DNA of 48,233 nucleotides from Fibrobacter succinogenes. Lineage in GTDB: Bacteria; Fibrobacterota; Fibrobacteria; Fibrobacterales; Fibrobacteraceae. The notes beneath the pieces were generated by a model. It was given only the letters and a program-made list of their open reading frames with translations, did not search any database and was not told where the DNA came from. The translations under genes were made by a program, and so were the position numbers. The stretch lies in the NCBI GenBank assembly GCA_902768325.1, contig CACXKY010000003.1, forward strand, positions 1 to 48,233, read 5' to 3'. Positions 1 to 48,233 of this stretch are shown here, one piece after another; the stretch's first letter is position 1, and each line of letters starts with the position of its first letter.

Positions 1-480
1 GAAGCCCAGGTGGACCGTTTCCTGTTGAAGGTGAAGGTGTCTTACCCGAACAAGGCCGACGAAATGAAGATTCTCGACGCCGTCGCCGGTGCGGGGCTCC
101 GTCAGCCGCAGGCCGTTGCCACGAAGGAAGACATTCTGGCCGCCCGCCAGCTGGTGAAGCAGGTGTACGTGGACGAACGCGTGCGCGAATACATCGTGAA
201 CCTGGTGCTTGCGACCCGCGATCCGGGCAGCATCAAGCGCAGTGACCTGGTCGGCTTTGTGGAAGTGGGTGCATCTCCGCGTGCATCGATTGGCCTTGCC
301 CAGGCTTCGAAGGCCCATGCGTTCATCCAGGGCCGTGCCTACGTGACGCCGGAAGACGTGAAGGCTGTCGCGATGGAAGTGCTCCGTCACCGCATTATCC
401 TGAGCTACGAGGCCGAAGCGGAAGAAGTCTCCGCCGAAACCGTCGTGCAGAAGATTCTCGACAGCGTCGAAGTGCCGTAA
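1..480 (+). CDS. MoxR-family AAA ATPase, C-terminal part (5' end outside window)
   Basis: The frame is open from base 1 to TAA at 478-480 and gives about 159 residues, so the start lies outside the window. The opening residues EAQVDRFLLKVKVSYP match the sensor/arginine-finger region of MoxR ATPases (usually EAQLDRF). The rest is the helical lid, including a segment resembling the family's GASPRAS-x-GL block (here GASPRASIGL) and the AYVTPEDVK segment. MoxR proteins act as chaperone-like ATPases, often together with DUF58 and von Willebrand factor type A proteins of Bat operons. The Walker A and B motifs are upstream and cannot be checked. Bat-like TPR genes occur 44 kb away at 44128-45641, but any functional link is inference. 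Confidence 0.9.
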   Translation, partial: EAQVDRFLLKVKVSYPNKADEMKILDAVAGAGLRQPQAVATKEDILAARQLVKQVYVDERVREYIVNLVLATRDPGSIKRSDLVGFVEVGASPRASIGLAQASKAHAFIQGRAYVTPEDVKAVAMEVLRHRIILSYEAEAEEVSAETVVQKILDSVEVP

Positions 481-488
481 AGGCCTAG

Positions 489-686
489 ATGGCAAATGTT
501 AATTTGTCTGTAATTGCAGAGAGGCTTGCCGCAAGCCTCCTTTTGCTTGCTATGGGCTCGTGCAGCTACTCGCATTCCGACCCGTGTCAGAGCTCCGTAT
601 ACGAGGAATGCATGGAGAGGACGGAGAATACGACGCTTGCCGATATCGTCTGCTCCGAAAAAGCGGCGTCTGAGTGCGAGGATTAG
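489..686 (+). CDS. Possible small lipoprotein (65 aa), unknown function
   Basis: A 65-residue frame starts 8 bp after the MoxR stop. Its N-terminus has a weakly charged region, a hydrophobic stretch LAASLLLLAMG and a lipobox-like AMGSC with Cys at residue 25. The short mature part is acidic and contains four more Cys (PCQSS, EECME, DIVCSE, SECED), which would fit two disulphides in the periplasm. No family was recognised. No strong Shine-Dalgarno sequence precedes the ATG. It could be a real small envelope protein co-transcribed with moxR, or a chance frame in a 300-bp gap. The signal-peptide architecture is the only positive evidence. Confidence 0.45.
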   Translation: MANVNLSVIAERLAASLLLLAMGSCSYSHSDPCQSSVYEECMERTENTTLADIVCSEKAASECED

Positions 687-709
687 GGCTGACGGGGTTG
701 GAAAATTGC

Positions 710-717
710 TATCTTTA
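710..717 (+). promoter_or_regulatory. Putative -7/-10 box (TATCTTTA) for purA
   Basis: TATCTTTA resembles the Bacteroidetes-type TAnnTTTG box, and the same octamer recurs before the TIGR02147 gene at 23256-23263. It would give a leader of about 60 nt before the purA ATG at 787. No convincing upstream -33 element was found. Confidence 0.45.
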
Positions 718-732
718 TGGCGAAAAAGGGTG

Positions 733-747
733 CAGGGAAGGTCCCTG
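733..747 (+). other. Small hairpin in the purA leader
   Basis: CAGGGA (733-738) and TCCCTG (742-747) form a perfect 6-bp stem with a 3-nt loop, about 40 nt before the purA start. No U-run follows, so it is not a terminator. It may stabilise the transcript or regulate purA, but nothing here proves a function and a known purine riboswitch core was not recognised. Confidence 0.35.
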
Positions 748-786
748 TGCTGCAATTTCGTGTTTTTACTACAAAATGAAGGATAT

Positions 787-2091
787 ATGGCAAATCGTGT
801 TGTAATCGGTTCCCAGTGGGGGGATGAAGGTAAGGCCAAGGTGGTGGATTTCTTGACTCTGGACGCAGACATTATCGTGCGTTTCCAGGGCGGAGCCAAT
901 GCGGGTCATACCGTCGAGGTGGGCGACCAGAAGTTCGTGTTCCACCTGATCCCGTCGGGCATCATGCACAAGGACAAGATTTGTGTTATCGGCAACGGTG
1001 TCGTTTTGGACCCGATTCAGACGCTCGCTGAAATCGCGGACCTCCATACCAAGGGAATCAACCCGGAAGGCCGCCTGTTTATTGCGAACAATGCCCACGT
1101 GGTGCTCCCGTACCACTCTACGCTCGACAAGGCGAAAGAAAAGAAGGCGGGCAAGGCTGCCATTGGTACTACCGGCCGCGGTATCGGCCCCTGCTATAGC
1201 GACAAGGTGAACCGCATCGGCGTGCGCGTGGGTGACTTGATGGACGAACGCGAACTGCGCCCCCGCGTCGAGGCGATGGCGAAGGTCCACAACGAAGAAT
1301 TTACCGTCATGTACGATGTTCCGGCGATCGACCCGGAAGTCGTCATCAAGGAATACCTGGAACTCGGCCAGAAGATCAAGCCGTTCGTGCGCGACGTGAG
1401 CGAGTTCCTCTACAAGTCCGTGAAGGCGGGCAAGCGCCTCGTGTTCGAAGGCGCCCAGGGCACCATCCTCGACGTGGACCAGGGTACGTACCCGTTCGTG
1501 ACGTCGAGCAATACGGTGGCGGGCTATGCCAGCTGCGGTGCCGGTGTCGGACCTACGGCTCTGGACGAAGTCTGGGGCGTGGTGAAGGCCTATACGACCC
1601 GCGTGGGTAACGGTCCCTTCCCGACGGAACTCTTGGACGAAACGGGCGACACGCTCCGTAAGATTGGTAACGAATACGGCGCCACGACGGGCCGTAACCG
1701 CCGCTGCGGTTGGTTCGACGCTCCGGTCGTGCGCAAGGCGACCGTGGTGAACGGCCTTACGCACCTCGCCATCACCAAGCTCGACGTGCTCGACACGTTC
1801 GACACGGTGAAGATCTGCACGCACTACATGTGCGACGGCGAAAAGCTCGACTTTATCCCGAACCAGCTCTCGAAGGTGGGCCGCTGCACTCCGGTGTACG
1901 AAGAAATGCCCGGCTGGAAGTGCGATACGACCAAGTGCCGCAGCTACGACGAGCTCCCGGAGAACGCGAAGAAGTATTTGCAGCGTATGGCCGAACTTGT
2001 CGATGTGAAAATTGGTATGATTTCTATTGGCGCTAAGCGCGACCAGAGTATCGTGATCGATGCCGGTCTCGCTAAGGGCTTGGGCCTTTAA
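787..2091 (+). CDS. purA: Adenylosuccinate synthetase
   Basis: This 434-residue protein catalyses the GTP-dependent joining of IMP and aspartate to adenylosuccinate, the first committed step to AMP, in the cytoplasm. The length is normal for the family. Recognisable blocks are the N-terminal P-loop WGDEGKAK (residues 11-18), GGANAGHT (the catalytic His in NAGHT), GTTGRGIGP, EGAQGT, TTGRNRRCGW and the C-terminal SIGAKRDQ. The P-loop has Ala17 where most members have Gly (GDEGKGK). The ATG at 787 was chosen because the conserved N-terminus MANRVVIGSQWGDEG begins there; the frame is open further upstream but that part has no PurA similarity. It sits alone behind its own leader and is followed 29 bp later by a Crp-type regulator. 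Confidence 0.97.
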   Translation: MANRVVIGSQWGDEGKAKVVDFLTLDADIIVRFQGGANAGHTVEVGDQKFVFHLIPSGIMHKDKICVIGNGVVLDPIQTLAEIADLHTKGINPEGRLFIANNAHVVLPYHSTLDKAKEKKAGKAAIGTTGRGIGPCYSDKVNRIGVRVGDLMDERELRPRVEAMAKVHNEEFTVMYDVPAIDPEVVIKEYLELGQKIKPFVRDVSEFLYKSVKAGKRLVFEGAQGTILDVDQGTYPFVTSSNTVAGYASCGAGVGPTALDEVWGVVKAYTTRVGNGPFPTELLDETGDTLRKIGNEYGATTGRNRRCGWFDAPVVRKATVVNGLTHLAITKLDVLDTFDTVKICTHYMCDGEKLDFIPNQLSKVGRCTPVYEEMPGWKCDTTKCRSYDELPENAKKYLQRMAELVDVKIGMISIGAKRDQSIVIDAGLAKGLGL

Positions 2092-2120
2092 AGAAACAAT
2101 AAACAAGAAGGAATGAGAAT

Positions 2121-2831
2121 ATGGACGCTAACATCGTAGGACTGTTGAAGGGCGTGGAGCTCTTCTCGGAATTGAACGAAGAACAGCTCGGGATGCTTGC
2201 CAATTTGGTGGTAGCCCAGAATTTCAACCGCGACGAGACCGTGGTGCTTGAGGGCGACGACTCCGTACAGGCGCTGTACCTCATTGCTTCTGGATCTGTG
2301 CAGGTCTACATGACCGGCATTGACGGTCGCGAGACAATCCTCAGCTTCCTGGAACGCGGTGACTTCTTTGGCGAGATGTCGCTGATCGACGGGGAACCGA
2401 GGTCTGCTTCCGTGCGTACGGTGACAGACGCCCAGCTTCTCATTATCCACCGCGAATCCTTCTTGAAACTGATCCGCCAGTCTCCGGAAATCGCCATGGG
2501 CCTCTTGAGCGAAATGAGCAAGAGACTCCGCAAGGCCAACCGCCAGATCGGTTCGCTCTCGACGATGTCCGTGAGCGGTCGCGTGGCCGGTACGCTCCTC
2601 AACCTCATGGAAGAACGCGGTATCCGCATCCATACGGACGGCGGCAAGATGGTGACGGTTATCCACAACCGCCCCACGCAGCAGCAGCTGGCCGACATGT
2701 CGGGTACGACCCGCGAAACCGTGAGCCGTATCTGCTCCCTGCTGGTCCGTACCGGTGCCATCGCCATGACGGGCAAGGATATCGTCATCTTTGACGAAGG
2801 TGCCTTGCAAGAAAAGGCGACGAAGGGGTAG
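2121..2831 (+). CDS. Crp/Fnr-family transcriptional regulator
   Basis: The 236-residue protein has an N-terminal cyclic-nucleotide-binding-type beta-roll (about residues 10-120) with a phosphate-binding-cassette-like segment FGEMSLIDGEPRSASV around residues 83-98. A long dimerisation helix follows, and a winged helix-turn-helix at about 186-208 (TQQQLADMSGTTRETVSR). The N-terminal cysteines that bind iron-sulfur in Fnr are absent, so a cyclic-nucleotide or other ligand is more likely than oxygen sensing by an FeS cluster. AAGGA lies 9-10 bases before the ATG. It lies 29 bp after purA and may share its transcript; its regulon cannot be inferred from position. Confidence 0.93.
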   Translation: MDANIVGLLKGVELFSELNEEQLGMLANLVVAQNFNRDETVVLEGDDSVQALYLIASGSVQVYMTGIDGRETILSFLERGDFFGEMSLIDGEPRSASVRTVTDAQLLIIHRESFLKLIRQSPEIAMGLLSEMSKRLRKANRQIGSLSTMSVSGRVAGTLLNLMEERGIRIHTDGGKMVTVIHNRPTQQQLADMSGTTRETVSRICSLLVRTGAIAMTGKDIVIFDEGALQEKATKG

Positions 2832-2849
2832 AACCATTAGGAATTCGGA

Positions 2850-2884
2850 GTCGCTAGTAATCAAGGACTAGTGGCTAATGATTG
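2850..2884. repeat. Degenerate heptamer array (GTGACTA-like), five units
   Basis: Five consecutive 7-mers, GTCGCTA, GTAATCA, AGGACTA, GTGGCTA and ATGATTG, follow a loose consensus GTGACTA. The array fills most of the gap between the crp-like stop and the PASTA gene. A second, longer array of the same type is at 31627-31687. Confidence 0.6.
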
Positions 2885-2887
2885 AAC

Positions 2888-3661
2888 ATGAATAAGTTGA
2901 AATCTGTTTTGAATAAGTTTTTGGCGTTCCTTAAAAAGTCGCCTATCGCGAAGGCGCTTTGCATTTGGATAGTTCTGTTGATCCTGTTGGCGTTGGCGAC
3001 GGACAAACTCATCATGCCCGTTTTCTCTGGCCATTTCACGTCGACGGGCGCTGTCCCGAACCTCGAAGGCATGACGCAGGAAGCCGCCGAAGCGGCCCTG
3101 ACCGAAGCTGGCTTCAAGTTCGAATGGCTTGAGGAAGGCCGCTACAGTTCACAGATTCCGGAAGGGCTTGTGCTGGTGCAGATGCCCGCTGCCGGTCGTA
3201 CGGCAAAGCTCGGACGTACGGTCAAGCTTACGAAGAGCCTGGGCCTTCGCGAAGTCAAGATTCCTGACTTGCGCGGCAAGAGCCAGAAGCAGGCGGAAAT
3301 TTCCTTGACCCGTGCGGGCCTCGTGCAGGGCGAAATCGTGAAGGGCGCCCACCAGAGCATTCCGCGTGGCGTCGTCATCAGGACGATCCCGCTGGCTGGC
3401 AAGAAGGCTCGTATCGGCGATACGGTGAAGGTCGTTATTTCGGCCGGCGTCACGACCGGCAAGGTCCTGCTCCCCGACTTTACGGGCCAGGTCATAGACA
3501 ACGTTTATCCGAAGCTCGAGAAGCTCGGATTCAAGGTGGGTGATATCAAGCGCGTGAAGGCCGAAAACGGCGAAGCTCCGGGGACGATTCTGGAAACCGC
3601 TCCCAAGCATGGCGATTACCTGCCCCCAGACACCAAGATCGATTTCGCGATAGCGGACTAG
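2888..3661 (+). CDS. Membrane-anchored PASTA-domain protein
   Basis: The 257-residue protein has a short basic cytoplasmic N-terminus, one transmembrane helix (about residues 20-40, IAKALCIWIVLLILLALA) and three PASTA repeats outside the membrane (about 53-120, 122-188 and 193-257). Each repeat shows the pattern P-[DN]-[LF]-x-G, then an amphipathic helix, then a VxxxxPxxG turn. PASTA domains bind peptidoglycan fragments or beta-lactams in Ser/Thr kinases and class B PBPs. Here there is no kinase or transpeptidase domain, so this is a stand-alone envelope sensor or scaffold. ATG 2888 is preferred over a TTG two codons earlier. The TPR lipoprotein begins 7 bp downstream, which suggests co-transcription. 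Confidence 0.9.
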   Translation: MNKLKSVLNKFLAFLKKSPIAKALCIWIVLLILLALATDKLIMPVFSGHFTSTGAVPNLEGMTQEAAEAALTEAGFKFEWLEEGRYSSQIPEGLVLVQMPAAGRTAKLGRTVKLTKSLGLREVKIPDLRGKSQKQAEISLTRAGLVQGEIVKGAHQSIPRGVVIRTIPLAGKKARIGDTVKVVISAGVTTGKVLLPDFTGQVIDNVYPKLEKLGFKVGDIKRVKAENGEAPGTILETAPKHGDYLPPDTKIDFAIAD

Positions 3662-3668
3662 GTTTTTT

Positions 3669-5579
3669 ATGGCTCGGTTTATGGGATTCCTTATACCAGT
3701 GCTGATGCTGGCGCTCTATTTGGGCGCCTGTAGTTCTGCACCCCATAAGCAGGGCGACTCCAACCAGGCGACGCTTACGGCCGTAGATTCCGCGGTCATC
3801 AAGGATGCGCTTGAAAAGATGAACATGCCGCAAGACTTGGACGTCGCGCATGAATCTTTTATACGGGCGCAAGAAATGGAACTGCGTGGCGAAAAGCAGT
3901 TGGCCGAAGTTTTCTGGCAGCGCGCCTATGACGCTGACCCGGGGAACCGCTACCTCGCTTTCAATGTGGCCGCCCGTTTGTTTGCCCACGGGAACGATTC
4001 CGCCGCGCTTGCGGTGGCGCGTAAGGCGTCCGGTTACAAGGGCCCCGTGCTGACGAGCCAGCTGGAACTGTTGGCGAAGCTGTACGTGAAGGAAGGCATC
4101 GCCGATTCCGCACGTAAGTACTTCAAGGTGGCGCTGGATTCTTCGCACAACCAGGACATGACCTTGCTCTATGACTACAGCCTCTTCTTGGAAGCGGTCC
4201 AAGACAAGAAGGAACTGGTGAAGGTCTACGATGCGCTCCTCCCGCAGACGAACTACATCCAGTCGCTGTTTGCCCGCCAGCTGAACATCTTGTTGGAACT
4301 CGGTAAGGATTCCGCCATCGTGGAGCTGTTCGGGAAGGCTTACGACGCCCTCGGTGATAAGGAATTGCTCGTGAAGATGGTCCAGGGCCTCGCCATGCAG
4401 AAGAGGAATGCCGAAGTCCGTGCCATTGCCGATACGATTACCGGGAACACCGAACAGGATGAGGCGATTATCAATACGGCGCTGATGACTTTTGGCGACC
4501 GCGATCGCGAGGCGGCATTCAAGTTCTTGAAGAAGAAGGTGTACAAGGACAGCCTCCGCACGCCGGTGATGTTCTATTACCTCGGCAGTTACGAGTTTGC
4601 CATGGGCGAGCGCGATAGCGCGAAAGTCCACCTGGGCGATGTCTACCTGAAACTCGGCAAGACTCCGGCTTATGCGGCCCAGGCCTGCCGTGCGCTTTCG
4701 GGAATTGCCTTTGCCGAAGATAACAAGAAGGAAGGGCTCCGCTACGCGGAACTTGCCGATTCCCTGCAACTGAGCGGCGACAAGGACTTCTTGGCGATGG
4801 CCTACGGCTATGCCGGCGTTTATGATAAGGCTTACGTGTTGCTCGATTCGATGATGGCCGTGTGGAGCCATTGGACACCGATGGCGGGCGTTGCCGATTC
4901 GGCGACGGTTGCGATCATGCGTAAGAAGGCGTCCCGTGCCCACCGCCAGCTGCAGCATTCCTATGCGCAGATTTTGCTGATGGAAGCCCGCGATATCGAA
5001 GACGACGGCAAGGCGGATACTTTAAAGCGTTCCCGCGCCAAGGAAGCCCGTACCAAGGCGGAACTGTTTTGGGAAAGCATGCTGATGGCCGATTCGACGG
5101 ATATGTTCGTCCGTTCGCTGATGGCGATGAACCTGGAGAGGCTCGGGCGTTATGACGAATCTTTCCGGATGTTCGAATACCTGCTGCAAAACGCGGCTCA
5201 GGCCCGCCTGGACTGGCCCGAACTGCTGAACTACTACGGCTATTCGCTGATTGACTTGAACCGCAGTCCGGAAGAAGTGGAAAAGGGATTCCAGATGGTG
5301 GTGAAGGCGTTGGAGATGGAAGGGGATTCCCCGAGCGAGGCTTTCCTCGATTCCAAGGCCTGGGCGCTGTTCCGCAAGGGCAATTATGAAGAAGCCCTTT
5401 CGACGATGAAGCTTATCAAGTCGAAGCACTTTGAGAATGATTACGTTTACTGGGAGCACCTTGCTGCCATCCAGAATGCGCTAGGCAAGAAGTCCGATGC
5501 GACGAAGTCGTACAAGAAGCTCCTGAAGTTGCGCCCGAACCATCCTGCCGCCAAGGAATTCCTGGGCAAGAAAAAGTAG
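3669..5579 (+). CDS. TPR-repeat lipoprotein (636 aa)
   Basis: The N-terminus is a lipoprotein signal with hydrophobic core and lipobox LGAC (Cys at about residue 19), then a Ser/Gln-rich spacer. The rest is almost entirely helical tetratricopeptide-like repeats, for example AEVFWQRAYDADPGNRYLAF near residue 80 and the C-terminal NYEEALSTMKLIKSK and SYKKLLKLRPNHPAAKEF. Such proteins are assembly or scaffold factors on the periplasmic face of the outer membrane. It lies 7 bp after the PASTA gene and 6 bp before another lipoprotein, so the three probably form one envelope operon. No specific partner can be named from the sequence. Confidence 0.85.
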   Translation: MARFMGFLIPVLMLALYLGACSSAPHKQGDSNQATLTAVDSAVIKDALEKMNMPQDLDVAHESFIRAQEMELRGEKQLAEVFWQRAYDADPGNRYLAFNVAARLFAHGNDSAALAVARKASGYKGPVLTSQLELLAKLYVKEGIADSARKYFKVALDSSHNQDMTLLYDYSLFLEAVQDKKELVKVYDALLPQTNYIQSLFARQLNILLELGKDSAIVELFGKAYDALGDKELLVKMVQGLAMQKRNAEVRAIADTITGNTEQDEAIINTALMTFGDRDREAAFKFLKKKVYKDSLRTPVMFYYLGSYEFAMGERDSAKVHLGDVYLKLGKTPAYAAQACRALSGIAFAEDNKKEGLRYAELADSLQLSGDKDFLAMAYGYAGVYDKAYVLLDSMMAVWSHWTPMAGVADSATVAIMRKKASRAHRQLQHSYAQILLMEARDIEDDGKADTLKRSRAKEARTKAELFWESMLMADSTDMFVRSLMAMNLERLGRYDESFRMFEYLLQNAAQARLDWPELLNYYGYSLIDLNRSPEEVEKGFQMVVKALEMEGDSPSEAFLDSKAWALFRKGNYEEALSTMKLIKSKHFENDYVYWEHLAAIQNALGKKSDATKSYKKLLKLRPNHPAAKEFLGKKK

Positions 5580-5585
5580 GTCGGG

Positions 5586-6341
5586 ATGTTTGGCCGTCTC
5601 TCATTTACCGCTTTCCTGGTCGCGTGCGTAACCGCGCTCCTGTTTTCGGGATGCGCATGGTTCAAGCCTCCGGTAGAATCGAACCGCACTGCCGCGGTTT
5701 CGGAACCGGCGCGCGATAGCCTCCGTGCCAAATTCGTTTTGACGGTGCTCGATAGCCTGGGCAAGGAACAAGACCTGGACGCCGTGCTTTTCTCGGTACC
5801 GCACAAGCGCTACCGCATGGAACTGACAGGCCCCATGGGCGTGGGTGTTGCTTCGCTGTTGTGGACGGAGGAAGGCTGGAACATGGTTTTCCCGACGGAG
5901 AAGAAATACCTCTCCGGCGTAGGCTATATGGTGGGCCTTATGGGGGACAATTCTGTCCCGATGGTGCCGATCCACCAGATGGCGGATATTTTCGAGGGCG
6001 TGCTGGTGCCGGAAAGGAGCGAGGTGCTCGCGGAAAGCGATTCGGCGGATTTCCACGTGGTGAAGGTGCGTGCCCCGAGCGGGATGCAGTTTACTTACGG
6101 GAAGCGGGATGGCGAAATCGCATGGCTGATGCGTGGCGGTCTCGACGGCAAGCCCGAAATTCTCAAGTTCTCCGAATTCAAGGAATTTGAGGGCGTGCGC
6201 CTCCCGTCTAATGTCGAGTTTGAAGCTGGCGGAAAGATGTTCCTGAAAATCCGCATCAAGAAGGTGGCCCGCAACAAGGCGTTCAGCCTCGGGACCTGGC
6301 GCTTGAATGTGCCCAAAAGCTACAAGCGCATAGGGGAGTAG
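5586..6341 (+). CDS. LolB/DUF4292-like outer-membrane lipoprotein
   Basis: The 251-residue protein starts with a signal peptide ending in lipobox FSGC (Cys at residue 23). The mature part has the beta-rich layout of LolA/LolB-fold lipoproteins of the DUF4292 type: RAKFVLTVLD near the start, YRMELTGPMGVGVASLLW, GWNMVFPTEKKYLSG, and a late strand GVRLPSNVEFEAGGKMFLKIRIKKV. LolB inserts lipoproteins into the outer membrane, but sequence alone cannot show that this copy does so. It begins 6 bp after the TPR lipoprotein and is probably in the same operon. The fold call is from the pattern of strands and key phrases, not a profile search. Confidence 0.7.
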   Translation: MFGRLSFTAFLVACVTALLFSGCAWFKPPVESNRTAAVSEPARDSLRAKFVLTVLDSLGKEQDLDAVLFSVPHKRYRMELTGPMGVGVASLLWTEEGWNMVFPTEKKYLSGVGYMVGLMGDNSVPMVPIHQMADIFEGVLVPERSEVLAESDSADFHVVKVRAPSGMQFTYGKRDGEIAWLMRGGLDGKPEILKFSEFKEFEGVRLPSNVEFEAGGKMFLKIRIKKVARNKAFSLGTWRLNVPKSYKRIGE

Positions 6342-6357
6342 CGTTCCTCTAGGGCTC

Positions 6358-6365
6358 TATTTTTG
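6358..6365 (+). promoter_or_regulatory. TAnnTTTG box (TATTTTTG) before the large M6-like gene
   Basis: TATTTTTG fits the Bacteroidetes TAnnTTTG consensus exactly and lies 15 bp before the ATG at 6381, in the 39-bp gap after the preceding lipoprotein gene. It would give a leader of about 10 nt or less. Confidence 0.5.
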
Positions 6366-6380
6366 TAGATTGGATTAAGT

Positions 6381-9300
6381 ATGAAACGTTTTAAGACAGT
6401 GTTAGTGCTTCTAGCCTTTTTCGTGGCGTTTGTGTCGCCCGTTTTTGCTGTAGATACTCTTGAAGTGTTTATTTTGCGCGTGCAGTTTGCCGAGGAAAAG
6501 ACGGACAATTCCTTGACGACGGGCAAGGGGACGTTCGGGACCGTGCCGGACAAGAACTACGGTTTGGACCCGACGAAGCAGAGCGGGAAGGTCCCTTACT
6601 GGGAAAAGCATTTGCAGTATGCCGACGCCTACTACCGTGCGGCAAGTGGTGGAAAGCTTGCGATCAAGGCGACGGTGTTCCCGATCTATTCGCTAAAGAA
6701 GCATATCATCGACTATAACAGAACGTCCAAGCTGGAAGGCGAAAAAACGGCGGAATTCGATGAAGCCCGCAGCCGCGATTACTTGACGTTTGTGTACGAC
6801 GCGGTGGTGGCCGCTGCCGTTGCCGACACGTCGAAGGCATCCCCCTTCCGCATCCCGCTTTCGAAGAACCCGAACGTCAAGCGCGCCTACATGATTGTGC
6901 ATGCCGGCGCGAGCAGGCTTGTGGACGGCGGTGGCATGGGCCCCGATAACGCCGATACGCCGGGTGACTTTATGGACATCTACGTATCGCGTGATGCCTG
7001 GGAATACTTGAGGCCGGATTCGGCCAAGAGCGACTTTGTGAAGCCGGCGTTTGGCCTGAACGACAAGAAGGATTCCGTAGTGAACGGCCTGATTATCAAG
7101 GGTTCTGTCCTGGATACGTTGCGTTCTATCATGGTGGTGAGCGAGACGGCTTCGCAGGATGGCTTGAACTGGGGCGTGAACGGAATCGTGGTGAACCAGA
7201 TTGGCCGCGAACTGGGCTTGCCGAACACGTACGACGTGGTGAAGGGAATTTCGCGCCTCGGTTATTTCGATGCGATGGACTTTGCGGGCTATAATGCCGG
7301 AAACGGATTCTTGCCTTCGCTCCCTGCTGCATGGGAACGCGCCTATATGGGCTGGAGCAATGTCCGGGAAGTGCGCCCGGTGGCGGGGAAGCCCGTGACC
7401 GTGGATATCACGGCGGCAGGTACCGGCAAGGGCACCGAAATCGTGAAGGTCCCGCTCAGCGCGAGCGAATATTTGCTGATCGAGAACCGTCAGAGGAGCT
7501 GGAACAAAGATGGCAAGGTGCGCTTTGTACTCGGCACGACGGACGAAGATGCCGATACGACGGTGCGGACGGTCGTGGTCGACAGCTTGAGCAAGGTTTT
7601 TGAAGACAGTACGTGCAATGAAAAAGGAAAGTGTACGGTCAACAAGAAAAAGGCGAAAGGCCTGATTGTCGGCATGGACAGCTACGATGCGGGCCTCCCG
7701 GCGAGCGGTATCGCGGTGTGGCGCGTGAACGAATGGTACCTGCGCGAGACTCTGGAATACGGCATTGCAAACTTCTGGGGCGGCGATACGCTGCGTGATC
7801 ACCAGTTCGGTATCGCGATGATTGAAGCCGACGGGATTCTTTCTATTGGAAAGACGTTCAAGAATGCCCTCGGCCAAGATACGTACGATTACGGTTCGGG
7901 AACGGATTTGCTCCCGCACCTGCGCAAGCCCTCCAAGGATTCTAAGCAGAAGTTCGATACGCTGAAGACCATCAATGCGGTAGGCTATGCGAATACGATG
8001 ACGACGCAGGGCGGCTACACCGGTATCAAGATTACGGTGAACGTGCCGAAGAACGCCCGCAAGGAAAAAACCGCGAACGCCTTCCTGGGCGATAGCGTGG
8101 TGAACTTCGCGGCTCCGGTCATCAGCGTGACGATCAGCATCGACAACGGTAGCATTGAAGGCAGCAAGTTCCCGCGTAACGTGGGCCTTGCAAGCGCCGT
8201 GCGTGGCGCGGTCTTTGTCGACCATCCCGAAAAGGATGGCGAAAAGCTCTTGGTCGTCGCTGCGATGGACGGCACCCTCCAGGTGTTCGACGCCTTGGGC
8301 GATACGCTCTTTGTTGCCGATACTACGGTGGTGCAGAAACGTCTTTCGCAGAAGGATACGGCGGCGGAAGTCCCGCTTTACCGCGTGGGCGCAAGCTATG
8401 GACCGCTGGTCGGCCTCGCGAGCGATGGCAAGGACGTGTATAGCCTGCACCGGAAAAAGCTTGTGAAGACGAGTTTTGCGGGCGGGCTGCCGGTACAGCA
8501 GGATTACGATATCGAATCGGCAACGGCGGGGCCGGTCATTGTCGGCGATGAAATCCGCTTTGCGACGAAGAAGGGCGTAAACGTCTTCAAGAAGGGCGAT
8601 GGAAAGATCAAGCTTGTGGAAGAACGCGAAGGCGTTACGGACCTGGTGTTCTGTGGAAGTTCCGACGGGAAGGACGTTTTTGCCTACGTGACGGACAAGG
8701 GCGTCGCCTATGCAGGGGAACGCGAAATAAAGCTGAACGGCAAGGCAGGGGAGTCTTACCGCCTCGCCTGTACCGATTTGGACCGCGATGGCGTCAACGA
8801 AGTGATTGCTGTCGGGAGCCGCGGCACGACGGTGGCCACAAGCCTCCTGGAAGGGAAGAAAGGCTTGAACTGGACGAAGGTCTACAAGCGCGGTGCCGCC
8901 GGTACGAGCGGCCTCAAGGATGAAACCTCCGGAATCGCGCTGGGCGATGTCAACGGGGACGGTTATCCCGATGTCGTATTCTTGGGCGATAACCTCGTGT
9001 ATGCGCTGGACCGTTCCGGCCTGCCTCTCGCAGGGTTCCCGGTGAAGATTTCCCGCGGTACTCCGATTTACGGTTTCTTCAGCGACCCTGTCTTGGTTGA
9101 CGTGAACAAGGATGACGTTCCTGAAATTCTCGTGCCGAGCAGTGACGGCCTGGTGTACGCCTATACCGGCAAGGGCAAGGCCGTGACGTCGCAGTTCCCG
9201 CTGGCTGCCGGCAGTTTTGAATACCTCGATTCGACGCAGGTCATTCAGCCCATGAGCATCTTCGTCGCGGATGCGGTTCCTGGAAAGAAGTCCGCGGGTC

Positions 9301-9758
9301 CTGAAATCTATGCGCTGCACCGTCAAAACCTTTCGGCGTTCCGCCTGCGTGACGCCTCTACGGATGCGGCAGAATCTCCGGCGGCCTGGACTCTCCCGGC
9401 GGGCGGTAACGAACGTACGGGATACTTCGACGCGTCCGGACTCGGAGAAGTTTCTGCGGCGGGTGCGAAGGACGAAATCACGGAATTCTTCATGTACCCG
9501 AACCCGATTCGTGGCGGTGACGCGAAGGCCCGTTTCGAAATCGGAGCGGCGGCGAAGAGCGCGACGCTTGAATTGTACGATATTACCGGACTTTGCGTCT
9601 TCAAGACGAAAATGAGCGATGTCAAGCGTGGCCGTAACCAGTTCGAGCACCTCGACTTGAAAAAGCTCGGCAGTGATGTCTATACGGCGCGTCTCAACGT
9701 GAAATTTGAAAGCGGGAAGACGAAGCAGAAACTTTACCGCGTGGGAGTGATCCGCTAA
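6381..9758 (+). CDS. Large secreted M6-metallopeptidase-like protein with degenerate zinc motif
   Basis: The 1125-residue protein has a cleavable signal peptide (residues 1-23, ending VFAVD). The N-terminal third resembles immune-inhibitor-A (M6) peptidases: YWEKHLQYADAYYRAASGGKL (family motif for the propeptide/catalytic entry), VIVHAGA-like YMIVHAGASRLVDGG, and a segment where M6 enzymes have HEFGHxLGLPDLYD. Here that segment reads NQIGRELGLPNTYD (residues 272-285), so both zinc His and the catalytic Glu of HEXXH are replaced. The context after it (GYFDAMDFAGYN) is kept. The middle (about 600-1000) has beta-propeller/VCBS-like repeats with calcium-loop phrases such as DLDRDGVNEV, DVNGDGYPDV and DVNKDDVPEI. 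The C-terminus (about 1040-1125, FFMYPNPIRGG and then DITGLCVF) is a T9SS-type-A-like sorting domain. It is probably a surface binding or structural protein. Confidence 0.85.
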   Translation: MKRFKTVLVLLAFFVAFVSPVFAVDTLEVFILRVQFAEEKTDNSLTTGKGTFGTVPDKNYGLDPTKQSGKVPYWEKHLQYADAYYRAASGGKLAIKATVFPIYSLKKHIIDYNRTSKLEGEKTAEFDEARSRDYLTFVYDAVVAAAVADTSKASPFRIPLSKNPNVKRAYMIVHAGASRLVDGGGMGPDNADTPGDFMDIYVSRDAWEYLRPDSAKSDFVKPAFGLNDKKDSVVNGLIIKGSVLDTLRSIMVVSETASQDGLNWGVNGIVVNQIGRELGLPNTYDVVKGISRLGYFDAMDFAGYNAGNGFLPSLPAAWERAYMGWSNVREVRPVAGKPVTVDITAAGTGKGTEIVKVPLSASEYLLIENRQRSWNKDGKVRFVLGTTDEDADTTVRTVVVDSLSKVFEDSTCNEKGKCTVNKKKAKGLIVGMDSYDAGLPASGIAVWRVNEWYLRETLEYGIANFWGGDTLRDHQFGIAMIEADGILSIGKTFKNALGQDTYDYGSGTDLLPHLRKPSKDSKQKFDTLKTINAVGYANTMTTQGGYTGIKITVNVPKNARKEKTANAFLGDSVVNFAAPVISVTISIDNGSIEGSKFPRNVGLASAVRGAVFVDHPEKDGEKLLVVAAMDGTLQVFDALGDTLFVADTTVVQKRLSQKDTAAEVPLYRVGASYGPLVGLASDGKDVYSLHRKKLVKTSFAGGLPVQQDYDIESATAGPVIVGDEIRFATKKGVNVFKKGDGKIKLVEEREGVTDLVFCGSSDGKDVFAYVTDKGVAYAGEREIKLNGKAGESYRLACTDLDRDGVNEVIAVGSRGTTVATSLLEGKKGLNWTKVYKRGAAGTSGLKDETSGIALGDVNGDGYPDVVFLGDNLVYALDRSGLPLAGFPVKISRGTPIYGFFSDPVLVDVNKDDVPEILVPSSDGLVYAYTGKGKAVTSQFPLAAGSFEYLDSTQVIQPMSIFVADAVPGKKSAGPEIYALHRQNLSAFRLRDASTDAAESPAAWTLPAGGNERTGYFDASGLGEVSAAGAKDEITEFFMYPNPIRGGDAKARFEIGAAAKSATLELYDITGLCVFKTKMSDVKRGRNQFEHLDLKKLGSDVYTARLNVKFESGKTKQKLYRVGVIR

Positions 9759-10708
9759 TGAAATCCTTAGGCATGAACCGTTCTCTGTACGTAAGAGCGC
9801 TGCTCTTGATGGCGTTCCTTTTTGCCGGGATGGGCTTGTGCGCCTGTACGGCAAGCGGTGATGCGGAGGAAATCTCTCCGGTGGCGCCGAACTCGGCCGC
9901 GGGCGGCAAGGACGGAAAGTCAAGTGCCGGCGGAAAATCAAGCGGCAAGGAGGTTCCGGGTAGCTCTAGCAGTAGTCAGGGCGAATGGGATGCGGTAGAC
10001 AGTGCCATTGCGGGAATCGTTTTTTATGAGGTCGTGCCGATGACCATCAAGAAGGGTGGCGCCTCGTATTCCGTAGCAGCCTTCAAGGTGTCGCAGACAG
10101 AGGTAACCCAGGAACTTTATGAAAAAGTAATGGGAAAGTTGCCCGAGCAGAGTAATGAAGGCTATGATTACCCGGTGGAAAACGTCAATTGGTTCCAGGC
10201 GGCACTCTTTTGCAACGAAGTTTCCAAGAGGGCGGGCTTCGATACGGCCTATATTTACACCTCTGTAGGCAGTGAGGACGTCCTTAAAGGGATTAAAATA
10301 GATTATTCTGTGGCTTCGATGAGGCTCCCGACCGAAATGGAGTGGGAAATTGCCGCACATGGCGGGACGACTTCCACTTATTATTGGGGGACGGCCGAAG
10401 CTTCCAAATACGCTTATTACGGACAAAGTAAAGGTCCGGCCAGGGTGGCGCAGTTTGTTCCGAATGACTATCACCTCTACGATATGGCAGGCAATGTTGC
10501 CGAATGGGTCAATGACTGGTATTCGAGCTATGCGTCTTCGTCCATGTCGAATCCGGTCGGCCCGGAATCCGGGAGTTATCGCGTGATTCGCGGTGGTGGC
10601 TGGAGCAGTGTCGTGAAGGATATCGCTCCGGATGCCCGGGATAAGAAGGAACCGCGGTACAAGTCCGCTGCGGTAGGTTTCCGTATCGTCTATTCCGAAG
10701 GTTTCTAG
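9758..10708 (+). CDS. SUMF1/formylglycine-enzyme-fold lipoprotein
   Basis: The ATG overlaps the stop of the preceding gene (TAATG). The 316-residue product has a lipoprotein signal with Cys in GLCAC (residues 27-31) and a Gly/Ser/Lys linker up to about residue 75. A SUMF1-type domain follows: FKVSQTEVTQELYEKVMG, NVNWFQAALFCNEVSKRAG, RLPTEMEWEIAAHGG, YDMAGNVAEWVNDWY, RGGGWSS and AVGFRIV. The catalytic cysteines of true formylglycine-generating enzymes are not present near RGGGWSS, so sulfatase activation is unlikely. Related lipoproteins (GldJ/GldK-like) are structural parts of the gliding/T9SS machinery in Bacteroidetes; whether that applies here is inference. It is cotranslated with the M6-like surface protein. 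Confidence 0.85.
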   Translation: MKSLGMNRSLYVRALLLMAFLFAGMGLCACTASGDAEEISPVAPNSAAGGKDGKSSAGGKSSGKEVPGSSSSSQGEWDAVDSAIAGIVFYEVVPMTIKKGGASYSVAAFKVSQTEVTQELYEKVMGKLPEQSNEGYDYPVENVNWFQAALFCNEVSKRAGFDTAYIYTSVGSEDVLKGIKIDYSVASMRLPTEMEWEIAAHGGTTSTYYWGTAEASKYAYYGQSKGPARVAQFVPNDYHLYDMAGNVAEWVNDWYSSYASSSMSNPVGPESGSYRVIRGGGWSSVVKDIAPDARDKKEPRYKSAAVGFRIVYSEGF

Positions 10709-10724
10709 GCGATCTTCTCTCCGC

Positions 10725-10740
10725 AAGCCCTTCGGGTTTT
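10725..10740 (+). terminator. Rho-independent terminator after the SUMF1-like gene
   Basis: AAGCCC, loop TTC and GGGTTTT form a short stem with a T-run, 16 bp after the stop at 10708 and just before the promoter box of the next gene. Confidence 0.55.
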
Positions 10741-10742
10741 AG

Positions 10743-10750
10743 TAAATTTG
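10743..10750 (+). promoter_or_regulatory. TAnnTTTG box (TAAATTTG) 4 nt before a start codon
   Basis: TAAATTTG matches the consensus exactly and ends 4 bases before the ATG at 10755. A transcript starting about 5 nt after the box would begin at or very near the A of the ATG, that is, leaderless. Confidence 0.55.
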
Positions 10751-10754
10751 TGGC

Positions 10755-11219
10755 ATGAAGAAGCTGTTTTTGATTGCAGTGTCGTGCTGCGTTTTTTTTG
10801 TAGGTTGTTCCAAAGAAGAACCTGCTGAACTCCCGGCGCTCAAGCCGGTTGAATTGCCGAAGAATACGGAAGGTTTTTATTCCGGCCGCCTGCCGTGCGA
10901 AGAGTGCAAGGCCCGTATGGTGCGCCTGGAACTTGCCGAAGATAGTTCCGCTGTTTTGGTCCAGACGGTCGTGACAGATTCCATGAAGGTTGATACCCTG
11001 AAGGGGACTTATTCCGTTGAGGGAGGAATTGTTTCTATTGCGCTTTCCGAAGGAACGGGGATGAAGTTCTTGAGGGATTCGCTTGGCAACATGGCCCTGT
11101 TGACTGGCGCCGGAACGGTATACGAAGATGCTGACGGAGTCAAGGCGGAACTCGTCCGCATTTTGAAACCGCTGACAAAGAAAGCTCAGCCGAAGGCTGA
11201 TTCCACCGAGGGTAAGTAA
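10755..11219 (+). CDS. NlpE-like lipoprotein
   Basis: This 154-residue protein has a lipoprotein signal with lipobox VGCS (Cys near residue 18). The mature domain begins GFYSGRLPCEECKARMVRLEL. The CxxC pair in a LPCxxC context and the following strands match the N-terminal domain of NlpE, an outer-membrane lipoprotein that reports surface contact and lipoprotein-sorting stress in Enterobacteria. The C-terminal 15 residues are Lys-rich. Its stop overlaps the start of the LytTR response regulator (TAATG at 11217-11221), so the two are translationally coupled. This suggests, as inference, a sensor-regulator relation comparable to NlpE-Cpx but with a different regulator type. Confidence 0.75.
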   Translation: MKKLFLIAVSCCVFFVGCSKEEPAELPALKPVELPKNTEGFYSGRLPCEECKARMVRLELAEDSSAVLVQTVVTDSMKVDTLKGTYSVEGGIVSIALSEGTGMKFLRDSLGNMALLTGAGTVYEDADGVKAELVRILKPLTKKAQPKADSTEGK

Positions 11220-11989
11220 TGCCCTGTAAGGTCCTGGTTGTAGACGATGAGCCGCTGGCCCGCATGCGCCTGAAGACGCTGTTGGAACCCTATGCTTCTG
11301 AATTCGAAGTCGTGGGTGAAGCCGGTTCCGGTGCGCAGACGATCGAGAAGATTCAGGAACTGGATCCGGACGTCGTTTTCTTGGATATTCAGATGCCGGA
11401 CATGGACGCTTTCGAAGTCTTGAAAAACGTCGGCGAAGACGATATGCCGCTGATCGTGTTCACGACGGCGTACGAAAACTTTGCCCTCCGCGCCTTCGAA
11501 GAAAATACGGTTGACTACTTGCTGAAACCGGTTGATCCGGAACGCTTGGAAGGGACTATCGAAAAACTCCGCCGCAATGTGTCGAACCGTTCAGCACAGC
11601 AGCAGATGCCCGCGGACTTCACGTGGGAAAAGTTCCGCGATATGGTCAATGCGCGCGGTTCGTACTTGCAGCGCATCCAGGTGAAAATCGGTGACCGCAT
11701 CTTGTTGGTGAATGTCGATGAAATCATCCGCTTCCAGAGCGAAGACAAGTACACGACAATCTACACGCCGACAGGCCAGTTCGTCATCGACACCCCGCTA
11801 GTCGACCTCGAGAAAAAACTGGACCCGAGCATGTTCGTGCGCATACACAGGGCCCACCTCGTGGCTATTGACTACATCGCCGAAATACGCAAGTCCGACA
11901 TGAGCCGCCTGGTGGTGGTGCTGCGCGACAAGAATCGCACGCAGCTGTTGGTGAGCAGGAATTTTGTGAAGACGGTTCGCAGCCTCTAG
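11219..11989 (+). CDS. LytTR-family response regulator
   Basis: The 256-residue protein has an N-terminal receiver domain (acidic pair D9-D10, phospho-acceptor D56 in VVFLDIQMP, T82/T83 and K103 in LLKPVD). A C-terminal LytTR DNA-binding domain follows (about 150-256), with YLQRIQVKIGDRILLVNVDEI, FQSEDKYTTIYT and RIHRAHLVAIDYI. Such regulators of the LytR/AlgR type are usually paired with LytS-like histidine kinases; none is adjacent here. It overlaps the NlpE-like gene by one base and ends 13 bp before lepB, so it may be part of a longer operon that includes the export peptidase. Target genes are unknown. Confidence 0.94.
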   Translation: MPCKVLVVDDEPLARMRLKTLLEPYASEFEVVGEAGSGAQTIEKIQELDPDVVFLDIQMPDMDAFEVLKNVGEDDMPLIVFTTAYENFALRAFEENTVDYLLKPVDPERLEGTIEKLRRNVSNRSAQQQMPADFTWEKFRDMVNARGSYLQRIQVKIGDRILLVNVDEIIRFQSEDKYTTIYTPTGQFVIDTPLVDLEKKLDPSMFVRIHRAHLVAIDYIAEIRKSDMSRLVVVLRDKNRTQLLVSRNFVKTVRSL

Positions 11990-12002
11990 TATATGGATTT
12001 TT

Positions 12003-13388
12003 ATGGAACAGCCTCAGAAGAAATTTGATGTCAAGAAATTCTTGAGTACCTTTACGCGGGAAATCATCGTCCCCATTGCTTTGGCACTGGTCGTTATCCA
12101 GTATGTCATCCAGGCGTTCCAGATTCCGAGCGGCTCCATGGAAGATTCCCTGCATACGGGAGATTTCTTGCTTGGCCTCAAGTTCACTTACGGTTCGCCG
12201 ATTCCTTTCACTAACCAGAAGTTCCCCGGCTATGCGGAACCCAAGCCGGGCGATGTCGTTATCTTTAGGTACCCGGGAGAGCCGGAGTATCCGGACAACA
12301 ATCCGGCCCGCTATACGCATTTGTTCAATGCGCTCATGTTCGGGAATGTCTATTGGGACCACGAGCCCGAAGAAGGCCAGCCGCACTTGGTGCACTACCC
12401 GGATGGTCCGAAGGATTACATCAAGCGTTGTATCGCTGTAAGCGGTGATACGGTTGCGGTTCACGAAGGCAAGCTCTACGTCAACGGTGTTCGTCAAGAC
12501 ACAATCCCAGGTCGCGGCAAGTGGACGGCTTCGGTCCGGACTCCGTCTCCGCGCGATGAGCTAGAGCCGTTCGTCATTCCGTCCGTTGGCGACACGCTGT
12601 TCGTGGATTCGCTTTCGCTTTCCCGCCTGTGGTGGCTGCGCTCTATTGTGGCGCAAGAAAATCCCGATTCCCATGTGGAACTCAGCCTGAACCTCTTGCG
12701 CGACGGCCGTGAAGACAACGGCTATGACTTTGCCGACTTCCGCATGCCGGTCGAAAACGATCGCGGTATGGCGCTCAACGCCCTCTTCACGAGGAACCGC
12801 ATGGTGCTGCAGGCCCCGCTGACGCAGGGCGATACCATTTCGGGCGCAATGAATTTCGGCTACTTCAAACAGCTCGCGGCCATCGGTTTCTTGCCGATGT
12901 TCGACCCGCACGAAAAGGGCGGCTGGAACCGCAAGGTGAGCTACGTCAGCTTTGAGGCGTCCCTCCTGCAAGACTTGGAAGGCAATGTCGCCCGCCTGAA
13001 CGCTGCCGCCGCAGAGAAAGCGGTAGCGGATAGTGCTGCGGACAGTACGGTCGTGGACAGCAGTTCCGTGGACAGCAGTGCTGCCGCCGAAACACTTCCG
13101 ACTTTTGAAATCCGCCGTGCGCTGTTGCTCGACGGCAAGCCGATGGACTATTACGTCATCAAGACTCCGCAGTTCTTCATGATGGGCGATAACCGCGACA
13201 ATTCTGCCGACAGCCGCTATTGGGGAACCGTGACGCTCCGCAATATCCGCGCCAAGGCTTTCGTCATTTACTTCTCTTTCGAAAACGACGACCAGGAGTT
13301 TTCGCTGGGCAATCCGTTCACCTGGTGGCGCATTCCCTTCAGGATCCGCTGGTCCCGCATTGGCAAAATTATTTCTCTGATTGATTGA
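12003..13388 (+). CDS. lepB: Signal peptidase I with large insertion
   Basis: Signal peptidase I removes signal peptides at the inner membrane. The protein has one N-terminal transmembrane helix (about 20-38), the catalytic Ser45 in IPSGSMEDSL, the general-base Lys141 in DYIKRCIAVSGD, and the conserved block MMGDNRDNSADSRYWGTV near residue 395. At 461 residues it is much longer than typical enzymes. About 220 residues lie between the Lys motif and the GDNRDNS block, including a low-complexity Ala/Asp/Ser stretch encoded at 13021-13090. The ATG at 12003 was chosen because it gives a short cytoplasmic N-terminus before the helix. It ends in TGATG overlapping the next gene. Confidence 0.95.
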   Translation: MEQPQKKFDVKKFLSTFTREIIVPIALALVVIQYVIQAFQIPSGSMEDSLHTGDFLLGLKFTYGSPIPFTNQKFPGYAEPKPGDVVIFRYPGEPEYPDNNPARYTHLFNALMFGNVYWDHEPEEGQPHLVHYPDGPKDYIKRCIAVSGDTVAVHEGKLYVNGVRQDTIPGRGKWTASVRTPSPRDELEPFVIPSVGDTLFVDSLSLSRLWWLRSIVAQENPDSHVELSLNLLRDGREDNGYDFADFRMPVENDRGMALNALFTRNRMVLQAPLTQGDTISGAMNFGYFKQLAAIGFLPMFDPHEKGGWNRKVSYVSFEASLLQDLEGNVARLNAAAAEKAVADSAADSTVVDSSSVDSSAAAETLPTFEIRRALLLDGKPMDYYVIKTPQFFMMGDNRDNSADSRYWGTVTLRNIRAKAFVIYFSFENDDQEFSLGNPFTWWRIPFRIRWSRIGKIISLID

Positions 13389-15172
13389 TGATGTTCCGTA
13401 AGTCTGCATACGCTTTTGCCCTAGGCCTGCTCTGTTGTGCGGGGTTTTTTGCGTGTGCGACCCAGGTGGCTCCGGGCGGTGGCCCCGAAGACAAGTTGCC
13501 GCCTCGTGTGGCGGCGGTCTACCCGGCGCCCATGACGACGAACCATCCGAACGAACTGTACGTGAAGCTGGAATTCGATGAATGGATTAATGCGAGCATC
13601 CCGCGCAGTGCGGTATCCATTTCTCCGCCGATCGAAAAGAAGATGAAGTTCGAAGTGAGCGGCAAGACGCTCGAACTCACGTCGCGTGCCGTGCTCGATG
13701 AAAATACGACGTACACGATTACGTTTGCGGGCGGTATCAAGGACCTCCACGGCAACGCCCTGGCGACGCCCTTTACCGTAGTCTTCTCGACGGGTTCCGA
13801 AATCGATTCGCTGACCCTGGAAGGCCGCATCCTCGTCAACGATACGCTTATCCGCAAGTCGCTGTTCCCGAGCGTGGGCCTCTTCTTGATGGGCCCGGAA
13901 CGCGAACAGCGCAAGTACCTCGAGAAGTACCGCGACTCCGTGACGCACGCTTTGGATTCCGTGCCGATGTTGGCGAAGGAACCGCCGCTGTTCATCACGC
14001 GCGCTGACAGCGTGGGTAATTTCAGGTTGACGGGACTCAAGCCGGGCCGTTACCGCGTCGTCGGTTTTGTCGACGCGAACGGAAACCAGCGCCTGGAACC
14101 GACGGTGGAATTGGCGGGCGTGTGGACGCGAGACCTCGTGCTCGATTCTACGACGAAGGATACCATCTGGATTCCGCTGGCAGACCACGATACGAGCCGC
14201 CTGGAACTGGAATCGGTCTCGCAGCCCTTTGCGAACGTGCTGGAAGCGTCTTTCACGCGTCGCGTCTATTTCGATTCTGCCTTTGCCGATACGAACAACT
14301 GCAGCCTCACTTCGCCGGAAGGCAAGGTGCTGCACCCGAGGTATGTGTACCTCGGTGCGTCTACCAACAAGCCGCAGTTCTATTTTAGCCCGGCGCCCAA
14401 GAAAGAAACGCTCTACAAGTTCGCTTGCAAGAACGCGAAGGATTCGCTTTTCAGGCCGCTCGATACCCTCAGGAACGAAGCGGAACTGGAATGGGTGGAA
14501 ATCAAGTCCGACACGCTCGACCCGAGCATCAAGCGCACGACGGTTGAATCCCGCATGACCTTCGCCTTCCCGCTCGATACGGTGGTCATCGCTTACGACA
14601 AGCCTATCCCCGATTCCGTGAAGGAATCCTTCCACGTAGTGATCAACAAGGATACGTCGCAGGTGCCGGTGGCCCGCAAGGACCCCGTCCGACTCGTCTT
14701 GCAGAACAAGGACCCTTGGCCGACAGATGCGAAGGTGAAGGTCTTGATGGGGTATATGGATACGACGCTCGCCCGTGCCGACAGCAACGGCGTGCGCGAT
14801 ACGGTGATAGAGTTGAAGTACAAGCAGTTGCTTACGTTTGAAACAGTGCCGAAGTTGAAATTGGCTAGCCTGAAGGGCAAGATTCCGGGAGCCGGTGCGG
14901 GGGCGTATGTGCGCCTGAAGTCGGTAGAACGGACGAGCTATTTCTACGCGGCGTGCGGAAGCGACGGAAGTTTTTCGTTCGAAGACTTAGTAGAAGGAAA
15001 CTACTTTGTCGATTACTACTATCCCGAAAAGGGACGGCAAGACCCCGACGCGGGAAGCCTAGTCCCGTTCCGTTTCGGTTCCGCGTGGCGTTCTCCCAAC
15101 GACACGGTGAAGATTGCGAACGGCGCGAACGAACTTGAAAAACTTGTACCCAATTTGCCGGCTTTAAAATAA
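13388..15172 (+). CDS. Ig-like (Big_5) domain lipoprotein
   Basis: The start overlaps the lepB stop (TGATG); a second ATG three bases later is equally possible. The product (about 594 residues) has a lipoprotein signal with lipobox FFAC (Cys near residue 23), then APGGGPEDKLPPRV, a hallmark of a lipoprotein family common in the Bacteroidetes/Fibrobacterota group. A Big_5-type Ig-like domain follows (about 35-140) with YTITFAGGIKDLHGNAL. Later regions are beta-rich and include carboxypeptidase-regulatory-like turns (NFRLTGLKPGRYRVVGFVDANGN near residues 215-240 and DGSFSFEDLVEGNYFVDYYYP near the C-terminus). It likely sits on the outer membrane. Function is unknown. Confidence 0.85.
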   Translation: MMFRKSAYAFALGLLCCAGFFACATQVAPGGGPEDKLPPRVAAVYPAPMTTNHPNELYVKLEFDEWINASIPRSAVSISPPIEKKMKFEVSGKTLELTSRAVLDENTTYTITFAGGIKDLHGNALATPFTVVFSTGSEIDSLTLEGRILVNDTLIRKSLFPSVGLFLMGPEREQRKYLEKYRDSVTHALDSVPMLAKEPPLFITRADSVGNFRLTGLKPGRYRVVGFVDANGNQRLEPTVELAGVWTRDLVLDSTTKDTIWIPLADHDTSRLELESVSQPFANVLEASFTRRVYFDSAFADTNNCSLTSPEGKVLHPRYVYLGASTNKPQFYFSPAPKKETLYKFACKNAKDSLFRPLDTLRNEAELEWVEIKSDTLDPSIKRTTVESRMTFAFPLDTVVIAYDKPIPDSVKESFHVVINKDTSQVPVARKDPVRLVLQNKDPWPTDAKVKVLMGYMDTTLARADSNGVRDTVIELKYKQLLTFETVPKLKLASLKGKIPGAGAGAYVRLKSVERTSYFYAACGSDGSFSFEDLVEGNYFVDYYYPEKGRQDPDAGSLVPFRFGSAWRSPNDTVKIANGANELEKLVPNLPALK

Positions 15173-15192
15173 TAGGAATGAGAGGTGTTAGT

Positions 15193-17916
15193 ATGTTGAA
15201 GGTGCCAAATTTTGTTGCAGTGGATCTGGAAACCACGGGTCTTGATTTCGAAAAAGACGAAATCATTGAAGTGGCTCTGGTTCGCTTCGAAGATTCGAAG
15301 CCGACCGAATCGGTAGATTTCCTGGTGAAGCCTGCCGAGGCCGTCTTGCGCCCGTTTATCGAATCCCTGACGGGAATCAGCAAGGCCGAACTGGAAGAAA
15401 GCGAAGACTTCGCTTCGGTGGCCGGCAAGATTTGCGCCTTTATCGGTGACCTCCCGCTGGTCGCCCATAACGCGAATTTTGATTCGAAGTTCCTCAAGCG
15501 TTCCTTGAACAAGGTGGGCGTCCCGTATGACGACCATGTGTTCTGGGATTCGCTGACACTTTCCCGCATCGCCTACCAAGATACGCCCAACCATCGCCTG
15601 GATACGCTCGTGCAGGCGCTCGGTATTGAACGGAGCCGCGCCCACCGTGCGTTGCCCGATGCCGATGCCTGCGGCCGCCTTTTCGTGATGGCTTACGAAA
15701 AGATTGCCCAGATGGACCCGTGGCTTGTCGATGCGCTGACCCGCGTGGCTGGCGGTTCTGACCTCGAAAAACTGTTCGGTACCGCCGACGGTAAGGAACT
15801 CTCTTCGCCGAGCTACGCCTTGCCCGAAGTGGAACAGAGTTCCGGGACGCTCCCCAGCATGGCCGTCCCGCGCGTGAGTGAATTCTTCAAGGAAGGCGGC
15901 CTCCTCTCGTTCAGCATGGAAGGTTTCAAGCCGCGTGAAGGCCAGGCCGATTTTGCATCGGCCGTGGAACGCAACATGCACAAGGGCGGCCTCTGCGTCA
16001 TGGAAGCCCCGACGGGTTCCGGCAAGACTTTGGCTTACCTGGTATCGGCGGCCAACAAGGCGGTCTCCGGGGAACGCGTGCTTATCAGTACGGCGACGAG
16101 GGCTTTGCAGGAACAGCTCTGGAATCACGATATCCCGCAGCTGGTGAACGTATTCAACGGCTTCTTGAAGCCGGCCATCCTCAAGGGCCGCGACAACTAT
16201 ATCTGCCTTCGCAAGTTCGAAGAAGTCTTGCGCTCGAGCGCGAACCTGCTCTTGCCCGAAGAAATCGATTCCTTCATGGCGCTTATCCCGTGGGTCTTGC
16301 AGACCGAAAGCGGCGATATCAACGAAAGCCATGCGTTTAACCATGCCCGCAATCATGTGCTGTGGTCCAAGGTTTCGAGCAGTGCTGCTTCTTGCCAGGG
16401 CGAAAACTGCCCGCATTACAAGAAGTGCCCCGCCCTGTGCGCCAAGCGTCGCGCCATGGCGTCGAACCTCGTCTTGGTCAACCATTCCCTGTTCCTCGCG
16501 GACCTCGCTTTGGACTTTGCCCTGCTCCCGACGTACGAACACGTCGTGTTCGACGAAGCGCACCGCCTGCCGGAATGCAGCAACCAGGCCTTTGGCCGTT
16601 CTATTTCGTTCTTCAGCTTCCGCAACGTGGCGAAAATGCTGGTGCCGAGCCGCGGCAAGCACGATGGCCTTATCGCCGAACTGGAGTCCCGCCTGGCGGC
16701 AGATGATTCCGCCCACAAGGAAGAATGCGAACAGCTCGTGTTCGATATCGGCGAAACGGAAAAGTCCTTGCACCGCTTCTTCATGAAGATCGGAAAGAAA
16801 ATCCAGAAGAACAAGATTGGCAAGAGCGGCCTTGTGTACACGAAGGGGATCTTGGCTGAATACGATGTAGACCCCAAGGGCGTCTTTGAACAGTTCGCTG
16901 CCATGAAGGCTCGCGCCGACAAGCTTTTTGCTGAACTTGCCGGCATCGAAGCTTGCCGTGACCTCGTGAAGGATGCCTATGGCTGCGTCGATGAACTGAA
17001 CCGCTTTATCCAGGACTTTGAATTCTTGGTCAAGGCGGGCCGTAGTGACTGGGTGTTCTACCTGGAAGAACCGTTCAATCCGCATACGCTCAAGATGCTC
17101 GCTTACCCGCTCCACAGCGGTAGCGTGTGGAGGACCAAGTTCTATCCGTGGATTAAGTCTGCGACGTTTACGTCGGCCACGCTTGCCGTGCAGGGCGACC
17201 TTTCCTATTTCGCAAAGCGGATGGGCATGAGTTCCCTTACCGGTGGCAAGCGCCCGTTCATGCGCGCCTATAGTGAGCCGCCTGTTCAGGAAGCCCGCCG
17301 TAAGGTGATGGTGACGCGTTATCTGCCCAAGCCGTCTGACCCGGCGTATGCCGATGCCGTGAACGAATGCTTGTCGAAGGTGCTGCCGGACGTCGAAGAA
17401 AATACGTTGGTGCTCTTTACGAATATCGCCCAGATGATGAAGGCGCAGACGGTGCTTGCTCCGCTGTTTGCAGAGAAGAACAAGCTGTTGCTCTGCCAGT
17501 ACGTCGATGGCGCTCTGGATGGACTCGTGTCGATGTTCCGCGCTTCGCGCGGCGCTTGCCTGCTTGGCTGCCAGAGCTTGTGGGAAGGTGTGGACTTCCC
17601 GGGTGACGCGCTCAAGCTCTTGGTGATTGCAAAACTTCCGTTCCCGAATCCTTCCGACCCGCTGGTGGCGGGCATTGCGGCCGAGATGAAGGAACGTGGT
17701 GAAAATACGTTCAAGGATTTCTTTGTGCCCGAAGCGTATATGGAAATGCGACAAGGACTTGGCAGGCTTCTGCGCAGTGAAGAAGATTCCGGCAAGGTGT
17801 TGATTCTCGACAATCGCATCGTGAAGGAATCCTACGGAAAGACATTCGCCCGCATCTGGAATTTCAAGCATGTCCAGGCGAACAATGTTTCCGATATCCA
17901 GAACTTCTTGAAGTAG
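15193..17916 (+). CDS. DinG-family helicase with N-terminal DnaQ-type exonuclease domain
   Basis: With the start at ATG 15193 the product is 907 residues; AGAGG lies 7 bases upstream, whereas the ATG at 15178 lacks a properly spaced site. The N-terminal 170 residues are a DEDD 3'-5' exonuclease (D11 and E13 in AVDLETTG, and HRALPDAD). The helicase part has Walker A PTGSGKT near residue 275 and the DEAH box at 454-457. Cysteines at 338, 401, 406, 412 and 416 sit where XPD/DinG helicases bind a 4Fe-4S cluster. Such enzymes unwind D-loops, R-loops or G-quadruplexes during repair. The exonuclease-helicase fusion is typical of Firmicutes DinG. A helicase-associated-domain protein follows 51 bp downstream. 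Confidence 0.93.
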   Translation: MLKVPNFVAVDLETTGLDFEKDEIIEVALVRFEDSKPTESVDFLVKPAEAVLRPFIESLTGISKAELEESEDFASVAGKICAFIGDLPLVAHNANFDSKFLKRSLNKVGVPYDDHVFWDSLTLSRIAYQDTPNHRLDTLVQALGIERSRAHRALPDADACGRLFVMAYEKIAQMDPWLVDALTRVAGGSDLEKLFGTADGKELSSPSYALPEVEQSSGTLPSMAVPRVSEFFKEGGLLSFSMEGFKPREGQADFASAVERNMHKGGLCVMEAPTGSGKTLAYLVSAANKAVSGERVLISTATRALQEQLWNHDIPQLVNVFNGFLKPAILKGRDNYICLRKFEEVLRSSANLLLPEEIDSFMALIPWVLQTESGDINESHAFNHARNHVLWSKVSSSAASCQGENCPHYKKCPALCAKRRAMASNLVLVNHSLFLADLALDFALLPTYEHVVFDEAHRLPECSNQAFGRSISFFSFRNVAKMLVPSRGKHDGLIAELESRLAADDSAHKEECEQLVFDIGETEKSLHRFFMKIGKKIQKNKIGKSGLVYTKGILAEYDVDPKGVFEQFAAMKARADKLFAELAGIEACRDLVKDAYGCVDELNRFIQDFEFLVKAGRSDWVFYLEEPFNPHTLKMLAYPLHSGSVWRTKFYPWIKSATFTSATLAVQGDLSYFAKRMGMSSLTGGKRPFMRAYSEPPVQEARRKVMVTRYLPKPSDPAYADAVNECLSKVLPDVEENTLVLFTNIAQMMKAQTVLAPLFAEKNKLLLCQYVDGALDGLVSMFRASRGACLLGCQSLWEGVDFPGDALKLLVIAKLPFPNPSDPLVAGIAAEMKERGENTFKDFFVPEAYMEMRQGLGRLLRSEEDSGKVLILDNRIVKESYGKTFARIWNFKHVQANNVSDIQNFLK

Positions 17917-17936
17917 ACACGAAATATTATTTTTGC

Positions 17937-17944
17937 TAAATTTG
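17937..17944 (+). promoter_or_regulatory. TAnnTTTG box (TAAATTTG) before the helicase-associated gene
   Basis: TAAATTTG lies 23 bp before ATG 17968. It is followed by a GAGGA ribosome-binding site at 17957-17961. This suggests the downstream gene has its own short-leader transcript besides any read-through from the helicase gene. Confidence 0.5.
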
Positions 17945-17967
17945 CGCATCTGATTTGAGGATGTCTG

Positions 17968-19863
17968 ATGCTAGCTTTGCGCGAATTTTTTGAGGGTATG
18001 TCCAAGTCCATGCTTCGCGACGTGCATGCCCATGCTTATGGAAAGAAGGGGCTGTTGAATAATGCCCTCATCCAACAAGAAGTACAGGAATATTTTAGTG
18101 ACAGCGACCGTGTCCGTTCGATTTTTTCCAAGATGGAGCCTTGGCAGCGCCGCTGTCTGAATTTGATTTACCATAGTGCGGGCCGCGGCCTCTCGTTTAA
18201 CGAGTTGCGCCTGATGGTCCCCGTGAGCAAGAACAACGATTTGCAGACCTTCTTGCTTTCGATGTGCCGTGAATATGTCCTTTGGCGTTCCTATGTATCG
18301 GGAACGGCGGTTTATCTCGGCTTCAGCAACTTTGTGGACTGCTTTGAAATTCCTCCGGAAGAAACGGTGGACCTGTCCTTGCCTTCCGTGGGTTTCGGCA
18401 ACCGCCTGGATTTCCACGTCTGCATGATCTTGGCGCTTGCCAAGAAGGGCGAAATCAGGATCAATACCAACGGCACGTTGCACCGCCGTAGCCGCCAGAT
18501 CTGTACCGAAGCGCTGTCTTCGGCGAAGAAGGTCTGCGAGAAGGCGGCAGAAAACGAAATCGTATTGGTGTTCAGTTTCTTGACGCAGAACGGCTGGCTG
18601 GAACAGAAGGACTCTGTCCTCTACCCGTCCGAAAAGGCGTTGGACTTCCTGCGCAAGAACGGCTTCCGCCTGCACCAGGATATTCTGAACTGGTGGGTCA
18701 AGGTGCGTTTCCATGGAGACGTGAACCACTGCAAGCACCTGTTGCGGATGCTCCGTGACGGCCAGGCTATTTCGGAAGCGGCCTTCCTCTTCTGGGTGAT
18801 GGACCCGTCTTACCGCATCCTGGAACGCAACAAGCAGCTGTCCTGGATCTACCTCCCCAGACCGCTCCGCGAACTGTGGCTCTTGGGACTCGTGGAATTC
18901 CAGATGGTGGGCGACAAGAAGCAAGAAAAGATTAGCGCCGTCGTCTTGTCTGACATGGGCCGCGAATGGCTCGATACGGGAGTCGTCCCGCAGACGGAAT
19001 CGAACGTGTCCGCCCTCCCGAACTTCGACCTCATTGCCACGACGGGAACGTCCCCGCGCGTGCTGTTCATCTTGGCCTGCCTTGCGACCGTCCGCAGCGA
19101 CGATACCTTCCTCTGCTTCAACCTGAGCAAGGAGACCTACCTTGCCGGTCTCAAGAGCGGCTTCCCCGAATCCGAAGTGGAACACTTCCGCTCGTGGATC
19201 AATCCGCCGGCAAACGTCTCCGCTACCCTGGAAGAATGGAATGCGACGTTCTATGGCGCCCGCGTGCGCACCGTTCGTTTGTTAAAAATCGACGACAGCA
19301 AGATTTCGGATGAATTGTCCAAGTTCGCCCACTTCATGGAATGCGCCGAGGAGTACATCCCGAATTACGGCTTTATCTTGAAGCCGGAATGCGAAAGGCG
19401 TGCCTTCGACATCCTGGAAAGCTTCGGCTACAATCCGTACGTTTCGGAAACCGATGAAATCAGGGAACCGGCTCCGGTTGACGAATGGCGCAAGGAATTC
19501 AGCATCGGCTGGCTCAATGCGGGCGCGGTCGACTACGACCTGAAGGAAGAAGTGGACGAATCCTCTATCCAGAAGACGCTCAATGCGACCAAGTACGGCT
19601 GCATGTACCAGAAGCTGGATACGTTCGACCTGGTGAAGGTCTTGCGCTACGTGAAGACGACCGGGACGCTTATTTCGGCCCAGGTCAAGGACCCGGCCAA
19701 GCGCGCCGAAAAGGAACGCGAAATCACGTTCTTCGTGCATTCGCTCCGTTTAAGCAGGTCTCCGTTCAATATCGAGATTCAGGAATTCGGTACCGAATCG
19801 ACTTATCCGCTGTCCTTGAACTTCATCCAGCAGGTCAAGCTGCTGCACAAGAAGAGCCTCTAG
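17968..19863 (+). CDS. XPB/Ssl2-type helicase-associated domain protein without ATPase motifs
   Basis: The 631-residue protein has no signal peptide and no Walker motifs. The N-terminal half is helical with winged-helix-like segments (for example QRRCLNLIYHSAGRGLSFNELRLM). From about residue 350 (NFDLIATTGTSPRVLFILA) to about 500 (PNYGFILKPECERRAFDILESFGYNP) it matches the pattern of the helicase-associated domain found at the N-terminus of bacterial XPB-like helicases (PF13625 type), including YLAGLKSGFPESEVEHFRSW. Because the ATPase is missing, it may be an accessory to a separate helicase, and the DinG-like gene 51 bp upstream is the obvious candidate (inference). Its stop overlaps the convergent cytochrome gene. 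Confidence 0.75.
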   Translation: MLALREFFEGMSKSMLRDVHAHAYGKKGLLNNALIQQEVQEYFSDSDRVRSIFSKMEPWQRRCLNLIYHSAGRGLSFNELRLMVPVSKNNDLQTFLLSMCREYVLWRSYVSGTAVYLGFSNFVDCFEIPPEETVDLSLPSVGFGNRLDFHVCMILALAKKGEIRINTNGTLHRRSRQICTEALSSAKKVCEKAAENEIVLVFSFLTQNGWLEQKDSVLYPSEKALDFLRKNGFRLHQDILNWWVKVRFHGDVNHCKHLLRMLRDGQAISEAAFLFWVMDPSYRILERNKQLSWIYLPRPLRELWLLGLVEFQMVGDKKQEKISAVVLSDMGREWLDTGVVPQTESNVSALPNFDLIATTGTSPRVLFILACLATVRSDDTFLCFNLSKETYLAGLKSGFPESEVEHFRSWINPPANVSATLEEWNATFYGARVRTVRLLKIDDSKISDELSKFAHFMECAEEYIPNYGFILKPECERRAFDILESFGYNPYVSETDEIREPAPVDEWRKEFSIGWLNAGAVDYDLKEEVDESSIQKTLNATKYGCMYQKLDTFDLVKVLRYVKTTGTLISAQVKDPAKRAEKEREITFFVHSLRLSRSPFNIEIQEFGTESTYPLSLNFIQQVKLLHKKSL

Positions 19864-20339
19864 GGTAGAGTCCGGGCGAATGCCGCGATATCGCGCATTT
19901 CGTCCACCGGAATCTCGTCGATATACGCTTCCATCCTTCGTTCTTCGTCGCCGAAGTTCATCTGGTACCAGAAGGTCGGCAGGTCCCGGCGTGCGCGGAT
20001 CCCGATGAACTCGGGTATTCCGCCGGGGTTGAAGTTGACGCGCATGCCGTCTTCGCCATGGCAAGGCCTGCAGTTCTGGTAGAACGATTTTGCACCGCGG
20101 GCGAGGTCGGCCCCGATGATATTGCCGTCTTTGTCTAACAACTTATAGACCAGGTATGCCATCCGTGCATCTTCCCGGGTCAGCGTGTCGCCGGGAGAAC
20201 CGGGCTCGGGAGCCTCGGCTTGGCGCGGGTCCTTTTGGGGCGGATTCTTTTTGGGAGGGTCGGCCGCATAGACGGATGCCCCCAAAATGATGCCGTAAAG
20301 CGTTAGCGCAAAAAAAGCCTTGTTCTGCCAAATCCGCAT
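19860..20339 (-). CDS. Periplasmic single-heme c-type cytochrome
   Basis: The 159-residue protein has an N-terminal signal peptide (about 1-25, ending SVYAADPP) and a Pro/Lys/Glu-rich linker. A single haem-binding CRPCH follows (Cys90, Cys93, His94) in the context NCRPCHGEDG, typical of class I cytochromes. Met126 or Met136 could be the distal ligand. The role would be periplasmic electron transfer. The last coding bases overlap the stop of the helicase-associated gene, and the start is only 26 bp from the divergent esterase gene. No oxidase or cytochrome c maturation gene is visible in this window. A role in anaerobic electron transfer or in oxygen or peroxide defence would be speculation. 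Confidence 0.85.
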   Translation of the reverse strand: MRIWQNKAFFALTLYGIILGASVYAADPPKKNPPQKDPRQAEAPEPGSPGDTLTREDARMAYLVYKLLDKDGNIIGADLARGAKSFYQNCRPCHGEDGMRVNFNPGGIPEFIGIRARRDLPTFWYQMNFGDEERRMEAYIDEIPVDEMRDIAAFARTLP

Positions 20340-20365
20340 GGTGAAGAATATATATATTGTGAAGC
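20340..20365. promoter_or_regulatory. 26-bp symmetric bidirectional promoter
   Basis: The whole gap between the two start codons is 26 bp. Its core, AATATATATATT (20347-20358), is a perfect palindrome with exactly 7 nt on each side to the ATG of the cytochrome (minus) and the esterase (plus). Each strand then offers a TATATT box about 7 nt before its ATG, so both transcripts would be leaderless or nearly so. GTGAAG occurs on both sides of the core as a direct repeat (20341-20346 and 20359-20364). Confidence 0.6.
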
Positions 20366-21436
20366 ATGAAAATGGATGTGCTTATTTTGACTGCGCTTGC
20401 AATCGCGGCCAATTCTATTGCTGGGGAGGCTATGAAACCGGCGGTTATGGAGAATATGAGTTTTTTGGGCCGCTGGGACCACAGGGCAAGCGGCTCCTGT
20501 GCGAGTGCACCTAACGCCCTCGTCAAGTTCAATGCCGACGCGAAATCGGTGACGTTCGACTTGGAAGGCTATTCCCGCTGGAGGTTCGACGTAGACGGCA
20601 AGCCCGTAACGTTGTTCGAAACCAATGGCCGCGTTGTCAAGAAACTCGGTGCCGTCGGCGACGGAAAGTTCCATTCGTACAGGTTAATCAAGATAAGTGA
20701 AAGCAATCCGGGCGAGGTATGCCTGCACGATATCACGCTCGATGCGGGCGCCAAGTTCGGGCCCAAGCCCGCCCCGTCGAACCGCCGTGTTGAGTTTATC
20801 GGGGATTCGTTTACGGTCGGCTTTGGCGACGAAGGGACAAGCACCGACCCGCCCGAGATGGAATTCGAAAAGACGGACGCTTCCAAGAGCTACGCCTTTA
20901 TCCTTGCGGACAACTTCAAGGCCGACTTCCAGATCAACGCCGTGAGCGGCCGCGGGCTCGTGCGCAACTACGCCAACCTGGCACCGGGCTGGAACCTCGT
21001 CAAGCTCTACGACTACACGGTGGCAGGCTCTGCTTCTACGGAAGAAAAACCCGCCCTCTGGGATTTGAACAACTTCCATCCGCAGGTTATTGTCCTCTTC
21101 GTCGGTATCAACGACTTCCAGGGCGACCCCCCTTATGCGGACAAGCGCTATTTCAAGTCGGCCTATGCCCGTTTCTTGGATAAACTCCGTGCGGCCCATC
21201 CGGGCGTGAAGTTCCTGTTGCTTTCGACCAAGGTCTGGCCGAACGACGATTTGACCCCGACGGTCAGCGAAATTTACGAGGAACAGCTCGCTGCCGGGCA
21301 CAAGGATGTGGAGTTCAAGACCCTCCTGACCGATAATGTGGGCCTTTTAGGGCACCCCGATGCCCGTGCACACCAGGAAATGGCCAATACAATAAGGCCT
21401 ATTTTGGGCCGTTTGGGGGGCTGGCTAGGTCGATAA
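20366..21436 (+). CDS. SGNH esterase of carbohydrate esterase family 2 type
   Basis: The 356-residue protein has a probable signal peptide (about 1-20) and a beta-sandwich N-terminal domain (about 30-135, with SVTFDLEGYSRWRFDVDGK). An SGNH hydrolase domain follows. Block I is FIGDSFTVGFGDEG (nucleophile Ser), block III is VLFVGINDF, and block V is GHPDARAH with the catalytic His. This two-domain order is that of CE2 deacetylases, which remove acetyl groups from xylan or glucomannan side chains outside the cell. A second ATG lies two codons in. It stands alone between a 26-bp divergent promoter and the diguanylate cyclase. Confidence 0.88.
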   Translation: MKMDVLILTALAIAANSIAGEAMKPAVMENMSFLGRWDHRASGSCASAPNALVKFNADAKSVTFDLEGYSRWRFDVDGKPVTLFETNGRVVKKLGAVGDGKFHSYRLIKISESNPGEVCLHDITLDAGAKFGPKPAPSNRRVEFIGDSFTVGFGDEGTSTDPPEMEFEKTDASKSYAFILADNFKADFQINAVSGRGLVRNYANLAPGWNLVKLYDYTVAGSASTEEKPALWDLNNFHPQVIVLFVGINDFQGDPPYADKRYFKSAYARFLDKLRAAHPGVKFLLLSTKVWPNDDLTPTVSEIYEEQLAAGHKDVEFKTLLTDNVGLLGHPDARAHQEMANTIRPILGRLGGWLGR

Positions 21437-21450
21437 CGTGGGCTTTTTTA

Positions 21451-21458
21451 TATATTTA
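21451..21458 (+). promoter_or_regulatory. Putative -7 box (TATATTTA) for the diguanylate cyclase
   Basis: TATATTTA lies 32 bp before the ATG at 21491, with AGGA 8 to 11 bases before the ATG. It is close to TAnnTTTG, with A in the last position as in the purA box. Confidence 0.4.
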
Positions 21459-21490
21459 TGAGAAAGGATAGGATTGCATAGGAACCCACG

Positions 21491-22816
21491 ATGTCTCAGA
21501 TAATGCAGAAAATATATGCGTTGTTTAGGATGAACATCCTTATCTTCGTGTTGCTTGCGGCAACGGTGATAGCGCTATTTGCGTATCAGAACGGTCTGGA
21601 TGATATTGAATTTTTGAACTTGGCTGATTACCCCTACGTGATTCCGGAGTCGGACTCGGTAGACGGGGGTACATCGGCGATTGCCCTGGAACGTACCGAT
21701 TCGTCGATTATTGTCGATTACGAGCTGAGGGAAGGCTATGCCTACCCCTATGCCGGCGTCAAGATCTTCCTCGGTGACGGCAAGACCCGCGGCAAGAACC
21801 TTTCCCATTATGACAGCATTTTCGTGTGGGTGAAGCCCCGCGGCGAAGGTACGGTCCGCCTCTACATGCGCGGCTACGATTCCGCCTTCTACCGCCAGGA
21901 CGACGAGACCTCGCTGAAGTTCAACGAAGTCGAATTCTTCCCGCTCGAAGAGACGTACCCCGCCGTGTTCGTGCCGCAGGAATTCCGCGTGGCCAGCTGG
22001 TGGGTCGCCCAGAACGAAATCAACGTCCACAAGGCCCGCGTCGACCTCTCGAACATCCCGCTTATCGAAATCCAGACGGGTACGAACGCCCCGCTGGGCT
22101 ACGGTACCCTGGAAATCAGGGGGCTTTGCTTCAAGGGCAAGAAGATTGCGAAGGTGGACCTCGTGACCATCCTGGTCGTCATCTGGTTTGTCACGTTCCT
22201 CATCATCCTGGTCATCCGCTTCTTCGACTACAGCCGCGAACGCGTGGCCAACAAGCGCAAGCAAGAAGAACTCGAGAAGAACCTTGCCGCCTTGCAGATC
22301 GAGAAGAGCGAATACGAGAAGTCCAGCAAGGAAGACCCGCTGACCGGCTGCCTCAACCGCGCAGGCTTCAGCAGCATCTTGTTGCGTGAACAGGAAAACC
22401 TGAGCAAGAACGGTTGCCCGGTTTCGTTCGTGATTCTCGATATCGACCACTTCAAGGACGTGAACGATACCTACGGCCATAGCGTCGGTGACGAAGTCCT
22501 CGTGAACCTCACCAGGCTTATCCGCGACAAGATCCGTAACACGGATGCGCTAGTCCGTTGGGGCGGTGAAGAGTTTGTAATACTTTGTAGTGACACTCCT
22601 ATACAGAACGCTCAGTTCCTCGCCGAGAAGCTCCGCGTGGCTATCGAGGGAGCAGTCTTGATCAAGCAGCAACAGGTGACCTGCTCCTTCGGTATTGCCG
22701 AGATGATTCCTGGCGAAGACCCGAAGAAGCTGTTCGAAAGGGCGGACAAGGCCCTCTACTCTGCCAAGGAAGGTGGACGCAACCGCGTGGTCAGCGCCAT
22801 GTTCAAGCGCCGCTAG
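21491..22816 (+). CDS. Membrane diguanylate cyclase with periplasmic sensor domain
   Basis: The 441-residue protein has a transmembrane helix at about 13-35, a periplasmic domain of about 180 residues, and a second helix at about 218-240. A coiled coil follows (about 245-280, rich in Glu/Lys/Gln), then a GGDEF domain with the active-site signature GGEEF at 358-362. The inhibitory site RxxD is present (R349-D352), so product feedback is likely. It makes cyclic di-GMP from two GTP. The periplasmic part (LSHYDSIFVWVKPRGEGTVRLYMRG and later LGYGTLEIRGLCFKG) looks like a CBM11/CIA30-type galactose-binding fold, which suggests sugar or cell-wall sensing (inference). Confidence 0.93.
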   Translation: MSQIMQKIYALFRMNILIFVLLAATVIALFAYQNGLDDIEFLNLADYPYVIPESDSVDGGTSAIALERTDSSIIVDYELREGYAYPYAGVKIFLGDGKTRGKNLSHYDSIFVWVKPRGEGTVRLYMRGYDSAFYRQDDETSLKFNEVEFFPLEETYPAVFVPQEFRVASWWVAQNEINVHKARVDLSNIPLIEIQTGTNAPLGYGTLEIRGLCFKGKKIAKVDLVTILVVIWFVTFLIILVIRFFDYSRERVANKRKQEELEKNLAALQIEKSEYEKSSKEDPLTGCLNRAGFSSILLREQENLSKNGCPVSFVILDIDHFKDVNDTYGHSVGDEVLVNLTRLIRDKIRNTDALVRWGGEEFVILCSDTPIQNAQFLAEKLRVAIEGAVLIKQQQVTCSFGIAEMIPGEDPKKLFERADKALYSAKEGGRNRVVSAMFKRR

Positions 22817-22823
22817 TCTTGAT

Positions 22824-23222
22824 ATGAACTTGTATGTGAAGTTTATTTGCCTTGCCGCGTTCTGCGCGGTCTTGGCGTCGTGTGCCAAGAAGCCTCCCGT
22901 GGAAAGCCAGCCGGAGTCCCTGGAACTGGATTTCCGCCCGCTGGTGCTCCGCTGGCATACGGAATCGCCCGAAGCGGAAAATTCCCCCGCCAAGGATTCC
23001 TGCGTGATTCAAATCACAGCGGCGCTGATGCACCATCCCCTGATCCTCAAGTCCGAAGCGGTCGAACTGGAGTATATGGTCCTGTACGACAAAAACGGCG
23101 AAAAACTTGTTTTTGAGGGTTTTGTTGCGGATAAGATGTTGACAGGACGCCCGGAATCACATTGGACCACCACCTGTGGTGGGGGCCAAAATGTCGTTGT
23201 AAATTTCCACAACGGACAGTAA
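22824..23222 (+). CDS. Small lipoprotein, unknown function
   Basis: The ATG at 22824, 7 bp after the cyclase stop, gives a 132-residue protein with signal MNLYVKFICLAAFCAVLASC and lipobox LASC (Cys at residue 20). The mature part is hydrophilic with a possible small beta domain (VIQITAALMHHPLILKSEAVELEYMVLYDKNGEKLVFEGF) and two more Cys. No family was recognised. The end of the gene carries a strong inverted repeat, CCACCAC-CT-GTGGTGG (23167-23182), inside the coding sequence. It may be co-transcribed with the cyclase. Confidence 0.75.
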   Translation: MNLYVKFICLAAFCAVLASCAKKPPVESQPESLELDFRPLVLRWHTESPEAENSPAKDSCVIQITAALMHHPLILKSEAVELEYMVLYDKNGEKLVFEGFVADKMLTGRPESHWTTTCGGGQNVVVNFHNGQ

Positions 23223-23238
23223 AAGAAAAGATACCTTT

Positions 23239-23267
23239 TGGACTTGCAAGGTTCTATCTTTATAATG
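23239..23267 (+). promoter_or_regulatory. Promoter of the first TIGR02147-lipoprotein pair
   Basis: TTGGAC (23239-23244), a 17-bp spacer and TATAAT (23262-23267) form a near-ideal sigma-70-type promoter. The octamer TATCTTTA (23256-23263), identical to that before purA, overlaps it, so which element is used is uncertain. The leader would be about 40 nt to the GTG start. Confidence 0.55.
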
Positions 23268-23314
23268 GATATAGAGATGGGACCTTTGTATATTGTTTCT
23301 TGAGGATCTTTACT

Positions 23315-24151
23315 GTGGAACCGATATTCGAATATACCGACTATAGGGAATGGCTGAGGGATGCGTTCGACGATTTTAAGAAACGCAAGTCCGTCATTTC
23401 TTGGCGCTATATGGCGATGAAGCTGGGAGCGGATCCCGGCAACTTGTTGCGTGTTTCCCAGAGCAAGATCCACCTGACCCTTTCTCTTGTGAAACCCATG
23501 GCGGAGTTCTTCGAGTTGAACGAGAAGGAAACGGCCTACTGGGTGGAACTCGTGTATTTCGGCCGTGCCAAGACGGACGCCGAAGCGCTGAACCATTACG
23601 AAAAGATGCAGATGCTCAAGGGAATCCCCCTGAAGCGCCTTGCGAAGAAGGAACTGGAGTTCTACCGCCACTGGTATTGCAACGCTATCCGTTCCATTAT
23701 CGGCATTTGCAAGTTCAAAGACGACTACGAGGGCCTGGCGGAGAGCTGTACGCCCCCAATTTCTGTCGAAGAGGCAAAAAGTGCCGTCAAACTTTTGTAT
23801 GATTTAAATATGATTTCACGGGATAGGGATGGATTTTGGAAGGTGAACGACACCTTCGTGAGCACTGGTGGCAACTGGCGTTCCGAAGCGGTCCGTACTT
23901 TCCAGAAAGAGACGGTGCGCCTTGCAGGCGAATCGTTGGAGCGCCATGCTCCGCCTCTGCGCGATATCAGCACCGTGACGATGACGTTCAAGATGGACGA
24001 AATCGCGTTGATCCGTGAAAAGATTAAGGAATTCCGCAGTGAGCTCTTGCGCATGTCGCAGGAAGGCTCCGGCGATGACACCGTGTTCCAGCTGAACGTT
24101 CAGCTGTTCCCGATTGCATTTGCAAAGAAGTTACAGGGAGGCGCAAAATGA
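23315..24151 (+). CDS. TIGR02147-family protein (pair 1, upstream member)
   Basis: GTG 23315 was chosen because GAGGA lies 8 bases upstream and the homologous gene at 40650 also begins GTG just before the shared PIFEYxDYR. The 278-residue product has no signal peptide or membrane helix and is mostly helical. A helix-turn-helix-like stretch is near the start (SWRYMAMKLGADPGNLLRV), and the C-terminus ends in a conserved LNxQLFP motif. TIGR02147 is a paralogous family of unknown function known from Fibrobacter and Bdellovibrio; a DNA-binding role is suspected but unproven. The last codons (QGG) also encode the ribosome-binding site of the lipoprotein gene that overlaps by 4 bases. Confidence 0.88.
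   Translation: MEPIFEYTDYREWLRDAFDDFKKRKSVISWRYMAMKLGADPGNLLRVSQSKIHLTLSLVKPMAEFFELNEKETAYWVELVYFGRAKTDAEALNHYEKMQMLKGIPLKRLAKKELEFYRHWYCNAIRSIIGICKFKDDYEGLAESCTPPISVEEAKSAVKLLYDLNMISRDRDGFWKVNDTFVSTGGNWRSEAVRTFQKETVRLAGESLERHAPPLRDISTVTMTFKMDEIALIREKIKEFRSELLRMSQEGSGDDTVFQLNVQLFPIAFAKKLQGGAK
24134..24141 (+). promoter_or_regulatory. Ribosome-binding site embedded in the TIGR02147 C-terminus
   Basis: CAGGGAGG, a strong Shine-Dalgarno sequence 6 bases before ATG 24148, lies in the Gln-Gly-Gly codons at the end of the upstream gene. The same octamer in the same codons occurs at 41460-41467. Confidence 0.75.
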
Positions 24152-25842
24152 AAAGGCTAGCGCTTCTCCTTAGCATGCTTGGCCTCGTATGCTGTTCTAC
24201 CGGAACGAACGATGAACTCGCCGGTGGTCCGGGTAGCGAGACTACAAACGGTGTCGTTGCGATGGTCAACGGTAGTCCTGCCTCGTATGCGGGCGTAGCC
24301 TTGCGCAAGGTCAACTTTAAGGTTGATGAACTCGTTCCGGAAAATGCAATTGTCCAGCCGGACAACTATGCGAACGAGGACGGTAACTTTACTCTGGAAT
24401 ACGATTCTGCCGGAACGTTCCGCTTGACGGTGGTCCATGGCGGTTCCGCCTTCACGAAGGTGGTGTCGGGCAGCGAAATGGCCAACATGGATACGGTGGT
24501 ATTGGAACCGACGGGCTCCGTGGCCGGCTCCGTGAATGTTCCCAAGGGTTCCGGATTCGTTTGGGTGGGCGTCCACGGGATGGACGTGATGGTCAAGTCC
24601 GACTCGGCCGGACAGTTCTCCCTGCCGCAACTTCCGTCTACGGATTCGCTGGATATTTACTTTGTTCGCAACGACAAGGAATCGGTCTTCAACTCGGTCG
24701 GTGTAAAGCCGGAAGCTTACCAGACTACGATTGTCGAGGTGGAAGGCGATATTCCCGAAGGGATGTCCCAGTTCGTGGCGCTTGTCGATGGCAAACCGGC
24801 CATGTATGCCATGATGTCCATGCGTCCGGTGGACTTCCGCGTCGAAAAGGCTTCGATTGAAAATGCGGCCATTGTGGCCGACTACTTTGCAGATGTTTCT
24901 GGAAAGGTTCTGTTCGACCTCCCGGATTCGGGCGATGTACGCCTGACGGTGGTGCAGTCCGGCTATGCTTTCTCCAAGATTCTGTCGGCTGAAGAAGTGG
25001 CTGAACTGGATACGGTTGAACTGACGGCCATGTCCAACATTCAGAGCAAGGTAACGCTGAGCACGAACGCCAAACATGCGTGGGTCGGCGTGACGGGCCT
25101 CGATGTTCTGGTCAAGACCGATAAGTCGGGTAAGTTCTCGCTGCCGCTGCTCCCGGCGGGCGATACGCTGGAACTCTATATGGCGACGGCGTCTTTCGAC
25201 AGCGTCTATGTGACAGAAAAGATTCTGCTTGATCCGGGCGTGACGGAGTTCTATTCCCCGGTGAAAGTCTTGAGCGATTTTGAAGAAGATTCCCTGACGG
25301 GCGCCTGGTATTTCAGTGCGGACAAGATCGGTTCTTCGATTACGTATGGCGGCAAGACCATTTCGGGCAAGAGTAACGACGCGGCTTACCCGTCGTTGAG
25401 TGTCACTGTGCCCAATGCGAAGGATTCTGTTCGCGGCGGAGTGTTCTATGGCAAGTACAGCATGTTCCCCGACGATAACGCCTGGGTGCTTGTCGGAACG
25501 ATGTTCGGAGATTCCTCCTGGAACTTCTCGGAACTGGATTCAATTTCGTTCAGGATCAAGGGCAAGGGCCAGGTCCGCGTGACTTTGGAACGCTGGGATA
25601 CCATTTCGGAAATGTTCGGTTCTGCTGAAAAGGCCGCGAGCGGATGGATGGACATGAGTGCCTCCAAGTGGACGAAATTCGTGATCAAGCCGACGGACCT
25701 CTGTTACACTGCCCAGGACGTTCCTAACTGCGCTTCCTCTTGGGAATCCATCAAGAGCCATGTCCAGCAGATGCACGTATTCGTAAGGGGCGGCTCCGAA
25801 TTCTACCTGGACGATATTCGCCTCTACGGCGCGCTTTTCTAG
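24148..25842 (+). CDS. Lipoprotein with two repeated beta domains and a CBM11-like domain (pair 1)
   Basis: The 564-residue protein has a lipoprotein signal (MKRLALLLSMLGLVCC, Cys at 15-16). Two tandem repeats follow, each with VDG/VNG-x-PA-x-YA, a DFRV/NFKVDEL stretch and WVGVxGxDVxVKxDxxGxFSLPxLP (about residues 35-180 and 210-360), resembling carboxypeptidase-regulatory-like domains. The C-terminal 190 residues (from VLSDFEEDSLTGAW to FYLDDIRLYG) look like a CBM11/CIA30 galactose-binding fold. The start overlaps the regulator stop (ATGA). It is probably surface-exposed and sugar-binding, under control of the paired protein (inference). Confidence 0.85.
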   Translation: MKRLALLLSMLGLVCCSTGTNDELAGGPGSETTNGVVAMVNGSPASYAGVALRKVNFKVDELVPENAIVQPDNYANEDGNFTLEYDSAGTFRLTVVHGGSAFTKVVSGSEMANMDTVVLEPTGSVAGSVNVPKGSGFVWVGVHGMDVMVKSDSAGQFSLPQLPSTDSLDIYFVRNDKESVFNSVGVKPEAYQTTIVEVEGDIPEGMSQFVALVDGKPAMYAMMSMRPVDFRVEKASIENAAIVADYFADVSGKVLFDLPDSGDVRLTVVQSGYAFSKILSAEEVAELDTVELTAMSNIQSKVTLSTNAKHAWVGVTGLDVLVKTDKSGKFSLPLLPAGDTLELYMATASFDSVYVTEKILLDPGVTEFYSPVKVLSDFEEDSLTGAWYFSADKIGSSITYGGKTISGKSNDAAYPSLSVTVPNAKDSVRGGVFYGKYSMFPDDNAWVLVGTMFGDSSWNFSELDSISFRIKGKGQVRVTLERWDTISEMFGSAEKAASGWMDMSASKWTKFVIKPTDLCYTAQDVPNCASSWESIKSHVQQMHVFVRGGSEFYLDDIRLYGALF

Positions 25843-25875
25843 CGAAATCGCTCTCCAAGGACACTGTGAATTAAG

Positions 25876-25883
25876 TATCTTTG
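25876..25883 (+). promoter_or_regulatory. TAnnTTTG box (TATCTTTG) 6 nt before a start codon
   Basis: TATCTTTG fits the consensus exactly and ends 6 bases before the ATG at 25890. Transcription would start within about a base or two of the ATG, so the head of the isoprenoid operon may be leaderless. Confidence 0.55.
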
Positions 25884-25889
25884 GTCTGT

Positions 25890-26777
25890 ATGGAATCCAT
25901 TGAAAAACAATCTGCTATTGCCCAGGATTATCTCTCCCGCATCGCCAAAGAAGCGGAAGCTAAATTTGATGAACACCTCCCTCCTGTAACGGACCGCCCG
26001 TGCCGACTGCACGAGGCTATGCGCTATTCTATGTTTGCGGGCGGCAAGCGCCTGCGTCCCGGTCTCGCCAAGGCTACCTTCGATATGTTTGGCGGCACGG
26101 GCGACAAGATTTGGCTTGCGACGAGTGCGCTTGAAATGCTCCACACGTTCAGCCTTATCCATGACGACCTTCCGTGCGTCGATAACGACGACTACCGCCG
26201 CGGCAAGCTTACGAGCCACAAGAAGTTCGGCGAAGCGACGGCCGTGATGGCGGGCGATGCGCTCTGTATCCAGGCGTTCGAACTGATGGGCCGTGCCGGC
26301 AATGCGAAGGCGATTGAAGTCCTGGCGCGCCTGTTGGGTACGTACGGCATGATCGGTGGCGAGATGACGGACATAGAGTGCGAAGGCAAGGAAGTCGATC
26401 TCGAGATTGTCGACTACATTCATTACCACAAGACGGCGGCCCTCATCGAGGCGTCTCTGCTGGTGGGCGCCCTCCTTGCCGGTGCAAGCGAGAGCGATAT
26501 GGAAATTATCCGCAAGTATGGCCGCTCCATCGGCCTTGCCTTCCAGATTGTCGACGACATCCTGGATATCGTCTCGACGACCGAGGAACTGGGCAAGGAT
26601 GCCGGTTCCGACATCGAGAAGGGGAAGGCGACCTATCCGTCCATCGTTGGGCTCGAAAAGTCCAGGGAACGCGCCAAGGAACTCTACGAGGAATCCATCC
26701 GCGTTCTCGACGGCCTCCACTACGATACGCAGATTCTCCGCGCTATCGCAGCATTCATCATTACCCGGGTTAAGTAA
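25890..26777 (+). CDS. ispA: Geranyl/farnesyl (polyprenyl) diphosphate synthase
   Basis: The 295-residue cytosolic enzyme condenses isopentenyl diphosphate with allylic diphosphates. It shows the first Asp-rich motif DDLPCVD (D92, D93, D98) followed by NDDYRRGK, the second motif FQIVDDILDI near residue 217, GGKRLRP at 51-57 and HKTAALI. The two-residue insertion in the first Asp-rich motif and the length match bacterial IspA-type short-chain enzymes; a geranylgeranyl synthase with the same layout cannot be excluded. ATG 25890 fits the usual N-terminal length. The stop overlaps dxs (TAATG), which places both in one isoprenoid-precursor operon. Confidence 0.93.
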   Translation: MESIEKQSAIAQDYLSRIAKEAEAKFDEHLPPVTDRPCRLHEAMRYSMFAGGKRLRPGLAKATFDMFGGTGDKIWLATSALEMLHTFSLIHDDLPCVDNDDYRRGKLTSHKKFGEATAVMAGDALCIQAFELMGRAGNAKAIEVLARLLGTYGMIGGEMTDIECEGKEVDLEIVDYIHYHKTAALIEASLLVGALLAGASESDMEIIRKYGRSIGLAFQIVDDILDIVSTTEELGKDAGSDIEKGKATYPSIVGLEKSRERAKELYEESIRVLDGLHYDTQILRAIAAFIITRVK

Positions 26778-28645
26778 TGGATTTAAAAGACGTAAAGTCC
26801 CCCCAGGACATCAAGCACTGTTCCGTCGAGGAACTCAACGGCCTGGCTACCCAGGTCCGCGAGACCATTATCGGGCAGGTTGCAAAGCACGGAGGCCACC
26901 TGGCTTCCAGCTTGGGTGTCGTGGAGCTGACTTTGGCCCTCCACTATGTGTTCAATGCTCCTGAAGACAAGATTGTCTGGGACGTGGGCCACCAGGCCTA
27001 TGTGCACAAGCTTTTGACGGGGCGCTATGACCGCTTCGGTACGCTTCGCCAGCAGGGCGGTATTTCCGGGTTCCTCAAGAGGAACGAAAGCGAATACGAC
27101 TGCTTCGGTGCGGGGCATGCCACGACGTCCATTTCGGCGGCGCTCGGCTTTGCGGTGGCCCGTAACCAGCTGGGGCGCAACAACAATGTCGTCGCGGTTA
27201 TCGGTGACGGCTCCATGACCGGCGGTATGGCGTACGAAGCCCTCAACAATGCGGGCCTTTCGAAACAGAACATGACGATCATCTTGAACGATAACAAGAT
27301 GAGTATCGCCCCGAACGTTGGCGGGTTCAGCAAGTACTTGAACCGCGTGATTTCGGACCCGATGTACAACAAGATGCGTTCCGACTTGGATCGCCTGATG
27401 AAACGCCTCCCGGGCGTTCTCGGAAGCCGCTTCCGCGACCTCTTCTTGCAGGCGGAATCGGCGGCCAAGAACGCGGTGAAACCCGGCGCCTTCTTCGAAG
27501 ACCTGGGCATCCGTTATTTTGGACCGATTGACGGCCACGACATCAACGAACTGATCATGATTCTTGAGCGCGTGAAGGCCCAGCCGGGGCCGTGCATTGT
27601 TCACGTGCTTACCGAAAAGGGCCGCGGCTTGGATGCCGCCGAGAAGAACCCGACCAAGTTCCACGGGTGCGGCCCGTTCGACCCGGAAAGCGGCCTCCCG
27701 CTGGCGCCGGGCAGCAAGAATCCTTCGCTTACCAGCGTGTTTGGCAAGACTTTGCTCGAACTCGCGAAGAAGGACAAGCGCATTTTAGGTATTACGGCTG
27801 CGATGCCCACGGGCTGTGGATTGGACATCGTGGCAAAGGAACTCCCGGACCGCGTGATAGACGTGGGCATTGCCGAGGAACATGCGGTGACATTTGCCGC
27901 GGGCCTCGCTTGTGACGGGATTGTCCCGGTCGTAGCGATTTATTCCTCCTTCATGCAGAGGGCCTACGACCAGATTATGCATGATGTAGCCCTCCAGAAC
28001 CTGCATGTCGTGTTCGTCCTCGACCGCGCGGGATTGGTGGGCGCAGACGGCCCGACGCACCATGGCGCCTTCGACTTGTCGTTCTTGCGTACTGTACCGG
28101 GAATGACGATCATGGCGCCCAGTGACGAAAACGAACTCAGGGATATGATGACGGCGGCTATCGATATGAAGGGACCTGTCGCCATCCGCTACCCCCGTGG
28201 GACTGCCTTGGCGGAAGAAATGCTTCCTCCGGCAGCGACCTTCGATGCAAAACTCCCGAAGGTCATAGAACAGGGCAAGGATATCCTGCTTCTCGGGGCA
28301 GGGTTCATGACAAACGAACTGAAGAAAACGTCAAAGATTCTCAAGGAACACGGATACAACCCGACGCTCGTGGATGCCCGTTTCATCAAGCCGCTGGACG
28401 AGGAATGCTATCGCGGCCTGTTCGAGAACCACAAGGTCGTTGTCACCCTGGAAGACAATACCCGTATCGGCGGCTACGGCTCCGCGGTCATGGAACTGAT
28501 GCAAGACCTCGGTTTCACGGACAAGGAGCTGTTCCGTTTCGGCCTCCCGGACCATTTTGTGGAACAGGGGGATATCCCGAGTCTGTATAAACTATTGAAA
28601 ATTGACGGTGAATCCGTTGCAAACCAGTTGATGGAAAAATTATGA
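26777..28645 (+). CDS. dxs: 1-deoxy-D-xylulose-5-phosphate synthase
   Basis: The 622-residue thiamine-diphosphate enzyme makes DXP from pyruvate and glyceraldehyde 3-phosphate, the entry step of the MEP isoprenoid pathway. Visible motifs are WDVGHQAYVHKLLTGR (residues 68-83), FGAGHATTSISAALG, the TPP-binding GDGSMTGGMAYEALNNAG (from 143) and NDNKMSIAPNVGG, the catalytic Glu region in AEEHAVTFAAGLA, and DRAGLVGADGPTHHG with FD. Length and order are normal. It starts within the ispA stop codon and its own stop overlaps the next start (ATGA), so translation of the cluster is coupled. Confidence 0.97.
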   Translation: MDLKDVKSPQDIKHCSVEELNGLATQVRETIIGQVAKHGGHLASSLGVVELTLALHYVFNAPEDKIVWDVGHQAYVHKLLTGRYDRFGTLRQQGGISGFLKRNESEYDCFGAGHATTSISAALGFAVARNQLGRNNNVVAVIGDGSMTGGMAYEALNNAGLSKQNMTIILNDNKMSIAPNVGGFSKYLNRVISDPMYNKMRSDLDRLMKRLPGVLGSRFRDLFLQAESAAKNAVKPGAFFEDLGIRYFGPIDGHDINELIMILERVKAQPGPCIVHVLTEKGRGLDAAEKNPTKFHGCGPFDPESGLPLAPGSKNPSLTSVFGKTLLELAKKDKRILGITAAMPTGCGLDIVAKELPDRVIDVGIAEEHAVTFAAGLACDGIVPVVAIYSSFMQRAYDQIMHDVALQNLHVVFVLDRAGLVGADGPTHHGAFDLSFLRTVPGMTIMAPSDENELRDMMTAAIDMKGPVAIRYPRGTALAEEMLPPAATFDAKLPKVIEQGKDILLLGAGFMTNELKKTSKILKEHGYNPTLVDARFIKPLDEECYRGLFENHKVVVTLEDNTRIGGYGSAVMELMQDLGFTDKELFRFGLPDHFVEQGDIPSLYKLLKIDGESVANQLMEKL

Positions 28646-29850
28646 GCGAAGAACAGAAACGCACAGTGAAGATGACCTTGAACCACAAGTTCGGCGTGAG
28701 CGAAAAGAGGGACGAACGTCGCCCCCGTCGTGACGATTCCTCCCGTGATGGAGTGAGTGCCGGTGAACGCCCGTTCCGTGGCGATCGCCCCCGTGGAGTC
28801 CGTGGACTCCGTGAAGATGGCAGCCGCCACGAAGGCGAACCGCGTTTTGACCGCGAACGCCGTCCGCGCCGCTTTGGCGACAAGCCGTTCGGTGGCCGTG
28901 GTGGCCGTTTTGGCCGTGACCGCCGTGACGCCCGTGAAGGCGCTCGCGATGAACGTTTCCCGGTGTACCGCCAGCGCCCCGAACAGAAGGCCGAACTGGT
29001 TGACGAGAATTTGGATGAAGCCGCCCTGGAAGCACGCGCTGCCCAGGCGGAACAGGTTCCGGAATCTGCTTCCAACCCGCCTTGGTTCCGCAAGCTGCTT
29101 GCGCTGACGACCGAAAAGGGCCGTGAACGCGAAGGCAAGTTCCTCGGTGAAGGCGTCCATGTCGTGGAAGAACTCGTGTCGAAGCACCGCGAAATCGTCA
29201 TCGCCGTCTATGCGGTGGAAGGCTTCGAGAACGAAGAACTCATTGAAAAGATTAACGAAGCGGAAATTACACTCCATGTGCTGACTGCCGAACAGATGAA
29301 ACAGCTCTCTTCGACGGTCACGACGCAGGGCATCATTGCCTACTGCCGTATCGCGAATACGAAGCCCGTCTACGAGACGAGCCGCAGCGTGCTGACGCTG
29401 GTCGACGCGGTCCAGGATCCGGGTAACCTCGGTACGCTTTTCCGCACGAGCCTCGGTTTCGGTTCCGGTGGCATGGTCCTCGGCCGTGGTACCGTGAGCC
29501 CGTTCAACCCGAAGGTGGTCCGCGGTTCCTCGGGCACGTTCCTGCGTGTTCCCTTCGAATTCGACATCGACCTGGTGGACCACATCAACTTCTTGCGCAG
29601 CAAGGGCTATACCATCATCGCGACCGACCTGCATGCACGTCAGACGCTCAAGGACATCCCGTCCCACAAGCTTCGCAAGATGGCGTTCCTCGTGGGTAAC
29701 GAAGGCGCGGGTACGAACCAGTACCTCATCGAACTCGCCGACGAAACGGTGAAGATCCCGATGAGCAGCGAACTTGAATCCCTCAACGTTTCTGTGGCAC
29801 ACGGCATCTTGAGCTACGAAGCCGCCCAGATCCAGGAGGACCTCAAGTAA
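28642..29850 (+). CDS. TrmH/SpoU-family RNA 2'-O-methyltransferase with Arg-rich N-terminal tail
   Basis: The C-terminal 290 residues are a SPOUT methyltransferase: substrate-binding domain (about 120-220) and the three TrmH motifs GNLGTLFR (G261-R268), FLVGNEGAG, and PMSSELESLNVSVAHGILSYE. It would transfer a methyl group from S-adenosylmethionine to a ribose in rRNA or tRNA. The first 110 residues are unusual, being rich in Arg, Gly and Asp with RGG/RPRR/RDRR clusters and probably disordered; they may bind RNA. The start overlaps dxs (ATGA) and the stop overlaps pyrF (TAATG). The exact RNA target cannot be assigned. Confidence 0.92.
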   Translation: MSEEQKRTVKMTLNHKFGVSEKRDERRPRRDDSSRDGVSAGERPFRGDRPRGVRGLREDGSRHEGEPRFDRERRPRRFGDKPFGGRGGRFGRDRRDAREGARDERFPVYRQRPEQKAELVDENLDEAALEARAAQAEQVPESASNPPWFRKLLALTTEKGREREGKFLGEGVHVVEELVSKHREIVIAVYAVEGFENEELIEKINEAEITLHVLTAEQMKQLSSTVTTQGIIAYCRIANTKPVYETSRSVLTLVDAVQDPGNLGTLFRTSLGFGSGGMVLGRGTVSPFNPKVVRGSSGTFLRVPFEFDIDLVDHINFLRSKGYTIIATDLHARQTLKDIPSHKLRKMAFLVGNEGAGTNQYLIELADETVKIPMSSELESLNVSVAHGILSYEAAQIQEDLK

Positions 29851-30746
29851 TGGCGAACTTTCACGAACGTCTAGAACAGCGCATCCAGAAGTGCGGCAAC
29901 CCGATTTGCCTGGGGATGGACCCTGTCCTCAAGCTAATCGACCCTTGTGTTTCCGCAAGTTCGAACGAAGAAAAGATCAAGCGCTTCTACCTTGAGATTT
30001 TGGAATGCGCGCTGCGCCGTAACGTGCAGCCCGCGGTCGTGAAACCGAACAGCGCCTATTACGAATGCGTCAGCGTGCAGGCGATGCTTGTGCTCCAGGA
30101 ACTGATTGCCGCTTACAGGAGCGCAGGAATCCCCGTGGTGCTCGATGCCAAGCGCGGTGATATCGGCAAGTCGAGCGCCGCCTATGCGACGGCCGCCTAC
30201 GATGTGTACGGCGCCGACGCGGTGACGGTTTCGCCTTGGATGGGCTCTGATTCCGTCGGTCCGTTTGTGCGCGAGAATTCCGAGAACGGTGCCTACGTGC
30301 TGCTCCGTACGAGCAACAAGGGCGCCCACGATTTCCAGGACATGAGCGTTGTCCGCAGTGACGACCCGCGCGATGTCGCGAGCGCCTTCTACTCCGTTGC
30401 AGACAAGATTTTTGAATGGGACGGAAGCCTCGGTTACTTCGGAGCCGTGGTCGGTGCGACCCATCCTGAAGAACTGGAACAGATTACCGCCTACTGTGTT
30501 TCGAAGAAGCATGAAATCCCGTTCCTGATTCCTGGCGTTTCTATCCCGGGTGTGCCTGGTGGCCAGGGCGGTGACGCGAAGACGGTCCTGACCGCTATCG
30601 CCAATGGCGGTGGCAAGCGCAAGTTCCACGTGCTCAACAGCAGCAGCGGCCTCAATTTCGCCTGGCAGCGCAACAACACGTCGGCGAACTTCGCCAACGA
30701 CTGCATCGATTCTCTCGAAAGGCTCGCGGAGGCCTGCCAGTTCTAG
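29850..30746 (+). CDS. pyrF: Orotidine 5'-phosphate decarboxylase (type 2)
   Basis: The 298-residue cytosolic enzyme decarboxylates OMP to UMP, the last step of pyrimidine synthesis. The signature is VVLDAKRGDIGKSSAAYA with catalytic residues K101 and D104; GMDPVLKLID near residue 22, KPNSAYYE and the phosphate-binding IPGVSIPGVPGGQGGD region are also present. Length and the DAKRGDIG form place it in the type-2 (longer) subfamily. It overlaps the methyltransferase gene by one base, and a membrane protein gene follows within 10 bp. Confidence 0.96.
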   Translation: MANFHERLEQRIQKCGNPICLGMDPVLKLIDPCVSASSNEEKIKRFYLEILECALRRNVQPAVVKPNSAYYECVSVQAMLVLQELIAAYRSAGIPVVLDAKRGDIGKSSAAYATAAYDVYGADAVTVSPWMGSDSVGPFVRENSENGAYVLLRTSNKGAHDFQDMSVVRSDDPRDVASAFYSVADKIFEWDGSLGYFGAVVGATHPEELEQITAYCVSKKHEIPFLIPGVSIPGVPGGQGGDAKTVLTAIANGGGKRKFHVLNSSSGLNFAWQRNNTSANFANDCIDSLERLAEACQF

Positions 30747-30755
30747 GTGGCGTTT

Positions 30756-31634
30756 ATGCGTTTCCTGGTCGCTGTCATATTGTCTATCGCCGTTATCGCG
30801 GTGGCGTTCAATTTGGCAAAGCCGTTGCCGGGGACGAATTTCGATGAATCCTTCTTGCCGAAGGCGTCGTCGGTGAAGTATATCGCTGCCGGCAACGATG
30901 CCTCCGTGGCAGGGCTCTTCTGGATCAAGGGCCTTACCGAAATGGGAGAGAGTTTCCTTTCGGGCAAGGAGTACGCCTATCTGGGGCATGTGGCGAACTT
31001 GTGTACGGAACTCGATAGTTTGTTCTACACGCCGTACTATTTCGTGAGTGGCCTTTCGACCATGGATTCCAAGGATACCTCGGATTTCCAGGTGTTCCGC
31101 CGCGCCTTGAGGGTGTTTCCGGAAGACTGGAAGATTGCGGTCTCTTTCGCGCTGCGTCTTTCGAAAGGCCCTTATCCGGACAACCGCGCCGCTGCCGACG
31201 TGATGCGCCCGTATTTCGATTATCCCGACTCGACCATCCCTCCGCATATCCGCCTGATGTACCGCACGTTCGAACTGGACCAGGAACAGACGGAGACGGC
31301 GCTCGAGATGATTCTGAACGACTTGATGCAGCCGCGGTTCAAGAAGTTCCGTGCGGGCTTCTATAACAAAACGTTCCGCGTTCTCGGTTACAAGGGCGTC
31401 GGCGCGATAGAGCGTGATTCCACGACGTTCAACGATGTCAAGGAGACCATCGACCTCTTCGTTGAACGCAAGATTCCTCCGCAGATGGCGTTCAACCACT
31501 TGCTCTCTTTGAGGAAGGCCGAAGCGGTCAAACCTGTGGAACCGGCAGCCGATACCGTGGCATCCGTGGCGGATACGACTGCGGCAGCTGCGGACACGTC
31601 TGCAGCGGTTGCTGATACAACAGCAAACAACTAG
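30756..31634 (+). CDS. Membrane-anchored TPR-like protein, unknown function
   Basis: ATG 30756 is preferred over GTG 30747 because AGGTGG lies about 5 bases upstream. The 292-residue product has an N-terminal hydrophobic helix (RFLVAVILSIAVIAVAFNLA) acting as anchor or uncleaved signal. Helical repeats follow (SGKEYAYLGHVANLCTELDSLF, SDFQVFRRALRVFPEDWKIAVSFALRLSKG) and then a low-complexity Ala/Asp/Thr/Val tail of about 40 residues. No family was recognised beyond a likely TPR-type fold. Its stop codon lies inside a heptamer array shared with the convergent gene. Confidence 0.8.
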   Translation: MRFLVAVILSIAVIAVAFNLAKPLPGTNFDESFLPKASSVKYIAAGNDASVAGLFWIKGLTEMGESFLSGKEYAYLGHVANLCTELDSLFYTPYYFVSGLSTMDSKDTSDFQVFRRALRVFPEDWKIAVSFALRLSKGPYPDNRAAADVMRPYFDYPDSTIPPHIRLMYRTFELDQEQTETALEMILNDLMQPRFKKFRAGFYNKTFRVLGYKGVGAIERDSTTFNDVKETIDLFVERKIPPQMAFNHLLSLRKAEAVKPVEPAADTVASVADTTAAAADTSAAVADTTANN

Positions 31635-31687
31635 CGACTAACGGCTAGCGACAAATAACTAACAACCAATGACTAGCAACTAGTCTA
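31627..31687. repeat. Degenerate heptamer array between convergent genes
   Basis: Eight in-phase 7-mers run from 31627 to 31682: ACAACTA, GCGACTA, ACGGCTA, GCGACAA, ATAACTA, ACAACCA, ATGACTA, GCAACTA, then GTCTA. The consensus is close to GTGACTA. The array fills the whole gap between the two convergent stop codons and includes both of them (TAG at 31632-31634 on plus; CTA at 31685-31687 for minus). Stops occur in all six frames because of the 7-bp period. Confidence 0.75.
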
Positions 31688-32455
31688 TTCCGCGCAACGC
31701 TTGGAATTGTTGGGGAGCCCCATCAGTTCGAACGCGTTCTTGCAGCGAAGCTTCAAGTCTTCGGCTTCGTCCTTGGGGGTCGTCTTCAGCAAGGAACGGT
31801 AGTAGAGGATTGTCGACGTCATGTAGGGAATGTTCCCGTCGATGGACTTTTCCTCGGCAATGCGGTAAAGCGAATCCGCTTCGCCGTTCCGGCCTTCCAA
31901 GTCGGCAATGCGAGCTGCGGTCATGGCGTAGAACCCGCCCTTCTTGCTGCTCTTTTTCCCGACCATCTTGAGGGCTTCTTGGGCGTCGTCGCTATGGCGT
32001 GCGCCGGCATAGCTGATGGCGCATTCGGCATAGAACGAAGCGATGGTCGCCTTGTCCGTCTTCTTGATGGAATCCGGGTCGGCCTTGTTGCAAAGCTTGG
32101 CGCCGTCGGCATAGTTCTCGCGGGCGTTGGCCAGTGCGACCTTGGCGCGCGTGAAGTTGGCGGCAGTCGTTATGTCTAGGACTTCGGGACGCACGACAGA
32201 AATGAGGGAGTCGGCGAAATCAAGATCGAGGCTCTGCGTACGGATTTGCGCCATGGCGAGCAAGACGCGCCCTTCCGAAAGCAGGTCGGCTTCCTTGCGG
32301 CTAGCAAGGAGCGCGCGCTCGAGCTGGTTGTAGGCCTTGGCGAACTTGCCCGCGTTGATGGAACGCTGCGCGCGCCCGGCGAGCACCCCGGATTCCGAGG
32401 CGCTTGCCGCAGCCGACATGCAGAGGAGACCGATTATGGCGAGCTTTCTTACCAT
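31685..32455 (-). CDS. Periplasmic TPR-like protein, unknown function
   Basis: The 256-residue protein has a signal peptide (MVRKLAIIGLLCMSAAASASES, cleavage after about residue 20). Helical repeats follow, for example INAGKFAKAYNQLERALLASRKEADLL and GRNGEADSLYRIAEEKS. It overlaps the end of the MCE gene by 7 bases on the same strand, so the two are one transcription unit. A role as periplasmic partner of the MCE protein in lipid transport is possible but rests only on adjacency. Confidence 0.8.
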   Translation of the reverse strand: MVRKLAIIGLLCMSAAASASESGVLAGRAQRSINAGKFAKAYNQLERALLASRKEADLLSEGRVLLAMAQIRTQSLDLDFADSLISVVRPEVLDITTAANFTRAKVALANARENYADGAKLCNKADPDSIKKTDKATIASFYAECAISYAGARHSDDAQEALKMVGKKSSKKGGFYAMTAARIADLEGRNGEADSLYRIAEEKSIDGNIPYMTSTILYYRSLLKTTPKDEAEDLKLRCKNAFELMGLPNNSKRCAE

Positions 32456-33456
32456 AGCGTCTCCACCATGAAGGGCACGGAATCCTTGCTAGGCATGTTC
32501 CTGCGGATAATCCAGATGTTCGAGATGCCTTCCATCAGGTCGTCGGCATTCTGGAGCGTTCCTTCCGTCGTTTCCATGAAGTCCGAAATGTTCGAAGTCA
32601 TGAGGTCCATTTTTCCGACGATTCCGTCTACGCGGCCCATAGTCGTATCGATGGATTTCACGAGACCGTGCACACTCCCCATGAGTGTGTCCACCTTGGC
32701 CGGGATGGGCTTGAGGTCGGTGACGATTCCGGAGAGGTCCGAGGTCATGTTGTCAATCTTGGTGACCATCGGCGGGATATTTTCGCTAAGCGTATCGAGC
32801 AACTTGCTCGTCTTGATCAAGGTGTTCTTGCCGGCGTAGGTAATGTCGTCGAGGCGGTTCAGCTGGCGGTTCAGGTTGTCGTAGAGGAGCCTGGAGCCGA
32901 ACAGGGCGCCGATGGTGGTTCCCGTATCCTTGGCCATGCCGAGCAGGGTGTCTGCCGCGTCGATAAGGGAGTTCACGCGCCCGAGCAGTTCGTTGGTCGT
33001 CTCAAGGACGGTTTCGATATCCTGGGCCTTGCCTGCGGGGAGGAAATCGCCTTCTTGTAAGACGCGTCCCTTGCCGCGGCGGACGTCGATGTTGATGACG
33101 CGGGCCGAAATCAGGTTCTGATCGCGGATGGCGAAGACTTCGGCGCTGTCGGTAATCCAGTTCTGGAATTCCTTGCGGATGGTGAATTCCATAAACACGC
33201 CGTCATTCTGGATTTTCATCTCCGTAATCTGGCCGACATCCACGCCGCTGATCTGGACGCGTGTGCCCGGACGGAGACCCAGGGCCTTTTCGAACGTACT
33301 GTGGAGCTTGTACTCCTCGACGCCGATCATTCCGCTAGTAAAAAGCTTGGTATAGAGAACCAGGGCAAAAAGCAGAACTGCGACGGTAAAAAAGATGCCG
33401 ACCAGCAGGCCCGACATTTCCATCCAGTTGATCTGGTTGATTGACTTGATCCTCAT
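32449..33456 (-). CDS. MCE/MlaD-family lipid-transport protein
   Basis: The 335-residue protein has one N-terminal transmembrane helix (about 14-36) and an MCE domain (about 45-130) with the diagnostic LGLRPGTRVQISGVDVGQITEM. A long helical C-terminal part (about 145-320) follows, made of heptad-like stretches such as LLGRVNSLIDAADTLLG and VDTLMGSVHGLVKSIDTTMGRVDGIVGKM. MCE proteins form periplasmic rings or tubes carrying phospholipids between membranes, usually with an ABC permease (MlaE) and ATPase (MlaF). Those genes are not next to it here. Transcription starts from the region shared with the divergent aminopeptidase. Confidence 0.92.
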   Translation of the reverse strand: MRIKSINQINWMEMSGLLVGIFFTVAVLLFALVLYTKLFTSGMIGVEEYKLHSTFEKALGLRPGTRVQISGVDVGQITEMKIQNDGVFMEFTIRKEFQNWITDSAEVFAIRDQNLISARVINIDVRRGKGRVLQEGDFLPAGKAQDIETVLETTNELLGRVNSLIDAADTLLGMAKDTGTTIGALFGSRLLYDNLNRQLNRLDDITYAGKNTLIKTSKLLDTLSENIPPMVTKIDNMTSDLSGIVTDLKPIPAKVDTLMGSVHGLVKSIDTTMGRVDGIVGKMDLMTSNISDFMETTEGTLQNADDLMEGISNIWIIRRNMPSKDSVPFMVETLW

Positions 33457-33554
33457 ATTGCGAAATATATATAAAAAAAATGAAACATAATTAGGGGGCC
33501 GTTCTTTTTAGATAACATTTCCTTTTCTAATTTAAGGGTAAATGGAGGTCTTTT
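33457..33554. promoter_or_regulatory. Divergent promoter region (MCE operon / M18 aminopeptidase)
   Basis: This 98-bp AT-rich gap separates two divergent starts. On plus, TAATTTAA (33528-33535) is a weak -7-like box and GGAGG (33544-33548) is a good ribosome-binding site before ATG 33555. On minus, ATATATAT near 33467-33474 could serve the MCE gene. No clear operator was seen. Confidence 0.4.
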
Positions 33555-34793
33555 ATGGATTTTTTCGGTTTTTTGAATGATTCTGTGACGCCCTGTCATA
33601 CAGTAAAAAGTTTACATGAGGCGTTTGGTCGGGCAGGGTTCAAGAGCGTCGGTATCGACGACGTTTCGAAGATGGCGCCCGGGGAATCGTTCTTTGTGGA
33701 AAGGGGTTCTGCCCTGGTGGCTGTCCGCATGCCGAAAAAAAACGGTGCGGAGTCGCGCTTCAAGTTGGCGCTCGCCCATGTGGATTTCCCTGCACTGAAG
33801 GTGGCGCCCAATCCGGACAAGAACGCTGCGGGCGTCCAGAAACTCCATACCGAGGTGTACGGAAGCCCCCTGTATACGAGCTGGCTTGACCGCGATCTCG
33901 GGTATGCCGGTATCCTCGCCGTAAAGAAAGAAGGCTCCATCGTGGCGAAACCGTTCCGCGGCAAAAAGCTGTTCCGGATTCCGCAGTTGGCTGTCCACCT
34001 GAACCGCGGTGTGAACCAGGATGGCCTCAAGGTGAATCCGCAGACGGATTTCGATGTGCTGTGGAAGGCTGCCGGTTGCGGGTCGCAGAACTTCAGGGAC
34101 GCCTTGGCCCAGGAACTGGCGCCGGGTGAAGAGCTGCTTGATTTTGACGTACAGTTTTTCGATGCGCAGCCTGCGAATGCGGGCGGCATGAACGACGAGT
34201 GGGTCTATTCCGGAAGGATTGACAACTTAACGAGTTGCCATGCCATTGCCGAAGCCCTCATCGCTACGGAGGCGTGCGAAAAGGATTTCGCGGTTGCCGC
34301 ATTCTTCAACAACGAGGAAGTGGGTTCCCTGTCGCGTACGGGCGCCGGTGGCAATTTCCTGAAAGCCGTCCTGGAAAGCATTCCGCTCCCGTCGAATCTT
34401 TCGGCGGCGCTTTCCGATTCCTTCGCGCTCTCGATCGATGTTGCGCATGCGACCCACCCGAACAGCCCCGAAAAACACGAACCGAACCATGCCCCTGTCT
34501 TGGGCGGCGGTGTCGTATTGAAGACAAATTCACAGAACCGCTATGCGGGCGACGTTTTGGGCTCTGCCCGGTTGCGCGACCTGTGTGCCCGTGCCGAAGT
34601 CCCGTTGCAGGATTTCGTGATGCGTAACGATATGGCGTGCGGTTCTACCGTGGGCCCGACCGTCTCGGCGATGCTCGGGATTCCGACCGTGGATATCGGC
34701 GAACCCATCCTCAGCATGCACAGCATACGTGAAATGATGGCGATTAAGGACCACGAAAGCATGATCCGCCTCGTTTCCGCTTTCTTTTGTTAA
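33555..34793 (+). CDS. M18-family metallo-aminopeptidase
   Basis: The 412-residue cytosolic protein matches the M18 (aspartyl aminopeptidase, ApeB/PepI-like) family. Metal-ligand regions are AHVDFPALKVAP near residue 75 (most members have AHTDSP), GRIDNLTSCHA, FFNNEEVGSLSRTGAGG, DVAHATHPN, and RNDMACGSTVGP followed by IGEPILSMHSIREM. It removes N-terminal residues, preferably acidic ones in characterised members. Length is normal. The ATG has GGAGG 6 bases upstream. The last three bases double as part of the -7 box of the next gene. Confidence 0.92.
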   Translation: MDFFGFLNDSVTPCHTVKSLHEAFGRAGFKSVGIDDVSKMAPGESFFVERGSALVAVRMPKKNGAESRFKLALAHVDFPALKVAPNPDKNAAGVQKLHTEVYGSPLYTSWLDRDLGYAGILAVKKEGSIVAKPFRGKKLFRIPQLAVHLNRGVNQDGLKVNPQTDFDVLWKAAGCGSQNFRDALAQELAPGEELLDFDVQFFDAQPANAGGMNDEWVYSGRIDNLTSCHAIAEALIATEACEKDFAVAAFFNNEEVGSLSRTGAGGNFLKAVLESIPLPSNLSAALSDSFALSIDVAHATHPNSPEKHEPNHAPVLGGGVVLKTNSQNRYAGDVLGSARLRDLCARAEVPLQDFVMRNDMACGSTVGPTVSAMLGIPTVDIGEPILSMHSIREMMAIKDHESMIRLVSAFFC

Positions 34794-34798
34794 ATTTA
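34791..34798 (+). promoter_or_regulatory. Putative -7 box (TAAATTTA) for the GtrA gene
   Basis: TAAATTTA begins in the aminopeptidase stop codon and ends 7 bases before ATG 34806, a spacing that again predicts a leaderless transcript. Confidence 0.45.
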
Positions 34799-34805
34799 TT
34801 GGTAG

Positions 34806-35255
34806 ATGAGCAAGGGCATTGTAAATAAACTGCGTGAGCGCTTCCCCCGCAAATCGCTGATGGGGCAGTTCCTCCGTTACCTGGTGACGGGCGGTTTTGC
34901 GTTCGTGGCAGATTTCGGGCTCTTTGCCCTTTGCCTTTACGGTTTCGGCTGGCACTACCTGCTGGCAAACCTCGTGGGCTTGGTGGCAGGCCTTGTCCTC
35001 AATTACCTGATGAGCGTCTTGTGGGTGTTTACCGCCTGCAAGCGCATCCTCAAAACGCAGAAGGGCATTGAATTTGTCCTGTTCGCGCTGGTGGGGATTG
35101 CGGGCGTCGGCATCAACCAGGTGCTCATGTACCTGATGGTCGATGGCCTTGGCATAAACGAGATGGTGTCCAAGATGATTGCTGCCGTGCTCGTGCTCAT
35201 GTGGAACTTCGGTGCGCGGAAACTCATGCTTTTCCGCGGAAAAAAGACTCCCTAA
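34806..35255 (+). CDS. GtrA-family membrane protein
   Basis: The 149-residue protein has a basic N-terminus and four predicted transmembrane helices (about 25-45, 50-72, 88-108 and 116-138). It shows the GtrA family entry FLRYLVTGGFAFVADFGLFAL and the conserved exit NFGARKLMLFR. GtrA-type proteins are thought to flip undecaprenyl-linked sugars or otherwise support surface-glycan decoration. It heads a block with a UGM-like flavoprotein and three glycosyltransferase-like membrane proteins, which fits that role. Confidence 0.92.
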   Translation: MSKGIVNKLRERFPRKSLMGQFLRYLVTGGFAFVADFGLFALCLYGFGWHYLLANLVGLVAGLVLNYLMSVLWVFTACKRILKTQKGIEFVLFALVGIAGVGINQVLMYLMVDGLGINEMVSKMIAAVLVLMWNFGARKLMLFRGKKTP

Positions 35256-35342
35256 AGAACAAAATCGCGTGATATTCTTTATTGCGTTTCGTAAAAAAGC
35301 GCGGGGAAGTTGCGTTTAAAGGCGAAAAAGCTTATCCTTTAC

Positions 35343-35350
35343 TATATTCG
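35343..35350 (+). promoter_or_regulatory. Putative -7 box (TATATTCG) for the UGM-like operon
   Basis: TATATTCG ends 5 bases before ATG 35356, within the 100-bp gap after GtrA. The preceding sequence is AT-rich, and no other site was found there. Confidence 0.4.
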
Positions 35351-35355
35351 TCAAC

Positions 35356-36996
35356 ATGAAAGAGAATCTCAAAATTGCCGTAATCGCGGGCGCAGGCCCT
35401 GCGGGTTTGACGGCAGCGCTTGAATTATTGCGTACGACGGACGTGAAGCCCGTCTTGTTTGAAGCCGAAAACGTGATAGGGGGAATTTCCCGTACCGCAC
35501 GTTATAACGGGAACCGCATGGATATCGGCGGCCACCGTTTCTTTAGCAAGAGCGATACCGTAATGGACTGGTGGCAGGGAATACTCCCGCTGCAGGGTAC
35601 CGCGAGCAAGGACGACCTTGCCATCGGGCGCAGCGTCCCGCTGGTAGCCGGCGGCCCCGACCCCGAAAAGACGGACTACGTGATGCTTTGCCGTAGCCGC
35701 CTCAGCCGAATCCTCTTCCTTCGCAAGCTTTTCGATTATCCGGTGAGCCTGAACGGCGATACCATCCGTAACCTCGGGCTGTGGCGCATGTTCAAGATTG
35801 GCATGAGCTACCTCAAGGTGCAGCTGTTGCCCGCCCGCAAGGAGCGTAGCCTCGAAGATTTCATGATCAACCGCTTTGGCGTGGAACTCTATCGCACGTT
35901 CTTCCGCGACTACACCGAGAAGGTGTGGGGCGTACCGTGCAGCAAGATTAGCCCGGACTGGGGTGGACAGCGCATCAAGGGCCTCTCGATTACGAAGACG
36001 GTCGTCCATGCGTTGAAGCAGATTTTTGCCGGCAAGAAAAAGGCTGAGGCTGGCGCCGCGAACGGTGCCGACATCCGCCAGAAAGATACCGAGACGAGCC
36101 TTATTGGCCAGTTCCTCTACCCGAAATTCGGCCCCGGCCAGTTGTGGGAAACGGTTGCCGAGAAGGTGCAGGAAATGGGCGGCGAAATCAACCTGAATGC
36201 GAAGGTCGTGGGCGTGAACCGCGACGCAAGCGGCAAGCGCGTGGAAAGCGTCGTCGTCGAAAGCATGGATTCTACGGGCGTCTTTATCCACGAAACCATT
36301 CCCTGCGATTACTTCCTCAGCACCATGCCGGTCAAGGAACTGGTCGCCGCGATGGACGGCGAAAAGAATCCCGTGCCCGCCGATGTTAAGCGCGTCGCCG
36401 ACGGCCTCGTGTACCGCGACTTCATCACTGTGGGCCTGCTCCTGGACAAGCTGCTCATCAAGAATCCGGCGAAGCCCGGCACTCCCGAAAGCAAGCTCAA
36501 GTTTGTCGCTGACAACTGGATTTACGTGCAGGAATCCGACGTGAAGCTCGGCCGCATCCAGATCTTCAACAACTGGAGCCCCTACCTGGTGGCCGACCCC
36601 GAGAAGGTGTGGATTGGCCTTGAATACTTCGCGACCGAGGGCGACGATATGTGGAGCATGCCCGACAAGGACTTCATCAAGTTCGCGATAGAAGAACTTG
36701 ACAAGATTGACGTGGCGAGGCCCGAAGACGTGCGCGATTCCGTGGTGTTCCATATCAAGAAGGCATACCCCGCCTACTTCGGTACCTACGGCGAGTTCGG
36801 CAAGATCCGCGAATACGTGGACCCGGTCGAAAACCTCTTCCTCATGGGCCGTAACGGCATGCACAAGTACAACAACATGGACCACAGCATGCTTGCCGCC
36901 ATGGAAGTCGTGAAGTGCATCCGCGAGAATTCGACGGACAAGACGGCTCTCTGGAACGTGAACAGCGAAGAAGAATACCACGAAGGGAAAAAATGA
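35356..36996 (+). CDS. FAD-dependent oxidoreductase, UDP-galactopyranose-mutase/amine-oxidase-like
   Basis: The 546-residue protein starts with a dinucleotide-binding fold, [18 protein letters not shown], followed by the acidic FEAENVIGG and [20 protein letters not shown]. Internal segments [18 protein letters not shown] and the C-terminal [20 protein letters not shown] (second flavin motif) are typical of NAD(P)/FAD proteins in surface-polysaccharide loci that resemble UDP-galactopyranose mutase and protoporphyrinogen oxidase. The substrate is probably a nucleotide sugar or lipid-linked sugar, but this is inferred from neighbours. Its stop overlaps the next start (ATGA). Confidence 0.9.
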
Positions 36997-38738
36997 GTCT
37001 TGCAAGGCTGATGAAGTTCAGGGAAGTTTTCCTGCTGCTCGGTGCCGCGCTGATGGCGGTGCTTTTCTGGTGCGTCAGCCCCGATGTTGACAAGGTCGTT
37101 TTACACCGGCAGGGAGTTGCGGCAGAGACGGAACTTCCGATAAGCTTGCCGATGAACGAAGGGGAACCTTTCTTTGTCGAGATGGACATCGCGCCTGGTG
37201 CCGGCAGCAATTTTGCGCTGGACATCCATCCGGACGATTGCGTGACGGACCTGCGTGTGAACGGGGTTCGCCTCCCGTATCGCGACTATCCCGGCTATTG
37301 CAGCTGGAACCAGGGATTCATCCTCGACAATGCCGAAATCTTGAAGCACCTCGGCAAGGAATCCTCGAGGTACCATATTGAAATTTCCATGCACAACAAC
37401 GGCGGCCTCGGCGGCGTGAATGCCGTCTTGAAAGCGAGCGGTTTTTTGATGAGCCTGCTTACGGTGCTGTTCTTCTTGTGCGTGGGCGGCATGCTCTTTT
37501 CGGTCGGGGCGCGCTTTAATATCGACCGCCGTCTTTTATTGGTCTTTTTCTTGGGCCTGCTCTTGCGCGTCGGCTATACCCAGGCGACGTTCTATGACGA
37601 ACGCGGGCACGATGTCGGTGGCCACGTCCACTATATGAAAATCATTGCGGAAGACCATCACCTCCCGGCGTCGAATGAATGCTGGACGTGCTACCATCCG
37701 CCGGTCTACTACATCGCGAGCGCCGGTGTCTGGAATCTTTCCCACTGGTTTGGCGGGACTCCGCAAGATGCGGTAAAGTGGTTCGACTTCTTGATTTCGC
37801 TGGTGGCGCTTGCGTTCGGCCTCGCCTGCATCAAGAATTCCCTCTGGGGCGCTCCGCGCTACATCGCGGCGCTGTTATGGAGTATCTGGCCTAGCTTTAT
37901 CTTGGCGTCGCCGCGGTTAGGCAACGACATCCTGTTCTACGCGATGCACATCGTCGCGCTGTGGGGCTGTATCCGTTACATCAAGACGGGCATGGGCAAG
38001 TACATGCTTTCGGCGGTGATTGCGGCCGCTGTCGCCTACTGGACAAAGTCTACGGCGGTCGTGACGTTCGGCCTCATCGGAGTGACAGTCCTTGTGCAGA
38101 CGGTCCCGCGGTTCCTGCGTGGCCTGAGCCGTTTGGAATGGGCGTCCCTCGCGCTCTTGGTTATTACCGGCGTGGTCGTCCTTATCCGCGTACTCGGTGG
38201 GGATGTCGTCGGCAATGCGGGCGGTAACGACAATACGGTGCTTATCCAGAACCGCCCGGGGAACTTCTTGTTCTTCGATATCCGTACGTTCTTGACGCAG
38301 CCCTATACGGACCCGTGGCACGACAATCTGGGCCGTCAGTTCTTCTGGAATTACCTTGCCAAGACATCGCTGTTCGGCGAATTCAAACTGTTGGAAACTC
38401 CGGCAGGGCAATGGCTTGCTTCCCTCGTGAGCGCAAGCTTCCTCGCGTTGTTTGGTTTCGGCCTCCGCGGTTTGTGGAAATCCCGCTGGACCAAGGTCCA
38501 GGTGCTGCTTGCCGCCCAGGCGCTGTTCTTCTTCTCGGCTATGATTGCACTCCGCCTCAAGTACCCGTTCTCTTGCAGTAACGACTTCCGCTATATCGTC
38601 CCCGTGCTGTTGAGTTGCCTCCCGTGGGTAGCCGAAGGTATCGCCGGCGACAGTGCGTCCGTGAAGTCGAAATCGCTGGGCCTCTTGGCGGTGGCCGTAT
38701 TCGTTGTCTGTTCATCTGCGTTGATAATGAGTCTCTAG
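36993..38738 (+). CDS. Multi-pass glycosyltransferase-like protein with N-terminal periplasmic domain (paralog A)
   Basis: The ATG overlaps the flavoprotein stop, giving 581 residues. One transmembrane helix (about 11-30) is followed by a periplasmic domain (about 35-150) with [12 protein letters not shown], a Cys near GYCSWNQGF and [14 protein letters not shown]. Some nine more helices follow. The loop [17 protein letters not shown] fits the acidic loop of GT39/GT83-type transferases that use polyprenyl-phosphate sugars. [11 protein letters not shown] and [13 protein letters not shown] are shared almost word for word with the gene at 42246. It probably adds a sugar on the periplasmic side of the inner membrane. 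Confidence 0.85.
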
Positions 38739-38739
38739 T

Positions 38740-40482
38740 ATGATAATGTACCGCTATGCGAAAGACGTGAAAGTGTTTCTCCTTTGGGGAACGCTCTGTA
38801 TCCTTGCCAACTTGATTTGCACCTTGGGTAGCGCCTACGATGGCGACCAGAGCTTCTGGGTAGGCTGGGTACAGCAGCTGATTGATGGTGGCTTCGGCAA
38901 CTTCAAGGGGAATTATCCTCCGCTGTATGTCTTTTGGCTGTGGGTCGTGGCGCAAGTCCATTGGCTTTTCTCGGTCGCGGTCGGCAAGACATTCCTGCTC
39001 AAGTTTATCTGCCTCTGGCCGGTTTATTTCTCCCACATCTTCTTGGTGGACTGGCTTTGCCGCTTTACGGGTAGGTTCGGCTGCCCGCAGTGGCGCCGCC
39101 ATTTGCTCATAGGCTTTGTCGCGCTGAACCCGGCCCTCCTCTTGAACGGCCCGATCTGGGGCCAGGTGGACTTGCTCCCCGTCGTGCTCGCGATGCTTTC
39201 CATCTATTGCATCAGCCGCCCAGGCAAGGTGAAGTTCGCTTCGCTGTTCTTTGTCCTTTCGGTGCTGACCAAGTTCCAGATGATCATGTTCCTGCCGGTG
39301 TTCGGCGGCTTGTTCCTCCGCCATTGGCGCATCTCCTGGAAGGGCCTGCCGTTTGCTGTCGCCGGGGCCGTGCTCGTACTGCTCCCGTTCCTGGTGACCG
39401 GCAATTTGGTGCGCATGCTGACGAACGCCTACGTGCAGACTTCGAGCCAGTACCCCTACGCCACTTTCAATGGAGCCAACTTGTGGATGCTCCTGGCGGG
39501 GAACGCGACTCCGGACAACATTCCCATTTGGGGCGTCCGCGACTATGGTCTAGGTTTCCTCCTGAAGCCGAGTGTCATGGGTAGGCTCCTGTTTATTGCC
39601 GTTTCAATCTTTGTGCTCGTCAAGAGCCTGTTCTGCCGCAGCGTGCGCTCGGCCTATGCGCTCTGCACGTTGAATGCGCTGGCCTTCTTTGTCGTCTTGC
39701 CGGGCATGCATGAACGCTACTTGCTGTACGCGGTACCGGCGGCCCTCTGCTGGGCCGTGTGGGATTTCAAGCGCGGTGGCGTGTTCTGCCTGCTCGTAAC
39801 GCTTGTCGCCTCGATGAACATCAACTTCATCAACTCGTTCAGGGGAGGCGATGCCTGGAAGGTAGCGTCGACGGTCGGCTGTGTCGCGCTTGTCGCCATG
39901 CTGGTCGCTATCGCCTTCCCGAAGTTCTTCCCGAAGGTCCTTTCGCTCATTGCGCGTCTACGCATCCCGGCGCTCGCGGTATATGGATGCTTGCTGTTTG
40001 TGCTTTTAGTGGAATGCGGCAACCTGCTGTACCGTAACCGCCCCGTGAAGGTCCCTGCAGGCATCAAGAACGTCCTGGTGACGAATCTGCCCGCCTTGTT
40101 CGAAAAGCAGAGTTTCCGGTTCCCGCGCGTCAACGAATCGGTGGAAGGCCGCTTGCTCACCTCGGGCGATCGCCTGTACAAGAACGGCCTCGGGACGCAC
40201 GCGCCCTCGACGGTGGTGTATGAACTGCCGGAAGATGCCGACTCGCTTTTCTTCGGTGCAGGAATCGATGACGAAGTCTACGACCGCGGCCAGGCCATCT
40301 TTATCGTGAAGCTGGATGGAGAAGAAATCTGGAGGAGCCGTGTCCTTCGCGGAAACGACGGTCCCGTCTTTGCGGCGCTTTCTGTGCGCGGTGCCAAAAA
40401 ATTGGAATTCTCGACCGATCCGGACGGAGATGATAACAGCGACCATACGGACTGGCTGAACGCCTATATCAAACTCCGCTAG
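38740..40482 (+). CDS. Multi-pass glycosyltransferase-like protein fused to a C-terminal NPCBM domain
   Basis: The 580-residue protein begins one base after the previous stop. It has about ten transmembrane helices (residues 10-435). The first loop, GSAYDGDQSFWVGWVQQL, and GNYPPLYVFWLW resemble GT39/mannosyltransferase-like proteins. The C-terminal 140 residues are soluble and look like an NPCBM carbohydrate-binding module: YKNGLGTHAPSTVVYELP, FFGAGIDDEVYDRGQAIF, KLDGEEIWRS and DPDGDDNSDHTDWLNAYIKL. NPCBM domains normally sit on secreted glycosidases, so this fusion to a membrane transferase is uncommon and suggests that the enzyme grips its glycan acceptor. Confidence 0.85.
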   Translation: MIMYRYAKDVKVFLLWGTLCILANLICTLGSAYDGDQSFWVGWVQQLIDGGFGNFKGNYPPLYVFWLWVVAQVHWLFSVAVGKTFLLKFICLWPVYFSHIFLVDWLCRFTGRFGCPQWRRHLLIGFVALNPALLLNGPIWGQVDLLPVVLAMLSIYCISRPGKVKFASLFFVLSVLTKFQMIMFLPVFGGLFLRHWRISWKGLPFAVAGAVLVLLPFLVTGNLVRMLTNAYVQTSSQYPYATFNGANLWMLLAGNATPDNIPIWGVRDYGLGFLLKPSVMGRLLFIAVSIFVLVKSLFCRSVRSAYALCTLNALAFFVVLPGMHERYLLYAVPAALCWAVWDFKRGGVFCLLVTLVASMNINFINSFRGGDAWKVASTVGCVALVAMLVAIAFPKFFPKVLSLIARLRIPALAVYGCLLFVLLVECGNLLYRNRPVKVPAGIKNVLVTNLPALFEKQSFRFPRVNESVEGRLLTSGDRLYKNGLGTHAPSTVVYELPEDADSLFFGAGIDDEVYDRGQAIFIVKLDGEEIWRSRVLRGNDGPVFAALSVRGAKKLEFSTDPDGDDNSDHTDWLNAYIKLR

Positions 40483-40526
40483 CCCGATTCCCGGCGTCCA
40501 TTAATTTGTTGAAAAAACGGTTTTGC

Positions 40527-40551
40527 TATATACCACAAGTTGTGTTATATA
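40527..40551. promoter_or_regulatory. 25-bp dyad, candidate operator upstream of TIGR02147 gene 2
   Basis: The site is centred on base 40539 with inner arms CACAA/TTGTG and outer arms TATATA on both sides. One mismatched pair separates the inner and outer arms. It lies about 110 bp before the GTG start in an AT-rich gap of 167 bp (40483-40649) that holds no other gene. Confidence 0.45.
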
Positions 40552-40649
40552 AGCCTAAAAATTTGCTGAAACTGTAAAAACTTTAGAATTTGCTTTAAAA
40601 ACAATGATTTTGTGTTATGAAATGGCTATATTGGTGGCGGGGGAAATCC

Positions 40650-41480
40650 GTGAGCCCAATATTTGAGTATATCGATTACAGGCGCTACATGCAGGCGTTC
40701 TACGACGAACGCAAGCGTACGTCGGCTTTTACGTGGAGGGAGTTCTCGCGTATTGCGGGGTTCTCTTCGTCGAACTACATGAAGCTCGTTTGCGATGGCA
40801 AGAGCCGCCTTTCGAAGGCGGGTGTAGAACGTGTCGCCGATGCGATGGAACTAGACGGTGGTGCCAAGGAATACTTCCGCGAAATGGTCGCCTTTGCCGA
40901 TGCGCGTGACGAAGGCAAGCGCAGGGACGCCTTTGCGAAAATGCAGCTGCTGGCCAAAGAAAACAAGGTGCGTACGCTGGCGGCCGATGCCTACGCCTAT
41001 TTTAGCAAGTGGTATAATCCGGTGTTGCGTGAACTGGCGCCGATGAACCCTGGCGTAAAGCCGATGGAACTTTCCAAAATGTGCTACCCGGAATTGAGTG
41101 CCACGGAAATCCGCAAGTCGCTCGACTTTATGGTGCAGGCGGGCTTGCTCCAAAAGCAGGACGAGTATCATTACCGCCAATCCGAGAAGGTGGTGACGGG
41201 CGTTGCGGGCAAGGTTCCTCCGGCCATGCGTCCCATGCATCGGCAGATGGCCGAACTCGCTGTCGATGCGCTTGAAAACATTCCCGTGGATGAACGTCGC
41301 TTTGCCGGAATGACCATGGGGATTTCGCGCAGGACCTTCTTACGCATCGCTCACGAAGTCGAGATGTTTAGGCGAAAGATTATCGCCATTGCAAGCGAAG
41401 AAAAACGTGCCGAACAAGTATACCGTTTGAATTTACAGCTGTTTCCGCTGACTAGGCCGCAGGGAGGGTGCCATGAATAA
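40650..41480 (+). CDS. TIGR02147-family protein (pair 2, upstream member)
   Basis: GTG 40650 is preferred because it aligns with the GTG of the homolog at 23315 directly before SPIFEYIDYR; an in-frame ATG 11 codons upstream is possible. The 276-residue soluble, helical protein shares with its paralog the N-terminal PIFEYxDYR, a helix-turn-helix-like FTWREFSRIAGFSSSNYMK, the middle AFAKMQLLA-type segment and the C-terminal LNLQLFP motif, but most other positions differ. The last residues QGGCHE again contain the ribosome-binding site for the overlapping lipoprotein gene. The pair sits between paralogous glycosyltransferase genes, unlike pair 1. Confidence 0.88.
   Translation: MSPIFEYIDYRRYMQAFYDERKRTSAFTWREFSRIAGFSSSNYMKLVCDGKSRLSKAGVERVADAMELDGGAKEYFREMVAFADARDEGKRRDAFAKMQLLAKENKVRTLAADAYAYFSKWYNPVLRELAPMNPGVKPMELSKMCYPELSATEIRKSLDFMVQAGLLQKQDEYHYRQSEKVVTGVAGKVPPAMRPMHRQMAELAVDALENIPVDERRFAGMTMGISRRTFLRIAHEVEMFRRKIIAIASEEKRAEQVYRLNLQLFPLTRPQGGCHE
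41460..41467 (+). promoter_or_regulatory. Ribosome-binding site embedded in the TIGR02147 C-terminus (pair 2)
   Basis: CAGGGAGG lies 5 bases before ATG 41473 and encodes Gln-Gly-Gly of the upstream protein, exactly as at 24134-24141. Confidence 0.75.
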
Positions 41481-42171
41481 GCTTTTAGGACTTACCCTGT
41501 GTTTTGCCCTGTTCGTATCGTGTTCTTTTTCCGACGATGCGGCCGGGGTGACAACGGAGTCGAACGATGTCATCGCCGAAGAAACGAATTATCTCGAAGA
41601 TAAAGCTTCTTCGAGCAGTATTGCGACTGCCGGGGCGAAGTCTTCGTCGAGTATGGCCATGGCATTTTCAAGTATGGCCATGGCAATTTCAAGTGTGGCC
41701 ATGGCAACTTCAAGTGCTGCCTCGGTTATTCAGGATTTGACTATTTTGGACACCTTGCCAATACCGGTGTTGGAAATGCTGTTCACGATGCAGGGTGGTG
41801 AAGTCTACTATGAATCGGATCCCCTGTGCGAGGTGCGCCTCTACGAAGAAGAAAGCGGCGTCTGGCTGAAAACCTCTGGAGCGGAAGGGGAATGGGCGAG
41901 CCTCGTGTTGATAGGGCAGGGTATCGTCTTGGAAAGGGAAAAGAACGTGTACTTGGACGGTATGGAAGATTGCCGTGCCGAGTTCTTCCGATTCAAGCAG
42001 GAATGTGAAAGCCGTTCGGGCATATTTGCGGATAGAGCGAATGAACAGGGATGTGGTGTAGAACCAGAGGTTCACATGACTTGTGTCGTTCCGATATCCG
42101 ATGCGGGAGTATCTGCAGAAGACCTCTTGGTGAATATCGCCGAGCGCTATAAACAAAAATGCAGTAACTAA
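41473..42171 (+). CDS. Lipoprotein with Ser-rich repeat linker (pair 2)
   Basis: The 232-residue protein has signal MNKLLGLTLCFALFVSC with lipobox FVSC. A Ser/Ala/Met linker with in-frame 7-residue repeats follows (SSMAMAF, SSMAMAI, SSVAMAT; about residues 60-80). The C-terminal domain (about 90-232) has six Cys, which suggests disulphides; it includes GGEVYYESDPLCEVRLYEEESG and NEQGCGVEP. No family was recognised and there is no similarity to the lipoprotein of pair 1 apart from the signal. The start overlaps the regulator gene by 8 bases. The Ser-rich spacer is typical of surface-exposed Fibrobacter proteins. Confidence 0.85.
   Translation: MNKLLGLTLCFALFVSCSFSDDAAGVTTESNDVIAEETNYLEDKASSSSIATAGAKSSSSMAMAFSSMAMAISSVAMATSSAASVIQDLTILDTLPIPVLEMLFTMQGGEVYYESDPLCEVRLYEEESGVWLKTSGAEGEWASLVLIGQGIVLEREKNVYLDGMEDCRAEFFRFKQECESRSGIFADRANEQGCGVEPEVHMTCVVPISDAGVSAEDLLVNIAERYKQKCSN
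41650..41712 (+). repeat. 21-bp tandem repeat in lipoprotein linker
   Basis: Three consecutive 21-bp units (41650-41670, 41671-41691, 41692-41712) starting AGTATGGCCATGGCA differ at only a few bases, and a partial fourth unit follows. The period is a multiple of three, so copy-number change would alter linker length without shifting the frame. Confidence 0.8.
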
Positions 42172-42195
42172 AACACCTTTGAAAAGGCCTTGAAA

Positions 42196-42215
42196 CTTCA
42201 CCCCTCCGGGTGAAG
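42196..42215 (+). terminator. Perfect 8-bp hairpin after the pair-2 lipoprotein
   Basis: CTTCACCC and GGGTGAAG enclose a CTCC loop, 25 bp after the lipoprotein stop and 30 bp before the next ATG. No T-run follows, so it may be a transcript-stabilising or weak terminator structure that separates pair 2 from the downstream transferase. Confidence 0.45.
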
Positions 42216-42245
42216 CGTTGGGGCGTAATCTCTAAAGCGGTTTTT

Positions 42246-43985
42246 ATGAAGTTTATCAAGTCACCAGAATTTATTGCGGCCTTTTGTTTCCTCGTGTTCC
42301 TTACGCTAGGAATCGTCAGCAACATTACGATCGAGAACGTGGTATACGCACAGGGCGGAATGGCCGAAGAAGTCTCGCTTCCGTTTTCCCGGGAAATAGA
42401 AGCCAATACCCCGTTCACGATGGAATTCGATATCGTGAACCGCTATGGCCTTTCTTACGACATGTGGATTATTCCCGATGATTGCGCGGACTCCGTTACT
42501 GTAGGCAAGGAGACGTTGGACTTGGGGGGTGTCAGGGGCCATTGCGATTTTTCAAAAGGCTTTTTGCTTACGGACAGCGCTCTTGCTCCTCTCCAGCAGG
42601 GCGAAAATACGCATTATTCGATTTCGATGCATAACGGGGGAGGCCCGGGCGGCATGATGGCCTTTGTGAAGATGACTTCCGTGGTGGGGGAAATCGTAAA
42701 GATCTTGGCGATGGTTTCGTTTACCCTGCTTGTGGTTCTTGTCGCGCGCCGTTTGCGGCTCGGCAAACCGCTCATCATGTTGCTCTTTATCGGCATCCTC
42801 TTCCGTTGTTTCTTCTTCATGGCTACGCCGTACAAGAAGTTTTCGATGGATGTGGAAGGCCATATCGAGTACGTGCAGTACATTCTCGAGAACCATTTCA
42901 TCCCGAACGAGACGGATTGCTGGTCTTGCTACCATCCGCCGGTCTATTACGTGGCGGCGGCTCCGTCTTATGCGCTGAGCGAATTCCTGGGCATGCCGGG
43001 AACGACGGGGCTGCAGGCGTTCAGCTTGTTGCTTTCGGTGGTGACGACCTTCTTGGGCCTGCTCTTCTTGAAAAAAATCCTGCAGGGGCGCCCGCTCCTG
43101 TTGGCGTCCATCCTTTGGATTTTTTGGCCGTTGATGATTATGGTCGCCCCGCGTATCGGCAATGACCAGATGTTCTATATGCTGCATGTGCTTTGCATGT
43201 GGGCGGGAATCTGTTATGTCAAGGGCGGTCGCGGGAGGTACTTGATGTTGGCGCTTGTGTCTACGGCGCTTGCGCTGTGGACGAAGTCGACCGCGGTAGT
43301 TACGCTGGGGATGTTCTTCGTGTTCGCGGTTTGCGGGCTCTTTACCAACGACCGCTTTTTAAACTTGACGAAATCCGAGGTGATTTCGTGGATGCTGTTC
43401 GTGGTGCTGGTCGCGGTATTTGCCTTCCAGACGTTGCACGGGCCGGAACTGGTCGGGAACGCCCATTCGCTGAATTCCGCGATGAAGGTCCAGAACGAGA
43501 CGTATAACTACCTCTATTTCGACTTGAAGAATTTCTTGGAGTCACCGTTTACGAGCTGCTGGAACAGCCGTATGGGCCGCGACTTTTTCTGGAATTTTGT
43601 CTTGAAGACCTCGCTTTTTGGGGAATGGAGCCTGCTTGAAAATGCGAATGGGCGGTTCTGGGCGACAATCATGAGCGTGTTGCTCTTGGGGCTCTTGGTG
43701 TACGGGGCCCGTGACTTCTGGAAAACCCGATTCAACCTTGTCCATTGGATTCTTCTGCTGCAGGGCGTGGCGTTTATTGCCGCCTTGATGGCCCTGCGTG
43801 TAAAGTATGCGTATGCGTGCAGTTCCGATTTCAGGTATATCTTGCCGGTCCTCCTGAGTTTTTGCCCCTTTGTCGCCATCGGGGCGACCATGAAGGGTTC
43901 ATCAGTGATGTGGAAGGTTGTCGGGCACGTAATAATTATGGGATTCGTGGTAAGCAGTTCCGTATTGTATATAATGGTTATGTAG
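42246..43985 (+). CDS. Multi-pass glycosyltransferase-like protein with N-terminal periplasmic domain (paralog B)
   Basis: ATG 42246 gives 579 residues; a GTG 12 codons upstream overlaps the hairpin and is less likely. The layout is that of the gene at 36993: first helix (about 8-28), periplasmic domain with PDDCADSVTVG, GHCDFSKGF and HYSISMHNGGGPGG, then about nine helices. Shared signatures are [24 protein letters not shown] and [12 protein letters not shown]. It probably transfers a sugar from a polyprenyl carrier. Terminator 44004-44035 follows. It is a diverged duplicate, separated from its paralog by the NPCBM transferase and TIGR02147 pair 2. Confidence 0.85.
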   Translation: MKFIKSPEFIAAFCFLVFLTLGIVSNITIENVVYAQGGMAEEVSLPFSREIEANTPFTMEFDIVNRYGLSYDMWIIPDDCADSVTVGKETLDLGGVRGHCDFSKGFLLTDSALAPLQQGENTHYSISMHNGGGPGGMMAFVKMTSVVGEIVKILAMVSFTLLVVLVARRLRLGKPLIMLLFIGILFRCFFFMATPYKKFSMDVEGHIEYVQYILENHFIPNETDCWSCYHPPVYYVAAAPSYALSEFLGMPGTTGLQAFSLLLSVVTTFLGLLFLKKILQGRPLLLASILWIFWPLMIMVAPRIGNDQMFYMLHVLCMWAGICYVKGGRGRYLMLALVSTALALWTKSTAVVTLGMFFVFAVCGLFTNDRFLNLTKSEVISWMLFVVLVAVFAFQTLHGPELVGNAHSLNSAMKVQNETYNYLYFDLKNFLESPFTSCWNSRMGRDFFWNFVLKTSLFGEWSLLENANGRFWATIMSVLLLGLLVYGARDFWKTRFNLVHWILLLQGVAFIAALMALRVKYAYACSSDFRYILPVLLSFCPFVAIGATMKGSSVMWKVVGHVIIMGFVVSSSVLYIMVM

Positions 43986-44003
43986 ACGCTCAAACTGTGC
44001 CGG

Positions 44004-44035
44004 GGCCGTTGTTTTTTGACGGCCTCTTTTTGTAT
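44004..44035 (+). terminator. Rho-independent terminator after the glycan block
   Basis: GGCCGT (44004-44009) and ACGGCC (44019-44024) form a perfect 6-bp stem with a 9-nt loop, followed by TCTTTTTG. It lies 19 bp after the stop at 43985. Confidence 0.7.
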
Positions 44036-44127
44036 ATTCTAGCCATAAAAGAATTGAATGAAGGCGTGAAAACGTCATTCTAAGTCGTACTGCGGCGAGG
44101 AATCTAGTTCAGAGGTTTGTGATTAGA

Positions 44128-44862
44128 ATGCGATTGTTTGTTTTTTTGACGTGTTTTTTGGCGGTGGCGCTATGGGCGCGGCCCATTAATGACGGCAACA
44201 AGCTGTTCAAGAATGGCGATTATGCCGGCGCATTGGAAAAGTATATGAAGGCCCGCGAGGCCGAACCCGCGAACCCGCTTCTGTTCTACAACATCGGTAC
44301 GTGCCAGTACAGGCTTGGCAATTACGAAGAGGCCAAGAAGGAACTCGAAAGCGCCGTGCGCATGCCGGACAAAAAGATGGCCGCGAAGGCCGCCTACAAC
44401 CTGGCGAACACGCATTTCCGCATCGGTGAAAAGGCTGCCGAAGGCAGCGAACGCATTGCCGCCTGGCGCGAATCGGTCGCTTACCTCAAGAAAGCCATCG
44501 ACCTCGACAACGATTTTGAAAATGCGAAGAAGAACGTGGAAATCGTTCAGCGCAAGCTCAAGGAAGAACTCGACAAGCAGAAAGAAAATAAAGACCAGAA
44601 TCAGGACAACAACGACCAGAAACAGCCACCGCTTTCCGATAAGGCGAAGGAAGTTTTGGCGCGTGCACTCCAGCTTTGCAAAGACGGCAAGTACGCCGAA
44701 GCGAAGGAGATGCTCGAGAATCTGATTGCCGAAGACGAGACTGCGGGCCAGCTCAGCGGCCACGTGCAGCGCATCGACGACGTCATCGAAATCAAGGCCG
44801 GTCGTAAGCCGAAGGCCAAGATTGACGCAAGCAACACTGACAACGACCTGGAGGTGATCTAA
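44128..44862 (+). CDS. Bat-type TPR protein (BatB/BatC neighbour-like)
   Basis: ATG 44128 (AGAGG 12 bases upstream; an alternative GTG is at 44119) gives 244 residues. A signal peptide (MRLFVFLTCFLAVALWAR) precedes three TPR units (about 18-140), including NKLFKNGDYAGALEKYMKA and LLFYNIGTCQYRLGNYEEAK. A charged Gln/Asn/Asp-rich stretch (DKQKENKDQNQDNNDQ) and another helical pair follow. This matches the TPR proteins of Bacteroides aerotolerance (Bat) operons, which are periplasmic and accompany vWA-domain proteins and a MoxR ATPase. No vWA gene is adjacent here. The gap 43986-44127 holds only the terminator and no other recognised feature. The stop overlaps the next start (TAATG). Confidence 0.85.
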   Translation: MRLFVFLTCFLAVALWARPINDGNKLFKNGDYAGALEKYMKAREAEPANPLLFYNIGTCQYRLGNYEEAKKELESAVRMPDKKMAAKAAYNLANTHFRIGEKAAEGSERIAAWRESVAYLKKAIDLDNDFENAKKNVEIVQRKLKEELDKQKENKDQNQDNNDQKQPPLSDKAKEVLARALQLCKDGKYAEAKEMLENLIAEDETAGQLSGHVQRIDDVIEIKAGRKPKAKIDASNTDNDLEVI

Positions 44863-45641
44863 TGGCTATGAGCTATGAGCACGCTCCCTTCGGTCGCTTT
44901 GAGGTACGAGCAATGCAAGATTGCCGTTGCGAAAATCGTCATCCTGAGCGGAGAAACCGCGAAGGATCCAGGCATAACGTTCTTGTTTCTGTGTTGGTGA
45001 TTGTGTTCTTTGCAGTCGCGGCCTTTGCCGCCCCGAAGTCGGCGAGCGCCTACTACAGCGATGCCGCCTTCCAGTACATCGAGAACCGTTTGCCTTCTGC
45101 CGAAATTACCTGCAACGAAGGTCTGCAATACTACCCGAACGACCAGAAGTTGCAAATGCTCCTTGACCGCATCAAAGAAGCCAAGGACGAGCAGAAGAAC
45201 GAAAACAAGAAGAACGACAAGAACCAGGATAACAACCAGGACCAGAATCAAGATCAGAACCAGGATCAGAATCAGGACCAAAACAAGGACCAGCAGAACC
45301 AGGACCAGAACGGCGATGGCAATTCCAGCGGTTCAGAAAGTTCTTCGAGCCAGGGCGATGACCAGAATCAAGACCAGCAGGGCGGCGGCCAGTCCAGCAG
45401 CAGCCAGGGTGGTGAAAGCTCCGACAGCGAAGGCGGCGCACAGTCCGAACAGCAGCCGCAGCAGCCCGAAGAAGGCTCGAGCGACAGCCAGGGCGAGGAA
45501 CCCCAGGAACAGCCCGCGCAAATGGGCGAGATGACTCCTGAGGAAGCCGCGCAGCTCCTGAAGGATTTCGACGAGCAGAACGGCGAACGCAAGCCCTGGA
45601 AACCCGTCCGCGGCCAAGCTAGGCCCGCCAGGGACTGGTAA
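44862..45641 (+). CDS. BatC-like protein with repeat-derived N-terminus
   Basis: ATG 44862 overlaps the upstream stop; ATG 44913 and GTG 44991 are alternatives. A hydrophobic signal (VLVSVLVIVFFAVAAFAA) begins at about residue 41. A TPR-like unit follows (SDAAFQYIENRLPSAEITCNEGLQYYPNDQKL), then a long Asn/Gln/Asp repeat tract (45223-45312), Ser/Gly/Gln linkers and a C-terminal block MTPEEAAQLLKDFDEQNGE...RDW typical of BatC. The first 38 codons do not look like protein; they consist of intergenic-type repeats (44865-44975). Either the repeat was inserted in frame, or the true start is a GTG after it. Without the repeat the signal peptide would lack its basic n-region. Confidence 0.8.
   Translation: MAMSYEHAPFGRFEVRAMQDCRCENRHPERRNREGSRHNVLVSVLVIVFFAVAAFAAPKSASAYYSDAAFQYIENRLPSAEITCNEGLQYYPNDQKLQMLLDRIKEAKDEQKNENKKNDKNQDNNQDQNQDQNQDQNQDQNKDQQNQDQNGDGNSSGSESSSSQGDDQNQDQQGGGQSSSSQGGESSDSEGGAQSEQQPQQPEEGSSDSQGEEPQEQPAQMGEMTPEEAAQLLKDFDEQNGERKPWKPVRGQARPARDW
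44865..44975. repeat. Intergenic-type repeat element inside the BatC-like reading frame
   Basis: It begins with two heptamers GCTATGA (44865-44878). Its 3' part contains the hairpin ATCCT-GA-GCGG, loop AGAAA, CCGC-GA-AGGAT (44941-44967) in a TCATCCTGAGCG...GAAGGATCCAG context, which is a repeat form common between genes in many bacterial genomes. The stretch has the length and look of spacer DNA but is read in frame. Confidence 0.6.
45223..45312 (+). repeat. Degenerate 12-bp coding repeat (Asn-Gln-Asp-Gln)
   Basis: About seven units of CAGGAYCAGAAY-type sequence encode an NQDQ tract. It is a low-complexity coding repeat typical of BatC proteins and could vary in length. Confidence 0.7.
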
Positions 45642-45653
45642 GGCTGTACTTTT

Positions 45654-45773
45654 TTAGAACTGCGTAATGAATTCCCAGGCGGTTTCGGTTGTCCACACCT
45701 TGCCGTCTTCGCGCGGGTTGTACGTGTGCTGGCCGTCGAAAGTACACCACTTCACGGGGAAGCGCGGGTCGAG
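45654..45773 (-). other. Out-of-frame C-terminal remainder of the CE1-like esterase
   Basis: In the frame ending TAA at 45654-45656 the minus strand reads PRFPVKWCTFDGQHTYNPRE and on to WEFITQF. WCTFDGQHT is the family's final block with the catalytic His. It lies directly past the early stop of the main frame, so the gene has lost one base (or gained two) near 45752-45773. Confidence 0.8.
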
Positions 45774-47104
45774 CACACGTGGTTGCCGCTGCCGGTGTAT
45801 TCGTCGGCCGTTTCGCTCCTAGCGTCGGTGAAGTTCCCCTCCGCATCGGGCTTGCCGTTGTTCTTCAGAATCCTGTCGCGGGCACTGCGGCCGAGCTTGG
45901 GCGTACAAAGTTCGTCTCCCATGCCGACAGTCCCCATCCATGCGATGGGAAGTCCCTTGTTCTTGGGCAAGTAAATCACTTGGTCCATCGTGGCGAATAC
46001 CACCACGCCGCGCAGGCGGTCCTGGAAATCCTGTGCAAGGGAGTTACTGAACATGGCGCCGAAGCTGAACCCGACGGAGAATACGCGCGAGGTGTCCACG
46101 CAGAGGTTCTCGTTCAGGTAGGTGAGGAACTCGTCGAAGAAGAGGTGGTCCTTGTCGTCGCCGCACCGCCACGGATTTTCCTTGCCGTTCTCGTCGGTGT
46201 AGCCGTGCGGTGCCACGAAGATGGTGTTTTCCTTGGCGCCCGACTGGTTGCGTAATCCGTAGTAGGATTCCCTCTTTGCCACAGCCTCGGCGGAACCGCC
46301 CATGTAGTGCATGCCGAACACCAGGCGGTAGGGCTTGTTCTTGTCGTAGTTCTCGGGCATGGTGAGATAGACTTCGTGCTCAACGCCGCCGCCTGTGAAC
46401 TTGAAGTAGTCCTCGAGCGTATTGTCCTTGCCGCAGCCCTTACTCGGGGTGGGCTTGTTGCCGATGCCGTAGCCGAACGCGTAAGTCTGCTCTTCGGCCA
46501 CCTTCTTGAGTTTGAGAGTTACCGTCGTGTCGAGGTTGGGCAGCGCCACCTTCAACGTGTCGAATCCGGATGCCGTCACGCTCAGGGAATCCCCGTCGCC
46601 CGCTTTCAGCAAGGCCCTGTTGCTGCGGGAACTTCCCATCCCGATTGCGCTAACGCGGCTGCCGTTCGCAGTGAATCGGACCGTCTCCACGGCGCTCCCC
46701 ACGCGTACCTTCGCAAAGTAAGAGCCCTGTGCCGTCACGCCCTGCCTCAAGTCCACCTGGCCCGAACCGTGCAGTTCCTGGCGGAGCACCAGGTTGCCCA
46801 TCATGTCGAAAATGCTCACCAGCACGGGGGAGTTGCTGCTCTGCGAAAAGCGGAGGACTCCGTCAACGATGCCAATATGCCCGGCCCTGAATCGTGCGAG
46901 GCCCAGCACGTCGTCTTCCTTGAAAACGAATTTGCCGTCCTTGTCGGTCTGTGCCGAATCGCCTTTGGCGATAAGCTTTACGAGCGCGCCCTGGACAGGA
47001 GTCCCGGCCTCGTCAGTAACAGTACCGTTTAAAGTGAATGCCGATGCCGCCGTGAACGCCGTCGCCAGCGCAAGGGGCAGAACGAAAAAGCTAGCCTTTT
47101 TCAT
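45752..47104 (-). CDS. CE1/feruloyl-esterase-like secreted protein, frameshifted near the C-terminus
   Basis: ATG at 47104 has AAGGAG 6 bases upstream. The 450-residue frame has a signal peptide (about 1-22), a carboxypeptidase-regulatory-like domain (23-61) and a T9SS-sorting-like unit (about 92-144, SIFDMMGNLVLRQEL). An alpha/beta hydrolase of the feruloyl esterase/PHB-depolymerase (CE1) type follows from about 220. Nucleophile Ser347 lies in GFSFG and the acid is probably D397. The frame stops at HVCSTRASP; the remaining 35 or so residues with the catalytic His are in another frame (45654-45773). As it stands the product should be inactive, unless the sequence has an error. Intact homologs act on plant cell-wall esters outside the cell. 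Confidence 0.85.
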   Translation of the reverse strand: MKKASFFVLPLALATAFTAASAFTLNGTVTDEAGTPVQGALVKLIAKGDSAQTDKDGKFVFKEDDVLGLARFRAGHIGIVDGVLRFSQSSNSPVLVSIFDMMGNLVLRQELHGSGQVDLRQGVTAQGSYFAKVRVGSAVETVRFTANGSRVSAIGMGSSRSNRALLKAGDGDSLSVTASGFDTLKVALPNLDTTVTLKLKKVAEEQTYAFGYGIGNKPTPSKGCGKDNTLEDYFKFTGGGVEHEVYLTMPENYDKNKPYRLVFGMHYMGGSAEAVAKRESYYGLRNQSGAKENTIFVAPHGYTDENGKENPWRCGDDKDHLFFDEFLTYLNENLCVDTSRVFSVGFSFGAMFSNSLAQDFQDRLRGVVVFATMDQVIYLPKNKGLPIAWMGTVGMGDELCTPKLGRSARDRILKNNGKPDAEGNFTDARSETADEYTGSGNHVCSTRASP

Positions 47105-47128
47105 GATTTTCTCCTTCGCCATACCATA

Positions 47129-47156
47129 ATTATAATATAAATTTGTCCACACCCAA
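47129..47156 (-). promoter_or_regulatory. Promoter of the CE1-like esterase
   Basis: On the minus strand, TTGGGT (47151-47156), a 16-bp spacer and TATAAT (47129-47134) lie about 25 bp before the start codon at 47104. Confidence 0.5.
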
Positions 47157-47234
47157 TCGCTCGCGGTAAACAAAAATTTCTAAACCGCCGAATTTGTTTG
47201 AAAAAAGGATTTCAGGAGGGATTTTCTCCTCATT

Positions 47235-47296
47235 AGATTGGGCAAACGCTGTTTGCCCAATCTGAGTTTTGGCAATCGCTGATTGCCAAATTCAGA
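47235..47296. repeat. Two adjacent palindromes sharing GGCAAwCGCTGwTTGCC
   Basis: Palindrome 1 has perfect 13-base arms (AGATTGGGCAAAC, 47235-47247, and its complement, 47251-47263) with loop GCT. Palindrome 2 has 10-base arms (TTTGGCAATC, 47268-47277, and its complement, 47281-47290) with the same loop GCT, extended by TCTGA/TCAGA. The shared 17-base core differs only by a swapped A-T/T-A pair that keeps pairing. They lie in the 285-bp gap between the esterase and the HipB-like gene, which has no coding sequence. Confidence 0.75.
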
Positions 47297-47327
47297 TGAA
47301 GTAAACTCCAAAATAGGCCTTGCGAGA

Positions 47328-47343
47328 ATATTGAATTCAATAT
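47328..47343. repeat. Perfect 16-bp palindrome ATATTGAATTCAATAT
   Basis: It lies 47 bp past the stop of the HipB-like gene. It may be a protein-binding site; two GTGGCAAT words follow nearby (47348 and 47379). Confidence 0.4.
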
Positions 47344-47389
47344 AAATGTGGCAATATCGGTTATGCCTTAACGCTGCAGTGGCAATGTA

Positions 47390-47929
47390 TTATTCGATCC
47401 CTTGCACGGTGATGTCGCCGATGGTTTCGTATTGCGCGAGTACCTGAAGCATCTCAAACTCATTCCTAGAATTGATCTTCAGCTTTTTGCAGATGCTTGC
47501 CTTGCTTTCTCCTTCGGGCAGGAGCCCAGAGAAAAATGGGAAAAGGTGTCGCGATGAGAAAATCTTTTTTGACTTGGGGAAGGCGATGGCGATGGATGTG
47601 CCCCCGCCTGCAAGGTAGTCACGGTCATAGAGGAACACGAACTTTCGCTTGTTCGCGAGGAGGTAGCCCGCAGTCTTCCCGTTCTTGAGAACTCTCGCCT
47701 TGCGAATCCTGTATTTCGAGTTGCTGGTTGTGGGTACCCGTTCTTGTAAGGTGATGACAAGCCCGAGGGGTTCAAGAACCTTGGAAAGCACATCGATGCT
47801 CGGGTTCGCTTTACCGTTCTCAATGGCGTTCACGGTCCGCAGGCTAACGCCCGACATCTCCGCAAGGTCCGCCTGCGAGATATTCAGCTGCTTGCGCCTG
47901 CTGGCAATTTCCTTTCCGAGATTCGACAT
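47390..47929 (-). CDS. HipB-type HTH fused to a HipS-like (HipA N-terminal) domain; kinase absent
   Basis: The start at 47929 (MSNLGKEIASRR) gives 179 residues; a longer form would begin in the operator region. Residues 1-65 are a HipB/Xre helix-turn-helix (ISQADLAEMSGVSLRTVNAIENGKANPS). From about 80 the protein matches the first subdomain of HipA (Couple_hipA): RKARVLKNGKTAGYLLA, FVFLYDRDYLAGGGTSIAIAFP and FPFFSGLLPEGESKASICKKL, ending near ETIGDITVQ. In hipBST systems this subdomain is a separate antitoxin, HipS, and the kinase HipT is the toxin. Here HipB and HipS are one protein, and no kinase lies downstream (next is the esterase). Confidence 0.88.
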   Translation of the reverse strand: MSNLGKEIASRRKQLNISQADLAEMSGVSLRTVNAIENGKANPSIDVLSKVLEPLGLVITLQERVPTTSNSKYRIRKARVLKNGKTAGYLLANKRKFVFLYDRDYLAGGGTSIAIAFPKSKKIFSSRHLFPFFSGLLPEGESKASICKKLKINSRNEFEMLQVLAQYETIGDITVQGIE

Positions 47930-47958
47930 GCCCAATAATTCCGTTGGCGATAAAATGT

Positions 47959-47970
47959 GCAATATATTGC
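47959..47970. promoter_or_regulatory. Operator-like site 1 upstream of the HipBS gene
   Basis: GCAATATATTGC is a 12-bp palindrome in the context AAATGTGC...TTGCTTG, 30 bp before the start codon at 47929. On the minus strand its TATATTGC overlaps a possible -7 box. Confidence 0.55.
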
Positions 47971-48020
47971 TTGTTCTTGCTGTAAAATGCATTTTTTATG
48001 GGGGATTGTCAACGAAATGT

Positions 48021-48032
48021 GCAAAATATTGC
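48021..48032. promoter_or_regulatory. Operator-like site 2 upstream of the HipBS gene
   Basis: GCAAAATATTGC repeats site 1 with one change and the same flank AAATGTGC. The centres are 62 bp apart, about six helical turns, a spacing that would put both on the same DNA face. A TTGACA word on the minus strand lies between the two sites. Confidence 0.5.
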
Positions 48033-48048
48033 GTGTTTTGACTTTTGT

Positions 48049-48064
48049 GGGGGAGGTCTCCCCC
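48049..48064. other. Hairpin GGGGGAG-GT-CTCCCCC
   Basis: A 7-bp perfect stem with a 2-nt loop occurs in the 304-bp non-coding stretch 47930-48233. The surrounding sequence to about 48130 has the look of an intergenic repeat; a 66-residue open frame crosses it (47998-48198) but shows no protein-like features. Confidence 0.4.
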
Positions 48065-48141
48065 TACTTGCTGCCTTGGCTGTGCCATCCAAGTCTTCCA
48101 GCACCCCTTCTAACGGGCCCTCAGGCGCCGGCTTGAGCCTG

Positions 48142-48177
48142 CCCCGGATTTATTCCGGGGTAACACCCCGGCTTTTT
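48142..48177 (+). terminator. Terminator with competing upstream hairpin
   Basis: CCGGGGT (48155-48161) and ACCCCGG (48165-48171) form a 7-bp stem followed by CTTTTT, a rho-independent terminator on plus. The same CCGGGG can instead pair with CCCCGG at 48142-48147. The two stems exclude each other, as in an attenuator. Confidence 0.6.
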
Positions 48178-48200
48178 CATATCGGTGCGCGTCGCTAATT

Positions 48201-48228
48201 ATCATTTTGCCAATGTTGGCAAAATGAT
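48201..48228. repeat. 28-bp palindrome at the window end
   Basis: ATCATTTTGCCAA (48201-48213) and its complement (48216-48228) have a TG centre. The TTGGCAA half-word is shared with the palindrome at 47268-47290 on the other side of the HipBS gene. Confidence 0.6.
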
Positions 48229-48233
48229 TAAGC

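Follow-up and report, generated by a model that had tools for sequence, protein, structure and literature searches.

Two TIGR02147-lipoprotein gene pairs in the window

The window is the whole stretch of DNA that was analysed, 48,233 nucleotides from Fibrobacter succinogenes (GenBank assembly GCA_902768325.1, contig CACXKY010000003.1, positions 1 to 48,233 of the forward strand). We identified two gene pairs in which a TIGR02147 gene is followed by the gene for a tagged lipoprotein, together with elements upstream:

23195..23214, + strand: CGTTGTAAATTTCCACAACG, putative operator of pair 1, located in the 3' end of the preceding gene
23255..23266, + strand: conserved promoter-like element of pair 1, TATCTTTATA, from the ortholog alignment
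23315..24151, + strand: TIGR02147/DUF4423 regulator of pair 1, GTG start, 278 aa
24134..24141, + strand: Shine-Dalgarno sequence CAGGGAGG of the pair 1 lipoprotein, within the 3' end of the regulator gene
24148..25842, + strand: tagged lipoprotein of pair 1, predicted to be at the surface, 564 aa, SPII signal, AGGPGSETTNGVVA tag
40529..40549, + strand: putative distal operator of pair 2, TATACCAC-AAGTT-GTGTTATA
40612..40619, + strand: putative proximal half-site of pair 2, TTTT-GTGTTATG (TTTTGTGTTATG), 70 bp after the right arm of the distal operator
40627..40632, + strand: -10 element of pair 2, TATATT, from the sequence
40650..41480, + strand: TIGR02147 regulator of pair 2, NCBIfam E 1.1e-90, recognition helix SNYMKLV at residues 41-47
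41473..42171, + strand: tagged lipoprotein of pair 2, 232 aa, AGVTTESNDVIA tag followed by a Ser-rich linker

By score, both regulators are clear members of TIGR02147 (Fsuc_second), which they match over nearly the whole length, and PF14394 (DUF4423). The pair 1 protein matches the NCBIfam profile at E 1.5e-100 (336 bits) and DUF4423 with 107.7 bits (gathering score 30 bits, C-terminal 165 positions); the pair 2 protein scores 304 and 89.4 bits, respectively. The pair 1 lipoprotein gene begins inside the regulator stop codon (ATGA at 24148-24151), as the earlier note had described, and coordinates, profile match and signal peptide (MKRLALLLSMLGLVC, followed by CS) agree. The second pair named in that note is indeed a TIGR02147 gene plus a lipoprotein gene with the octamer CAGGGAGG in Gln-Gly-Gly codons, and the two genes overlap, but by 8 nt (ATGAATAA) rather than through ATGA. 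The Gln-Gly-Gly codons are near-terminal, not terminal: the pair 1 regulator ends QGGAK and the pair 2 regulator QGGCHE.

The pair 1 lipoprotein contains one or more CarboxypepD_reg-like domains and a C-terminal part that appears, by eye only, to be jelly-roll-like. Neither window lipoprotein matches FISUMP (TIGR02145). The two had been called unrelated, which is right for their bodies, but a common tag follows the Cys in both; a profile of this tag matches at 24160-24258 (E 1.1e-6) and 41491-41580 (E 1e-7). A diguanylate cyclase (GGDEF) gene is located at 21491-22816, two genes upstream of pair 1.

Pairing and the shared lipoprotein tag

The source genome is a 2.9 Mb draft in 231 contigs. It encodes 38 TIGR02147 genes above the curated 50-bit cut-off, plus one fragment, and a same-strand lipoprotein gene follows in 34/34 cases with readable downstream DNA. 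Intergenic distances range from an overlap of ~20 nt to a gap of 72 nt (typically -4, -8 or <=15 nt), with translational overlap in 18/33 pairs. By a strict automatic lipoprotein rule, a lipoprotein is next on the same strand for 27/31 TIGR02147 genes vs 18/211 other genes of the same contigs (Fisher p = 8e-20). The four automatic misses were read as lipoproteins, two having a lipobox or signal outside the strict rule and two a wrong gene call. Tandem duplicated pairs were found on contigs C87 (three) and C76 (two). Several cassettes lie at contig ends (C104, C131, C138, C123, C50, C45, C77), so the family may cause breaks in the assembly, and the number of copies counted is a minimum.

The family was found in 141/151 Fibrobacterota genomes, often in 10-90 copies. 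Pairing was seen in 29/30 loci of genome G019 and in about 27-28/30 loci of eight distant genera, counts that include R-C, Q-C and N-C lipoboxes read by eye after the script had missed them. Among 80 loci of named Fibrobacter every testable one is paired, five that the script had scored as 'no' being lipoproteins on reading. The refuting case set in the earlier note, most TIGR02147 genes lacking a lipoprotein neighbour, clearly does not hold. The coupling of a conserved cytoplasmic partner to a variable lipoprotein, which the earlier note had proposed, is a general modular arrangement of Fibrobacterota.

The exceptions are few. A regulator-only clade with the C-terminus FPVGGK/PIGGKL has no lipoprotein partner (L056 in G019, L095 in G033), and a truncated copy in the source genome (C123:9506-10267) appears to be orthologous to it; being conserved across genera, this clade may have another target. 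At L099, a secreted Fn3-like protein is encoded downstream. The aligned stretch of several TIGR02147 genes (L217, L218, L229 and others; genomes G055, G107, G116) crosses an in-frame stop, possibly where the alignment runs beyond the real stop.

The octamer CAGGGAGG and the Gln-Gly-Gly end had been put forward as a conserved coupling device. Among 179 TIGR02147 3' ends, the octamer occurs in two, both in the window, and QGG in three, while 141 contain a plain Shine-Dalgarno core. We therefore abandoned this idea and regard CAGGGAGG as an ordinary ribosome-binding site. Phage origin was also rejected, as there were zero matches in phage records or viral contigs.

What the partner lipoproteins do share is a tag after the lipid-bearing Cys, C-S-x(3-8)-A-G-x-[ST]-E-x-x-N-x-[IV]-A. 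The lipobox Cys after the hydrophobic signal sequence is invariant in 33/33 partners. The bodies differ: CarboxypepD_reg domains occur in 9/33 and FISUMP in 8/33, and some have lectin-like, CBM or pectate-lyase domains. A search by sequence for solved-structure relatives of the lipoproteins found none. From the lipoprotein signals and carbohydrate-binding domains, we infer that they are probably located on the outer surface rather than in the periplasm.

The tag profile has 37 matches at E<1e-4 in the source genome, nearly all directly behind TIGR02147. It was built from source-genome partners, so these hits are partly by construction, and the informative parts are the number of orphans and the result for G019, which was outside the training set: there, 14/15 matches lie directly behind TIGR02147 and the remaining one 2.4 kb downstream of one. 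Matches in the source genome that do not adjoin a regulator are the second lipoprotein of a TIGR02147 operon (C178:5402), one severed by a contig end (C45), one behind another lipoprotein near a contig end (C77) and a single true orphan without a regulator (C15). The orphan (L182; lipoprotein at ~4186-5367 of the reverse complement) resembles the partner on C132, with an ASGYTEE tag; possibly it lost its regulator. In the TIGR02147 operon on C178 (L012, 3088-6568), the first lipoprotein gene is followed by a second one, for a tagged FISUMP lipoprotein; the frame of the first appears shifted (a 205-aa ORF, then an overlapping 597-aa ORF in another frame).

Probable DNA-binding domain, putative operators and promoters

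The AlphaFold model of the pair 1 regulator (pLDDT 83, pTM 0.54, 51 sequences) shows an N-terminal bundle of helices 10-24, 30-37, 41-48, 56-65 and 70-83, with 41-48 in recognition position, and then a winged-helix-like segment (~120-177) and two long helices. The bundle is the four- to five-helix type with an HTH that defines XRE/lambda-repressor-like domains. Foldseek returned HigA (9chn_C, prob 1.00, 70 columns at rmsd 1.8 A, E 0.52; HigA-type E 0.4-0.5) and MarR-like winged helices. No whole-chain match reached E<=0.001, since the similarity is confined to the HTH and the winged-helix/MarR-like part, each on its own. There are weak sequence matches to C.BclI and other regulators. A DNA-binding role for TIGR02147 proteins is well supported by the model, and specific binding to a palindromic operator is suggested by covariation between recognition helix and operator.

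In the main clade, to which pair 2 belongs, upstream regions contain a palindrome of the form rc(w)-N4..7-w (typically N5). After another 70-73 bp, w occurs a third time, in most cases 6-8 nt ahead of a TTG(AC) -35 box. A combined match score >=14 of 16 was reached by 31% of 176 upstream regions vs 0.7% of dinucleotide shuffles, and the full 16/16 by 10% vs 0 shuffles; an operator passes the strict rule in only ~40% of loci. The word w varies between paralogs (GTTGCATA, GTAGCATA, GTTTCATA, GTATAATA, GTATCATT, GTGTTATA, GTGTTCTA and others). The distal operator of pair 2 is the sole match in its genome with <=1 mismatch allowed. One word common to all paralogs was rejected: k-mer enrichment gave mainly low-complexity and promoter-like words, and w is specific to each paralog. 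A coarse comparison of own versus other 10-mers (p = 0.00085) had poor resolution and was superseded by the test of palindrome plus fixed spacing.

The operator word covaries with the recognition helix. In a mutual-information scan of all protein alignment columns over 30 non-redundant loci, residue 41, the first of this helix, had the strongest signal with operator base 3 (z 15.4), and residue 46, also in the helix, is linked to base 4. Across 74 loci, Pro41 occurs with A at base 3 in 32/33 and Ser, Cys, Ala or Arg41 with T or G in 41/41; the tree, built after masking of the helix, implies about seven Pro/non-Pro and six A/non-A switches. Of 40 regions added later, 15 gave a site and 25 none. 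The residue-41 rule, derived from the earlier loci, fits 13/15, a test of new loci rather than new lineages, since many proteins of this set share 70-96% identity with those used before. In one of the two loci that do not fit, the left arm and the proximal copy do contain the predicted base; the site of the other looks like a chance match. From this covariation each regulator is predicted to bind its own promoter, and autoregulation via private operators would be the most economical reading.

In 53% of loci in the source genome, 67% in named Fibrobacter and 70% in G019, a -10-like hexamer has its end 6-8 nt ahead of the start codon, compared to ~10% on average in control windows; for distant genera this figure is 20%, a weak signal. 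A Shine-Dalgarno core precedes the regulator in only 16-26% of loci, and the lipoprotein in 23/33. With the -10 element so placed and so few Shine-Dalgarno cores, we predict leaderless regulator transcripts; in the main clade the regulator transcript is probably of this kind.

Outside the main clade (the pair 1 subfamily and distant genera), the 70-bp architecture is different or was not seen. Pair 1 has a Shine-Dalgarno site ahead of the GTG start of its regulator and a palindrome, GTTGT-N8-ACAAC, that occurs in 30/30 orthologous loci, 72-171 nt before the start and within the end of the preceding gene (in the window 22773-23222, a short gene without a Pfam match). Its codons GTT, GTA, CAC and AAC are synonymously invariant in 28/28 codon-aligned loci, where neighbouring codons vary freely, and the pattern has one exact match in the genome. 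The palindrome is likely the operator of this divergent subfamily.

Proposed function, alternatives and known systems

The shared tag, the HTH, putative operators that differ between paralogs and promoters that are probably leaderless, all absent from the earlier note, extend an observation of neighbourhood to a proposed regulatory mechanism. We consider it quite probable that TIGR02147 proteins are autoregulators with an XRE/HigA-like HTH, encoded in two-gene cassettes with a tagged surface lipoprotein, that main-clade paralogs act on private operators, and that their likely role is the choice of displayed lipoproteins. The full palindrome, ~120 bp ahead of the start codon, would hold a regulator dimer, and the half-site immediately upstream of the -35 box another copy, a geometry that would favour cooperative self-activating transcription, akin to lambda CI at OR2/PRM. 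As the regulator transcript is probably leaderless and the lipoprotein ribosome-binding site often lies in the last codons of the regulator, a cassette that is turned on would yield both proteins.

XRE/HigA-type HTH proteins are mostly repressors. Thus, the same cassettes could encode plain negative autoregulators that hold the lipoprotein level constant, with no switching, and palindromes and private operators are equally expected in this case. However, the proximal half-site lies upstream of the -35 box and not over the -10 element or the start, and the main palindrome is ~70 bp further upstream. This position suggests activation rather than repression, and we judge the negative autoregulator to be unlikely.

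Much less probable is an action of TIGR02147 on the lipoprotein itself, as a co-translational chaperone or a tag-reading export factor, with the HTH only setting expression. The tag is kept despite differing bodies and is nearly exclusive to TIGR02147 partners, and translational overlap is common (18/33), all of which would suit such a role. However, a tag after the Cys would be extracytoplasmic, and in many members it runs on into strand one of CarboxypepD_reg-like domains, so shared descent explains the tag as well. We give still less credence to a neighbourhood merely inherited from an ancestral operon that was repeatedly duplicated, without a common present function: tandem duplicates exist on C87 and C76, but regulator and operator changed together in several independent switches while lipoprotein bodies differ, and the pair 1 operator was kept in 30/30 orthologs. 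Another idea, that the signal peptide of the lipoprotein acts as a peptide pheromone like those of Enterococcus, was set aside because no evidence pointed to it.

Returning to self-activating cassettes, some 10-90 of them, insulated from each other, would set in many genomes which carbohydrate-binding or FISUMP-type lipoproteins show, and from this number we infer possible switching and surface diversification. Carried further, the cassettes might form a phylum-wide switchboard for surface display. Each cell would then have tens of orthogonal, self-activating switches of one protein each, perhaps bistable, with private operators and a helix code that can be read; perhaps answering to some input signal, they would together diversify the surface lipoproteins of genetically identical cells. 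We hold this view only tentatively, as less likely than not.

Fibrobacter is a main cellulose degrader of the rumen. To our knowledge, its attachment to fibre is still unclear, and little has been learned about how its surface proteins are regulated. The cassettes provide a testable function for one of the most widespread and expanded Fibrobacterota families and link it to surface lipoproteins, 8/33 of which carry FISUMP, the second large family of Fibrobacter. In addition, the paralogs and their matched operators would offer a natural set of orthogonal regulator-operator pairs with a predicted specificity code.

The TIGR02147 and DUF4423 entries describe only a paralogous family and a domain of unknown function, without lipoprotein partner, operators or code. 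In the freely available literature that was searched, TIGR02147 is named in no paper and DUF4423 in one, in a table. The same search found no description of the tag, operators or recognition code, nor of the pairing, which the earlier note had taken to be undescribed. FISUMP (TIGR02145/PF09603, Fib_succ_major) has been suggested as a cohesin analogue (PMC4704652), and elsewhere diversity-generating retroelements target it (PMC4159848). Most of its 113 matches in the source genome are outside TIGR02147 cassettes, and most partners lack it.

Among known regulators, lambda CI at PRM has palindromic operators, a site just upstream of the -35 box and a leaderless regulator transcript. The TIGR02147 cassettes resemble it and XRE/HigA autoregulators in HTH fold, palindromes, site upstream of -35 and leaderless transcript (predicted here). 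They differ in lacking a toxin or phage context, in an additional C-terminal half of winged helix and long helices, in the number of paralogs, many to a genome and with separate operators, and in their output, a surface lipoprotein. Bacteroidota polysaccharide users also have many paralogous regulator-surface protein loci per genome (SusR or ECF-anti-sigma systems with SusCD), and in this the TIGR02147 cassettes are alike. However, TIGR02147 pairs lack SusC/D, sigma factor, anti-sigma and sensor kinase, and have instead a single-component HTH regulator.
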